Source: Urechis unicinctus
Lineage: Eukaryota > Annelida > Polychaeta > Xenopneusta > Urechidae
NCBI GenBank assembly: GCA_034190875.2
Contig: CM067348.1
Span: 24,436,058-24,500,057 of the forward strand
Length of the DNA: 64,000 nucleotides
Reading direction: 5' to 3'
Below, one piece after another: positions 1 through 64,000 of the stretch. The notes under the pieces were generated by a model. It was not told where the DNA came from. It did no database searches and was given only the letters and a program-made list of their open reading frames with translations. The position numbers and the translations under genes are program-made. Numbering within the stretch: the stretch's first letter is position 1; each line of letters starts with the position of its first letter.

Positions 1-344
1 CCGGCAACACCACAAATTCCTTTAAATAGAACAATGAATGAAACTTTCTCTAAACTCCCGTCGGTTCTTTCAAGCACAAGAAATCTTGGCCAGTTTTCAG
101 TTTCAGTTTCATTTTCATCTAAATGCCTTCGTTTTTGGCCAGTATGAGAGGAAGACATAGTAATACAACAATTCATCACCTGTGCTCCCCACCCGCCCCG
201 GAGCCCAATAAAGGGACATCTTAAAGATGCCAGGGCTACACAGGTGATATACTCGTCCCCCATAAAAAGTGATACAATACGTAACCCATAGAGCCCAGAC
301 ACTGGCAAGGTGCTGAGCTCGTAGAGGCGCACCATAACACCCCT
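1..344. other. Unassigned sequence, no gene seen
   Basis: I see no coding frame with family resemblance here. An AATAAA lies near 207 inside a GC-richer stretch, but nothing upstream identifies a transcript. Confidence 0.5.
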
Positions 345-348
345 AATG

Positions 349-722
349 GAATCCGATTGACCTGATTAAGCAGCCGCCTTCTGGGACTAGTGAAGCCAAT
401 GAAATGAGAAATGGTCCATGAAGTAAATGAATGTCATGAAGGAAGATGCCAAATGCATGTGATGGGTAGTCCCAGGGCACGACGCCACCAGCCGATAGGA
501 ATGGGCCAGGCCAACCCACCCTCTCGTCTAGGCGAAATCCGGGCCAAAGTGGTGTGTTGCAGATATAGCCCTCGCAAGGACCGCTCCGCTCAACCACCAG
601 GATCCCATCTTCCTCCGACACGAGTCGCAACCCACGGCCAACAGGTTGCCCCCTATTAGTCGCCTCTTACGACATGCAGGAGGATACAGTGGGCCTATTC
701 TACCCCCGGACCCACAGGGGGG
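349..722 (-). repeat. SINE-like dispersed repeat, copy A (diverged)
   Basis: This is the first of at least six related copies in the window. It shares with the others the end block CCTATTCTACCCCCGGACC-CACAGGGGG, the GTCGCCTCTTACGACATGC block and the TCTCGTCTAGGCGAAATCC block. It is the most diverged copy and lacks the GGTAAG tail at its low-coordinate end. The orientation is given as minus because better copies carry a (TTACC)n tail at the 3' end of that strand. Short open frames across it are not genes. Confidence 0.75.
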
Positions 723-785
723 GAGGTCAGAGATGTAAATACAAACATATCTGCAAAAAATGCGCTTAAGTCGGACTCAATGAAC

Positions 786-1374
786 GGTAAGGTAAGGTAA
801 GTATAGGGTTTATACTACCTACAAGAACCCGAGGTCTCATGTCTCCCACAACCATCCAGCTGACAGGACGTGGGTTGAGGTCACCAAGCTTCGAACGACG
901 ATGAAGGCCCAGGCCAAGCAGTCCAGTTCTCGTCCAAACCAACTCCTCATACAAGCCCTTCTTCATGCAGCTGATGAGGCCGGTCAACATTGGCACACCA
1001 ACACTCATGTGTTATATGGTGCCAAGAAAGGTTATATGATAAGATTGACCTGATTAAGCAGTCGCCTTCTAGGGTAAATGAAAATGCTGATGGAAAAGAT
1101 AAAAATGGAAACGATTATCCTAGGGCAAGTCACCACCAGCCGATTGACTGAACCAGGCCATTCCAGCCTCTCGTCTAGACAAATCCGGGCCAGAGTAGTG
1201 TGTTGCAGACATGGCCCTCAAAAGAACCTCTCCACTCAACCACCTGGATCCCATTGTCCACCGACACTAGTCGCAACCCACGGCCAACAGGTTGGCCCCC
1301 ATTAGTCGCCTCTTACGACATGCAGGAGGATACAGTGGGCCTATTCTACCCCCGGAACCACAGGGGGGGGGGGG
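786..1374 (-). repeat. SINE-like dispersed repeat, copy B, interrupted by MULE sequence
   Basis: A GGTAAG-type tail starts at 786, and TATAGGGTTTA follows as in copies C, E and F. The repeat then breaks off at about 812 and resumes at GGCACACCAACACTCATG (about 991), running to the CACAGGGGG end at about 1374. The break holds about 180 bp of transposase coding sequence, listed separately. The outer parts match copy C closely. Confidence 0.85.
813..994 (+). pseudogene. Displaced fragment of MULE transposase coding sequence
   Basis: About 180 bp here are almost identical to 1703-1884 in the MULE transposase downstream. By eye the differences are one A/G change early on and one missing G in a G run near 982. 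The fragment sits inside SINE-like copy B in place of three bases of the repeat. At the right junction, donor and recipient share GGCA. It has neither the start nor the end of the transposase, so it is a copied internal piece rather than a transposon insertion. Confidence 0.85.
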
Positions 1375-1554
1375 TGTTAGAATCGAACCGTTAGAATCAC
1401 CTCAGGTGTTAGAGTTCCTTATTAGCTAATCTGTATACATGAGCAAATCCTATGTTATGTGTTGAGCAATCTGAGTAGTTCCTGGATGTGATGAGCTAAA
1501 CTTTTGACCATATATAAGGATGTCAGGTATCAGAGTAACTCACAAACACTCACC

Positions 1555-3017
1555 ATGGAGATCATCAAGACTAATCGAGGAGGCGACAAGCTCTGTCTGG
1601 ATGGCTACATGTATGTGAAGAAGAGGAGCTACAACAACTGGATCAGATGGCAGTGCACACAACAGTGGGCAGCAGGGTGCAAGGGCAGCCTAACTACGGA
1701 CTCTACCTACGAGAACCCGAGGTCTCATGTCTCCCACAACCATCCAGCTGACAGGACGTGGGTTGAGGTCACCAAGCTTCGAACGACGATGAAGGCCCAG
1801 GCCAAGCAGTCCAGTTCTCGTCCAAACCAACTCCTCATACAAGCCCTTCTTCATGCAGCTGATGAGGCCGGGTCAACATTGGCAACCTCCAGTCTTGTAA
1901 ACGAGATCTCCAAAGACAGCATCGTGGATTCCTGCCTCAGGACCCTGCTTCACTTCGAGACCTCAACATCACCGAGGACTGGAGACTGGAGGAGCTACTC
2001 CCAGGCCCTTCCTCATCCACGACTCAGGCCCTGAGGAAAGGCAGCGTGTTGTGGTCTACGTGTCAGAGGAGCAGTTACGCCATCTAGGTTCAGCTGACAC
2101 TATGTACATGGATGGCAACTTCTTCATGAGTCCAAATGTCTTAGAACAGCTCTATGTCATCCGTGCTCTCCTTGGTGATGGCAACGTTTCCTGCGTCTAC
2201 GCCTTCCTGCCTGGCAAGAGTTCACAAGTCTACCAAGAACTCCTGCATGCTGTTCTGGACAAGATGGAGGAGCTGCTCATCTACCCAGACTCCCGGATCA
2301 TCATCACCGACTTCGAGCTGGCAGCCATCCAAGCAGTGACAGCTGTGCTTGGATCACACGTTACCACTCAAGGCTGCTTCTACCACCGGACCCAGAGCAC
2401 CTGGTGGAAGATTCAGGACCTAGGCAAGACTGAGCTTTACCGTATGGATGACGATGTCAAGCATTTCTGCAGTATGCTTGATGGCCTAGCCTTTCTTCCT
2501 CTGGACCAGGTGCAGGAAGGAATGCAGTATCTGAAGGACCAGGTACCTGAGGGGATGGAGGTTTTAGTTCAGTACTTCCGATGCCATCTACGTTTCTGGG
2601 TCCAACCGCCGTGTCCAGCCTCCAAGAGCTCAGCAGGATGTTCCTCTCCCACCACTCCGTGTTCGCCACATCCCACCACGCTACGACATTCCCGTTTGGA
2701 ATGTTAACCAAGCCACCCTGGAGGGCCGTTCCCGTACTAACAACGCTTGTGAAGGATGGAACACATAATTCTCCAAACTAGTTGGACATCATCATCCTTC
2801 ATTCTGGACAGCTATTGAAGGTCTACGCAAGGACTACATCTTGGCCACAACACAAATGACCCAGTACTCCAGAGGTCAGCTGCCCAAGAAGCGCCAACGT
2901 AGGGCCCAGGAGGATTTATAAAAGAGGTTGCAGACACTCTGCAAGGACTTGGTGGAAGGAAACAGAACCACAGTAGAGTTCCTCACTGCTGTGGAACACA
3001 GCATCCGCTTGGAGTGA
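1555..3017 (+). pseudogene. MULE-family transposase with FLYWCH-like zinc finger, broken
   Basis: In life this would be a cut-and-paste Mutator-like transposase. The start chosen is the ATG at 1555, which opens directly onto the FLYWCH-like finger: LCLDGYMYVKKRS, then W..C, a second C (AAGCKGSL), and HNHPAD with the paired histidines. After a frameshift near 2034-2050, the MULE catalytic core follows: first acidic residue in YMDGNFF (about 2115), second in IITDFELAA (about 2310), then GCFYH. A second frameshift near 2580-2640 leads into the C-terminal RSRTNNACEGWN block (about 2725-2760), which is typical of MULEs. A third slip near 2765 and a TAA at about 2919 precede the final TGA at about 3015-3017. 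Introns are not needed to read it. It is dead in this form, but divergence is low enough that each frame is easy to follow. No terminal repeats were located. Confidence 0.85.
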
Positions 3018-3137
3018 TGCGATTTATCGTTGTATGCCTTGTATGATGTGATATTCCATTTCTCCACTATGCTATGTATGATGTGATATTCAATTTCTTG
3101 ATTTATGCTATGTATGCTATTTACGCTATACTGTGAT

Positions 3138-3143
3138 AATAAA
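3138..3143 (+). promoter_or_regulatory. Polyadenylation signal AATAAA after the MULE gene
   Basis: AATAAA lies about 120 bp past the transposase stop, after an AT-rich trailer holding two copies of GTATGATGTGATATTC (near 3048 and 3078). Its position suits the 3' end of the transposase transcript. Confidence 0.5.
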
Positions 3144-3188
3144 GATTGTGAGTTTAAAAAAGCATTTGTCTGAAAATCTGTTAAGGTT

Positions 3189-3248
3189 GTGAGCATTTGT
3201 CCAGTGAGCATTTGTCTTGTGAGCATGTGTCCTGTGAGCATTTGTCTT
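3189..3248. repeat. 15-bp minisatellite, four units
   Basis: Four adjacent 15-bp units each begin GTGAGCATTTGTC or GTGAGCATGTGTC and differ only in the last two or three bases. A related half-unit, GCATTTGTC, lies just upstream near 3163. The open frames across this stretch on both strands are products of the repeat. Confidence 0.85.
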
Positions 3249-3609
3249 CGCACCGTTGGCACCTCTCCCCCTACCATTTGTTTAAAATGCTGCCTTCTTT
3301 GGTTTCTTACGCAAGAGGAATGTCGTTCCGCCCTCTCAACAGGCTTTTCACCCCAGTCGTCACCTGGCACGTGGGAACATCACACTTACTGCAGAGGGTC
3401 TTGGGCTACATCTGACCAAGACTTTGCAAAACAAGGATTCCGTTTTGACCGGCATTTGTGTTCCCCGACACTCACTCACGTCTCACGTTCCTCACGCTCG
3501 CTTCATTTGTTTCTCGCCTTAAAGGATTGCTTCACGTCATTGAGTGGACGCTGCGCAGTACTCACGGCACAGCCTTTGCCGAAGTGGGTGTCCACTGGCG
3601 TATCGCGCT

Positions 3610-4045
3610 GGCATAGGTAAGGAAGGTAAGGTAAGGTAAGAATAGGGTTTAACGGCACACCAACACTAGTGTGTCATATGGTGCCAAGAAAGGTTAATAG
3701 ATAAGATTGACCTGATAAAGCAGCCGCCTTTTAGGATAAATGAAAATGGAGATGGAAAAGATAAAAATGGAAACGATTATCCTAGGGCCAGTCACCACAA
3801 GCCGATTGACTGGACCAGGCCATTCCAACCTCTCGTCTAGGCGAAATCCGGGCCAGAGTGGTATGTTGCAGATATGGCCCTTAAAAGAACCACTCCACTC
3901 AACCACCTGGATCCCATTGTACACCGACACGAGTCGCAACCCACGGCCAACAGGTTACCCCCTATTAGTCGCCTCTTACGACATGCAGAAGGATACAGTG
4001 GGCCTATTCTACCCCCGGAACCACAGGGGGAGGCATAGGTAAGGA
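3610..4045 (-). repeat. SINE-like dispersed repeat, copy C, with 14-bp target-site duplication
   Basis: This is the best-preserved copy. The element body runs from the GGTAAG tail at about 3624 to the CACAGGGGG end at about 4031. It is flanked by a perfect 14-bp direct repeat, GGCATAGGTAAGGA, at 3610-3623 and 4032-4045. A target duplication of this length is the mark of LINE-mediated retroposition, so the family behaves as a SINE or similar retroposon. I could not find convincing pol III A and B boxes at its presumed 5' end (high coordinate). Confidence 0.85.
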
Positions 4046-4579
4046 GCTTCTACAACACCATGGTACATGGGGCTAACATTGCTACCTTCTCTATAACTCA
4101 ACAGTTTTCGGTTTCCCATGCAATGGGTGAAATGTGTACTAACTTTAGCAACTGCTAGAAACAACCACGTTGATGGTTTTCTTCTACTTGGTTTTGAAAT
4201 TTGTATCTTATTGTCGTTTCGCGCCACGTTTGTACTTTCTGTTTATCTCGTTTATTGCTACTCATATATGATTTATTGTATTATCTTGTCTACACCTCAC
4301 TGTTCATGGGTCCTCCAAGGTGGCCAATAAAGCGTGTTTTGCACCGGCGAATACTCTCTCTTGTTCTCGGGGGTCGAGGAGGTGACACTGAACTCACTTC
4401 TCACCTACATTGTGTACGCTAAGATACACCAGGCGTGTCGCGATTTATACTCCAACAAGCGAAGGAAGCATTGTGGAGTGTAGGGGATGATGATATCCTC
4501 CCGCCCTTAGTACGACGGCGTGATTCGAACTGAGGTGGACGCAGAACTGGAAGATGTCATAGGAGGTCTACACATATAC
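4046..4579. other. Unassigned, possible LTR-like stretch
   Basis: An AATAAA at 4326-4331 is followed by TGTTTTGCACCGG and a CT-rich run, then GGTGACACTGAACTCACTT. This looks like the end of an LTR and its leader, but no second LTR copy was found in the window. Confidence 0.25.
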
Positions 4580-4976
4580 TGAATGTAGCCGGAAAGGTTC
4601 TGAAATATGCCATCAGTCCACAAGGTTTGCATAGGATACCCCAAAAAAAACCTGCCGAAGCATGCCCAATCAGCCTCTGTGAGAGGGTGACGCAGTTGGT
4701 TGAAAACGTCAAAGTACTTTCAAAGCAACTAGAAAAGACGGTCTGCAAGAGGACCTCACGTTGACTCACCTGTGGCAGTAATGACTACTCAAAAAGTCCC
4801 TGCGGTCCCAATAGGCTCTGCATCCACAGCTGACCCATCGCCTCAATCGCGAATGAGTAAAGCTCCACCACCAGCGGAAATAAAACAGCCCGTGAATGGA
4901 ATTATTTTACGCGGCGAACATTTAGAGGCGCACCAGAGCCAAGCCTGGATGTGTTTGTGTTTCGAGGAGGTGAGAA
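4580..4976 (+). pseudogene. Unidentified coding remnant, two frames
   Basis: One frame from about 4570 to 4755 reads as a plausible protein. It has a short heptad-like stretch (CERVTQLVENVKVLSKQLEK, about 4675-4735) that could form a coiled coil. A second frame takes over at about 4750 and runs through a Pro/Ser-rich segment (ADPSPQSRMSKAPPPAE) to a possible splice donor, GAG|GTGAGA, at about 4971. I do not recognise the family. It could be the gag-like N-terminus of a retroelement whose LTR lies just upstream, or a lost host exon. Confidence 0.3.
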
Positions 4977-5962
4977 ACATTGAGCACTTTTCGAATAGAA
5001 AAGCGAAATTTGAAAGCTTTAGTGTTTGTATTATATGTTCTGGTTTCTCCTCCTCTATGTTAAGTCATAACTTAACTATCAGTACATATAATTTGTCGAG
5101 GACTTAAGGACGATACTGTTTGAAAGTAATATTTGTAATGTGTCGGTCGTATGTATATCTGGTTTGGACCAATCGGAATTGTTAGTCTGTAGACCTTATG
5201 GCGGTTGTGCAATTTTACATAAGACATCTACCAAGTTTCTGTTACACAAATTGATTATGGAAAAAGTCGAAGGTGCCAGGCATGCGAGGGTCACACTATT
5301 AACGGACCTGTTAAATGCCATGTGATAAGGATAACAGCATATCTACTGCCGCTAAAATGTACCTATGTAATATAGTAGAATAGAAATGCTTAATTGGTTA
5401 AAAATTTCAATGTCATATGTCAATTGTTTCAGATGTAGCTAATACTCTATGTGAGTCCGGGGGACCCAGGTGAAATTGAAACATGCCCGAAAGTTTGAAT
5501 ATTTAGCACATCAGGCTTGGAAGTGGGTGGAACTCATTGTTATTTGTCTTGATGTGTTGGTTGCTTGGCCTTCTAGAGATTATATCTACAAACCTACTCC
5601 TCCGCACATCAAAGAAAAACATCCCCCGCCTGACCTCCATCATCGAAATGCAAGGTCAAGTAAAGGTTCACGCCCAGACAGTGACCAACTGAAGTACTTG
5701 GTTTTTTTCACCGCATCGACGTTCCGAATAATCCAGTTTCTTCATATCTCTGCTCCATTGCAGCCCCACAACCAGGAACCATATTGAAATCTTCACTACT
5801 ACGGTGAAATAATCTAAAAAATTAACTTTAATAAATAAAATCAACATCATATTGTTGACATAATGTTTAATTATGGCATGTCACAATGTATTTTATGTGA
5901 AGGCTTGTGCCTCATCTTGGTTGTTCTCAACGGTTTGCCATATCTCGCGCGCCAAGTTGGTA
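4977..5962. other. AT-rich unassigned stretch
   Basis: I see no supported gene, RNA or repeat here. Short open frames lack any family resemblance. Confidence 0.4.
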
Positions 5963-5996
5963 AGTCGCTTCACTCCCGTCAGGGGCGGTAGCGACT
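5963..5996. other. Stem-loop upstream of the SGNH reading frame
   Basis: AGTCGCT at 5963-5969 pairs perfectly with AGCGACT at 5990-5996. A CCC/GGG pair lies within the 20-nt loop. It sits in the GC-rich leader of the DIRS-like element and could belong to its terminal repeat or promoter. Confidence 0.5.
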
Positions 5997-6246
5997 ATCC
6001 AATCACAGGCGTTGCACCAGGCACGCGGCCTGTTCTCTTCGCGCTCGCTATTGGAAAACTTTTCAGCAAACAATTCTCTCAACAGTTCTCAAATTTTTCA
6101 TTGTTGTTTTTCCCCCATTTTTCTTCGCCTCATCCCGACTCATTTCTGCTTCTTGGCCATTTCGGCCAGTTACGTACAGCACTTGTCAAGGTAATATAAA
6201 AATTACTTATTTGGCTGCAAAACTGACTGTTACTTTACTATTTATC

Positions 6247-6808
6247 ATGGCTGTTGCCATCATCGGCCATTCGTACGTTCGCCGTTTGAGCGATTATGTG
6301 GCGAGGAATCTTCGTTTCAATGACGAAGAAGTTTTGTTTCATGGGTTTGGGGGTGCTTAAGTTAGTGGCCCAAAATTAATAATACCCCATTTACATGGCT
6401 GTTTAGGGTCCCGGGTCTAGAAGGCTGTGTTCCTTCAGTTAGGAAGCAATGACTTTTTGCAATCAGTCGTATCAACCCGAGGCAGTTGCGGGAGATTTGT
6501 TGGCCATTGCCAAGTTTATCATCAATTGCTATCATGTCTCAACAGTTGTAATTGGCCAGGTCCACTACAGAATTACCTGTGACAAAGGTTTTAATGACCG
6601 AGTTTTTGAAGCAAACAAGCACCTCCGTTTCATGATCAATGACTACCCGGGAAACTCAATTCAGTTTGCTTCTCTTCGAAGTTTGGCCCACCCTTACAAG
6701 TCTCAATTCTTCAGCGATGGCGTTCATTTCAATAACTTATGGAACAAAAAACTGTTCAATGGTATAAGAGGTGCAATTCTCCGTGCAATAAAACCAAGAA
6801 AATTGTAG
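6247..6808 (+). pseudogene. SGNH-hydrolase-like reading frame of a DIRS/Ngaro-type element, frameshifted
   Basis: The frame opens at the ATG at 6247 with AIIGHSYVRRL, in which GHSY takes the place of the block-I GDS motif holding the nucleophilic serine. It breaks near 6357-6360, continues with a LGSNDF block (block III, GxND) near 6438-6455, and shifts again into the frame that ends at 6808. That last frame reads VVIGQV, FNDRVFEANKHLRFM and then SDGVHFN near 6712-6735, matching the block V DxxH. All the catalytic blocks of a small SGNH esterase/lipase can be seen in order, but across three frames. Hydrolase domains of this type are known in some Ngaro-group tyrosine-recombinase retroelements. 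The gag, RT and recombinase pieces downstream support that assignment. The substrate is unknown. Confidence 0.7.
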
Positions 6809-6946
6809 TCAGTTTCATGTAATAAGTCCCCTTTTTATTCTCCATGGTAATGGTGCACCTGTCCATATTTTTTTATGCACATAGTTGTTCAGTTAAAAAA
6901 AAATCACAAAAAAATCATTGTATGTTTGCACTGCTAATGTTTTTCG

Positions 6947-7392
6947 CCAGAGCTGTCATGTGTTACAGTTAGATAGCCTTGCCATTAGGCACCGCAATTC
7001 CTGGCACATGTTCAGATGGGCTAAGCAGACAGTTCAGTTGGTAGTTGGGGAGAAATATGCGCAAGTGCTGTTCATAACACATTGCAATATCATTTCCCTC
7101 ATTAAAAAAATTATTATGGTCAATGATGTTTGTCTTGGTCATTGGTCATTATATTCTTAATATCTGACCTAGTTCTTGTGTGCTAATGCTGTTTTCTTTA
7201 GCTGGCATAGCACCATTTATACTGTCTTGCTTTGTTGTTGTATTATTTGGTTTAGACCATTATTGGTCTACAGTACAGTGCATTTAGGCGGCCAGTGCTG
7301 TCACGTGTTTCAGTTGTATAGCCTTGCTACTTGTGTAAAGCAGTTTCTGGCATATTGCACAGATGGGCTAAGTTGTCAGTTCCTTGGTTGTC
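6947..7392 (+). repeat. Diverged direct duplication, about 345-bp period
   Basis: 6947-7052 and 7290-7392 share GCCAG.GCTGTCA.GTGTT.CAGTT, then ATAGCCTTGC, then CAGATGGGCTAAG. The intervening sequence is AT-rich. Both lie in the spacer between the hydrolase-like frame and gag of the same retroelement. Confidence 0.65.
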
Positions 7393-7507
7393 AATTATTG
7401 TTATGGGGCTGTGACATACTGAGTCACAGTACATTCAGATTCTTTTTGTACTGTTCAAATTCATCCAAAACTTCGTCTGGTTTGGTTTGGGCATGTATGT
7501 TCTCAGA

Positions 7508-8398
7508 ATGCCACCAACACGGAGGACCAGACGGGGACGTTCTGCAGTCGCAGTGGACCAACCTGCTGGCCCCTCTACTTCTTCTGGCACCAGAGCTGAT
7601 GTCGCGGCAGCCACCCACTTCCCAGCTTTTCCCCGGACGCCTCAGTTACCTGCAGCAGATTTTCAGCTAGACCGGGAGACCCTTATCGATGGCATCTATT
7701 CTAGGATGCGCCGGGATGGACTCCCATCATTCTCCACGCCTAAGTGGTTAACCAGGCATTGGCGTCGATATTAGGTTCAGATGAGTTGCAGGACACCGAG
7801 CCTCAGGTCCCAACCAAAAACCCTGTTAGACTCACCGCTCCATTGGGCGCGCATATCCTTTTGCTGACTAAGCAACTAATATGGGAAGGGCGTTTTGTTC
7901 ACCTGCAGGAGCTTGTCAATCCAATCCCCAAAAAACCCAAGATGGTAAAGATAAACCCAAGCAATTGCTCTCAATTGGGGAATGGGCCGCAGCTTTCGAG
8001 ATATTTGCATTTATTGCATGTGAACAGGAGCCTCAACTGTCGGGGGGCCTGCTAAAATACATGGCCACAGTAAAAAGAATGGCTAAAACCTACGGGGCAG
8101 GGGCGTGGCGCCACTACGATGACAACTTTCGGTGGTCAAAGCAGTTTGACAATAGCCTAACATAGGGCCATATTGACCTCATGCTTTATACAGAGGCTTC
8201 ACACCTCGCGCTACAATACGCCCCAGCTAGGCCACTCCACTCAAAACCTTTCAGTGCAGGGCGTATGGGACAGCAACAGCAGCCCTTTCGTCCAGGCACT
8301 TGCTGGGCCTTCCAGCGATTTGGTCAATGTACCAACAAGCAGTGCCGCTTCCAAAACACTGCTACAAGTGTCAGAGGCCTCACAAAACAGCGGTCTGT
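7508..8398 (+). pseudogene. DIRS/Ngaro-like gag with Cys/His fingers, frameshifted
   Basis: The frame starts at ATG 7508 with a basic N-terminus (PPTRRTRRGRS) and a Pro/Ser/Thr-rich region. It continues after a stop at about 7774 into NPVRLTAPLGAHI.., then shifts to the frame carrying GEWAAAFEIFAFI (about 7975) and WRHYDDNFRW (about 8110-8140). The second of these is the W..YD..FR block usual in gag proteins of DIRS-group elements. After a stop at 8163 comes CWAFQRFGQCTNKQC, then HCYKCQRPHKTAVC in another frame, giving CCCH- and CCHC-like fingers for RNA binding. At least four breaks are present. It is cut at 8399 by hAT sequence. Confidence 0.65.
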
Positions 8399-8426
8399 CA
8401 GGGTAACGGCAGGCTGTCAACTGATT

Positions 8427-8527
8427 CCTATATTCCTTTATTTCTCCTATATTTTGGATCAAAATCCTATATTCTAAAAAATCTCCTATATTTCCTATAT
8501 TTTTAAAAATATTCCTATATTTTTCTA
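8427..8527. repeat. Degenerate TCCTATATT repeat run
   Basis: About nine imperfect repeats of (T)CCTATATTT lie just inside the presumed left end of the hAT element. Subterminal repeats of this kind are often transposase binding sites in hAT elements. That role is inference here. Confidence 0.6.
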
Positions 8528-9156
8528 GTAAATTTGTCGCCGATAAATGAAGAGAGAAAATATTGCTTTGGTACTGCTTTTGGCTTCTTTTTTAAATGTA
8601 ACAGAATTTCTGTGCCTGCAACAGCATCACAATCCTTCAGACAATGCTGCTGTGCTCCTCTTCGTCATCTGTATGGTCACCTTGCAAGGCAGTGCAGTAG
8701 GACACAGGTCTTTTAGGTAAGTCTTATTTAGATTTTTTTCCATATACTCCCCAATGATGAAGTACAAGGCAAGTCTCTTGAGATGACATCTACAAAAGGA
8801 GTAGTAAAGATGACAGACTGGTGCAGAGGTACCATGTCTGGTTTAAATATACAGTTCAGTTTTACCAAAATTCAAAATCTTCATTTACTAAATTGTCAAT
8901 TATCAAGAAGTTTTTCTAGGAGACTTATCTACGTACTGAGGGGACCATGTCTGCTCTTCCAATCTGGAATTGAAGCACACTGCCAGACAGTTTGTGCTAT
9001 TAAAAGTAATGTTTTATTTTTAAAAGCACACATAGTCTGGTAAGATACACATAACTTCAACATTTGAGCTTTTCAGGTCTGCTATTGAACGTCCACGTTG
9101 AAAGGTAGGAAACACCATATAAACCAAGCCTGTGACTACCTCATAATAGTGAGACA

Positions 9157-10105
9157 ATGCCTGGAGGGAAGACTCATTGGAGTGACAAGTGGCTTAATTT
9201 AGAGGATGATAATAGTGTTAAAGTGTTTCAATGGTGTAAGCCTGTAAAAGGAAATACTAAAGTAGCTTACTGCACTTTATGCTGCAAGCAATTTTCTGTC
9301 AGCAACAGTGGTTTCATTCAGGTGAATCAGCATAGTAAATCTGCAAAGCACAAGCAGATTTCAGATACTCGTTTTGGTAAAAACACTGCCGAAAAAGTCG
9401 TGAGCAAGAAAGATGGTAAACCAATGGCTGCTACTGCTAAAGCCTCTGGAGAAATTTCATCTTATAAACCAGCTACTGTAAACTCAAGTGAAAGTGAACA
9501 GAGACAAATGCATGTATTCACAAGTCACCCTTTGAAACATCAAGTCACAGAATCTGAGCTGTTGTGGTGTTTTAAAGTAGCAGCTTCTGATTTTTCATTT
9601 AGATCATGTGATGGCCTTGATAGATTGTTGCAGAAGATGTTCAAGTGTGAAATTGCTGAGCAGTTTTCTTTGTCAAGGACAAAAGCATCATACATAGTTT
9701 CAGAAGCCATAAGACCATTCCTGACAGAAGCAATTGTGAAGGAAGTGATAGATGGAAAATTAGGGTATGTTTTTATGTTTGATGAAACTACTACAGCACA
9801 GCAATGCAGACAAATGGACATACTGATCAGATTTTGGAGCAATATTGAGGGAGAGGTGTCTGTAAGATTTTTGAAAGCTGTTCACTTATGCCATGCAACA
9901 GCTGACATCGTCAGTGAAACTCACCTTGAATTAGGGAATGATTCTGAAGTAGACCTACCCATGAAGAATTTTGATAAGTCTCTCATCTGATGGCCCAAAT
10001 GTCAACAAATCCATTCACAGAAAAGTCAATGAAAGTTTGAAGGCAGATGGCAACCCAGGTTTGCTTGACTTTAAACCCTGCAATCTCCATGTCTTGATAT
10101 CAATG
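9157..10105 (+). pseudogene. hAT-family transposase, N-terminal part
   Basis: The frame opens at ATG 9157. Residues 38-70 form a BED-like zinc finger: CTLCCKQF, then H and H in QHSKSAKHKQ. After a Ser/Thr-rich linker comes a hAT core segment with SDFSFRSCDG (about residues 147-156) and FMFDETTTAQQCRQMD (about residues 207-222). The D of FDETTT is the first catalytic aspartate. A frameshift near 9975 stops the frame at 9990. The next frame continues with SSDGPNVNKSIHRK, which carries the second aspartate region, and CNLHV before the sequence is replaced at 10106. About half of a usual hAT transposase is present, without the glutamate or the dimerisation domain. Confidence 0.75.
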
Positions 10106-10106
10106 T

Positions 10107-10352
10107 TAATCCTAGGGCAAATCACCACAAGCTGATTGAGTGGACCAGGCCATTCCAGCCTCCCGTCTAGGCGAAATCCGGGTGGTATGTTGCAGATATG
10201 GCCCTCAAAAGAACCACTCCACTCAACCACCTGGATCCCATTGTCCACCGACACGAGTCGCAACCCACGGCCAACAGGTTGCCCCCTATAAGTCGCCTCT
10301 TACGACATGCAAGGATACAGTGGACCTATTCTACCCCCGGACCCACAGGGGG
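10107..10352 (-). repeat. SINE-like dispersed repeat, copy D, truncated
   Basis: This copy runs from TCCTAGGGCAAATCACC to CACAGGGGG. The tail half (GGTAAG and the following 150 bp) is absent. It sits precisely between the broken hAT transposase and the broken RT, so it marks a deletion junction that removed sequence from both. Confidence 0.85.
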
Positions 10353-10357
10353 ATCCA

Positions 10358-11212
10358 ATTTAATGAAAAACTCTATTTTGACAAATGCTTGCCAATGGGA
10401 TGCCGCACGTCTTGCATCATTTTTGAAGCCTTCAGCTCTGCCTTACAATGGGCAGCCCTCCCTGCACAAAATGGCATTGAGCTCGATTCGTTGGCAATGC
10501 TGGCAAATCTACCTATGGACAAGGTGCAAAAGTGTGTCGCCCTCCTTACTCAATTCAGAACAAGGAAAAAGGTCACTCTAAAGGAATTACAATCCTTGGT
10601 AGGGGTTCTGAACTTTGCTTGCCGAGTGAATCGACCAGGCCGTGCCTTCCTTCGCAAGATAATCGACTTGACAGTAAAGGCAAGCAAACCTCATCACAAA
10701 ATAAGGCTCAATTCCCAGTCAAGAGCAGACATGCAAGCGAGTTCCTTTCTGTCTATAATGGGGTCTCCTTGTTCCTTGAAGAATCCTGGACTCGTTCGGT
10801 AGGACTCAAACTTTTCTCTGATGCATCTGGTTTGCTGGGTTTTGCCGCTGTATGCGTAATTTGCTGAAAAATGGCCATCCTCCTGGGACAAATACCACAT
10901 TACCCTTAAGGAACTGTTCCCAATTGTACTAAGTATCGAAATTTGGGGAGATTGTCTCTCACGTAAAAAGATTCTGTTTAAAACCGACAATACAGCAGTC
11001 GTTGCTATAATAAACAAGCAAACTTCAAAAGACCCAGTCATAATAAGTTTGGTGCGTCGTCTGGTGGTTGTTGCCCTCAAATTCAATATAATGTTCAGAG
11101 CTCAACATGTTCCTGGTTTTCAAAACGTTGTGCCTGACAAATTGTCTCGTTTCAATTTCAGGAAGCCAAAAGAATTGCTCCTTGGTTGGATCCACATCCC
11201 ACTCTAGTTCCC
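10358..11212 (+). pseudogene. DIRS/Ngaro-like reverse transcriptase and RNase H, broken
   Basis: The remnant begins in the RT palm with KCLPMGCRTSCIIFEAFSSAL. It then joins directly to the thumb and connection region LPMDKVQKCVALLTQ..KKVTLKELQSLVGVLNFACRV.RPGRAFLRK, which is diagnostic for DIRS-group RTs. The catalytic YLDD block that should lie between them has been deleted. RNase H follows after a frameshift near 10790: LFSDASGLLGF (first Asp), TLKELFPI (Glu), FKTDNTAVVAIINKQTS (second Asp), then QHVPGFQNVVPDKLSRF. Stops are at about 10803, in the TAA after GCG near 10860, and at about 11206. It is catalytically dead. Confidence 0.75.
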
Positions 11213-12168
11213 AGTCACCTGATCTCCCTTCACTGAGGCAACAAGCCGCTAAGTTCCTTTCGGCATCCTTGGCTCCTTCCTCATGGCTAGATTACCGCCG
11301 TGCAGTAGTAAAATATGCGAGTTTCGTAGATTCTGCCCACTCATATCGGTCTTTCTTTCCAGTGTCAATCGATTTTCTGATTACTTTTATCACATACTTA
11401 CATTCTCAAGGATTTGCTTCCTCTTCTATACTGACGTAATCAACTGCTGTTTGCTTCTTCAACAAGATGCTGTGATTCAGAGATCATTCATCTTCATTCA
11501 TTGTCAAAAAAGTATTGAGCGGTGTACAACGGGCAGGTATCGCAAAACCACAACGTAGCCCGATACACATATCTCTCCTTATACCCTAGTAGACTCCATA
11601 GCAAAGTCTGGGCTTTCTAACTTTAATATCTTGCTTTTCCAAAGTATGTTCCTTCTGGCTTTTCATGCTTTTCACAGAATTGGGGAAATCACCATTCGAA
11701 ATAAGCAGATCACTTCGCAATGTGTGCAACTTTCCCCCAGGAAATACACTCACAGGCGTGGAAATAACACTGCGTTATTTCAAAGGAAATACCTCACCAC
11801 AGCCCTTTGTGATTCGCATCAACTCCTCTACGGTGTCTCCTCGTTATTGTGTGGTGTCCAAACTACGTCAATACACATCCCTATGCGGAACAACTCAGGG
11901 ACCGCTTTTTTGTAACCCTTTTGGCATTCCAGTTTCGTGTATTGCGTTTAGCAATGAGCTTAAAACTAATCTTCGTCAGGCAAACATCAGTGACACGGAT
12001 ATCAAACCCAATTCCTTCCGCTCGGGAGCCGCTACCTCGGCTTTTGCACAAGGAGTCTCTGACCAGGACATTCAAAAACTAGGTCGGTGGAAGTCAGATG
12101 CATACAAGCGATATATCCGCATTCCACATTTTGAGGCGGTCACTCCCGATCCTCCATCCTCAATCTAA
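11203..12168 (+). pseudogene. DIRS/Ngaro-like tyrosine recombinase, frameshifted
   Basis: This enzyme would integrate the circular cDNA. The N-terminal SAM-like domain reads LRQQAAKFLSASLAPSSWLDY to about 11420. Stops and shifts follow near 11440-11640. The catalytic domain then has FHAFHRIGEIT (box I Arg, about 11665) and, near the end, SFRSGAATSAFAQGVSDQD followed by LGRWKSDAYKRYIR, with the box II Arg and the tyrosine nucleophile. The usual His of the HSFR box is Asn here (PNSFR). The last 167 codons are open. Terminal repeats follow directly downstream, as expected for this group. Confidence 0.75.
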
Positions 12169-12243
12169 AACATTTTTAGGCGGTATGTTCATTTCATCTT
12201 ATTGTTTTTTCTTTGTAATCAGAAGTATTATTAGCAACACGGT

Positions 12244-12764
12244 CCAGGCATCAGTTATAGCCTGGTGACTAGCTGATCACCGGATTGTAGAGCTATCAAG
12301 TTTGCCAATGAAACACCATAAAATAGCCACAGTTGTAGCCTGGTGGCTAGCTGGGGCTTAATACTCTTACATTTGTTTTAAAAGGCCAAACAAAATAAAT
12401 CAATATTAGCTATATAGTCCAGGCATCAGTTGTAGCCTGGTGGCTAGGAGGAATACATCACTGAGCCTATTTAGTCTGACAGCAGTTAGCCACCAGACTA
12501 CAACTGCGGAAACAGACCAACTAAAAAATTTTGGGGTTTCAACCATAACAGGGAAGTATTAAGGAAATGATTCCTCAGCTAGCCACCAGGCTACAACTGA
12601 GACGTGGTTCATGCTTTTAATACTGAATTTTGTTTTGGTCCTTAACAATCCGATTGTAGAGCTATCAAGTTTGCCAATCAAACGCTGTAAAATAGCCACA
12701 GTTGTAGCCTGGTGGCTAGCTGGGGCTTAATTCTCTTACAATTGTTTTTAATGGCCAAACAAAA
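12244..12764 (+). repeat. Split terminal repeats (B1-A2-B2) of the tyrosine-recombinase retroelement
   Basis: 12281-12394 (B1) recurs at 12651-12764 (B2), nearly identical over about 114 bp from CGGATTGTAGAGCTATCAAG / CGATTGTAGAGCTATC to GGCCAAACAAAA. The middle piece, 12395-12650, would be A2. A B-A-B arrangement directly after the recombinase gene is the split-direct-repeat layout of Ngaro/PAT-type elements. The matching A1 upstream of the hydrolase frame (about 5.9-6.2 kb) is not recognisable by eye. Confidence 0.65.
12253..12719. repeat. Six copies of a dyad motif around TAGCCTGGTGGCTA
   Basis: A 21-bp motif with the core TAGCC-TGGT-GGCTA occurs at about 12252-12272, 12330-12350, 12427-12447 and 12699-12719 on the + strand. 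It occurs inverted at 12486-12506 and 12579-12599. Each core has 5-bp inverted arms around a 4-bp centre. The CAGTTG flank makes the orientation clear. The adjoining gene encodes a tyrosine recombinase, and such enzymes use short inverted arms around a spacer. Confidence 0.8.
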
Positions 12765-12769
12765 CTTAC

Positions 12770-14255
12770 TTGGACCTACTCGACCACCAGACCCACAGGC
12801 GGAAGCAACACAAGGACCAAAGACTTCTGAGATGGGGCCCCACTCGCGACCAACAAAGTTATACTCAATCATGCTGCATGTAAAAAAAAGAGTTTCACGA
12901 CCATCATGATCGTGTTTTCGTACTTAATGGCATCATCAACGACACAGAAGAAACACCAACCCAGCCGAGGTGACTCAGTACCCTTCTGTTCTCACACAAG
13001 CTCCTGCGGTTGAACGCCCGATTCGGCATGATATCACCGAGCAAAGATATGTGGTCACCACATGGAAGCCAGTTCTGATAAACATCCGCCTGATTCATGA
13101 CTGTAGTAAACCACGTGGTGCGGCAGTAAATTGTTACGCAAATAACACATTTGTTACTCAATACCAGACAGTCTCTCAAGCAATGGGTTATATTCGACCC
13201 ACTTGTTTTGGTCAAAGAGGACGTTAAGTCTGCCTATAGAAGCGTGCCTCTTCACCCATCTCAGCACTAATTTTAATGATACAGCTCTTCCGTTTGGTGC
13301 CAGGAATCTCTCTAGTATATATTTCACAGATTCTCTCAAGCTGTTCGCCGCATGATGCATCGGCCTGGGCATTTAGATGACCTTCTCATCGCAGCGGATT
13401 CGCATGATGCTTGCAAGCTTGCTCGGACCACTCTATTTCGTGCACTAGGATTTGCTAGCAGCTGGCTCCAACATACCGTCTAACATTTCAGGGCATATAA
13501 ATTCATACAATTAACATGACGCTCAGCTTTCCACCGGACAAGGTTTCCAAACGGCTATGCATGCTTCGCTAAATTCTCAAAGAGGTCTCGTGCTTCCCGT
13601 CGGCAGCCTCAGCAACTTGCCGGGAAACTCATGGCGTCCTTCTCCTCTTCAAAAGCCCAATCATGAAGTTAGTCAGTCACCAGAATTTCACAAGGATAAC
13701 GATTCGTGGCGACAATGCTTGCACCGCTTCAACAGCAATAATATACGCACCTTCAGTTAATGTTTACACCGACTCATCATCTGAAGGGGCCGACCTCGTC
13801 ACCTCTATTGAATTCAAAGACTCTCATATCAAAATTAAAGTAACTATGTTAGCCATATTAGTTGTTTATCGCGGGGTGCCTTCTTTCCTAACCGGAATAT
13901 TATAGCGCACACACATAACTCAACTGCGCGTGCCTACATCAACAATGGCGCGTGTTGCAAGGTAAGTATAGGGTTTAACGGCACACCAACACTCATGTGT
14001 TATATGGTGCTAAGAAAAGTTAATAGATAAGATGTAACCCAATTTTGATGTACCATTTACGTAATTTGTTCTGGCTCTCTGTTTTACACAATTTGGAGTT
14101 ACAATGTGTTCATATTGCTGAGAAGGCAAACATTCTGGCAGATTGTGTGTCACGATTAAGAGACCGTGACCATCTACTAAATTGGCACCCCGACCGCAGA
14201 GAGCACAAAGCAGTCTTTAAGGCCCGGTCACCCCGCCCGAACTTTGTTGGAGCGT
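12770..14255 (+). pseudogene. Second DIRS-like pol remnant (RT and RNase H)
   Basis: From about 12970 a degraded RT reads RLIHDCSKPRGAAVN (about 13090-13130) and, several frameshifts later, GHLDDLLIAADSHDACKLA (about 13365-13420), where HLDD stands for the catalytic YxDD. RNase H-like VYTDSSSEGADLV (about 13765-13800) follows, then NSTARAYINNGACC. The gene is split by SINE-like copy E (13961-14036) and resumes with VHIAEKANILADCVSRLRD (about 14110-14165), the C-terminal RNase H block. It is more decayed than the first DIRS element and belongs to a different lineage or copy. Confidence 0.6.
13961..14036 (-). repeat. SINE-like dispersed repeat, copy E, tail fragment
   Basis: This fragment has only the low-coordinate end of the family: GGTAAGTATAGGGTTTAACG through GGTTAATAGATAAGAT-like sequence. 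It lies inside the RNase H region of the second DIRS remnant. The 5' truncation fits retroposition. Confidence 0.8.
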
Positions 14256-14274
14256 TCCTTGAACGGTAGGGAGA

Positions 14275-14577
14275 GGGGACCGAATTTCGACAACGCTCGT
14301 CACCGCGCACAAAATGGGAAAAAAATCGAAAACACGGGCGTTGCCTTAGCGGTGCACCGCTGAAGCCGGCGTTGCTATAGCGTTGGCTTAACGGTAGCGA
14401 GCGTTGATTTAGCGGTGACGCGAGCGTTGATAGAGCGGCGTTCTGCGCATGCGGGCGTTGGCTCGGCGGGGGTAAAGTTGGTTTAGCGGCATACCGCTTT
14501 TGACTACGGAGCTGAACGGATCGCTTTGATAGAAGTTCTGATAGATTTTTGATAGAAGACGATAGTTGAAGTTCATC
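14275..14577 (+). promoter_or_regulatory. GC-rich, CpG-rich leader upstream of the MADF gene
   Basis: This stretch is rich in GCG and CG and contains many repeats of GCGTTG and TAGCGGT, unlike the AT-rich flanks. It ends directly before the ATG at 14578, so it may be the promoter and 5' leader of that gene. No TATA box stands out. Confidence 0.4.
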
Positions 14578-15575
14578 ATGCCACGTGGACAAAAGAAGAG
14601 GAAGGCTGGAGAAGGAAAGGCAGCAGCCTCCAAGAAGATCATTACTGAGCAGGCAGCTGAACCAATGGAGTCAGGTAAATATATGTGGCCCACTGGTTGT
14701 GTCAAGAAATATTTAACAACTGTGAAAAAATACTGTTATGTATTTTACTTCAACATTTTTAATTTATTATTCCATTGTTATATTTTGCAGAGACCAGTCA
14801 GGCCACACCCGAAGCCACTGCTAGCACAGCCACTGCTAACACAGCCACAGCCACTGCTACCACAGCCCACCAATGAAAATGTATGAAATTTAATAATAAT
14901 AATAATAATAATAACCATAATCTTTCTTTCACGTTGACATTGCTCATTTATTATTCATTTGTTATATTTTGCAGACTCTCATGACGAGCCCGAGGAGGCC
15001 CTGACACAGGACCAGCCTGACGACGAGGAGCTACCCCCTGGTGATGACCAACCTGAGGAGGGCCGTGCTGCTGCTGGTGCTGAAGGTAATTATAATGTGA
15101 TGAATGCAATGAAAAATCAATACAAATTGATCTAAACAATATATGTTTCATTAATACATTTATTATTTTTATTCAATTGTTATATTTTTCAGACTCTGAC
15201 TCTCAGCACCCACACTTGGAGAGGGACGATGAAAAGCGTCAGCCTCAGAAGAAGTCTTGCGGCAAGGCCCTCCTGCTCGACAATGACATTCAGGAGCAAC
15301 TCATCGAGTGGGTCCGGGAGCACGAACTTCTGTGGAGGAAGGGGGCCACCGACTACAAGGATACAAAGAAGAAGACGGAGCTTTGGACCAGGAAGGTAAG
15401 AGAGCTGGACATTGAGGAGGGAGCTGAAGCTCTCAGGACATGGTGGAAGTCGTCCGGGACCTCTACGCTAAGCTTCTCTCCAAGAAGTCTGGCCAGGCTG
15501 CAGCGAACTTGACGGACAGAGAACTGTTCATCCAGAGGAACTGCGCCTTCATGCACAAGGAGGTGATAGGCATGT
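14578..15575 (+). pseudogene. MADF/Myb-SANT-like protein gene with small exons, damaged
   Basis: The predicted exons are 14578-14674, from about 14791, 14975-15085 and 15193 onward. All exon starts are phase 1 after TTTGCAG or TTTTCAG acceptors. The N-terminus is basic (PRGQKKRKAGEGK). The middle exons are acidic and Ala/Thr/Glu-rich. The last exon carries a MADF-type DNA-binding domain: QLIEWVREHELLW near 15297-15335, Y.DTKKKTELW, then, after a 1-nt slip near 15445, VRDLYAKLLSKKSGQAAANL and LFIQRNCAFMHKEV. MADF proteins of this shape accompany PIF/Harbinger transposases and also occur as host factors. Exon 2 runs into TGA at about 14874 with no usable donor before it, so the copy looks defective. 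Confidence 0.6.
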
Positions 15576-15576
15576 G

Positions 15577-15879
15577 ATTGACCATGTCACAAAGGAACTG
15601 CAGACAACAAATCCAAGAAAACGACTGGTGCTGTGCACATCATGTGTTGGCATGGGGTGCCCACAGCATTGAAAGAGTGCTTCACTTCCGACCGCCTAGA
15701 AGTTTAACTGATTATTGCCAGGAGATTGGTAGAGCTGGAAGGGCCGGACAGCAATCATCCGCAACACTATATTACAATCCGAGAGATGTCGGCAATAATC
15801 TACCTGGCCTGAAGAGAGATATTGTGGAATATTGTAGGAGCTCTGTCTGTCTGCGTGGATCCCTCCTATCTGTGTGATG
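15577..15879 (+). pseudogene. RecQ-type helicase fragment (motifs V-VI), frameshifted
   Basis: RLVLCTSCVGMG near 15620-15655 corresponds to helicase motif V. After a frameshift comes HSIERVLHFRPPRSLTDYC, then QEIGRAGRAGQQSSATLYY (motif VI with the arginine finger, about 15718-15775), then YNPRDVGNNLPGLK and the start of the zinc-binding region, EYCRSSVCLRGSLLSV. It stops at 15877-15879, well before a complete RecQ C-terminal domain. The N-terminal helicase lobe is absent. It abuts the MADF gene, with only a few bases between them. Confidence 0.65.
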
Positions 15880-16281
15880 ACCTCAAACAAGAAGATAAAA
15901 AAAATGACTAAAAGTGAAGGACAAATAGGGCGTGACGCGTTGCCAGTGTTCAAGACATGGTCAAGGAGCAGACCAATTGGAGACCACCATGGTGTTAGAG
16001 ACCGATGGCAGGCATTTTGCGCTGACAAACATATCAAATCACTGATTGGAAATTACCGCGATAACCGCTTCAATGGTCTTATTGAAACAGCAGCAGAAAT
16101 CTGTGTCCATTACACAGATTTTTTGACAGTTCTGAAAACTATGACAAAAAATAAGAACCTCAAATCAGTGCAAGCAAACCTTCAATCAAAAACTGTCATG
16201 ACAATGTTGAACTGTATGGCTCGCTTGTATCTCAAAGTGACTGGACCTTTTTGGATGCTCATCACATCAAACAGTGTAAGG
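15874..16281 (+). pseudogene. Unidentified protein, 3' end cut by SINE-like copy F
   Basis: An open frame of about 130 codons starts at ATG 15874 or 15877, overlapping the end of the RecQ fragment. The segment HHGVRDRWQAFCADKHIKSL through IGNYRDNRFNGLIETAAEIC and LYLKVTGPFWMLITSNSVR reads like a real globular protein. It resembles helical domains of repeat-associated proteins of animals, but I cannot name the family. The frame loses meaning exactly where the GGTAAG tail of copy F begins, so the gene was interrupted there. Its C-terminus is not found beyond the repeat. Confidence 0.45.
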
Positions 16282-16639
16282 TAAGGTAAGGCAAGTTTAG
16301 GGTTTAACGGCACACCAACACTCATGCTGATTATGCAGCCGCCTTCTAGGATAAATTAAAATGGATATGGAAAAGATAAAAATGGAAAAGATTATCCTAC
16401 GACAATTTGCCATCAACTTATTGACTGAACCAGGCCATTCCAGCCTCATGTCCAGGTGAAATCCGGGCCAGAGTAGTGTGTTGCAGATACAGCCCTCAAA
16501 AGGACCTCTCCACTCAACCACCTGGATCCCATTGTACACCAACACGAGTCACAACCCACGGCCAACAGGTTGGCCCCTATTAGTTGCCTCTTACGACAGG
16601 AGGATACAGTGGGCCTATTCTACCCCTGGACCCACAGGG
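16276..16639 (-). repeat. SINE-like dispersed repeat, copy F
   Basis: This copy runs from GTAAGGTAAGGCAAG through TTTAGGGTTTAACGGCACACC to CCCACAGGG. A short internal deletion follows ACACTCATG. No clear target duplication was seen. Confidence 0.85.
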
Positions 16640-17163
16640 TTGTGGTTGTGTGTATAAATTAAAGGCTGTCTTGTTAAACAGTTGGGCTATTTTTATATTT
16701 TTTTTCATGAAATTTAGTCTATTACATGTTTGATGTATATTTACAGTGTTTAGTATATTTACAGTGTTTTCTTATGCATACAAGCAGCCAATTTGTTTGA
16801 AGCTCAATAATCATGGCTGACCAGTATTTGGTAGGACTTAACAACCAGCCAATATGGAATGAAAGATGGATAAAAAAAGACTGAAACTATTCAAACTCAC
16901 AGGAGATAGCTATCCTAGTAAAATGCCATCAGAAAGTTGTTTACAAGACCATAGGCCAAGGCAACAGACTAATCGAGTGATATGACATTTGGTGATTTGT
17001 ACCAGTACTTGATCCACTCCAGGTAATGAAGGCAGCTAGTCATATATTCAATTAAAAGCAAATAGCTATGTAATATAACTTCAATAGATAAAGCTGGATA
17101 TTTATAAAAAAAACATCCTCGGGTAAATGTGCATTTGAACTATGAGTGTCCCTATCTGTGCAG
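16640..17163. other. AT-rich unassigned stretch
   Basis: Nothing supportable is seen apart from a doubled TATATTTACAGTGTTTAGTAT-type phrase near 16736-16765. Confidence 0.4.
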
Positions 17164-17353
17164 GTATTTTCACCAAGAAATCAATACGCCTACCACAGTT
17201 CTATTAAAAAGACTGTCCGACGGAAAATACCTTCCGGGACCTGTCAACGTTATGCGATTGACAAAGGGACATGTTAGGTTAAAAGTAAACATGTGGGATC
17301 CGCTACCCACAGCAGATTCTGATTCAGAACTCTCTGAAGATGATTTGCCATGA
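17164..17353 (+). CDS. Possible terminal exon of an unknown protein
   Basis: A pyrimidine-rich acceptor (CCCTATCTGTGCAG) precedes an open frame reading YFHQEINTPTTVLLKRLSDG and ending in an acidic tail, ADSDSELSEDDLP. The composition is protein-like and an AATAAA follows near 17440. I do not recognise the family. No upstream exon could be tied to it. Confidence 0.25.
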
Positions 17354-18245
17354 TAGATTCACACAACAACCGAAACTTAATTGCGATTTCAAGAGGGCAA
17401 AACATACTGGATTCATTTATCACACCTGAATAAGGCAGCAATAAAACAAGCTCATGAAATGGGAATTTTAATCTTCTTGTAATTCTTTCCGAATGCAATC
17501 TCACCACAACCCAGTTGGATTTGCAATCAATGCCTGAACCTTTTCAACACTATATTCAGTTAATGAAATATCTATACGATCAATTTAACTACCTGTCAAT
17601 GCGAAAGCAATTAAAAAGCCCAATCAATCTAGACAATTCCCATGACCCAATGACAGCAATTTAACCCAGGAATAATCAAAGGATCGCTGTCAAATATACC
17701 CTTTGTTCTAATAAAACATCTATCCTTATTTGAACCTTTCATAAACACAGTGTCAAATTCCTATGGTCCAAAGGCGCTTTGTCCCAATGCGTTAATAAAA
17801 GGATTTAATTGCACGCGTGTCCCATTCTTGTTCTAAACTCCAATCCTCCACAAACGCGCAATTACCTCGTTAACAATAACCCAGCAAATATCCTGAGGGA
17901 TACTCGCACTTCTATCGCAAACTTAATCGTCCCGCCACAATTGTTATTGTATTTCAATGTGTGGCCGTATTTGATCTTTAACTGATTTAATCAAATTGCG
18001 CGTCGAGAGTAAGCTTCAGAGGCTCGTTTTGAAATGTCACTATTCACGTACAAGGGCCTCTTGTCCCCTTAAATGTGACCACTCTCACTCTCACAGTCAG
18101 CAAGCATCGGCAGCCCACGCGAACACAACATCTTCATAACAAAATTGATAAAAACAGAATTATATAAAACGATCCTAGTTCAAGCTTTATCAGTCTGTCC
18201 GACAAGTATGTGGTCATCTTTTGCTTTTGCCCTGTTTAATCTTTG
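17354..18245. other. Unassigned intergenic sequence
   Basis: I see no gene, RNA or clear repeat in this stretch. Confidence 0.4.
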
Positions 18246-18762
18246 GAGGAGGAGAAGTACTCTACCGTGAGTACGGTTCTACGATTAACTAATGATGGAG
18301 GAGGAGAAGTACTCTACCGTGAGTACGGTTCTACGATTAACTAATGATGGAGGAGGAGAAGTACTCTACCGTGATGCCGTTTCTATGGTTAACTAATGAT
18401 GGAGGAGGAGAAGTACTCTACCGTGAGTACGGTTCTACGATTAAGTACGGTTCTACGATTAACTAATGATGGAGGAGGAGTAACCGTACTCTACCTAATG
18501 TGAGTACGGTTCTACGATTAACTAATGATACTCTACCGGAGGAGGATGAGAAGTACTCTACCGTGAGTACGGTTCTACGATTAACTAATGATGGAGGAGG
18601 AGAAGTACTCTACCGTGAGTACGGTTCTACGATTAACTAATGATGGAGGAGGAGAAGTACTCTACTGTGAATACGGTTCTACGATTAACTAATGATGGAG
18701 GAGGAGAAGTACTCTACCGTGAGTACGGTTCTACGATTAACTAATGATGGAGGAGGAGAAGT
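18246..18762. repeat. 52-bp tandem repeat, about ten units
   Basis: The unit contains GGAGGAGGAGAAGTACTCTA, then CCGTGAGTACGGTTCTACG and ATTAACTAATGAT. Most units are near-identical. The units around 18370-18550 are rearranged, with partial duplications of the GAGTACGGTTCTACGATTA block. Each unit has an internal inverted repeat: GTACTC and GAGTAC are separated by six bases. Confidence 0.9.
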
Positions 18763-19985
18763 TGTTGGAAGTCAATATAGTGACCTATGAAATGGTTATT
18801 AATCGGTATATGCTACAATAAAAGAAAAAAATGACTTGTCAGCTCAAATACCTCTGAAGCGACATAACTGTTAAACATTGTAATATTGAGTTTTTTAATT
18901 GGGAAATGCTACAGAGACCAAAACTGTCTGCCTAAGTACCACAAACAACATAGCTGTCTAAATTATAATGAGTAATTGTATATTCCACTTTTATGAGAAA
19001 AGACATCTCCATAAAAAAGCAGTAGTCATATTTATATAAAGAAATATATATGTGAATAACGTCAAGAAGGGCAATCTTCTCCTCCTCGAAGATCAACTCG
19101 ACTGTGTACAAACGTTTGTCATCCTGTAAGTCGCATAATTAATCCAGCTGCCCCCCACTTCCAACACATTCCGCCTGCAAGGGGGCCTATTTTTGGATAT
19201 TGTTATTTTGGACTGGGTTGGTCCGCTTACCTACGACAGCGACTGACACACACGGACCCTAGCTTTACCGACTGCCCTGAGAGTGCCCTACGGCCATAAA
19301 AATGTCTTTGAGATTTTCTAAGCAGACGTGCGCAGCCACTTATCACAACAGTTATCATCAGGGAGCTAGCTGGCAAGGGCTTGACAGAAATTAAAACAAG
19401 ACCCCAGACGAAATTTGCACCCTCGAGCAACCAAAATAATTCTACCCCTCCTTCTTATGCCCATTACACCAAATCTTCTCCACTCACCCTAAACCCCATT
19501 CCATTCCCCCCATAAACCATCGGTGAATAATTGATAACAATAGTATTGAGTCTCATTGTACATGTAGCCAGTATTTGCATGAATTTTGTACATGTAGTCA
19601 ATTTTATTTTGTTCTTATCTTTATGTATGTAAATTCTTTCTGAGCCTTCTCTTTCATGTATCGAATATTGTTTCTTTTACTTGTGTATGTTAACTGACAT
19701 CAACCTATTTATGTGTGTATGATTTCATTTCATCTGAGTATATTGTCAAAGAACGATCAGATACTTAAAGTTTGTTCTCTATTCACTTTTTGTTGTTGTA
19801 TTGATGTCAGTAAAATAGGTTTGATGAGAATTCTATCACACGCTGACTAAATTACCTTTCTGTAAAACGTTATGATGCATGGTAAAAAAAAAAGAAGTTA
19901 TAATAAATATTAAGTTTGTACACTACCACAATTGGCGTCATGTCCTTTGCCTACACGAGCATATATACAAAGAAGAAACATCAGC
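18763..19985. other. Unassigned intergenic sequence
   Basis: AT-rich, with no supported gene. The pyrimidine-rich stretch at about 19140-19510 has no coding frame of note. Confidence 0.4.
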
Positions 19986-19989
19986 GTAA

Positions 19990-20774
19990 CAAAAGCATGA
20001 AAAATGTCAAGGCTCTTGATCAACGCCTATGTTTGGTTATATCAACGGAAAACCAACACTTGACAACGAAAGTGAACAAATGGCAAATGAGGTTTAATAC
20101 CTCAAAGTGCAAATGTATGCACCTAGGTTACAATAACCCATGTCATGCATATACGATGACTGACAGTCAGCGGAAAACCTCCGTGCTTGAAGTTTCTACT
20201 TGTGAAAAGGACCTTGGGGACCTTGGCTGACTTTCTCGTCTCATGTGAGTGAAGCAGTCGCCAAGGCTAACAGAATCCTTGGGATGATCAGAAGATCATA
20301 TGTTTATCTGGATAACGAGTCTCTGAAATTGTTATTCCAGGCCCTGGTGAGGCCTCATTTGGAATACAGCAACATTATCTGGTACCCTCTCTACAAGAAA
20401 GATGTCATAGCGATTGAGCAGGTTCAACGGCGAGCCACAAGGCTCCTCCCACACTTGAGAGACCTTCCTTCCCTCACATATTGCCGCTGTCGGGGGGATA
20501 TGATCGAGGTGTACAAATACCTTCATGGAGTGTACAGTGTGGATTATGTCTCCATACTGCCGATAGATGACAGAACCACGAGGGTCACTCGTGGCCATTC
20601 CCTGAAACTGAGCAAAAGGAGACAATCGTCTAGCCTTGAGGGGAAACTTCTTCTCCTTCCGTGTGGTGAACATCTGGAATCGCCTACCTAACTCTGTGGT
20701 TTCTGCACCATCAGTGAACAGCTTCAAATCTAGACTCGACGACTTGTGGGAAAGCAAGCGATACGCTACTGATC
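19990..20774 (+). pseudogene. LINE (CR1/L2/Jockey-like) reverse transcriptase C-terminus, first part
   Basis: This is a 5'-truncated LINE. Its thumb and C-terminal region reads KWQMRFNTSKCKCMHLGYNN, STCEKDLG, then AVAKANRILGMIRRSY, LVRPHLEYSNIIWYP and IEQVQRRATRL, then RGDMIEVYKYLHG. These are the standard late blocks of CR1/L2/Jockey-type RTs. There is a frameshift near 20225, a short deletion near 20465-20485 (the ERL block is missing) and another frameshift near 20640. Past the last, the frame reads NIWNRLPNSVVSAPSVNSFK and RLDDLWESKRYATD up to 20774, where a transposon splits it. The rest lies at 32256-32353. Confidence 0.85.
20769..20774. repeat. Left target-site duplication CTGATC
   Basis: CTGATC directly precedes the left inverted repeat. 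The same six bases directly follow the right inverted repeat at 32256-32261. Removing the element and one copy restores the LINE reading frame. Confidence 0.9.
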
Positions 20775-21138
20775 TCACAGGGATTCGTATCAGAAGGTAG
20801 GTTGAAGATAGAAATATATATATATTTATCGATCTATGACCCCCGATAGATCATAGAACGAAGAGAGAAAGATTTTTATAATCGATCCAATGACCCCGCT
20901 ACTACTAATAAACACAAGGGAAACAACGACCGGGCGCATCCCCTGTGGAAAACTTCCGAAAATTACTCCAAACCCCATGTCATCTCACCCCAAACAGCTC
21001 GATTCGGTGGGGAAACGTCCATATTTATTCTCAACACACTCACTCGCTGTGGGCAGACCCTCTCAACGCATATTTGACCACTTTTTCGCAACTTCAGCCA
21101 GAACTACAGAGCTCGGTTTACGGAAGTCGCCATTTGCC
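20775..21138 (+). repeat. Left terminal inverted repeat (364 bp)
   Basis: This matches the reverse complement of 31892-32255 over its whole length. By eye there are only two differences, near 20943-20947 (TGTGG against GGTAG). It contains a GATCTAT/ATAGATC hairpin near 20830-20851. Open frames within the repeat are not genes. It ends at GCCATTTGCC. Confidence 0.9.
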
Positions 21139-21757
21139 CCGCGGCAAATTTGGTTCCGTGCTCTAATTGGCCAGGAGTTTTAAGCACGAACGACAGCCAT
21201 GATGGAATCGGTGAGCGTGTTTTTCTTTTGTTCCTTTTATGCCTTTTCATAACTTGCATATAGTTGTGGTTTTTCCTTGTAAGTGTATCGAATGTAATGA
21301 ATAGTGACCTGTTTGAGTACATGAAACCTGAGTTTTATAAAATTAAAATAATGCTCTAATCTGGATCGAGAAGTGGGCTATGAGCGATAATAAGGAAACT
21401 GTGTAACAAAAACAGCCCCCCATGCTATACCGACTAGGCGAGTTCCGCCATCTTGGATCGCTAAACCGGAAATCGGTGGTCGAGGAACGCGATTTTGACA
21501 GCTGTGAAATAGGTGGAAGACAGGTCGTCGTGTGGTAGATGTAATGTCTTTGATTTCGGGTGTGTCGCGGTTTGGAAGGATTAAAGGACGCATTTCGTAG
21601 ATGTCGATACCTTTGATCATGCAGAAAGTCAATGCATTGAGGCTGGCCTCTCGCTCACGGTTTATTATGATCTGCTCAAATGCCAACACCGCTCGTAACC
21701 ATGCACGCCACTGGGTATATAAAGGGGTTAATCTCAATAATTATGGTATATATCACA

Positions 21758-22696
21758 ATGGTGAATCACTGCTGCGTTGTCGATTGCATCACAAGCTCAA
21801 GAACTACACACCAGGATGGCTCCAAACCTAAATTCTTCAAATTCCCGGGGCAGATTCGCTACCCAGGTACAAGGCATGGGTCAAGGCAGTTAGCAGGAAG
21901 AACTTAGCTATCAAACCACACACTGTTGTTTGTTCCAAGCATTTTGTAGAAGGTATGCCAACACTTCAACATCCAACACCATGCCTTAACATGGGTTACC
22001 CATGGAAGATACTTAAGACAAGGTGACTGTTTGATTTATTGTAATACATCAGTAAAGCTATGTCATACAGCTAAAATCTACTTCTGTTTGAGAATCTTAA
22101 TTTGAATGTTATACTTCCAGGTTCAGATTGTCCTCTCGCCGTGAATATGAATCTAGGCTCAAGTTGTCAAAGCAGTTACCCCCTGGTAAGAGTCCCATAC
22201 AAAATGATGAAATATTGTTTAAATGCAATAGTTGTTATTTCACCTGTAGTACCTTAGTTTTATTGCATCATTTCTCGGGTTTTTACACTCAGTAAGATGT
22301 GGGGTGGTCGGGCTTCAGACAAGCACTTGTAAAAAACTCAGGTAAGGGAGTATCATTGGTCTTGTGTAACTTAACTTGTTGCTTGCCTGTATAATATGTA
22401 CATATACCCGTTTATATCATTTGCTTTTCAAAATGTTTACAGGAGCAGAGTTCTTTGATCAGTTGGACCCACACGACCAGATTATGGCAGACCGGGGTTT
22501 TGACATTGCAGATCTTCTGGCCCCCAGATGTGTCACGCTCAATATACCCCCATTCACCAAAGGAAAGACACAGCTTAGCCAATGTGAAGTCGAACGCCAC
22601 AGAAAAGTGTCCAGCCTCAGGATTCACGTTGAGAGCAATAGAGCGAATAAAGGACTTATGAGTGTAGCAGGCTGTTTTCTCCCCGAGTCAGATTAG
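21758..22696 (+). pseudogene. THAP-domain DDE transposase of the ISL2EU-like element, internally deleted
   Basis: The start is ATG 21758. The THAP zinc finger reads HCCVVDC (C..C), KFFKFP, then after a frameshift near 21845 RYKAWVKAVSRKN and VVCSKHFVEG (C..H). Exon 1 ends near 22022 (AAG ACA AG|GTGACT). A short exon at about 22122-22183 reads RLSSRREYESRLKLSKQLPP. The catalytic domain is represented by MWGGRASDKHL near 22297-22330, with a 1-nt loss after it, and a final exon, about 22441-22696, with AEFFDQLDPHDQIMADRGFD, LNIPPFTKGKTQLS and SSLRIHVESN. The D of ADRGFD and the E of HVE fit the second and third catalytic residues of the IS5-like DDE fold. The HTH and the first aspartate region are missing. 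It is not functional. Confidence 0.7.
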
Positions 22697-23074
22697 CCAG
22701 CTTGACAATATTATGACAATTGTTTGTGCCAAAACAAATCTCCCTCCTTTAGTACAAGATAGTGACCTTGAAACTTGACTTGATAACAGTACGCAATATA
22801 TGGAAACAATGTAATTTATTACATCATTTGCCCCCTGTAAATATTTCACTATGATTACACATTTTATGAAAATAAACAATATTTTGTAATGTAAGCGAGA
22901 CAGTTGTTCTATGCATACCGTCATAGTATGGAAGAAAAAAACATTACCTTGACTACAAACAAATAATTAGTAACACACAATAAGTTTAGCCATGTGCCAA
23001 AATGTATGAATTAAATGTACAAGCTGATAGATTATCAGTATTAAAAAAGGATTTTCCATGCAATGCACATCTCC

Positions 23075-24723
23075 CCTAAAGTTTTGTGGACTGGTACAAC
23101 CGGTCTGACTGGGCAGGGTTGATGCTGGACTTGATGGCAATGAGGTCCACATCAGCATTGTCAGCAATGACCAAAGCAATTGTTTGGGCAGGGGCTACAT
23201 ACTCAGATGTCTCTGATATGACTACATGACTTGAAACATCAGCTGAAGAACACAGACAAATATCAGTTAATTAGATTATTCAAGAAAGGAGATGCATAAA
23301 TATAATAGTTCCATGAGATCTGATTTGCTGTAACCATAAGTGTACCAACTCACCAATGGAATTCTGTTGGTGTCCAACTGGGTCGATGGCAGTTAGAATG
23401 ACTGCATTCGGTGCAGCCTCAGCTACAATATCCCAGAGGGATTCTTCATCTCTTTAGGTTGCTTGTTACGCTTCCCATACTGGGGCATTGAGAAGAAGCC
23501 GATATTCTGCAGCTTCATGGGGACAAGATCTGTCCTAAAGGGACAAACAACAAATGAATAACTATGAATCATAAAAGTTATTTATATAAATATTAATGAC
23601 AGTCATTGGCATGATGTCCACGTCACACAAATGTGGTAACTATGACTGCTTGCTTCCCCAAGTCCAGCCATGCAGTAGCACCTTGCTCCCTTGACCCATC
23701 CTTCTTGGTGAATGAGGGCCCACACATCATACGGGGCGATTGTGGTGTGCTGAGATGGACGGACAGCTGTTGCCACAAACTCAAACTTGCTTGCCGTCAT
23801 GTGAAGACCAAGCTGGTCTACCCAGCCACAGTAAACATAGTTGTATGCATCCAAGGCCTTGAATGCACCCAAAGAATTCTTGTTGTAAATGACTGAAGCA
23901 ATAATTCATTAGCAGTGTAAGTGAATTAAAGGGCCATTTCATACTACAGGTTAATAGTAAGTAGTGTTGAAATATGAACAAACATTTCTAAGCAAGTATG
24001 ACTGATAAGAAATCAAAAGCAACTAAACAAAAAAAAATACCTGGTGTGTCAATCAATTAGTTGTAGAGGTTACCATACTGAAATTGTGGGACGACCAGTT
24101 TGTTAGACTTTGTGGATGGGGAAGTGAGGCTTCACCATCAAGCTGAAGAAGACAGTCCAGAGGCTGTTTGGCAAGTTGCTGGGTTTCAATTTCTGGAACA
24201 AATGTGTCTTCAGGATAATACAATTTTTAAAAATAAATACATTGACCACAACAAAAATCAAGGGCCAGAGCAATACCAAATGTGACACAATATCCCAATT
24301 ATTTGATTAATTTGGATAAATCACCACCCAAGATTACAAAATGTTGATTAGCAATTGATTTCTTTACCGAGTTAATCATACGCATATTGCAGTATAACAA
24401 AATAAAATCAATACAAATAACATTGGGTCTAAAAAAAACACAAAATAGAAGATACATATCTGTATAATAACTCCATACCTGTGGGGTTTTTGGGAAGGTT
24501 GAGTTTCCATTTCCAAGCCCAAAAGGCCAAAGTCGCAAGCTCCTGCTTTGATTCTTCAACTTTCAGTCGTATTTCTCCCAAATAATGCACAGTATATGAA
24601 CTAAATGAGGCTCTAGTACTTTCTGTCATCTCTGAACTACATCGCACGGCACTTTCGGGTGATATATCGCAATTGGCGAGCTGAATCTCACGAAGCGCAA
24701 AAACGTTCCGCCGGGGAGAAGCC
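23075..24723 (-). pseudogene. SWIM-finger protein of the ISL2EU-like element, lacking the YqaJ nuclease part
   Basis: Read on the minus strand, exon 1 starts at ATG 24723 (MASPRRNVFALREIQL) and ends near 24483. Further exons are at about 24212-24070, 23897-23603, 23539-23355 and 23247-23075. The third carries LDAYNYVYCGWVDQLGL, VRPSQHTTIAPYDVWALIHQ and CYCMAGLGEASSHSYHIC. This is a SWIM finger (CxC...CxH) whose third Cys is Ser. The fourth exon needs a 1-nt correction (IGFFSMPQYGKRNKQP). The fifth ends SSINPAQSDRLYQSTKL and then a stop, just where a YqaJ-like nuclease domain would be expected to begin in this family. The exon limits are by eye. Confidence 0.6.
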
Positions 24724-27700
24724 ATTACACACCAATGTTTTGATTTTGTAGACCACCGATTTCCGGTGGGCCTTCGGCGTCAGGTGTCATGGCCGACAAC
24801 TCGCATACTGGGTATTTACTTTCGCCTGTTCACCTCTTAAGCCCCAACGCAGACCCACGAAATCCATTACGTTGAACAATAAAAACATCCACGTTATCTA
24901 AGCATCAATGGAAACAAAGAAAAGCAGTTTACAGAAATTGATGTTTTGAATCACATTTCTGTCTGTGTTTGCAGTTAAATGATGATCAAAAAAGGGCAGT
25001 TGACCTTGCTGTGTCTGGACACAACCTTGCGATTCTGGGTGCTGCTGGAACTGGCAAGAGTCACGTGATTAGGGTTATCAGTGAGTTGTTGGGAGAACGT
25101 AAGACAATTGCTGTTACTGCTTCCACTGGCATGGCAGCTCTTCATCTGAAGGGACTGAAGGCCCGAACCATCCACAGCTACACAGGTATTTTGGATGGCC
25201 GATACAAAGGAGTAGAGTTACAGCGAAGGCTTCTCTTTGATGAGAGCTGTAAAGAAGTGCGGAGGCGCATAGAAGCCACTGATGTGCTGATCATAGATGA
25301 AGCATCTATGCTCAGTGGTCAGACATTTTATTCAATTGAATTAGCGCTTCGTGTGTGCAAGGACGAGACAAAGTTGTTTGATGGAACACAGATCATCGCA
25401 GTGTTAGACCCTCGCCAGCTACCACCTGTCCCTGAACCTTTGTATGGTGATGAGGGCATCCCATGCTTTAAGAGCAAATCATGGAAGTTAGGGATCCCAC
25501 ATAGGATTACGCTCTTCCAGAATCACCGCCAGCAAGACCCAGGCTTTGTTAAAATGGTTGAAGAGGTCTTTGCTGGTGCACCGTCTAAGGAAACGAGTGA
25601 ACAATTAAAGTGTTTGTCCAGACCGCTATCTCTTCATAAGCAAAGAGAAGCTGTCATACTGTGTGCTGACAATTTCATGGTAGAACGGTACAATAGGTCA
25701 GCTCTTGACAAGCTACCGGGTGAAATGACCCTTTTTTAGTCTCGATACAATGGTGATGCCAAATTAATGAACAAATTCAGAGCACCTAAGGTGTTGGCCC
25801 TAAAGCCAGGTTGCAGAGTTATGTTGCTCCACAACATCAAACAGGACAAGGGACTGGTGAATGGGGCACTTGGGAAAGTTATGTCTTTTTCAAAGGACAA
25901 AGTAATGGTAAAATTTGGATTGGTTGTCCATGCCATAGTACCATTCATGTTTACGAGGCACAATCCTGAAACACAGCAGACTCTTGCATCGAGGGAACAA
26001 CTGCCCCTTACCCTAGCATATGCCATCACCTACCACAAGGCACAGGGACAAGAGCTGGCAGCTGTTGAAGTGGACACAAGAGGGATATCTAAACCAGGTA
26101 GGAATGGCTCTTTCCATCTGGCAAACAATAAATAGATTAAATAGGATCTGGGTGAAAATGTAATATATATTTTTTCATGCAAATTATTATTTTTCATGAA
26201 AATCATTAAGGAGAGCAGCTGTTAGAATTATTTAGTTGTTGACAATGTATATATAATGTAGAGATAATATGATGACCTGTAATTCTCTGTCCGCTAAATT
26301 ATTTTTTTCAATTATCTTCTGCAGGACTTCTAGGTGTTGGGATATCAAGAGTTCGGGATTTTGACAGTTTGCGGGTCATCAAATACAACACATCACAGTG
26401 TATTTCCCCTCCTGAAATGATACGAGAATTCATTAAAGAACCAGGGCAACCCCCTCAGGAAGCCATGAGCTGTTGCTCACATATTCCTCCAGCAGCAGTG
26501 GAAGCTTCCTCAGAAGGCCCTCAAGTTGATGAATATGGGACTTCAGACTCAGACCTGGCAGAAATGAGTGACGGTGCAGTGCAAGTGGCAGAGGAGCTAC
26601 AAGGATGTTCCAGTGAGTTGCTGGATATCCCAGAATCTGCTATGCCCGGTAGCAAGCTCCTACACCAAGCTAAATGTAGTTCACCTATGACCGTCAGGCA
26701 GAAGTTCATCAATACAGCTATTGAGGCTCTGGATGGAGATAAATTGGAGGCATTCCGTCAATCAGCGTATCGTGTTGCGAGGAAGATTGTTCCTCTCGAC
26801 AAAACCTCACTGAAGACATCCCAAAAAGGTGAAGCATTACGCCTCCTGCACTTGTACAAGACAAGCGATGACTATAAATCTTCAGTGACAACTCTCTTTC
26901 AATCTCCGCAGAATCTTCGAATTCATCATCAAATAGCATCACGCATCCTTTTGGGCATTTTTGAGGATATATTGCAAGAACGTCTCCAAAATATTGACGA
27001 ACAAGAAAACACCTTGCCTGAATCTATCAAACTAAAACTCGAGAACCTCAACCAACATGGCATCGCTTCAGCAAAGCTCAGGTATGTTGGTGGCTCTGTT
27101 GTGGCTAGACTCTCATTTCGCACCAAGAAGCTCATCAAAAGTCACCTCTATGACAAAAGAGACAACATACTCAAGCTCTGTGATCAGCGTTTAGCTCTGT
27201 ATGAGAGTATGGAATTGGATCCTAATCAAAAATCCCACTATGCAGACACACTGACAGAAATTGAGCATCTGAGAAGAGGCAAGCTCTTCATCCCTGATGA
27301 TGCCACTTACAAGTTTTTTTGAGATTTAGAAAAAAAAAAGACTTCAACTCCATACCTTTTCAAACTTGACAAAATTTAAAGAAAATCTTCCCCAAGAGAT
27401 ATATAAACAGCTGACCACAAATGAAGAATTAAGAGATTCTTTCACTGCATTATGCTCTGTTGAACAGCAACCACACGAAGAGCTTACACCTGAAAAGCAT
27501 ATTTCTGTGCTCCTTAGTTCAGTAGTGGACAAGGCTTGCACCATCACTGAGGTTAGGCAAGACATAGTATTGCTCTATCTGAAAACTGGAAACAAACAGT
27601 TTCGAAGTGAAGTAATGACCGGCCAGAAAGTCAAGAAAAAAGAAGCCCACAGACGAAGTGTTGTGAAAAGAGTTGCTGCAAAGGAACGGAAGCAGTCCAA

Positions 27701-28095
27701 GCAAAATAAGGCAAAATCGGTTGAAGTTGATCTGTGGACAGGGGACATTGATGACAATACCTGTGCTGAATGTGGCAATTCATACAAAGAGAATGCAGAC
27801 TGGATATGCTGTGATGGTTGTGAAGCCTGGTTTGAAAGAGTCTGTGCCGGCATTCCTGATGAAGAACAGTGGGTGGAACTATCAAGTGGAGACTGTCCTT
27901 GGTTCTGTCAACAGTGCCTTTCACGCTTTACTAACTAGGTAAGAATTTGTTTCTCATACTGTTAAGGTGCTGAGCTGAAATCAAGCATTACCTGGTGAAA
28001 TAACTAACCATGTAGTTGTATGGGACATAAGTTTATTCAAAACATTGAATCACCTGTCTAAAACAAAGCATATTGACAAGAAGGAAATTGTGGGA

Positions 28096-31000
28096 TCACT
28101 TAGATTTCTTTGCAGGAGGTTGTGCTACACCACACAACTGAACTTTGTCACAAGAGCTGAATGCATTAGACTTCTTGCTAATTGGTGCTTGACTGAGCAC
28201 AATGGTATTTATACCATACATATACTGAAAATGAGTGGGGTTGTCATTAGCCCCATGACACATGGCTCTCTGTTGACAAAAAAAGTTTTCACAAATATCT
28301 GAATTGATTCTGCCAGGTACTATTGATACATTAGAATCTTTGAAATGATTTTTCACCAGTTGACAAAATCCATGAAGAACAGACATTGTGTCATCTCGTG
28401 TCTCCTGAGTCATTAAGGCGTTTCGCTTTTCTGCAGTAGACAATTTTGATTTGTTGACAGCATCTTCCCATGCAGTAAACCACTCCGCTACCTGTTGTAG
28501 ACTGTTAAGTCGTGGGTCATCTGGTCCGAGTATGGGCCTCATGTCCCCAAATATTTCAATAACAACACTCACTTTCTCAATGAGGGCAATACTGCCAGCC
28601 AAATAATCCCCCATTTTTCCAAGGAACCGCTGGTATTCCTGCAGAAACAATGTATTAATGTTAGAAAGTTTTATTTTTCTATACTTTTTCTATATCATCT
28701 AAAAAATTGTCAGATCAAGAGTTACCTGCATAAGATGAAGCATTTTCCTTCCCAACACATCTTCTGCCAATTTATTCCTCATCTTGTCGCGCTGGTTTGG
28801 TTGCATGTGTTCTGTAGTGAGATTTTGAAACACTGGCAATGTGTTGTGCTGCTGGTCCCATCTGTATGCATCTAGCCAATGTGACCACTTGATCACAAGT
28901 GTGCTGTTCAGATGCAGTGGTCTTAGAAGGCGCTTGTGAAATTGCAGTGTTCCACTTGACAGAATGTTGTTGCGAATCTTTTTGTGGTTGTGCTGCGGAC
29001 AACAAAAAGTAACAGACATTCAGTGGAAGTTATGTGTCCAATGACACATGTCTAAAATTTGTGGTGATTTGCAGGTCATTTAGCCAGCCATCTCAGATTC
29101 ACACCTTTGGGTCCATGATTGTGGATATCTTGTCATCCGGGTTAATCATACTGCACCATGAAAACTTCAGAGACCTTGCATTGTTCAATGGGAATAGAAT
29201 CTTCATCAACTGTCGGTTAGCTACAGCCCCATCCTGACAGCAAAACTCCACCTAAGCAGGTAAATTAATTTAATTAAGGTGCCAGGGATCTGTGTGAGAG
29301 AGTAAATTAATTTCTTAATTAAGAACCCAGATCAATTTTTATTACTCTATAGTTAAATATAAAAGAAATTCAAACTCCAGACAAAACTTACTTTGAACTC
29401 CCATTCCATCAACTTGTCCACTGCCCTCCATAGCATGCAGTAGAGTTCAGGAGCTTGCGCTTCACTTGTGGCAAAGTGAGCAAATGGGAAACGGAAGCCG
29501 GAATACCCAACGAAGATGAACTGCAGAATGTGAGTAGCTAGCTTGAATTCATCTTTATCTGGAGGAGCACAATAATCAAGATAACTGCACAGAGTAATAT
29601 GTCATTGCTTATTATTTGTTATAATCTGTCACAAAGAAAAATAATCTAATGCTTATATGTGCATGTAATAAATATTGAATTAATATTGTAGAATGTACCT
29701 CGGCGTAAGGCTGACAGGGTATCGGCTTCAGGGGTCATACTGACAAGTCCTCTAAAGTAACTGTCACAGCCCTTGTGAACCACATGCAGATCCTCCTAAA
29801 TACATGACATTATAACTTTATTGCACTAATGCCTTATTTAAGATGTTAGACATCAAGATATGATGTCAGGCACATAGTGAAAAGGAGCATGGTAGGCTTC
29901 CTAGTATATTAATAATAAGACAAAGTTAACAGCATTTTTCTGTTACCACTTTTTACATCAATGAAAAATAACCCAGCATGTCCTTTCTTTTAAAAAGATG
30001 TACTATGTGGGTATCAAGTGAAAAACCAAATGTTCTTGTAGTCAAAATTTATACAATGTATAACCTCATCTAATAACTGTTACATTTCTGCTTTTTTCCA
30101 TACCTGAATGCTCATTTCATCGAACATGATGCCTCCAGCTCGAAGATCACCTGTCAACCCTTGCCTGTCAGCTTCCTGATGCATCCAACGGAGAGATTCA
30201 TCATGGACTCCTGGCTTTTGGGTCAAACAGTTCTTATACTGTTTCAATGTGTTGGGGTGCGGCAAGATCAGTGTCCTCATTGATCGCCACAACTCATAAG
30301 TCTTTGGGGAGCAACACCACCAAGCCAAACATACTCGTATCATTCTGGAAAAGACAAATCATGATCCAATGGTGTGAATCTGATGATCATTTTACACTTG
30401 CAGGGCCTGTGCAAAGGCTAAGTAGAATCAAGAGTCAACTACCCTTTTTGTGTAGTATGAAACTTACCTAGAACTCCATCTATGCTGACGAGGGTCAGGC
30501 ACTGAAATGTTCCTTCCCTGCTCCTGAATTAGCAAAGCACACTCCTCTGGAAAGTTGAGCTTTTGCAATGTTACCATGAGGTCCGCATCTTCATGTTTGC
30601 TTGGTGGACTAGATGATGGAAGAGTTACTGCCTCACACTTCGCTTGAGCAGCATTTGATGGTATTCGCAAGCAGGAAATGCATGTTTGATTGATTGACGA
30701 ATGAGAAACCAGTCCTTTGCACTTTCCTGTGTGACTTGATTTTTTGTAATAATTTTCATCACCTAGAATTGTCCAAACGGTGTTGCCTCTGTTTTGTGGA
30801 TGAATTTTGCCATGACAAAATTTCAGACTGTCAATTGCAGTTATCACAGCCTGAACTTTGGAAGGAACAGATTCAACGTTGCTCTTTATTTGAAGGTGCT
30901 CTAGATCGATATTATGTCCGAAAACTTTGCACTCGATCTTAGCCATAGAATCACTGGTAGTTACTGTAACTTCTTTTGTTGCTCTGATGTCATTTCGCCT

Positions 31001-31320
31001 GTCCAAAGATACCAATGAATAAAGATAGCGCCCTCTTTTGTCACCAGCTGGCTATACTTTGCTTTTAGAACACTTGTGACACTTCCAGTGCTTACATTGT
31101 CTGTAAGTAACTCCACACATCTATATGCTTTCCCAAGTTTTTTATAATCAGATGGTGAACGCTTCATGCATGTCTGTAACTTGGGATAAACTCCATGCAT
31201 GGCCTTAGAAAAAAGATTGCATGGAACGGGGTTACTAACTGTATGAACATAAGTGGAATAGAACTCGCCGACAAAAGTAGACACTTTCTTGTCATCCGTT
31301 CCACTTGTATGTGTGGTTAT
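28096..31320 (-). pseudogene. P-element-like transposase, at least seven exons, one 1-nt deletion
   Basis: The exons on the minus strand are 31320-30468, 30344-30104, 29795-29699, 29558-29392, 29251-29105, 28992-28726 and 28638-28096. Every donor/acceptor pair is GT-AG and all six junctions keep the frame, for about 770 residues. Blocks in order are SLVSLDRRNDIRATKEVTV, AGGIMFDEMSIQ (an acidic catalytic-site candidate), ILQFIFVGYSGFRFPFAHF, CCQDGAVANRQL, DPKHNHKKIRNNILSSG, then GRINSDICENFFCQQRAMC and GANDNPTHFQYMYGINTIVL. The RNase H-like order, the HxxKKIRNNI block and the NSD..ENFF C-terminus resemble P-element/THAP9-type transposases. The 3' six exons have no stop. In the first listed exon a single base is missing near 31018. 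The N-terminal exon was not resolved (a candidate PFDNWLELFPK exon lies near 31440-31408), and no THAP finger is visible. The stop is at 28096-28098. Confidence 0.75.
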
Positions 31321-31891
31321 CCTGCAAAAATGAAAGAAAAAATATTGATTTTCCCAAATTTTAAACTTAAGTAACATTCCCTTGGTTTGTCATCAATGGA
31401 CCCCAGTATTATACCTTTGGAAACAGTTCCAACCAATTATCAAAAGGCTGTAAAATTGTTAAGTAATTAATTTTAGAGATTTGATAAGATGTCATCTAAA
31501 TCACAAATAGCCATAGTTAACTTACCATGTTACTACTCCTGTTTCTTTTCTTTATTTAGCGAATCTTCCATTCTTGGGTTATTAAAAACAAGTAAAATAT
31601 CGCATGTGCTATCACCCCAAAAAAATTTAATCTGGCGCCAACAAAATCTAGCATCTGTTGCTATAGCAACTTCAAGTCTCCTCAACTGAACGATGAAAAA
31701 ATTACCAAACGTAGTTTTTTTTATCATATTTAAACTTCAGTTGGTGTTAAAATATTTTTAGATATCATTGTAATAGATTCAATGAGATCAAACGTTCATT
31801 AAATGCATTAAATTAATAAAAACGTTCGACTATTTTCGACTTTATAACGGACCAATCAGAAAGCGAATTCGCATTCACTTCTGAATTCTTC

Positions 31892-32255
31892 GGCAAATGG
31901 CGACTTCCGTAAACCGAGCTCTGTAGTTCTGGCTGAAGTTGCGAAAAAGTGGTCAAATATGCGTTGAGAGGGTCTGCCCACAGCGAGTGAGTGTGTTGAG
32001 AATAAATATGGACGTTTCCCCACCGAATCGAGCTGTTTGGGGTGAGATGACATGGGGTTTGGAGTAATTTTCGGAAGTTTTCTACCGGGGATGCGCCCGG
32101 TCGTTGTTTCCCTTGTGTTTATTAGTAGTAGCGGGGTCATTGGATCGATTATAAAAATCTTTCTCTCTTCGTTCTATGATCTATCGGGGGTCATAGATCG
32201 ATAAATATATATATATTTCTATCTTCAACCTACCTTCTGATACGAATCCCTGTGA
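31892..32255 (-). repeat. Right terminal inverted repeat (364 bp)
   Basis: This is the reverse complement of 20775-21138, with the same length and two differences seen by eye. The outer end is GAATCCCTGTGA, followed by CTGATC. The open frame across it is the mirror of the one in the left repeat and is not a gene. Confidence 0.9.
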
Positions 32256-32353
32256 CTGATCTGGACTTGGGATTATCTCGACGTATGCGCATACCAGCTA
32301 CAGAAATGTATGCTCCAAGAGTTGAAGACCAGCCGACAGGCGACACCGCCTAA
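32256..32353 (+). pseudogene. LINE reverse transcriptase C-terminus, second part
   Basis: After CTGATC (the right target duplication, 32256-32261) the LINE frame resumes as DLGLSRRMRIPATEMYAPRV and ends in GDTA and TAA at 32351-32353. It is in frame with ...ESKRYATDL on the far side of the transposon. LINE 3' untranslated sequence with a GATGATGATAATGATGATGA run follows. Confidence 0.75.
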
Positions 32354-33450
32354 CCACACGGCTGATCGTGATGATGATAATGATGATGAATACTTTGCCA
32401 AACCTGCTTACCTTCTACTGCAGCGGGTGATCGATCGCGTTGCATTTGCTGCTGGTAGTATTCTGTTTCTTCTTTTGAGTAAGTCTTTTTGGTCCTCTCG
32501 GACCGGCGGCTAAGCAACAAGAGCACGATATCTTGTTGCCGCCTAAAAGGCCAGGGCGGTCCGGGGGGGACGTGATTTACTCACGCTGACACGTTAAGAC
32601 TTAAGGGCCGAAATCCTCAGAGGTGTCATACGCTTTCATGAAACGCCGTCACGTTAACAGGTTAACAGGTTAAGGCCCTTGGACCACATTCATCAAAGAC
32701 TCAATATATATAAGCACTTACCTAATTTTAATGTGAGTTCCATGGTTACATTTGTAATTTTGCAATATTTATTATAAATATTCCCAAAACAACGTGTTAT
32801 TGTTTACCGGAAATGTGTACCTAGAGTTTAATACACGAATAACTCATATATTGATGACGTTTTGTACAGAAAACGACAACGAACTTTCCGCATTAACCGC
32901 TATGATTTTCGACGGATAACTGAAAGTCATAGTGTAAAGGTGGAATCACTTCTGCTAGCTACTGAAAAATTATTGCTTACTTCATGTTAAGTTAAGGTAG
33001 TCAAACAGTACAAACCTGCAGATGACTTTGAGAAACATCGGCAAATGCTTAACGAAAATCTTACTCTGTGAACATCGATAAATGGGTCTGACTTGTATAC
33101 ATCTTGTAGAACTCCGCATCATAACGAACACAAGGTCTTCAACAGGTTTCCATCGGAAAATATGTTCAGACTGTGCAGGGACACATGACATCACCATATT
33201 CGAAAAGCGTTATGATTTAAGCTTATGAAGTAACCTTATTGATTTAAGTTACGCTTGATTGGAGTGCATGCTTGTCGTGAAAAAGACATGATGGCTTATA
33301 CCTGATGTAACCCTAATGGTCATACAATATTTTCATAATAATCATGATCACGATAATTCGTTTTCGGGTTATAATTGAAGAGTCTATATTCCATGCATAT
33401 GGCTGTCGACATTGATCGGTCGTTGTGGTTTAATGATATCGGATCATTTG
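32354..33450. other. LINE 3' untranslated tail and unassigned sequence
   Basis: The first few hundred bases probably belong to the LINE. Beyond that nothing is recognisable. GGTCCTCTCGGACC near 32490 is a short dyad. Confidence 0.35.
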
Positions 33451-33532
33451 AACAGTAAATAAAGCTTTTATTTCAACAGCCGGTGATGCAACTTCTCAGG
33501 ACAGCTCGTTATGTTATTCGCAGTTCTCATAT
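33451..33532 (-). repeat. Possible 3' LTR piece of the Gypsy element
   Basis: AACAGTAAATAAAGCTTTTATTTCAACAG and GTGATGCAACTTCTCAGGAC-AGCTCGTTATGTTATTC recur at 36950-37043, on the other side of the Gypsy remnant and in the same orientation. The minus strand has AATAAA in this block. Similarity outside the block is poor, so the LTR call is tentative. Confidence 0.4.
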
Positions 33533-33683
33533 TGTCAATTATGTGAGTTACGTCATAAGCAATCACAGGAAGATGCTGAAAAATAATGATCAATCTACTG
33601 AACACTATAGCTCAACGACAACGTAAATGAATACTGAACATTCTATGTAAATTCTGACTGACAATCATCATGGTGGATAGCCG

Positions 33684-33709
33684 TGCACGACGTTTATTAA
33701 CGTCGTGCA
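33684..33709. other. Perfect 11-bp stem hairpin
   Basis: TGCACGACGTT (33684-33694) and AACGTCGTGCA (33699-33709) pair fully around a TATT loop. No poly-T or gene context suggests a terminator. Confidence 0.8.
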
Positions 33710-34680
33710 AAGATCGTAACCGAATGCGCGTGAACGATACATGAGTTCCAATTATACACGATAATTACACAAATGTACATATGAAGAATAATTTTTCACA
33801 TAAATGAATGTTTATTAACAAGTTGAGTTAGTTTACGTGTGAGATTTCGTCAAAGGCGATTTAATCCGGCCACACAAATTCTGAAAAATTCATGTTTATT
33901 TTGAACGACAAGATCGGTTTCTGCGCGCATGCGCAGACAAGGTTCCTCGCAAGCAAACTTTTTCTTTTTGAATTTTATTATTTGAGTATATGTGTCATTT
34001 TGTCAATGATTATCTTTTGGAAATATCTACTTTGAAGGGCGATATGTATTCAACGATATCACATTGACATTTAAAAAAAGATAACACTTATTGATTCCCG
34101 TAGTCTGGAGGGGGCACTTGGCCTTGTCCTACGTAGGGTTGTGCCCCGGGATCTCAAAAACCTGTACCCGTCATACAAGGTAGAAATGGCAATAGCATAC
34201 CCCATCCTACAATTATGAGGTCAACAAAACCCGTCGGGAGGCCGAAAAAAACCTACCCCAACACATGTATACTACCTTTATATACTTAAGTGCCTCCTCC
34301 TCCGGGACCTGCAGCCACATGGCGAGTGAAAATGAAACAGCGTAATGTGACGTCATATCTCCAAAACTGGGGCTGCCGTGAATGAAAGTTGTGATTCTAA
34401 ATGTTCATTTGACAATTGCTAAATAATCACGAGCCAGTGGATAACCAAAATAGTGCGGAGAAGCGGATATTCATCTCATTTGTCGACATATATATTTACG
34501 TAAGTACACAACATTGATGAGAAGCTATATGCACGCGAAATACAAAAATTGCCACACGACCCACATATCCTCAATCACGACGGTATATATTTATATTACC
34601 GTCGTTCGCGGCTACATGGTGGACTACCCTATGTCAGAAAAGGGATTATTCTGCCCTTTCACATAAGAAATAAACTAGCA
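33710..34680. other. Unassigned sequence with one further hairpin
   Basis: No gene is seen. A second hairpin (ACGACGGTA at 34577-34585 with TACCGTCGT at 34597-34605) has an AT-only loop. Confidence 0.4.
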
Positions 34681-34689
34681 CACAGCTTC

Positions 34690-35010
34690 ACTTTGACTCG
34701 ATGAGTATCTCTGGAGCTCTAACAATTCTTCTACTTTTCGTTATGGTGGCGTTATTGTCAGTGTGTGTCTCATGTTTAGACGAGACTGGCTCACTGTCTC
34801 TATTGTAAGGCTCTGTGCTATTTTCATTTGCGGGTTGTGATGTTCGTAAGTGTCGACGGTTACGACGAATGTGTTGTCTAGACACCGACTTGGTAGCGTT
34901 GTAGGAATTGGTCGACTGAACAACATCTCTGCAGGGCTAGGAAGGTGAGTATCTAGTGCAGTAGCTCTAACGTTCAAGAGTGCCTTATTTATGTCTGCAC
35001 CTGATTTCAA
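34690..35010 (-). pseudogene. Gypsy integrase C-terminal fragment
   Basis: KSGADINKALLNVRATALDT and LPSPAEMLFSRPIPTTLPSR are the late integrase blocks (NxAL..R.TP, SPAELLFGR) of Gypsy elements. A basic tail follows. It is separated from the core by the insert. Confidence 0.7.
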
Positions 35011-35059
35011 GCATTTCTTGATTATTGGCTCTGCCGCTCGATGAATACATTAGTCTGGT

Positions 35060-35575
35060 GTCGCATCGTGATCTGTGGTGTTGAGATGCTCACGATACGC
35101 ACTTGTAATAATGACGACTCGAACTCCAGATGTAGGGTTTATAACAACTTGAACTTTATTTAACTGTTTTCAACTTTCGAATTTTCCATGTTACTTAGCC
35201 TAAATTTAAGAGAGAGATCTGTTGAGCTCGGGGGCCAGGAGAGAACTGATTTTGAAATATAAGTTGCTTCCCTCAACGACTAAGGCACGCCATCCCAATT
35301 CTCATGGGACATGCGGTAGCCAGGTCTGTGAGGGTTGGGGCTATCAGGCGTTGCCTGGGCAGGAAGGTCATGTGGCTCTGGAATATGGGGTATGCATGAG
35401 GAGAGGGGGGTAAGTGGCAGGTGACATGTAGGTCACTTGTGGATCAGGGAAACTGGGGTTTATAATTAATATAAGCTGCAGGGGGTTACTCCATCAACTG
35501 ATGACTGACAGGGTACGTTATGATAAAGGGTAGGTTTATTTTCAATTTGGCACTCAACACTGGGCATATCTTGGG
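35060..35575 (-). mobile_element. Insert in the Gypsy integrase, solo-LTR-like
   Basis: About 500 bp here do not continue the integrase on either side. On the minus strand the segment can be framed as TGTCAGTCATC...CGTCATTATTACA (TG...CA). It has an AATAAA near its end and a CTACATCTGGAGTTCGAG-type 3' end. No target duplication was found, so its nature is uncertain. Confidence 0.35.
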
Positions 35576-35579
35576 CTGC

Positions 35580-36380
35580 TGGTTGTATGATCGGCACAAA
35601 GCTCGTCATATTCTCTTTGAAATTGTGGCCCGTTGTCAGAAAGGATTTTCGCAGGTGTGCCTAACGGGCTAAGTGTTTCTTTGCTAGCAGTGATGACGGA
35701 TTTTTGAAATTGATGTTAGCTGTTTGACTACAGGAAATCTGTTGTGGTAATCACTTATAATCAGGTATGTTCTGTCGTTAATATTGAACATGGCTCATCC
35801 CTACCGGCTTGTGGCCAGTGATGAAATCAAACTGTCGACCGTATAAGAAGTTGTGGAAACGTTGTATGCCGTGGACAATTCCTAAGCATTCTCGCTCAAT
35901 GTTGCTGTATGTGGCTTGAGTCTCTGTCAATGCCAATGCAACAGGACCTTTATCTTGGATAAGCGCTGCACCAAGACCTCGGCCAGATGCATCCACTTCA
36001 AGTGTGACATGTTTACTGGGATCATAGTAGCTGAGACTGATACCAGCAACAACAGCTTTTTTAACTTCTTCAAATGTTGCTTGGTGATCTTCGCTCCATT
36101 CATATGGAACATCGTTCTTCAGCAGGTCGCGCAGTGGGGCCATTGTGTGCGCAAGGTTTGGGACATGGCATGCCAGAAATGTTACCATGCCGATAAATTT
36201 CTGTAGTTGTTTTTAGTCCTGTGGAGTAGGCATTTTTGTTATGTCTTTCACCTTTGATTGATCTGGAAGCATACCCTGGTCAGTGTAGAGACGACCGAAG
36301 AAACTGATCTTGTTTGTTTTGATCTGGAATTTTTTGGGAGTTCAACGCCAGGCCATCAACTTTAAGACGAATGCAACCTT
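35580..36380 (-). pseudogene. Gypsy RT/RNase H and integrase core fragments
   Basis: The RT C-terminus reads NKISFFGRLYTDQGMLPDQS and KMPTPQD. After a stop come FIGMVTFLACHVPNLAHTMA and PLRDLLKN. RNase H reads VTLEVDASGRGLGAAL with its first Asp, then YSNIERECLGIVHGIQRFHN and DFITGHKPVG (TDHKPL block, Asp replaced by Gly). It jumps into the integrase core INDRTYLIISDYHNRFPVVK (first catalytic Asp in SDYH) near 35778. Confidence 0.7.
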
Positions 36381-36920
36381 TTACATTGCTGTTATGTATG
36401 AGCAATTCTGTGAACACTCATCGTACGGTGTCGACAAGACAACCATTTCAATCAGACGCTCACTAAGTTCATTATCTGGGAAATGACAATTAAGGGCTTT
36501 CTCACGCAACCTTGAAATGCATTCGCCTTCTTTCCGTCTGATAGTTGAAAACTCTAATCTGTGGACACAAAAATTTATTTTCACTGATGCATCAAGTTGT
36601 TGTTTAAATTGTTGCCATGGTTTCTCAGGTTGCTTTTGGTCAGTTGAACTGAGGTCAGAAGACAATATGCGTTTCACGCCCTCGTCGCCAAATGCGAGTT
36701 TGATTTTGGTTGCCATTTTGGCTGGGTCAGTTATGTTGTGGTCCTCAAAAAATAAATCCATTCGAAAGTCACCGGCAATGGTCAGACCATTTTGGGCATT
36801 TAAGACGACATTTTGTAACACTTGTGAAGACTTTTGTTCTTTTTTGAAACGCGGTCGCGCACGTGGATGTGGGACGCTCGTTAGATTGTTGATATCATGC
36901 ACGCTGACGGTGGATGACAA
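36381..36920 (-). pseudogene. Gypsy gag fragment
   Basis: The open frame of 179 codons starts at 36920. It has a basic N-terminus, then DFRMDLFFEDHNITDPAKMA, KPWQQFKQQLDASV and RKEGECISRLREKALNCHF, which resemble the retrotransposon gag capsid region. It ends in CSQNCSYITAM, where it joins late RT sequence, so the 3' gag, protease and early RT have been lost. Confidence 0.6.
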
Positions 36921-36949
36921 AGCACTTCAGAATCGAAGGATCGGGTAAA

Positions 36950-37043
36950 AACAGCAGTAAATAATGCTTTTATTTCAACAGCGGTTGACATTCATATGTC
37001 AAGGTGATGCAACTTCTCAGGACAGCTCGTTATGTTATTCAGT
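36950..37043 (-). repeat. Possible 5' LTR piece of the Gypsy element
   Basis: This is the partner of 33451-33532, with a 16-bp extra stretch near 36985-37003 (GACATTCATATGTCAAG). It lies about 30 bp outside the gag start codon. Confidence 0.4.
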
Positions 37044-37834
37044 CATAGCGTTACACATCATAACGCTTAAATATCACTACATGTGGAATGTCAATCACAA
37101 AACTGTGGATCAACACATATCTTATATAGTTGTTATAAGAAAATACACTCTGCGCACTCTGTCATTTGATGTTCGGTACCAATTTCGATAACTACATATG
37201 GAGCAATGCAAAAATGGCTCAGTGTTATGCAGCCATCGGTTGCTAAGTACCAATCTTTCTTATTTTTCTCGGTGAACAATTTAACTTTGACCTCCCTAAT
37301 AGCGCACTATTACCTAATTTTATTATTTTAAGAGGTAGCGTAAGATAATCTGGATATTTTTTGAAATTAGTGGAAGGACGATATGCATGTGTTCAGGGTC
37401 CTATTAAGACTAACAAAATTTCACTTGTGAGCATGCTGCAAATAGTTCAGATCAGTCTACAGGTGTGGATCTCTTTATTTACTCTTATTGACTGAAACAA
37501 TACTCTCCTTGATTCAGTTTACTAGATAATAACCTCAGAATGTTTCTTTTCGTAAAGGACAACTAGAGTCTGCTGTGCCGTTTGCTTATGTAGTTGGCTT
37601 TTCAAATTGAGAACTTGTGTCACCACTGCTCAATATGTCAGATGTATCCGACGTCATCATGTTGTGTACCAAATTAACGGTTTGAAAACAGCCCTTCCTC
37701 TCATCAATACGTATCATTCACAGCTAATGTAAGTGATATATCTTAACGCCCCTGGTGGATGAGTTACCCTCGTGTCACGATGTCGAATGCCCCTTAACAA
37801 TACGGATGAATGTGTCTGCTGGGATGCAACACCG
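37044..37834. other. Unassigned intergenic sequence
   Basis: No supported feature. Confidence 0.4.
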
Positions 37835-37906
37835 GTCTCAGCAGCTCAGTGGTAGACTAGTCGGCGCAGTCAACAGAAGGTCCTGGGCTCGAATCTCAGC
37901 TAAGAC
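37835..37906 (+). repeat. tRNA-like sequence, probable SINE head
   Basis: The segment is 72 nt long. The 7-bp acceptor-like ends GTCTCAG and CTAAGAC pair with one mismatch. The A-box phrase AGCTCAGTGGTAGA and the B-box phrase GGCTCGAATCTC are intact. The T arm pairs 5 of 5, with one wobble (CTGGG/CTCAG around CTCGAAT). The D stem and anticodon arm do not fold well, so it is a tRNA-derived SINE promoter or a tRNA pseudogene rather than a working tRNA. A (T)CAAAAATATC-type AT-rich tail follows. Confidence 0.5.
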
Positions 37907-40042
37907 ATTTTCATCTGGTCACAAAATATCAAAAATATCATTACATCTTACTTTACAACCCCGTCCCGACTACATCTGACTGTAACCTACCAGTTATATA
38001 CCCTGGTGGCTCAAGTTGCCACCAAGCTCCGGACTCGAACGTTCTACTTCTATATACCACTACCATGCCCTGCACTCCAGGCTGCTGCATGACTCAAGAT
38101 GATCAGGATATCTGGCCAAATCATAGACAGGTAGAGGGACTTAATATTTAAAATTCACCTCAATACTGGCATCGGAGCTCCACACATCTCTCTCCTTTCT
38201 AAATTCTAGTATTTGAGATACCATAACTTTCCTTTACAATCTACGCGTGTTCTCATCACAAGTGTGCGTCTTTACACCGGCGTTCACCATACGGCGATCG
38301 TCCCGGAGGGCAAGAGAACAATAACATATGGGTACCCGGGTTTATCATGGCTACATAATGCCACAAACGCATCTGACGAAATTTCTTTATAGCCAAATGA
38401 TTGTAAAGTCAGTCTCGAAAAAAAACCCGGGTAATAGTTATTTAGACTAAGAGCTAAATCAGTGACAACGCGTTATTGACAAAACATGGTAAGTATGAAT
38501 GTCATACGAGTTCCCCGGTAACATCTTGGCCGACTTATGCAAGAGCCGATTAGTTGCAATCACTCACCACCACTGTACGTGTTATGACGGTATTTTCAAA
38601 ATTGCCATATCAAGGCCCTTATTCCACACGTAAATTATTCAGACCTTTGACCCCTTTTAATGATTCTTTACAAACTCTATCCCTTTTATCTATCTTATGG
38701 TAACAACAACATTTTTAATCCTTTTGATCTAGAGCAATCCCCACCATTAATCCGAATTGACACTATTACCGGGTGGCTACTATCTAATTACAATGGACCT
38801 GGTGGGATTGGTCTCAGCTTGCTAATCTCCAGATGCCGCCCGTGTTCCACCTGGGGTCCCCAGCCCCGAACCAATCACTCACTTAAACTCCAACCAGGTG
38901 ACCAGTTTTGACCAATGACGATAGTCCATGCGTCTGATTGGGGCAGTGGATGAGCTCCAGGGTGGGGATAAAATGGACATTGGGGGCATGGGGAGAAGCT
39001 TGCCAGCAGAGACGAAGACTGTGCGAGAGGCAATAAACTATAATTATCCAGATAATACAAGTCTTCGAGTTTGCACAACAACCAACTTCTAAGAAACTAC
39101 AAAAACACTCTTTGAACAAGAATCCGGGTACAAAAAGACACTTATAATATACGCCATGCATCACACGTTGTGAACATAGTGGTGGGCAGCAACTGGTGAC
39201 TTATCATCGTGATATGTATTTATTTTCCTTGTTTGATGCTTACTTGTTTTTTTAATAATAGGATCACATGCATTCACTATTTGGAGAAACACAAAGACGC
39301 TTAAACAATATATTGCATTGTGTCGAGCTCTCGGTTCGGTTCGAGAGGTCAACCCATACATCAGCTTGCTAGTCAAAGCCAGATCGCTACATATATTCTA
39401 CAACCTCCCCAATGTGTTTTTAGTGACACGATCTTATTGCTCTGTGCCCATCAACGAACGGTCTTTTAAAATCTGTGTCAATTGAATAACACCAAATGTC
39501 ACTAAATAAATAATGTCACCATCATGAAACATGTCATTTCCTGTAATGGAGATTGTTGGGAATCGCGAGGTCAAGAGCGTGCTAATTAAAAAACAGTTAG
39601 ATCTAACTTTCAACCCCTTTTTCGCCGCAGTTTAACCAAGGTTTTCTATTGGATATGACATTTTCCATATTGGTTACACAGTAAGGTGGTTTCTTTATTT
39701 ATGTTTTGGTGTCTTTAGGCACTTGAGATTGAGAGAGTCTGTAGTAGCAAAGACGAAACTAACAGCATTAATAAGCATCCCTAAAATATATATGCTGTGG
39801 GCGTAGGCGTGCAAATGACTAAGCTATGTCACTAATGTATTTTGTGGAAAATATAATGATGATATTAATTTCGCTAAAGAAAGTGAGCTACATCATTATT
39901 ATCTTTTTATCATTTCTTCAGGTAGATAAATCACCAAAGTTCGACAAGAGCATCCAGATGATAGAGGCAGATGCATTAACAAACAGTTACCTACGACCAG
40001 GTGGCCACTAAGTCAATGATGCAGGGAAATTATACAATCACC
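37907..40042. other. Unassigned intergenic sequence
   Basis: No gene is seen. TGGTGGC/GCCACCA near 38003-38023 is a short dyad. Confidence 0.4.
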
Positions 40043-40213
40043 AACAGGTCATACAACATACATACATCATACAGACATACAGACATACATACATACATAC
40101 ATAGATACTTGTGGGACAAGACAAACAGTAGGACATACATACATACATACAGACATACAGACATACATACATACATACAGACATACAGACAGACAGGTGA
40201 CATACACTACAGT

Positions 40214-40256
<43 letters not shown>

Positions 40257-40257
40257 T

Positions 40258-40296
<39 letters not shown>

Positions 40297-40857
40297 TACA
40301 GACAGACAGACAGACAGACATACAGACAGACATACAGACAGGACATTATAATACATACATACATACATACATACATACATACAGACATACAGACAGACAG
40401 ACATACATACAGACATACATACATACATACATACATACATACATACATACATACATACAGACATACATACATACATACATACATACATACATACATACAT
40501 ACATACATACATACATACATACATACACATACATACATACATACATACATACATACATACATACATACACATACATATACATACATACATACATACATAC
40601 ATACATACATACATACATACATACATACATACATACATACATACATACATACATACATACATACATACATACATACATACATACATACATACATACATAC
40701 ATACATACATACATACATACATACATACATACATACATACATACATACATACATACATACATACATACATACATACATACATACATACACATACATACAC
40801 ATACATACATACATACATACATACATACATACATACATACATACATACATACATACA
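40043..40857. repeat. Long ACAT / AGAC tetranucleotide microsatellite
   Basis: About 800 bp of (ACAT)n is mixed with (ACAG)n blocks at about 40205-40340. Because the period is four and stop codons are absent in most frames, long open frames (Thr-His-Ile-Tyr or Met-Tyr-Val-Cys repeats) appear on both strands. They are not genes. Confidence 0.95.
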
Positions 40858-42921
40858 AATCGCCGGATATATTACATATTGCAATAGTTTGCGGCATACA
40901 CCATCATTTGACTGTCGATTCCAACACTTGTGAACCTTTTGAAGTGATTGCGCAAAAATCAAACTGCAGATCTATTTAGACCTAATCGCCATGATGATAT
41001 TTCAGCCACACGCACAATATGAATTCGTGTAAGCAATCTGGCTAATGAGTATTAAACACAACGCATCAGCTGTGTGGAGTCTATGTAATGCTTTGTGTTA
41101 GGAGAGGTAAATATAGCGCATGGCGATTTGCGCACTTTAACATGGAATGAACTGACTTTGTGGCTGGAAATTAAATCCTTTCCAATCTATTCATATCAGG
41201 CGTAGATATGGAGACCACAGGTCAGAAGAATATTCAAAGTAAGGCTTGGAATGAGTAAAGTATAGTTTTACAAAAGATGGATCACAAGACAAAATGTTAT
41301 ATTGCTGAGAGTCAACAATACGTCATGCAATAATGGAGATAATCGTTTTGTTGCAACTCGCTATCTATTTGAAGGGTCTTAATCCTATCATCTGATACAT
41401 GCATTGGAAGCGAAGTTCCTTGTATGTAATCACCAATATTCGTCAAGGCATCTAATGGTCTTTGTTAAAAATGGGTGTTACCCGCAAGTTGACTTAGCTG
41501 TTAGGTTAATTGTTTTTGTGCTAAATGCAACCCTAACCAAACATATGCCATATAAGATGAGCACAGATTATGTGTGCGACAAGTTACATATTGTCAAAGT
41601 GTTCAATACTCTAGTGACGCTATGGAAACCTATTCATATTGCAAATCACTCATTGCGCAGTTAACGGTTACATGAGATAGGCCTACCACCCTGCTCGCAA
41701 ACACGATAACAGACTGATGGGCAAATCTATGCCAGACAAGTTAATCGTAGCATATCTATTAAACATATATGTTTAACTGATAGTATATGATACACAAACA
41801 TTCTTCCAATCTGCATATCGGTTCCCTAATTTAGAATAAGAATTACCGTTGATGGCATTAAGCATTCTCCCTTCAAATTGCTTAGTTTTCAGACCAATAT
41901 CAGGTGCTTTGAAGTGAATTAGCTTTCCTAGAAGCACCTGTTCACCAGAAACCTACATAAGTAACCCACCTGCTGTGGCTACATTGTTACCAATGTCATC
42001 TCGTCTAACCCCTGCAATGAATAAATGATCGCCCTCTTGGTGGGTTAGAAGTTGCGGCGTTATCGCGAATGTCTTAGCCTTGAGCTGTTGCATCCGTTAG
42101 CAAGAAACATGCATACGATGGTATCTGTTTCCATCATCTGTAATCGCATTATGATGCTTAAACATCTCAACACAACATGCGATATGTTATCATTTCCCTA
42201 TAATCAATCACAAGGAAGTTAAACTAAAGTACCTCAGAAGGTATCACCCTGACATGCCAAAAAATGTTTATGTCGACCCCAGGTCAGTTCCCTCGCTTCA
42301 GACATTTATTGACAATCTAAGACAACCATCATCAGTGCGGACATAGTGCGGACATGAAAGACCGAGGATCGTTAACTGCGCGGACGCTGTTAAAGGCGAA
42401 CTGTTTTCCATAATTTATCAAGTTGACATTTAGTAGAGTACTTGCTATTTTCGCTCTTCATAAGCCTATTGTGCGACGTGTTTTGGCAGTGGCAAGGCTC
42501 TGTGAAACGACATTTTTCCCGCTCTCAACAATCGCAGTGACGTCAGCCCAGTATTCCCATGTGCTTTTGTTTGTGTCACAGTAGCGCCACTTTACGAATG
42601 AAATGTATCATAATTAGGTAGGCGATCACCGCAGAGCCACTCGAAGGGAGCCCTCTTAGCGTAGCTATAAACTCTTTGGTCGTATACAGTCATCTACAGA
42701 AACTGAGATTAACTGAAAAATATATTTAACGTCATTTGTCTTTCGTTTTGTAAATTGATCATGAGTGTTTATGTTCTGGTTGTGCCTTTGATATACCCAT
42801 TACTAATTTGCATGATACAAATATCAGAATAATAAGCAGATTTCTGTTTTAAATTACGTCAGTTCTGTCAAATCACTTATCTTATACGCATTTGATAATT
42901 GTATCTATCAATACGAATATC
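40858..42921. other. Unassigned intergenic sequence
   Basis: No supported gene, RNA or repeat. Confidence 0.4.
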
Positions 42922-43074
42922 ATGCACGTGGTCATGCGCACGTGGTCATGCACGTGGTCATGCGCACGTGGTCATGAACGTGGTCATGCGCACGTGGTCA
43001 TGCACGTGGTCATGCGCACGTGGTCATGCACGTGGTCATGCGCACGTGGTCATGCACGTGGTTATGCACGTGGT
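42922..43074. repeat. CACGTG-bearing minisatellite (11 E-boxes)
   Basis: Alternating 12- and 14-bp units, GCACGTGGTCAT and GCGCACGTGGTCAT, give eleven CACGTG hexamers in about 150 bp. One unit is altered to GAACGTGG. The unit also has ATGCAC/GTGCAT-like partial dyads. The open frame through it is a product of the repeat. Confidence 0.9.
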
Positions 43075-43607
43075 CATCATCGTAAGCATGAGGATCACAA
43101 TGATAAAGGAGATAACCAGGTACAATTGAATTATGTGCTGGTGTTATTTTTACGTCCTTGAAGTCGTCACACAAAAGTCAACAACAACATCACCACTATA
43201 TCACATGTAGAAAAGTGATTTGTTGCCTCGAGTATATTCAAATCAATTCTCTCCTGAATAATCGAGACGAGAGTAAGTTCAACCAGAACATATCGAGCTC
43301 ATGGTCACCAAACAACCATGCGTATGATACTGCGCGGTTGAATTGCATATACACTATAACGTCATATTTTGCTATAGCCGAATTGAAATAAAACAAATAT
43401 GCCTCGTGGTTCGATAACTACTGCCTCAGCCGCTGTATTATGTCTCTCAATCACCAATACTCTGTTATAATGCCATCAACACAGCGGTAATGGTTCATGG
43501 TACCACATTTGTTATGACATGGTCGGGAAGGTATTGCGCGTTGTCTTTCCCATGTCAAATCATGAAACTTTAGCATGAATGAATGTATGGCACCAAAGAA
43601 ACCTATC
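43075..43607. other. Unassigned intergenic sequence
   Basis: No supported feature. Confidence 0.4.
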
Positions 43608-44360
43608 TATGCATTCTATGCTTTCGTTTGGATATAGCTTTGTTCATAACTTAGAATTAATTAAGCTTAACATAGTCATGTGAATAATGTATTTACAGAC
43701 AACAGATCATTGACAATCATTTATTTGAAGCATGTGAGTTATATTTTTGTATTATTTGTTTCGCTGTAAAGATCTATTGATGATGGTTAGCTAGGGCAAT
43801 TATCTGCAGATTCCGTGTTTTATGCTGTCACAAGTTAATGGGAAAAGCTATTTTTTCTCAGATTTCTATATTATATTAAGCCGAAGCAACTCTACAATCA
43901 TGCCCTGATGTAATACGTTAAAGGCGAACGACGACATTTTATGGTTATCTATAATATATCCTTTGTATACAAAAGTTAAAGAGATCTGGAATATCCGAGC
44001 AGCAATCTGCAACCCAAAACCACATTGCCAACTTCAGATTGCTTCAACTGCGAATTACATCTTTTTCACCAATTGATTGGTGAGCCAGCCGATGTACTTG
44101 GGTGCGTAGATGAAATAGCAAATCCCCTTTTGGGAGGATTTGATAGGAATAATGATATGTTATCTATTCTCTTCATTAAGTGAAATATTAATGTTTTTAT
44201 CTGGAAACTAAAACATAAATTCTACATCATTATATGCCACAAAGAGCCCATTAAAGGTTTTACACAGATGATTTCTCAGACGCAAAAAGCGTTATTGTTA
44301 GTTGCCCAGCGACTGTCTATTATCCATATGAAGAGGGCCATTGGAAATGGTCAAATTGCA

Positions 44361-44481
44361 TTTGCGTAATCATCATCATTATCATCATCATCATCATCAT
44401 CATCCTCATCATCCTCATCATCATCATCATACTCATACTCATTATCATCATTATCATCATCATCATTATCATCATCCTCAT

Positions 44482-44544
<63 letters not shown>

Positions 44545-44650
44545 TTCATCATCATTATCATCATTATCATCATCATCATAATCGTCGTCGTCATCATCAT
44601 CCTTTCATCATCATCATCAACATCATCATCAACATCATCATCGGCATCAT
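44361..44650. repeat. (ATC)n microsatellite in duplication copy 1
   Basis: Imperfect CAT/ATC runs. The poly-His and poly-Met open frames across it are artefacts of the repeat. Copy 2 has a shorter, purer run at about 52388-52440. Confidence 0.9.
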
Positions 44651-46696
44651 CAGTACCGAATGTTTGGAAACGCGTAAGTGCTGTTGGAATAACCTCACAA
44701 ACATTGTAAATGAAGGATAAAACCAGATATGAATATTGTAGCTCGTAATATGTGGTCCAGCAGTGCACAAATGGAGTGGCCTTATTACTTCAACGTTAGT
44801 GTAAAACAGGCGTAGGTAGGATTCGTGTGGTACATATCATCACCTAAGAATGCCGAAAGAGATGAAATAGGATAATTATCCGTGAATGAAAGTTTTTGCA
44901 AAATGCTGAAGCTTTTATTTAAACAATGTATGGTCAAGATGGGTTTACTGCTTCTTATATTTCTACATAAAACGGGAATAACCACCGGTGCTCTTTCCAT
45001 CCTTAATCATTTATAAACGAGATGAACCGGCAGAGGTTGACAAGGGCGTCGATGTGAGAATGACAGCTGCAGCAAACAATAGGGTCTAGTCAACTAAAAG
45101 CTGGCGGTATGAAGTCTGTTGCACAGGGAATCGATAACGGGGATGACAACGCTGATAATTCAAAGGACAAACAAAAATCTTATTGCTTCTCATCTAATGA
45201 CGAATTCCAGGCAGCGCCAAATTGGAAAAACGCGAGGGAGTCCCGTATTTTAGCCGATTGGGATATTAAATCTCATTTATTTACATTGAGCTTTTCTAGC
45301 TATCTGCGTTTCGAGAACACCATTGACATCCCATTGGTTCTAATGAAATAATAATGTCAAATTTTCCGTTTAATAAGGTGAATGTTATCGCTAGGCACCC
45401 GAACCAGGAGATAATCGCCAATAGAGGAACAGCAGCAATGACCTTTCTTCCGATTTCCACATGATAAGGTCTTAAGAGGAAAAGACCTGGCATTATTCAA
45501 TTGTCATGGATATACGATCCGCCGTAATAACCAATGTTTAAAACATGATTAGACGAACATCTTGAAGGGTTTTTACTCAGGACCATTTCCTTATACCTTG
45601 ACCCATTTTATGGTTTTAACCTAATTTTTGTTCTGATGTTAGTTAATGAGAGTGTCGTATTCATCACAAAAACTGTACCAACAATGTTACCATATTAAAC
45701 GTCACGTCAATAAGCCATTTTAAGACCTATTGATGACCGCCCACATTAAAAGCTATATTTGGATGGTACAATGTTTAATTAAACTATTCTGAGAATTCTT
45801 GACTATAGCTACCCTACGGAACTACATGTAGCAAGATTACGCAAGCATACCACCCGAAAGGATTAAGAAAATGTGTATTAATGGTTCCTCTCTGAATTAA
45901 ACCATATCAGTTTGTTGCGGTATGACTAGACGAGTGAATATTGATTTATCCACATCAACAATATTTGATGAAGACTCCTTGTAAGGTTTTGAGCTCATAT
46001 CTACCTCTGTTGAAAAGAACACTATACGTAGACAAGGGCTGAAGTTACTGTTTTTCTGCATCGATATTGTACCTGATTATTATCAGATTCAAATGAAATT
46101 CAATTGAAAAGCAACAGCATAACATATAACCATGTAGGATACATTGACAGTTAAGAGGGAATAACTACGTAAAACAATGCGTGGACCATTCTATAGCCCA
46201 CCCATGCAACCCTCTAATTATTCGCCCATATTGTATAAACATATACAAACTAAAACTACTATTAACCACAGATGGGTCTCGTGACCTTGGTTGGTCACCA
46301 TCACTCATCACCTCTGTCTGTAACAAACCTGGCCTTTAAACGCCCTTTCTGAGAATTGCCTCTCTTCCAGTCAAACAACAGCTGCAGTAATTACGCACGA
46401 GGCTGCCAGGCAACCAAGACCTTCAATGCGTTACCCGCATGAAGTGTCAGCATTCGTCTGTTAATCGATCACCGTACTGCACAGAAGGAACACCATTAAC
46501 ATGAATGCTGCAGTCAAGCAAACTTGCTCTTAATTTATGACAGAGTCATAGTAGCATGCATTTGACATCTCTGCTTCCATCAGGTAAAAATTAGGTATAA
46601 ATGGCCGAATGCAAGATGAACATTCGAACGAGACAATGTCATCGAACACATGGGGGTTTATATAAAGTACCATTGCAGCCAATGTTGCCCTTGTTA

Positions 46697-46759
46697 GACT
46701 GCCACATCGTGTCTTTATCGATAATAATTCACACCATGTCTTGGTCGATAAGACTGCCA
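46697..46759. repeat. Single-copy counterpart of the 28-bp satellite
   Basis: GACTGCCACATCGTGTCTTT-ATCGATAA (46697-46724) has the length and pattern of one satellite monomer. CACACCATGTCTTGGTCGAT-AAGACTGCCA nearby (about 46730-46759) is a second, partial one. They lie at the position equivalent to the satellite of copy 2. Confidence 0.65.
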
Positions 46760-48591
46760 AGAAGACAAACGATGTCCATCAGTTTTGTTGATCCATCGTA
46801 CTTCGTACACATCATGACCATAATACAATGTTGTCTTCTGGAGGAAGCATGATAATCCGTACAAATATCTGTAGGGGGTTGGGGGTGTTCATGGACATCA
46901 TCTATATTACACGGATATGCTCTTGGAATCATTAGAAAGCCATGTCTTTTTGACCCATTGCGCATGTGTCAAGTGATATGTCTGAAACAGATGAAGCCGA
47001 CGTTGGATGTCCATTACCCAGCTATTGTATTTTATATCGACAATTAAATACTCCATGGAGAATGTCGGTATATAAGGTTCAACATATGATAAGACTATGC
47101 ACGAGATATGCTGATTATGGCGGGGGAACCATTGCTATGAGCCAATAGTATTCAAGTAATGGTTGCAGAAGGTTACTGTGAAAATGCGGATAAGAAAAAT
47201 TATCATTGTAATGGTCGTGACAATTATCAAAAAATATTGATAATCACAGTGACAATATTGGTGAACAACATCATCAGCATAATGGGTGGAGACATTCTTC
47301 GTAGAAATAGCGAAGAACGGTCAAAATCGCCTGATTACCAAATACAGGAGCACTTAACGTGCCTGTAACTCATTCACTTAATTTTCTTTAAACGCAATTA
47401 CTTGCATAAATGACACCATTTGGAAACCCTTATACAATTATTGGGCTAGTACTAATTCCAGAGAGTGTTGTGTTACAATGCAATGGTCTTGAAATGTCTG
47501 GCGTTATTTACTCGACATTAACAACCGTATCAGATATTGAAAATCAATTATCACCCGATAAGACCATGGAAGCTAGCGAGTTTGGACAATCGAACGTATC
47601 CCCTCCAGTAATGTTTTGATCTGGATGTTACACGAACATTAGCACACCGAAGACCAGTAAAAGAATTATTGTTCTCCATCATGATATATGCTATCATAAT
47701 ATTGTCGCAATTATACTGCACAGCAAAGATCGTGATAACCTGCAATAACATAACAGGGTGTTCTCCAATCATGCTATAAGAAAATTAAACGACCGCAATG
47801 TGCGGCGTTGAAACTTTCATACCCGTCAGCAAACGCAAAAACTAATCTTCCAAGATGTTTATATTTAGATTATATTTTTTTCGTCTTTGATTATATTGCG
47901 CGAATGCGTGACAATTGAAATCAGCACAATGAAATATCACGATTGTATTAATCGCAGCCGCAAAGGAGTGTGAAACGTGTCGAAATAATGTATGCCAGAG
48001 GCGCAGATGTGCATAGCAATGTAAAAGAAATATTATTTTCTATGAGTTAATTACATCTATACAGCATATTTAGCCGAAGCCACCTACAGCCCAATGTAAT
48101 AAATAACGGATCAAAACAGATGTATAATTTGTCCTAAATGAACAACTTTCACAGAAATGTTTAATAATCAGCTATCTATCCTTTACCATCGTCAACTTGC
48201 TCCATTTGCACGGGTGTTATTGACACGATCCATATTCTTGTTTTCTTTGATGGCTGAATACGCAAAGGGACTTTAACTATTACATTATTATTGAGGATCA
48301 ATACACTGAAATAACCAATGTTTATGTGTATCCTACCGATGTTATACATTATGCCGGTGCTTACTAGGGCTTAATAAGACTCGAGTCGTAATGGTTGCCA
48401 TTGTGGCTGCAGTGAACAATTTCGTTGATGTTTTCGCTCTCATTGAGACAGCGCTCAACCCACGCACACCAGGATAAGGTTATTCCAAATTTCACTGAGA
48501 TAAGAGCCCAACAAGCGCATGCGCCTACGACAATTTCAGAGCAAATTTGTCGCCACCTACTTGTCTTCCTTTCTATCAGCTCACACCTGAA

Positions 48592-48800
48592 CCATCGTTT
48601 CCATCCGGATAATCAGGATAACAGAGGTGAGAGTATGACAGTATAAGTCAGCCACGACGATCTATCCGGAAGTATCACCGTATCAGGAGGATTCATCCGG
48701 TGATTGTCCTGAATAATACCACGAATCGCATGATCAACTATTGACTGTCTTTTATAAGAAATGTAAGCCGTTTGGCACACAGCCATGTCAATCAGATTAA
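48592..48800. other. Strongly conserved block in duplication copy 1, possible structured RNA or regulatory element
   Basis: About 208 bp match 59985-60190 with about seven substitutions by eye, far fewer than in flanking sequence. The block contains CCGGATA (48605-48611) pairing with TATCCGG (48663-48669). It also has an interleaved pair of stems: ATCACCG (48674-48680) with CGGTGAT (48698-48704), and TCAGGA (48683-48688) with TCCTGA (48707-48712). No open frame is conserved. Confidence 0.55.
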
Positions 48801-49745
48801 TTTTTTTTGCTATAGATTTAGTATTACTTATCAAACCTATGTCATTGGATAGTTCAATCGCCGTTTAATGGTATTAGTTCACGGGAATGATGATGTCTTT
48901 ATATCCGCCGGCTCGGTACTGGTAAAGCCCCTAGCCATTGCAGAAAGGTGATGCAACTCACTTTAAAATCGGATCTCATTGAGAAAATCGGTTCCGTGTT
49001 AATCAGTTACAAACCGACGGAAAAATAAGTTACGAGACATAAAACGAAGTTGAGCGTATGAGAAGCACAGCCACCGGAGTGTATATACCAAGCTGTATGT
49101 TTCAATGATAGGCCAGTTACACGGCTGTGACCAACGTTCTGAAGGATGAATGTTAAACAGGCGTTGTGGGATTTGCTTCGTGATTTTAAATCACTCTAAC
49201 AAGTTCTAAACTTAATAACGACAATAATAATGTTAAACAGGTCATTATTGATGGTTAAATGGAATACGACTAGAAATTCACCCGGATCAAAACAGGATCT
49301 CTTATATCACGTGCAGACCACCATAATTGATCAAGTCTAATTCCAAATAACAGCTTTTATACATTCTTTCCTGGAGGTTCTGTTATAATTACATCAAACG
49401 ACATATGCACACGGCGATCAGACAGCACCCTTTGCTTACGGTTCCCGTCGACGTTAATTTGACGACGTCTGTGACTGTAAAAAGGGGCCAGATGGTTATT
49501 GCCTATTCGCAACCTTATGGAGTCGTATTTTGATTGCTAGCAGCTAAGAGCAATAACGTGAATATATGCAATACATCTCTCTCAGTGGGTGACATAAATG
49601 AAGTTGTAAAAGAATACTGCCATTTATAATGTTGTTTGCATGAGAGACAAGCGAATATAGGCGCCTCTGTAAAATGTAACAATGCAGCATTTCAAAAGTT
49701 GTGCGGTTGTTTTTAGAAAGTGAACTTACTTTGATGTTTATCACT

Positions 49746-51607
49746 GCACTGTAGAAGTTGTCATAAAACAGATGCAGAATGGGCACAGCGATTATTGCAT
49801 GCAGCAAATGACAATGGGCTAAACATCATTAAAGTGTAATACTAGTTCTGCTGGTGTTAGTCAACTGGGCTAGGCAACTGACTGTTTTCTTAGGCTCTTG
49901 TACAAAGGTCTTTCATGGTTGCTTACCATGTTGGCCTTGTAAGTTACTTTTACTTCACGTTCCATCTACGCGCATACATTCGCAGCACGGATTCCGTTAA
50001 ATACAGAGATGTCTTGATTGACTGCAGACATTTTTGATGCGTTTCACGAGTTCTAAGAAAATATAATGATATGCCGCCACGCTGTTTATGTTAAATCACT
50101 CGTGTAGAAATCAGGCAAGGTTTTGGAACGCAGCTTAAATGCATCGAACAGATTCATCGGTGAGTACGAATTATGGTCAATGATGGTCTGTGTTTTGCTC
50201 AGCTCTGAGCAACTGTGGGAAAAAAACTTGAATTTTGTCTTCATGCTGTTTTGTTCCATGTGAATATTCGATAGCTGAACTTCAACACACCCAGCATTAT
50301 TCCGAATGAGGAATAGGCAAGGTAAATATTCCAGTGATATAATGATTAAAGAGTATTGATGCGCTGGTTAAAGATGATTGTAACGCAACAAGCATCAATG
50401 AGCCGTTAAATATGATATATGTCTCATGACGTAGATGACCCCATCAACATTTGTGAGCCTCTAAGAGCAAGGTGAACATTAGATATGTTATTGTTGCTAA
50501 AACAAAAGGTGTTCTCCACCGTTAAACATTCACAATATAGCCTTTACGGTCATGACACATATATTATGCTATATTCTTTTTATCCTTTATATAGACTCCA
50601 CATATCTTCACATATCAACCAAAACTTCTGTTCATTTTTGAATACTTAAATGCAAATGGAAGTAACAATATGGTAGGTCAGAGCCATAATTTAGTTTGTT
50701 TGAGTGAATAACATTAATGTAAATAAGACACGATTTAGTCCATTGTAACATTGAACTGTTGTGCCATATAGTATATAAAATTGGCCATCAGACGGAGATT
50801 AATTGCATTCATCCCAGTATATATCAGCAATACAATACCATCTTGCGTAAGCTTAATAGAAGTCTGAGACATGCATGTTGGTTAAACAAGTTTCGATGCC
50901 TACTCGAGCGTTATATGCTGTTTAACAGAAAACCACATATGCACCAAGAATCAAAGCCCTGCCAATCCGAATAAAATATGGCTTCGCTGACTTTATCTAA
51001 TCTTAATGCAATCTGCCGACAGCTTGTATTGTGTAGATGCTTGACAAACATCACCAGCAAAATTATATTTTACGATTTTCCCAATCAATGCCAACAGTCC
51101 CCAATCAGAATCTCTCCGATGGGCGTACTTTCATTTTACGACAGCCTCAAATATTGGAATTGGACTTTCGATTATGACAGTGTAAAGAGAAGCCGTATTA
51201 TCACTTTGTGTCAATCAAATAGAGGCAAAGTTTGCAGCTTTTATCTGTGATTATGACTAATGTTGACGCATAATGGCAGGAATAAAACATCATAATGCAT
51301 GGATATGAAGTGGATCAAACATCCAATATCTGGTCCTATATATAGCTATGGTCATGTTTTGTAGCAATTAGCTTCAGCTTTGTCGTTCTGGATTAATACA
51401 AATGGATCATGTATAGAGTACTTTGAAGTTATGTAAGGAACATTGTGCCAGTGTTATAGAGTATAGAATGTTTCCCACGGGTTCAATATCATTGCCTGTA
51501 AGTGGAGATTCACATGCATCTAAATTTAAAGGACAGAGTGTATTGTTGAACATAAAAAGAGCCCTCTCCTTCTACAAGTACTTCCATATTGTTTTGCTGT
51601 AATTTAA
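49746..51607. other. Spacer between the two duplication copies
   Basis: No gene seen, and no match to the duplicated unit. Confidence 0.4.
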
Positions 51608-52387
51608 TCTATGCATTTGTTTGGATGTAGCTTTGTTCTTAACCTAGAATTGATTTGGTTTCCATATATAGGTGGTGTCTACAGGCATATATCGAATGCA
51701 TTGTCGACGTCTGATGCGACAATGACCAAATGGAACATTTTCATACAAGTTGTAACAATATATGCTACTTGGGCAGGCGTGCAAGTGACTCAGCTATGAT
51801 CTATCAATGATGGGTGGCTAGGGCAATCATATCGTCTTGTCTGTAGATTCCGTGATTTTTGGTGTCCCAAGTTGATGGAAAAACTGTTTTGTCTCAGATT
51901 AATATATCGTGTTAAGCCGAAGCAACTCTGAAATCATGCCCAGATGTAATACGTTAAAGTTGTGTCCCTAGGATAAATATAAAAGGCGAAATATACAAAT
52001 GTTGAAGAGATCTGGCATATCTGAGCAGAAATCTGCACCACAAAACCACATTGCCAACTTCAGATTGCTTCAATTATATACTTTTTGACCAATCAATTGG
52101 TTAGCCAAACGAAGTACCGGGTTGCGTAAATGAAAAAGCAAATCCCCGTTTGAGAAGAATTAATAGGAACAATGATATGTTAATTATTCTCTTTAATAAG
52201 TGAAATATTTATGCTTTCATCTGGAACAAGAACACCACAAATGCTACATCATTACATGCTACAAAAAGCTCATTGAAGAATTTATACAGAATATTTCTTA
52301 GATACAAAAAGCGTCGTTGTTAGTTGCCTAGAGACTTTCTATCATCCAGATAATGTGGGCCCTAGGAAATGGTCAATATGCATTTGC

Positions 52388-52390
52388 GTT

Positions 52391-52440
<50 letters not shown>
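52388..52440. repeat. (CAT)n microsatellite in duplication copy 2
   Basis: A pure ATC/CAT run of about 17 units. The equivalent tract in copy 1 is much longer and imperfect. Confidence 0.9.
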
Positions 52441-53765
52441 TGGCATCATCGGCATCATCGGCATTATCGGCATCGGAAACCAGATATAAATACTGCAGCT
52501 CCTAATATTTGGTCCAGCAGCGCAAGATTTGAGTGCAAATGGCCTTATTAGTTCAAAATTAGTTTAAAACACGGATAGGTAAGATTCGTGTGCTACATAT
52601 CTAAGAATGGCGAAAGAGATGAAATTGGATGGGAAACCGCGAATAAATGTTCGCGAGTCTAAGTGCAAGTGGTATATTGCAACATGTTGAAGCTCTTGTT
52701 TAAACAATGCATGGTCAAGATGGGTTTACTGCCTCTTACATTTCCACACAAAGTGGGAATAATCACAGGTGCTCACTCTTAACCGAAACATATAAGTTAA
52801 GTATAAACCGTGTAGGTTATTTGTTGTAAGACTAAAAGAGTAAATATTGATCAAATATCGACTCCAGTTGAAAAGAACACTACACGTAGATAAGGTATGA
52901 AGTTTTGCATTCATATTGTACCTGATAATTATCAGATGTCCTATTTCTTCAATTGACTGATGCCCAACCAGGGCGAAAACAGCGTCTTTAGCACTCTGCC
53001 AAGGCTACATTGGATAGCAACATCATAACATATAACCATTTTATAGTTATCATTTCGTTTCTGGTTTGAAATGAACTTCTATTGTGCTTTAAGTACGTCA
53101 CAAACCCATGTAGGATATATTCACCAGTTTAGAGGGAATAACTGCGCAAAACAATGCGTGGGTCATTCTATAGCCCATCCATGCAACCCTCTATTAATTC
53201 ACCGTGTAATTATAATTCGTCCATCTTGTGTAAACATATACAAACGCATTGCCTATCTTACAAGCATAGCTTTGGGTGAACTTAAACTACTATTATCCAC
53301 AGATGGGTCTTGCAAACTTGGATGGTCACCATCACTCACAACCTCTGTCTGTAACAAACCTGGCCTTGAAACGCCCATTCCGTAAATTGCCTCTTTGCTA
53401 GACTAACACCAGCTGCAGTAATAACGCACAAGGCAGCCAGGCAACCAAGAACTTCAATGAGTTACTCGCCTAATGTGGCAACATCCGCCTGGTAATCGAT
53501 CACCTGACTGATGTAACGCCTTTAACATGAATGCAGTAGTCCTGTTAACAAGAATCAATTGGTGACTGAGTCATAGCAGCATGCATTTGACATTTTTGGC
53601 TTCTATCAGGTAAAAGCAGATAAACGTGGCTTAATGCAAGTATAACATTCGAACGAGACACGCATTGTCCTGTCATCAAATACATAGCGGTTAATATTAA
53701 GTACCATTGCAGCTAACGTTGCCCTAGTTATAGACTGTGCAGTCGCATATGGATATAATAGATAA

Positions 53766-55183
53766 GACTGACGCACCATGTTGTAATCGATTAAACTGCC
53801 ACACCATGTCCTAATCGATTAGACTGCCACACTATGTCCTAATCGATTAGACTGCCACACTATGTCCTAATCGATTACACTGCCACACCATGTCCTAATC
53901 GGTTAAACTGCCACACCATGTCCTAATCGATTAGACTGCCACACTATGTCCTAATCGATTACACTGCCACACCATGTCCTAATCGGTTAAACTGCCACAA
54001 CATGTCCTAATCGATTAGCCTGCCACACTATGTCCTAATCGATTAAACTGCCACACCATGTCCTAATCGATTAAACTGCCACACAATGTCCTAATCGATT
54101 AGACTGCCACACTATGTCCTAATCGATTAAACTGCCACACCATGTCCTAATCGATTAAACTGCCACACCATGTTGTAATCGATTAAACTGCCACACCATG
54201 TCCTAATCGATTAGACTGCCACACTATGTCCTAATCGATTAGACTGCCACACTATGTCCTAATCGATTACACTGCCACACCATGTCCTAATCGGTTAAAC
54301 TGCCACACCATGTCCTAATCGATTAGACTGCCACACTATGTCCTAATCGATTAGACTGCCACACTATGTCCTAATCGATTACACTGCCACACCATGTCCT
54401 AATCGGTTAAACTGCCACACCATGTCCTAATCGACTGCCACACTATGTCCTAATCGATTACACTGCCACACCATGTCCTAATCGTCTGCCACAACATAAT
54501 CGATTAGCCTATGTCCTACATATGTCCTAATCGATTAAACTGCCACACCATGTCCTAATCGATTAAACTGCCACACACCTAATCGATTAAACTCACTAAT
54601 CGATTACACTGCCACACTATGTCCTAATCGATTAAACTGCCACACCATGTCCTAATCGATTAGACTGCCACACTATGTCCTAATCGATTACACTGCCACA
54701 CTATGTCCTAATAGATTAGACTGTCACACTATGTCCTAATCGATTACACTGCCACACTATGTCCTAATAGATTAGACTGTCACACTATGTCCTAATCGAT
54801 TACACTGCCACACTATGTCCTAATCGATTAGACTGCCACACTATGTCCTAATCGACTAGACTGCCACACTATGTCCTAATCGATTAGACTGCCACACCAT
54901 GTCCTAATCGATTAGACTGCCACACCATGTCCTAATCAACTAGACTGCCACACCATGTCCTAATCGATTAGACTGTCACACTATGTCCTAATCGATTACA
55001 CTGCCACACTATGTCCTAATCGATTAGACTGCCACACTATGTCCTAATCGACTAGACTGCCACACTATGTCCTAATCGATTAGACTGCCACACCATGTCC
55101 TAATCGATTAGACTGCCACACCATGTCCTAATCAACTAGACTGCCACACCATGTCCTAATCGATTAGACTGCCACACTATGTC
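53766..55183. repeat. 28-bp satellite array, about 50 monomers
   Basis: The monomer consists of CCTAATCGATTAGACTGCC followed by ACACTATGT. Variants at three sites (TTAGAC, TTAAAC, TTACAC; ATCGAT or ATCGGT; CTATG or CCATG) travel together. A three-monomer order (TTAGAC-CTATG, TTACAC-CCATG, CGGTTAAAC-CCATG) recurs at least four times before about 54480, giving an 84-bp higher-order unit. A disordered patch lies at about 54430-54600. It is not a CRISPR: there are no spacers. Confidence 0.95.
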
Positions 55184-55856
55184 TGTAGATAAACCATTAC
55201 CAATTGCGCGCTGTTTCTGATTGCAGAAACATTCAGTTTATGACGCAGAAGAGTCATTGAAATCTTTGTCACAAACTTATTTATAGGTCAATGAATTCAA
55301 ACAAACAACATGAACTACGTTAAACGGTGTGTTTATCAATTGCATAATTATACTTTTCAATTGATCCACATGCACTTTATCTGACTGTCGATGGCACAAG
55401 TAACTAACATATATAGTTGGTTTACACGTGTAGCCACGGCAGCTCAACAACACATTGAACATTATGTTATAATAAACACCACCACTCTACGTCTCTGACC
55501 ATAATAACTGTTTTTCTGCTTGGAATGGATCTAGGATGTGTCAGCGACATTGAAGTAAGTGCAGTTTCCCAGTAGCACCTTGTCGCTGATACCTTGTCTG
55601 TTTCCATCCTGCCGATGACGACTGGGTGATATTTCATGGAATAGCCGCTGTAAATTAGTGGACAGATCTGATAACACCTACGACATGCGAATAATGATAG
55701 CCAGTAAAAAAAACATCCGCCCGTCAGTGTGTTGTTTGCTATATGAGAAGGATACCAATTTGTATCAGTCAAGGCAAATCGTGCAATATCCAGTTTGCCA
55801 CCTGCTGTTACTCACAAGGAGCGCCGTAGGAAATACGGCTGCAACTGGCATCCAGA
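55184..55856. other. Unassigned sequence between satellite and foldback
   Basis: No supported feature. The open frames here lack family resemblance. Confidence 0.35.
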
Positions 55857-56000
55857 CAAGAGGCCCATGGGAACATGTGGGAACTTGGCGAACTGCATCT
55901 AATTAATTGGAGAGATTTTCAGAATGGGGCCTTAATTGACCCAAATGAAATTTTCCTGATGCAGTTGGTTAAGTTCCCCCATGTACCCTTGGGCCTCTTG
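55857..56000. mobile_element. 144-bp foldback (MITE-like) element
   Basis: CAAGAGGCCCATGGGAACAT at the left pairs with the inverted right end. Its reverse complement begins CAAGAGGCCCAAGGGTACAT. The inverted arms continue for about 43 bp, through GGGAACTT and CTGCATC. The centre is AT-rich. It is non-coding. Confidence 0.75.
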
Positions 56001-56020
56001 GTGATGTAGCGCGGGAGGCA

Positions 56021-57010
56021 CAGCCATTTGGACTGATACCACATTTTTTCGACCTTAGGCGCTTGGGAAAACCGTTGGTTGAATGATCACATGTGTCATT
56101 AGAAAAAGTTTGCAATTAGAATGAGCTACACAATGGTGTAAATTTTGTAACGATCCGACCGTTATTAACGGAGTTATACGAGCTACTAGTTTTTCACTTA
56201 TTTGATGACCTTGACCTTAATTTTTGTTCAAGGCCAAAACAAATTTTCCCGGTCCTGCGCATCAGTGCCGCCTTACGATTGAAGAAAAAAAAATTAAAAA
56301 AATTTGCAGAATTGCTACCTGAATCGCGAATCACAAAAAAAGATAACTTAAAGGCGCTCTACATATATTCATGCAACTTGTTGCCATTTGGACCGATACC
56401 ACGATTTTTCGACCTTAGGCGCTTGGGAAAACCGTCGGTGCGATTGCCACATATGTCATTAGAAAAAGTTTGCAATTTGAATGAGCCACACGATGGTCTA
56501 AAGTTTTTAACGATCCGACCATTAATAACGGAGTTATTCGAGGTACTAGATTTTCACTTATTCCATGACCTTGACCTTAATTTAGGGTCAAGGTCAAAAC
56601 AAAACCTCTCGGTTCTGCGCACTATTGTCACCTAACGATTGGTGAAAAAAAATTTGGAAAATTTGCAATATTGCTACCTGTATCGCGGATCACAAAAAAT
56701 GATTACTTAGAGGCGCTCAACATGTTCATGAAGCTTATGTTGACATTTGGACCGATACCACGATTTTTCAACCTTAGGCGCTTGGGAAAACCGTCGGTGC
56801 GATTGCCCCATATGTCATTAGAAAAAGTTTGCAATTTGAATGAGCTACACGATGGTGTAGAGTTATTCGAGGTACTAGTTTTTCACTTATTTGATGACCC
56901 TGGCCTTAGTTTTGAGTCAAGGTCAAAACAAAACATCTCGGTTCTGCGCATCATTGACGCCTAACGATTGGTGAAAAAAAAATTGGAAAATTTCAAAAAT
57001 TGCGACCTGT
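56021..57010. repeat. 359-bp tandem repeat, about 2.75 units
   Basis: CATTTGGACYGATACCAC recurs at about 56027, 56386 and 56745. Each unit has TTCGACCTTAGGCGCTTGGG, then AAAACCGTYGGT, GTCATTAGAAAAAGTTTGCA and CCTTGACCTTAATTT. The third unit has a 35-bp internal deletion near 56860. The open frames in units 2 and 3 are similar only because the DNA is. The first unit is broken in that frame. Confidence 0.9.
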
Positions 57011-57046
57011 ATCGTGTAACAAAAAAAGTGTTACAAACATCCGGAC

Positions 57047-57129
57047 ATACATACATACATACATACATACATACAAACATACAAACCGGACCAATCGCCA
57101 TAACTTGGCGTTCCGGAAACGCCAAGTTA
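57047..57129. repeat. (CATA)n run followed by a perfect 12-bp stem hairpin
   Basis: After seven or eight CATA units, TAACTTGGCGTT (57101-57112) pairs fully with AACGCCAAGTTA (57118-57129) around CCGGA. It marks the right end of the 359-bp repeat block. Confidence 0.8.
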
Positions 57130-57438
57130 ATAAGAAGTTAGGCACTATTATCATAATACTATTTAGGCACTAATGATAACGATTATAAAATTCAGATAAT
57201 CATCATCCTGGGCATCAACATCATCATCATTGCAGTCGTTAAAATGTTGCTAAACGCTTGCAGCTGAATAAATAATAGCAAACTTTGACAAATGTTGCTA
57301 GCATATGATTTAACCAGCGTCCTGGCAGATATCTGGCGTTCAAGAAAGACAAGCGACGTGCACCGGCTGTGTCGATCCATCGTACTTCCTACACATTATC
57401 ACGTTGAGGTAACATGGTATACCTTACCTATATCTGCA

Positions 57439-57460
57439 GGGGTGGGGGTGGGGGTGGGGG
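57439..57460 (+). other. G-quadruplex motif
   Basis: Four runs of four or five G are separated by single T. The equivalent site in copy 1 (about 46874-46890) has only two such runs. Confidence 0.7.
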
Positions 57461-59984
57461 CTAAGTGGTGTCCATGGACATAATTTATATTATACGGATA
57501 TACTCTTGAAATCAATAGAAAGTCGGCGTTGGATGTCCATTACCCAGCTATTTCATTCTATAACAACTATTAAAAGCTCCATGGAGAATATAGGCATATA
57601 AGGTTTAACACTTGATAAGAGTATGCACGTGATATAGTAACTATGGTGTGGGAACCATTTCTCTGAGCTAATAATATTCAAGCAGTATAATGTGTGGAGA
57701 CATTGTTTTCTTCGTAGAAATAGTGAAGAATGGGTAATATCGCCCGAATACCAAATACAGGAACCTCAAACGTGCCGGTTACTCATTCACTTAATTTTCT
57801 TTAAACGCAATTACTTGTATAAATGACATAATTTGGAAACCCTTATACAATATTTGGGATAGTACTAATTCCAGAGAGTGTTGTGTTACACTGCAATGGT
57901 CTCTGTTATGTCTGGCGTTATTTGCTCGACATCAACAACCGTATTAGATATTGAAAATGAATTATCACCTTATAAGACCATCGAAGCCAGAATTTCAACA
58001 TTAGCCCACCAAAGATGAGTAGAAGAATGATTGTTCTCCATAATGATATCCGCTATCATTATTGTCTGACGCCATTATCATTCACATCAAAGATCGTGAT
58101 ATCCTGCAATAGCATAACACGGTGTTCTCGAATCATTCTTTAAGGAGATAAAACATTCGCAATTTGCTGCGTTTAACACCCTGTCTGCCTAAGCAAAAAC
58201 TAAGCTTCCAAGATGTTTATATATAGCTGATGTTTTTTCCCTCTTTCACTAAGTTAAGTCTTTGTACATTTAGCCTATAGACTATATTGACAATATTGCG
58301 CGAAGGCGTGACAAATTAAAGCCAGCACAATATATATCACGAATGTATTAATAGCAGCCGCAAAGAAGTGTGAAACATGTCGAAATAATGTATGCTAGAG
58401 ACGCTGACGTGCATAGCAATGTAAATAGAATAATCTGCCAAACACGCATCAATTATATTCGTTTCAATTAAGCGACAGCGTTATTTTTCATTAGTTTAAT
58501 TCATCTATACAGCATATTAAGCCAAAGCCACCTACAGCACAATGTCCCGATGTTATAAATAACTTGTTAAAAAAGATGTATTCTTTGTCCTAAATATGAA
58601 CAGCTTGTGATAAATGGAAAGAGCGTATCACGGAAATGCTAATCAATCAGCTATCTATCCTTTACCAACGTCAACTCATTTCAATTGCGCGGGTATTATT
58701 GACAATCCGATTCTTATTTTCTTTGATGGCTGAATAAGTTAAGGGACGCAAAAAAGCTAAAATAGCCAATTTTACATATTTTTTCTTTTGGGGAGTTCTT
58801 TATATCGTGAAGGGACTTAACCAACATTAATGACGTATAAGAGTTAATTAGTGAATGCACTCAGCAAAGGCATTGCAGCAGCATTGCTGCCACGTTGTCA
58901 CGGGCTGTTCATTTATATTGTTCCCAATTAAATTTGTTGAACCTTGGGTCTCCTATATTGTATATATCAAACTTCATTCCTCTTTTGTTTATAATAGTTT
59001 GTTCTATAACGCAAGCTGTATACGCGGAAAGAGTGATTCATTGGTGGCCAGTATAACAATGCTACGAAGTATTGCCATATTTATATTTAATCAGGATTGC
59101 AATGTACTCTTGTAGGAAAAATTTAAATGCGGAATGACAGAAAATTCTACTCAAATGCAAAGTACTTGTATGAACAGTAGTAAGTATAATGAATCCATGG
59201 TCGGCATAATTCAGATTCACTTGCATGTGTCGTGGAGATCGTACTTCAATGCATCAATATCAAGTATTAAAAGGTATCGGACAAACTGTCACCTAACCAA
59301 ACTGGTGTATATAAGCCCAAAATCGTTTTAATCACAATGCCATTTCCGAGGATCCTAATCGAAGAACGTCATATCTTTAACAACCGGTCAGGTACACACC
59401 CCGAATCATCCCTTATAATTCAGCACTGGCATCATCTTCTTTTACTTGAACAAAGATAAAGTTGTTTTGACATAGGGTTAGAGCATTATGTACTAACTCA
59501 CACAATACAGTGCCATCTACATCGCATTGAATTGGAATAAACTATCTGTGGCTCACATTACAATGATTGGTGCAAAGGTTTTTCCTCCATCAGGATACGT
59601 GTGGTTCTTTGTGCGGTAACACAAGCGCAGTGGTTGTTACTCAAGGCGTTGTACATTCTTGTTCAATCTTTGCATTTTACAGGTTGTACTGATGGTATAC
59701 ATCACATTGGCTCTTACCGGGGATTGATAAGACTTCGATTTATAAATTTCGAATCGTGAAGATTGACATTATGACTGCAATAAACAATTTCGTTGATATT
59801 TTCGCTCTATTGTGACAACGCTCAACCCATGCAAACCAGAATGAGCTTATTCACTGAGATAAGAGCCCACCAAGTTTGATGAGAAATGTATGCCATACTT
59901 TGTCTGCACGTGCCTATGACAATGTCAGAGTAATTTTGTCGCCACCTACTTCACTGTCTTTCTTTCAATCAGCTCAGACCTGAA

Positions 59985-60190
59985 CCATCGTTTCCATCCG
60001 GATAATCAAGATAACAGAGGTGAGAGTTTGACGGTATACGTCAGCCACGACGGTCTATCCGGAAGTATCACCGTATCAGGAGGATTCATCCGGTGATTGT
60101 CCTGAATAATACCACGAATCGCATGATCAACTATCGACTGTCTTTTATAAGGAATGTAAGCCGTTTGGCACACAGCCATGTCAATCAGAT
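59985..60190. other. Strongly conserved block in duplication copy 2
   Basis: This is the partner of 48592-48800. All four stem segments are kept without change: ATCACCG 60067-60073, TCAGGA 60076-60081, CGGTGAT 60091-60097 and TCCTGA 60100-60105. The outer CCGGATA/TATCCGG pair is also kept. Confidence 0.55.
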
Positions 60191-60860
60191 TTAATTTCTT
60201 GCTTTAGATGTAGTATTTTTCCTTACGTAATGAACCTTTGTTAGTTGGATAGTTCAATCGCCGTTTAAGCTAAGGGAATGATGATGTGGGATTTTTGTGG
60301 GATTTGCTTCGTGATTTTACACTTAATGCCAATAATCACGTTAAACTGGCCATTATTGATGGTTGCGTGGAATACGATTAGAAATACTACAATTCACCAG
60401 CATCATAAAAGGAAATCTTATATCACGTGCAGACCACCATAATTGATCGGGTCTAATTCCAAATAACAGCTTTTATAATTATTTCCTGGAGGTTCTGTTA
60501 TAATTATATCAATCAACATTTGTTATTGTACATGGTGATCAGACAGCGCCCTTTGCTTACGGTTCTTACGATGTTAATTTGACGACGTTTGTGACTGTAA
60601 AAAAGGGCCAGATGGTTATTGCCTATTAGCAACTTGATGGAGTATTATTTTGATAGCTAGCAGCTGACAGCAATAACGCAAATATATGCATTACATCTCC
60701 CTCAGTGGCTGACATAAAGGTAGTTGTAACAGAATACTGCCTATTATGTGTGGTGCATGAGAGACATGAAACAAGCGGATGTGGGTGCCTCTGTATAATG
60801 TAACAATGCAGCGTTTCAAAAGTCTGTTTTTAGAAAGCGATTACTCTGATGTTTTTCACA

Positions 60861-63800
60861 GCACCTGTGGATAGCAATACAATGGAGGCCTATTTAAGTT
60901 GATCTATTTAAAGAAAAACGGAAATTAGAAATAAGCTCATTGTTATCTTAGCTTCAACTACGGCGTCATCCACGCAAACTCAAATTACAATTGCCACTGA
61001 CCATCCTATTAAACACCTCTTGTGAAATATGTCAGTCCATCTGTGCCATGTGACAATGTTATAAAAGCTAAATAGCCTCACCGCGTTGGTGTACTCGTGG
61101 GTGAAAGCGCTATGATATATATGGAAAGTAACTAGCATGTATAGCTTTTTGGCTATAAAATTAATGCAAAGTTAAGGGTACAATTAAGGCATTTAATGGA
61201 AAGATGTCTATGAGTGGCTCACGTTTCGCTACTTACCTAGTATTCTGTATCAAATGAGACGCCATGATGTGTTGTTACTTGATTCATACATGTCACATAA
61301 CGAGGTTGATGATATGCGTTGCCATCGTGCCCATAATTATCCGCAAGTCGGAGATGACAAGGCCCAAACGCAATTAATTACTTCACATATATGTCATTCT
61401 CACCTGAGAGGCCGGCCGGGCTCAGAGCCACATAGGAAAGAACACTGGTGGTATAACACGACGATTGGGATTCGTTACACCCTTCTTAAGCGTACACAGG
61501 TGCTTCATCATTACGATAACGACAAAGACTCATATCCCTTAATTCACTGATAAAATCCTGTTACACCTCTTTCTCTATCCAGATGATGATTTATGCGCTG
61601 AGGGGCCCACTATTTCGAGTTGCAATATTCATAACTTGTTCCATTATTGGCTTTGTCACCTATTAGGGATGCAGAAGAGGGTGCAATAAATGCACTCATA
61701 CAAAACCTCTAGCGAGGCCCTTTAGAGGTATAGCTGGACATTTAATGATTGAAACGAACGTTTGTTTTGTCAGTATCCCATACTCACAAAACCATACATG
61801 GGTGATTTTAGACTAAGAATGAATCAAGAAGCATAAAAGTAATACGTCAAATTATACATAATCATGGTATTGATTCAAAAGGAATGACTTGAGACTAGAT
61901 TTAAACGAGTCAAGTTTATTCACCTGGCGGACGACAGTTGGCAGTGCTTCGACATGTTTGAACTCCTTAGTTAAATCACTGCGATTTCAGACGCTCGCGA
62001 TACGTTGTTCATATGCCCATGGACAACAACACTTAAATACAAAATACAGCCATGGTTATAAATTGGAACGCAGCAGGGGATTGACGTCAGTTGATTCAAG
62101 AGGAAATAGACAATCACCGGGGAGCAGGTGCTTCTGGGAAGCTGCATGCTCTTTGTGAAACTAGTGCATTATAATAAAATGGAATCAATTACAAAACTGA
62201 CAGATTACAGACATTACAAATATTATGGTCAGAGGCATAGGGCTCTGCTGGTCATAATAACTCAATGTTTCTAGAGAAATCTAAACGCCAGTCCGGGTTG
62301 TTGAGCTGCCCATCTTATATGTATAAAACTACCTATTGTATTTGATTACGGTCGTCTGCTTACCTGAATGTGTGTCAAACTAAACGCACAATATTGTAAT
62401 TAATGGACACAATGTTTAACGGTGCTTATTTCGACTATTTGGTTTCATTACCTTACAAACATGGTTACGACAATTATCGTGAATCGATATATTTAGCTAA
62501 TCACACTCATGACTTAATCACACTGATGATTATTCTGTGTCATAAAATGAATATTACTTATACTAGAGACATTGTGCAAATCAGTAAATGGGACCAGCGT
62601 ATTTGATTTGCTATGTGCAACTCATTACTGCTCTGTGAATGTTACATTGACCCTTGCTATGATTTAATCAGCGCATAGCATAACTGATTGGCAGGGTGAT
62701 GTGTTTCACTGATTCAATAAACAAAGCAAACCAGGCGCGTAGAGAAACTTGATCAGCTGGCCGTAGTACATAAAGTAACTCACCATTAATGTTTGCAGCA
62801 ACTGGTGTAATGTAACTGATTTGCTCACCAAGGTTGTTTAGCAAGCTTATTATACAGGCGAACATAAGCTACGATGTGGTATCGTAACATTGTAAGGCTG
62901 TCCTATCTATTATATCAAACTTTTTCGGCAAATTAGCAGCGGCGGTAGAGAACTGACAGCATACTTTTCGAAAATAAACCAGCATTCATGATTATGACGT
63001 CATTTATCATCTCAATGTTAGACGACAACACATCATATAAAGCCACAACAGGCGTCACCAGGTGTGTCTAAGAAGCTGTATTTTCTACTGCTGATGTTTG
63101 TCCGGAAAAATAGCTATTTATTCCAAGATGCACCCGTTACTTTCACCCGAACGCCCTTGTTGGCCTTTGCCTTTAATGAACTGATTATCACAAGCGTTTT
63201 TTGATTGAATGCATTATTTGCATTGCCAAGTCATGTGTACCCTGTGCTCTCTGTATATATAGGCTAGACATGGCCAAATATTCTCTCTAATTTCGTCAAT
63301 GCTAATAGAGACGCTGAATACATTCGACATGCGCCTGCAGTTAACAACGCCTGAAGTTTACGCAAGAAGGTTCCATATACATCAGAAAGTTTAGATTAAA
63401 TTGTTGTGACAGGTGCCCTGCTGATTACGCAAGTGATAAGACATTATTCTTCACATATTGAACAACACTTCTCGGTTAAAATTAATCATTAGACCTTGGA
63501 ACCGTTTTTACAGATATGGCATTGAGTATCGTGGCCGTATGCGAGGAGGTAATGTTTCTTAGTTCAGCTTTGTCCTAGGTTTGACTTAAGTGAATTGATG
63601 TCCACCGGGTCTTTTGTGTGCACGACTGCGTGTCTGAAAAGAAGCCATTACTATCATTATCTCACCCAATGAATATTCAAATACATGAATAACACCATGT
63701 AGACTAATTGTTTAAGAGATGCTAGCTGTAGCAAATCAAATATTTGTATTATGTCTATGTCACTTTGAAGGTATGGTGACCATGCCTGATCTGCACATTC

Positions 63801-64000
63801 TAAGTGTGACCTTTTAAGTGACTTGTTTAATTAACCAAAAACCCTTTAGCACGGCTACTGTCTGGTTATTGCAACTCGGTTCGCCTTTGCAGCTACTGCT
63901 TGATTCAAGCGACTGACTTATGATAACACCGAGACTGATTGGCGATGGCATAAGACAGATGTGTTCCACGTGAATCCCAGTGTACATGAATATCAGCCTA
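60861..64000. other. Unassigned intergenic sequence
   Basis: I see no gene, RNA gene or clear repeat in this last 3.1 kb. Confidence 0.4.

Follow-up and report, generated by a model that had tools for sequence, protein, structure and literature searches.

A transposon of Urechis unicinctus with long terminal inverted repeats, a P-type transposase gene and a convergent PIF1 helicase gene

Borders and target site of the element

The window, a stretch of 64,000 nucleotides (64 kb) of contig CM067348.1 of Urechis unicinctus, contains a transposon of 11,479 bp (11.5 kb; 20776-32254, G+C content 0.41). Between its terminal inverted repeats (TIRs) a PIF1-type helicase gene on the plus strand and a P-type transposase gene on the minus strand converge. 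The borders are established by comparison of the arms and of the flanks:

20768..20775, no strand: left copy of the target duplication, 8 bp, ACTGATCT (CTGATC in the 6-bp reading); flank comparison
20776..21138, plus strand: left TIR, 363 bp, begins CACAGGG; arm comparison
31892..32254, minus strand: right TIR, 363 bp, differs from the left TIR at 2 positions; arm comparison
32255..32262, no strand: right copy of the target duplication, 8 bp, ACTGATCT; flank comparison

The inverted arms as detected (20775-21138 and 31892-32255) comprise 364 nt each, are 99% complementary with two mismatches (at 20944 and 20947) and are separated by 10,753 nt. They were the sole inverted pair of at least 60 nt detected in the window, and no 15-mer of the left TIR recurred elsewhere in it. 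An earlier, sequence-only reading had described inverted ends of 364 bp and a 6-bp target duplication, the latter as a contrast to P elements. Both measurements are accurate, but the outermost T/A pair may belong to the target. With flanks and ends of the form ...GCTACTGATC T CACAGGG ... CCCTGTG A CTGATCTGG..., T20775 and A32255 can be assigned either to the TIRs, leaving a duplication of 6 bp (CTGATC), or to the target, leaving TIRs of 363 bp and a duplication of 8 bp (ACTGATCT), and both versions are exact. The joined empty site is identical either way, so the sequence alone does not distinguish them. We prefer 8 bp because of the family of the transposase, and in this version the duplication agrees with the P superfamily instead of setting the element apart from it.

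When the element was removed in silico the flanks joined in one stop-free frame across the site (...SFKSRLDDLWESKRYATDLDLGLSRR...). Judged by eye, the target appears to be the 3' part of a reverse-transcriptase-like open reading frame, corresponding to the C-terminus of a non-LTR reverse transcriptase and spanning 20206-20774 and 32263 onwards. The 161-aa upstream part of this reading frame had no Pfam match, and none of the 16-mers of 20206-20774 was found elsewhere in the window. Long tandem arrays with 8-bp-type and 28-bp units occur at 40040-40800 and 53616-54900.

The heptamer of recombination signal sequences (RSS) is CACAGTG. The start of the TIR, CACAGGG (20776-20782), resembles this heptamer as well as the TIR consensus CACT given for RAG-like transposons in the available part of a published account (PMC7204232), a likeness which may be trivial.

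The helicase gene and the transposon in its first intron

The plus-strand gene encodes a PIF1 helicase followed by a long middle region and a C-terminal PHD-like finger. Its anatomy, with the foreign transposon that lies in intron 1, is as follows:

21199..21210, plus strand: helicase exon 1, ATG, 4 codons in all, predicted; in-phase GT donor, 60 bp inward of the left TIR
about 21465..24767, no strand: a different transposon within helicase intron 1, inverted ends of 17 bp (ACCGGAAATCGGTGGTC), remains of THAP and DDE_Tnp_4; Pfam and inverted-repeat search
24975..26097, plus strand: helicase exon 2, encodes the PIF1 core plus 2B domain and has an in-frame TAG (25737-25739); Pfam and gene model
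26325..27321, plus strand: helicase exon 3, final helicase motif followed by the middle region, reading frame broken near the 3' end; gene model and alignment to P0096
27330..27938, plus strand: C-terminal part of the helicase in another frame, end of the middle region and PHD-like finger; Pfam and alignment to P0096

The helicase part matched both the PIF1 core (PF05970, E 9.1e-25) and the Pif1 2B domain (E 8.1e-11). The gene is decayed, with the in-frame TAG at 25737-25739 and a frameshift after 27319, neither of which the sequence-only reading had noticed, and the read-through version was used as search query. Neither of the two forms of poly(A) signal sought was present within 460 bp after the stop. 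The middle region matched no named fold in the present analysis.

The zinc ligands of PHD fingers are C4HC3. In the window protein seven cysteines are retained and glutamate occupies the histidine position. The Pfam PHD match (E 1.8e-4, 21.9 bits) lies slightly below the cut-off of 24, and matches in the PDB were also weak. Because of the glutamate and these weak matches we call the finger PHD-like. The fusion proposed by the sequence-only reading therefore stands for the helicase and the architecture, while its last domain departs from a canonical PHD finger.

An uninterrupted environmental protein, P0096, matched the helicase-PHD protein from end to end with 40% identity and has the same glutamate. 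This establishes both the architecture and the existence of an intact protein elsewhere. It was the one relative of this architecture found in the protein database, in a search which scored the 7994 candidates sharing most words within a length window; the C-terminal half used alone matched nothing in the database, not even P0096. In genome contigs and in viral contigs the helicase alignment A2 matched at least 80 loci each (23-37% identity), and among the matches listed none extended beyond query residue 461, i.e. they covered the PIF1 part only.

The helicase core resembles cellular Pif1 (human protein, 183 bits) more closely than the helicase of Helitrons (61 bits), the PDB score of P0096 to Helraiser being one third of that to Pif1. 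With Pfam, P0096 matched no Helitron domain even at E values as high as 1. We rejected the gene as a Helitron derivative on account of the weaker similarity. Helitrons encode a Rep-helicase protein and lack TIRs; here long TIRs and a duplication are present.

The transposon in intron 1 carries on its plus strand a frameshifted THAP stretch (E 4.8e-11, at 21760) and a DDE_Tnp_4 fragment (E 2.2e-10). This THAP domain belongs to the nested transposon and not to the P-like transposase. Minus-strand open reading frames without Pfam match may represent a second gene of the nested transposon. No target duplication was recognised at 21465-24767. The nested transposon, which the sequence-only reading had missed, is a later guest outside the helicase/transposase pair.

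The transposase gene and its family

The transposase gene has nine exons (31528 to 28096) and encodes about 785 aa when two frameshifts, at about 31300 and about 31040, are read through:

31526..31528, minus strand: exon 1, ATG only, predicted; gene model
31415..31447, minus strand: exon 2, predicted; gene model
30468..31321, minus strand: exon 3, N-terminal domain of RFX-like type at about 31295-31085, conserved four-cysteine region, two frameshifts; gene model and alignment
30104..30344, minus strand: exon 4, helix-turn-helix region and the first of the catalytic Asp residues (P D230); alignment
29699..29795, minus strand: exon 5; gene model
29392..29558, minus strand: exon 6, N-terminal part of the RNase H domain (PF21787); Pfam
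29105..29251, minus strand: exon 7, the second of the catalytic Asp residues (P D303, by position); family alignment
28726..28992, minus strand: exon 8, GTP-binding-domain-like insertion; alignment
28096..28638, minus strand: exon 9, catalytic Glu (P E531) with an Asp close by (P D528), stop codon; profile alignment

Both frameshifts, likewise new to this analysis, lie in the 5' part of exon 3, and the catalytic exons are open. An AATAAA follows exon 9 at 28037 on the minus strand. The TNP-like RNase H N-terminal domain PF21787 was matched by a single exon (E 1.4e-5) and by the read-through protein (E 8.2e-12), which served as query here too.

The protein database yielded 95 relatives. Those with organism names come from Priapulus, Ptychodera, Littorina, Mytilus, Dreissena, Capitella, Tegillarca, Pinctada, Haliotis, Pecten and Mya, and one is labelled as a bacterial MAG. 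In the phylogenetic tree two proteins of Capitella lay closest to the window transposase, and the group of three had an SH-aLRT of 99. The profile search that had been recommended placed the family with Drosophila P transposase, which it matched in three segments (E 7.2e-10 and 1.7e-10). In these, conserved D, D and E residues of the family align with D230, D528 and E531 of P. In alignment A1, D230, D528 and E531 are conserved in 23 of 23 proteins and D303, assigned by alignment position, in 21. In alignment A3, from which the window protein was left out, the figures are 45/45 for D230, 43/45 for D303, 44/45 for D528 and 45/45 for E531. The two exceptions in A1, P0006 and P0038 (Priapulus caudatus), have Gly or Asn at the D303 position; since the second catalytic Asp is replaced they are probably dead or repurposed copies. 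Pattern stretches found with the A1 profile in genome contigs (116) and viral contigs (48) yielded no confirmed match.

Structures were predicted for the relatives P0022 and P0096 and not for the window proteins, and the structural matches to the P-type fold are compatible with further families too. The P-type RNase H core is established for the family, as are its catalytic residues. The fold alignment is continuous through the region of the GTP-binding insertion (model residues 258-761), which Pfam recognised in 4 of 23 proteins. Of eight residues that published work describes as contacting GTP, D528 is kept and four are unaligned; in the window protein the counterparts of K385, K400 and V401 are N573, R588 and N589.

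The N-terminus is different. None of 23 members showed a THAP zinc finger among the Pfam families matched at E up to 1. In its place the family has an RFX-type winged-helix fold, a similarity which is weak by sequence (best PDB E 0.04; Pfam in 4 of 23, best E 0.0045, below the cut-off). The description of the transposase as P/THAP9-like thus holds for the core and not for the THAP domain, and the departure from P elements is larger than had been seen from the sequence. Four cysteines (C183, C215, C228 and C231 of the window protein), located after the RFX-like domain and before the catalytic core, are kept in 23/23 proteins of A1 and 45/45 of A3; this region is a probable, unnamed zinc site. 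The best X-box-like RFX site in the TIR had three mismatches and was equalled in 300 of 300 shuffles.

A probable single unit and the possible role of the helicase

Both genes lie between near-identical TIRs within one exact duplication. As the sequence-only reading had it, they are spliced and convergent; their stops are 157 bp apart, and they start 60 bp (helicase) and 363 bp (transposase) inward of the TIRs. We consider it probable that the element is a cut-and-paste transposon of the P superfamily, from an RFX-type lineage, which in the one copy examined carries a PIF1-PHD helicase as second convergent gene.

The helicase might instead be a passenger, i.e. a host or other gene captured by one P-like copy and without a role in transposition. 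The two genes were found together in the examined copy only, and there are 95 relatives of the transposase against one of the helicase-PHD protein, a contrast softened by the limits on candidates (7994) and length and by the failure of the C-terminal-half search to recover even P0096. The closeness of the core to cellular Pif1 points the same way, although an origin as host gene would be compatible with a later helper role. The helicase is broken in this copy, but so is the transposase. Moreover, the helicase gene is spliced, begins 60 bp from the left TIR and fills the space from there to the 3' end of the transposase gene, and the uninterrupted environmental relative is conserved over the full length. 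We regard a passenger as unlikely, though a serious contender. It is far less probable that two transposons are nested here and that the helicase came with an element of its own, such as a Helitron or Polinton relic. Nesting does occur at this locus, since a different transposon truly sits in helicase intron 1. However, no exact pair of inverted 12-mers brackets the helicase alone, the intact P0096 showed no Helitron Rep or Polinton genes in Pfam, and its score to Helraiser was a third of that to Pif1. The corresponding test on the transposase side gave one inverted pair of 12-mers, at 27746/31387, which sits in coding sequence. A last alternative places the element in a different helicase-bearing superfamily (AcademH, KolobokH) and takes the likeness to P as mere resemblance. 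In its favour, these are described, in the parts of the literature at hand, as DNA transposons of animals or fungi that carry a helicase; we grade it as very unlikely.

Returning to the P-superfamily transposon with two genes, the indirect evidence on whether the pair occurs in other copies points in both directions. An uninterrupted full-length relative of the helicase-PHD protein exists, but it is the only one, compared with 95 for the transposase; this speaks against a helicase throughout the transposase family and suggests a helper gene of one lineage. A wider proposal is that a two-component P-superfamily lineage extends over several animal phyla, in which the RFX-type transposase and the PIF1-PHD helicase are co-inherited and the helicase is needed for copying across the donor gap and for placement in active chromatin, as an independent parallel to RAG1L-RAG2L(PHD). 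Because of the one-against-95 count we hold this as a doubtful possibility; joint mobility beyond the examined copy is something we infer.

A possible mechanism can be outlined. The 363-bp TIRs would hold a promoter for each gene together with transposase sites, and the RFX-like domain would bind the element ends. The P-type RNase H core (DDE) would cut and insert with an 8-bp stagger, as expected from the family. Pif1 helicases assist DNA synthesis at displacement loops. The helicase would most likely act after excision, where it would assist the DNA synthesis that closes the donor gap and restores the 11.5-kb element there, and the PHD finger would keep the helicase on active chromatin. According to the available part of the literature, P excision leaves a gap that is mended through either homologous recombination or end joining, and in Drosophila the Bloom helicase homologue takes part. 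Gap repair is our leading but tentative choice. The next best, opening of the cut ends, seems rather unlikely. Chromatin targeting is more improbable still, as is some other role or none, and reading of chromatin by the finger is in itself doubtful because the His position is Glu in both proteins.

If the two-gene reading is true, a helper helicase is added to the P superfamily, in which donor-gap repair involves a host helicase, and whether transposons bring their own repair factors becomes testable. Independently of the helicase, and supported by many proteins, the replacement of THAP by RFX across the transposase family suggests an exchange of DNA-binding modules among P-type transposases.

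Comparison with known systems

The combination had been put forward as undescribed, and in the full texts of one open-access library we found no description of a P-superfamily element with PIF1 or of an RFX-type P transposase (most subscription journals and Repbase were outside the scope). P elements and THAP9 (Drosophila P, zebrafish Pdre2) share with the present element the RNase H core and catalytic residues, apparently the position of the insertion domain, TIRs starting with CA and a duplication readable as 8 bp. They differ from it in having THAP, absent from all 23 members scanned, where the present family has an RFX-like N-terminus. The second gene and the length of 11.5 kb also set this element apart, and its TIRs of 363 bp contrast with the tens of bp typical of P elements and THAP9 proper (13 or 31 bp in the accounts available). 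The contrast in TIR length drawn earlier is thus correct for these elements but not for the superfamily, since long TIRs are known in Galileo of Drosophila. Galileo, compared by its partial description and not by sequence, combines a P-superfamily transposase with long TIRs; these are internally repetitive, and the description includes no helicase.

A helper helicase as such is already known, because KolobokH and AcademH carry one. KolobokH and Kolobok-1_CCri resemble the present element as DDE transposons with a helper helicase, which is encoded on the complementary strand in Kolobok-1_CCri (PMC9587614, in the part available). There RecQ accompanies a Kolobok transposase, whereas in the window PIF1 with a PHD-like finger accompanies a P-type transposase. 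AcademH, compared by what is available of its description, is likewise a helicase-encoding animal or fungal DNA transposon, but has an Academ transposase and duplications of 9-10 bp.

RAG-like transposons (RAG1L-RAG2L, ProtoRAG) also have a convergent gene pair between TIRs, a DDE transposase and a partner ending in a PHD finger (PMC7204232, as far as available). Their duplication is 5 bp and their partner a kelch protein, while here the duplication is 8 or 6 bp and the partner is PIF1. The convergent layout with a PHD-bearing partner nevertheless parallels these transposons, the source of vertebrate antibody gene assembly.
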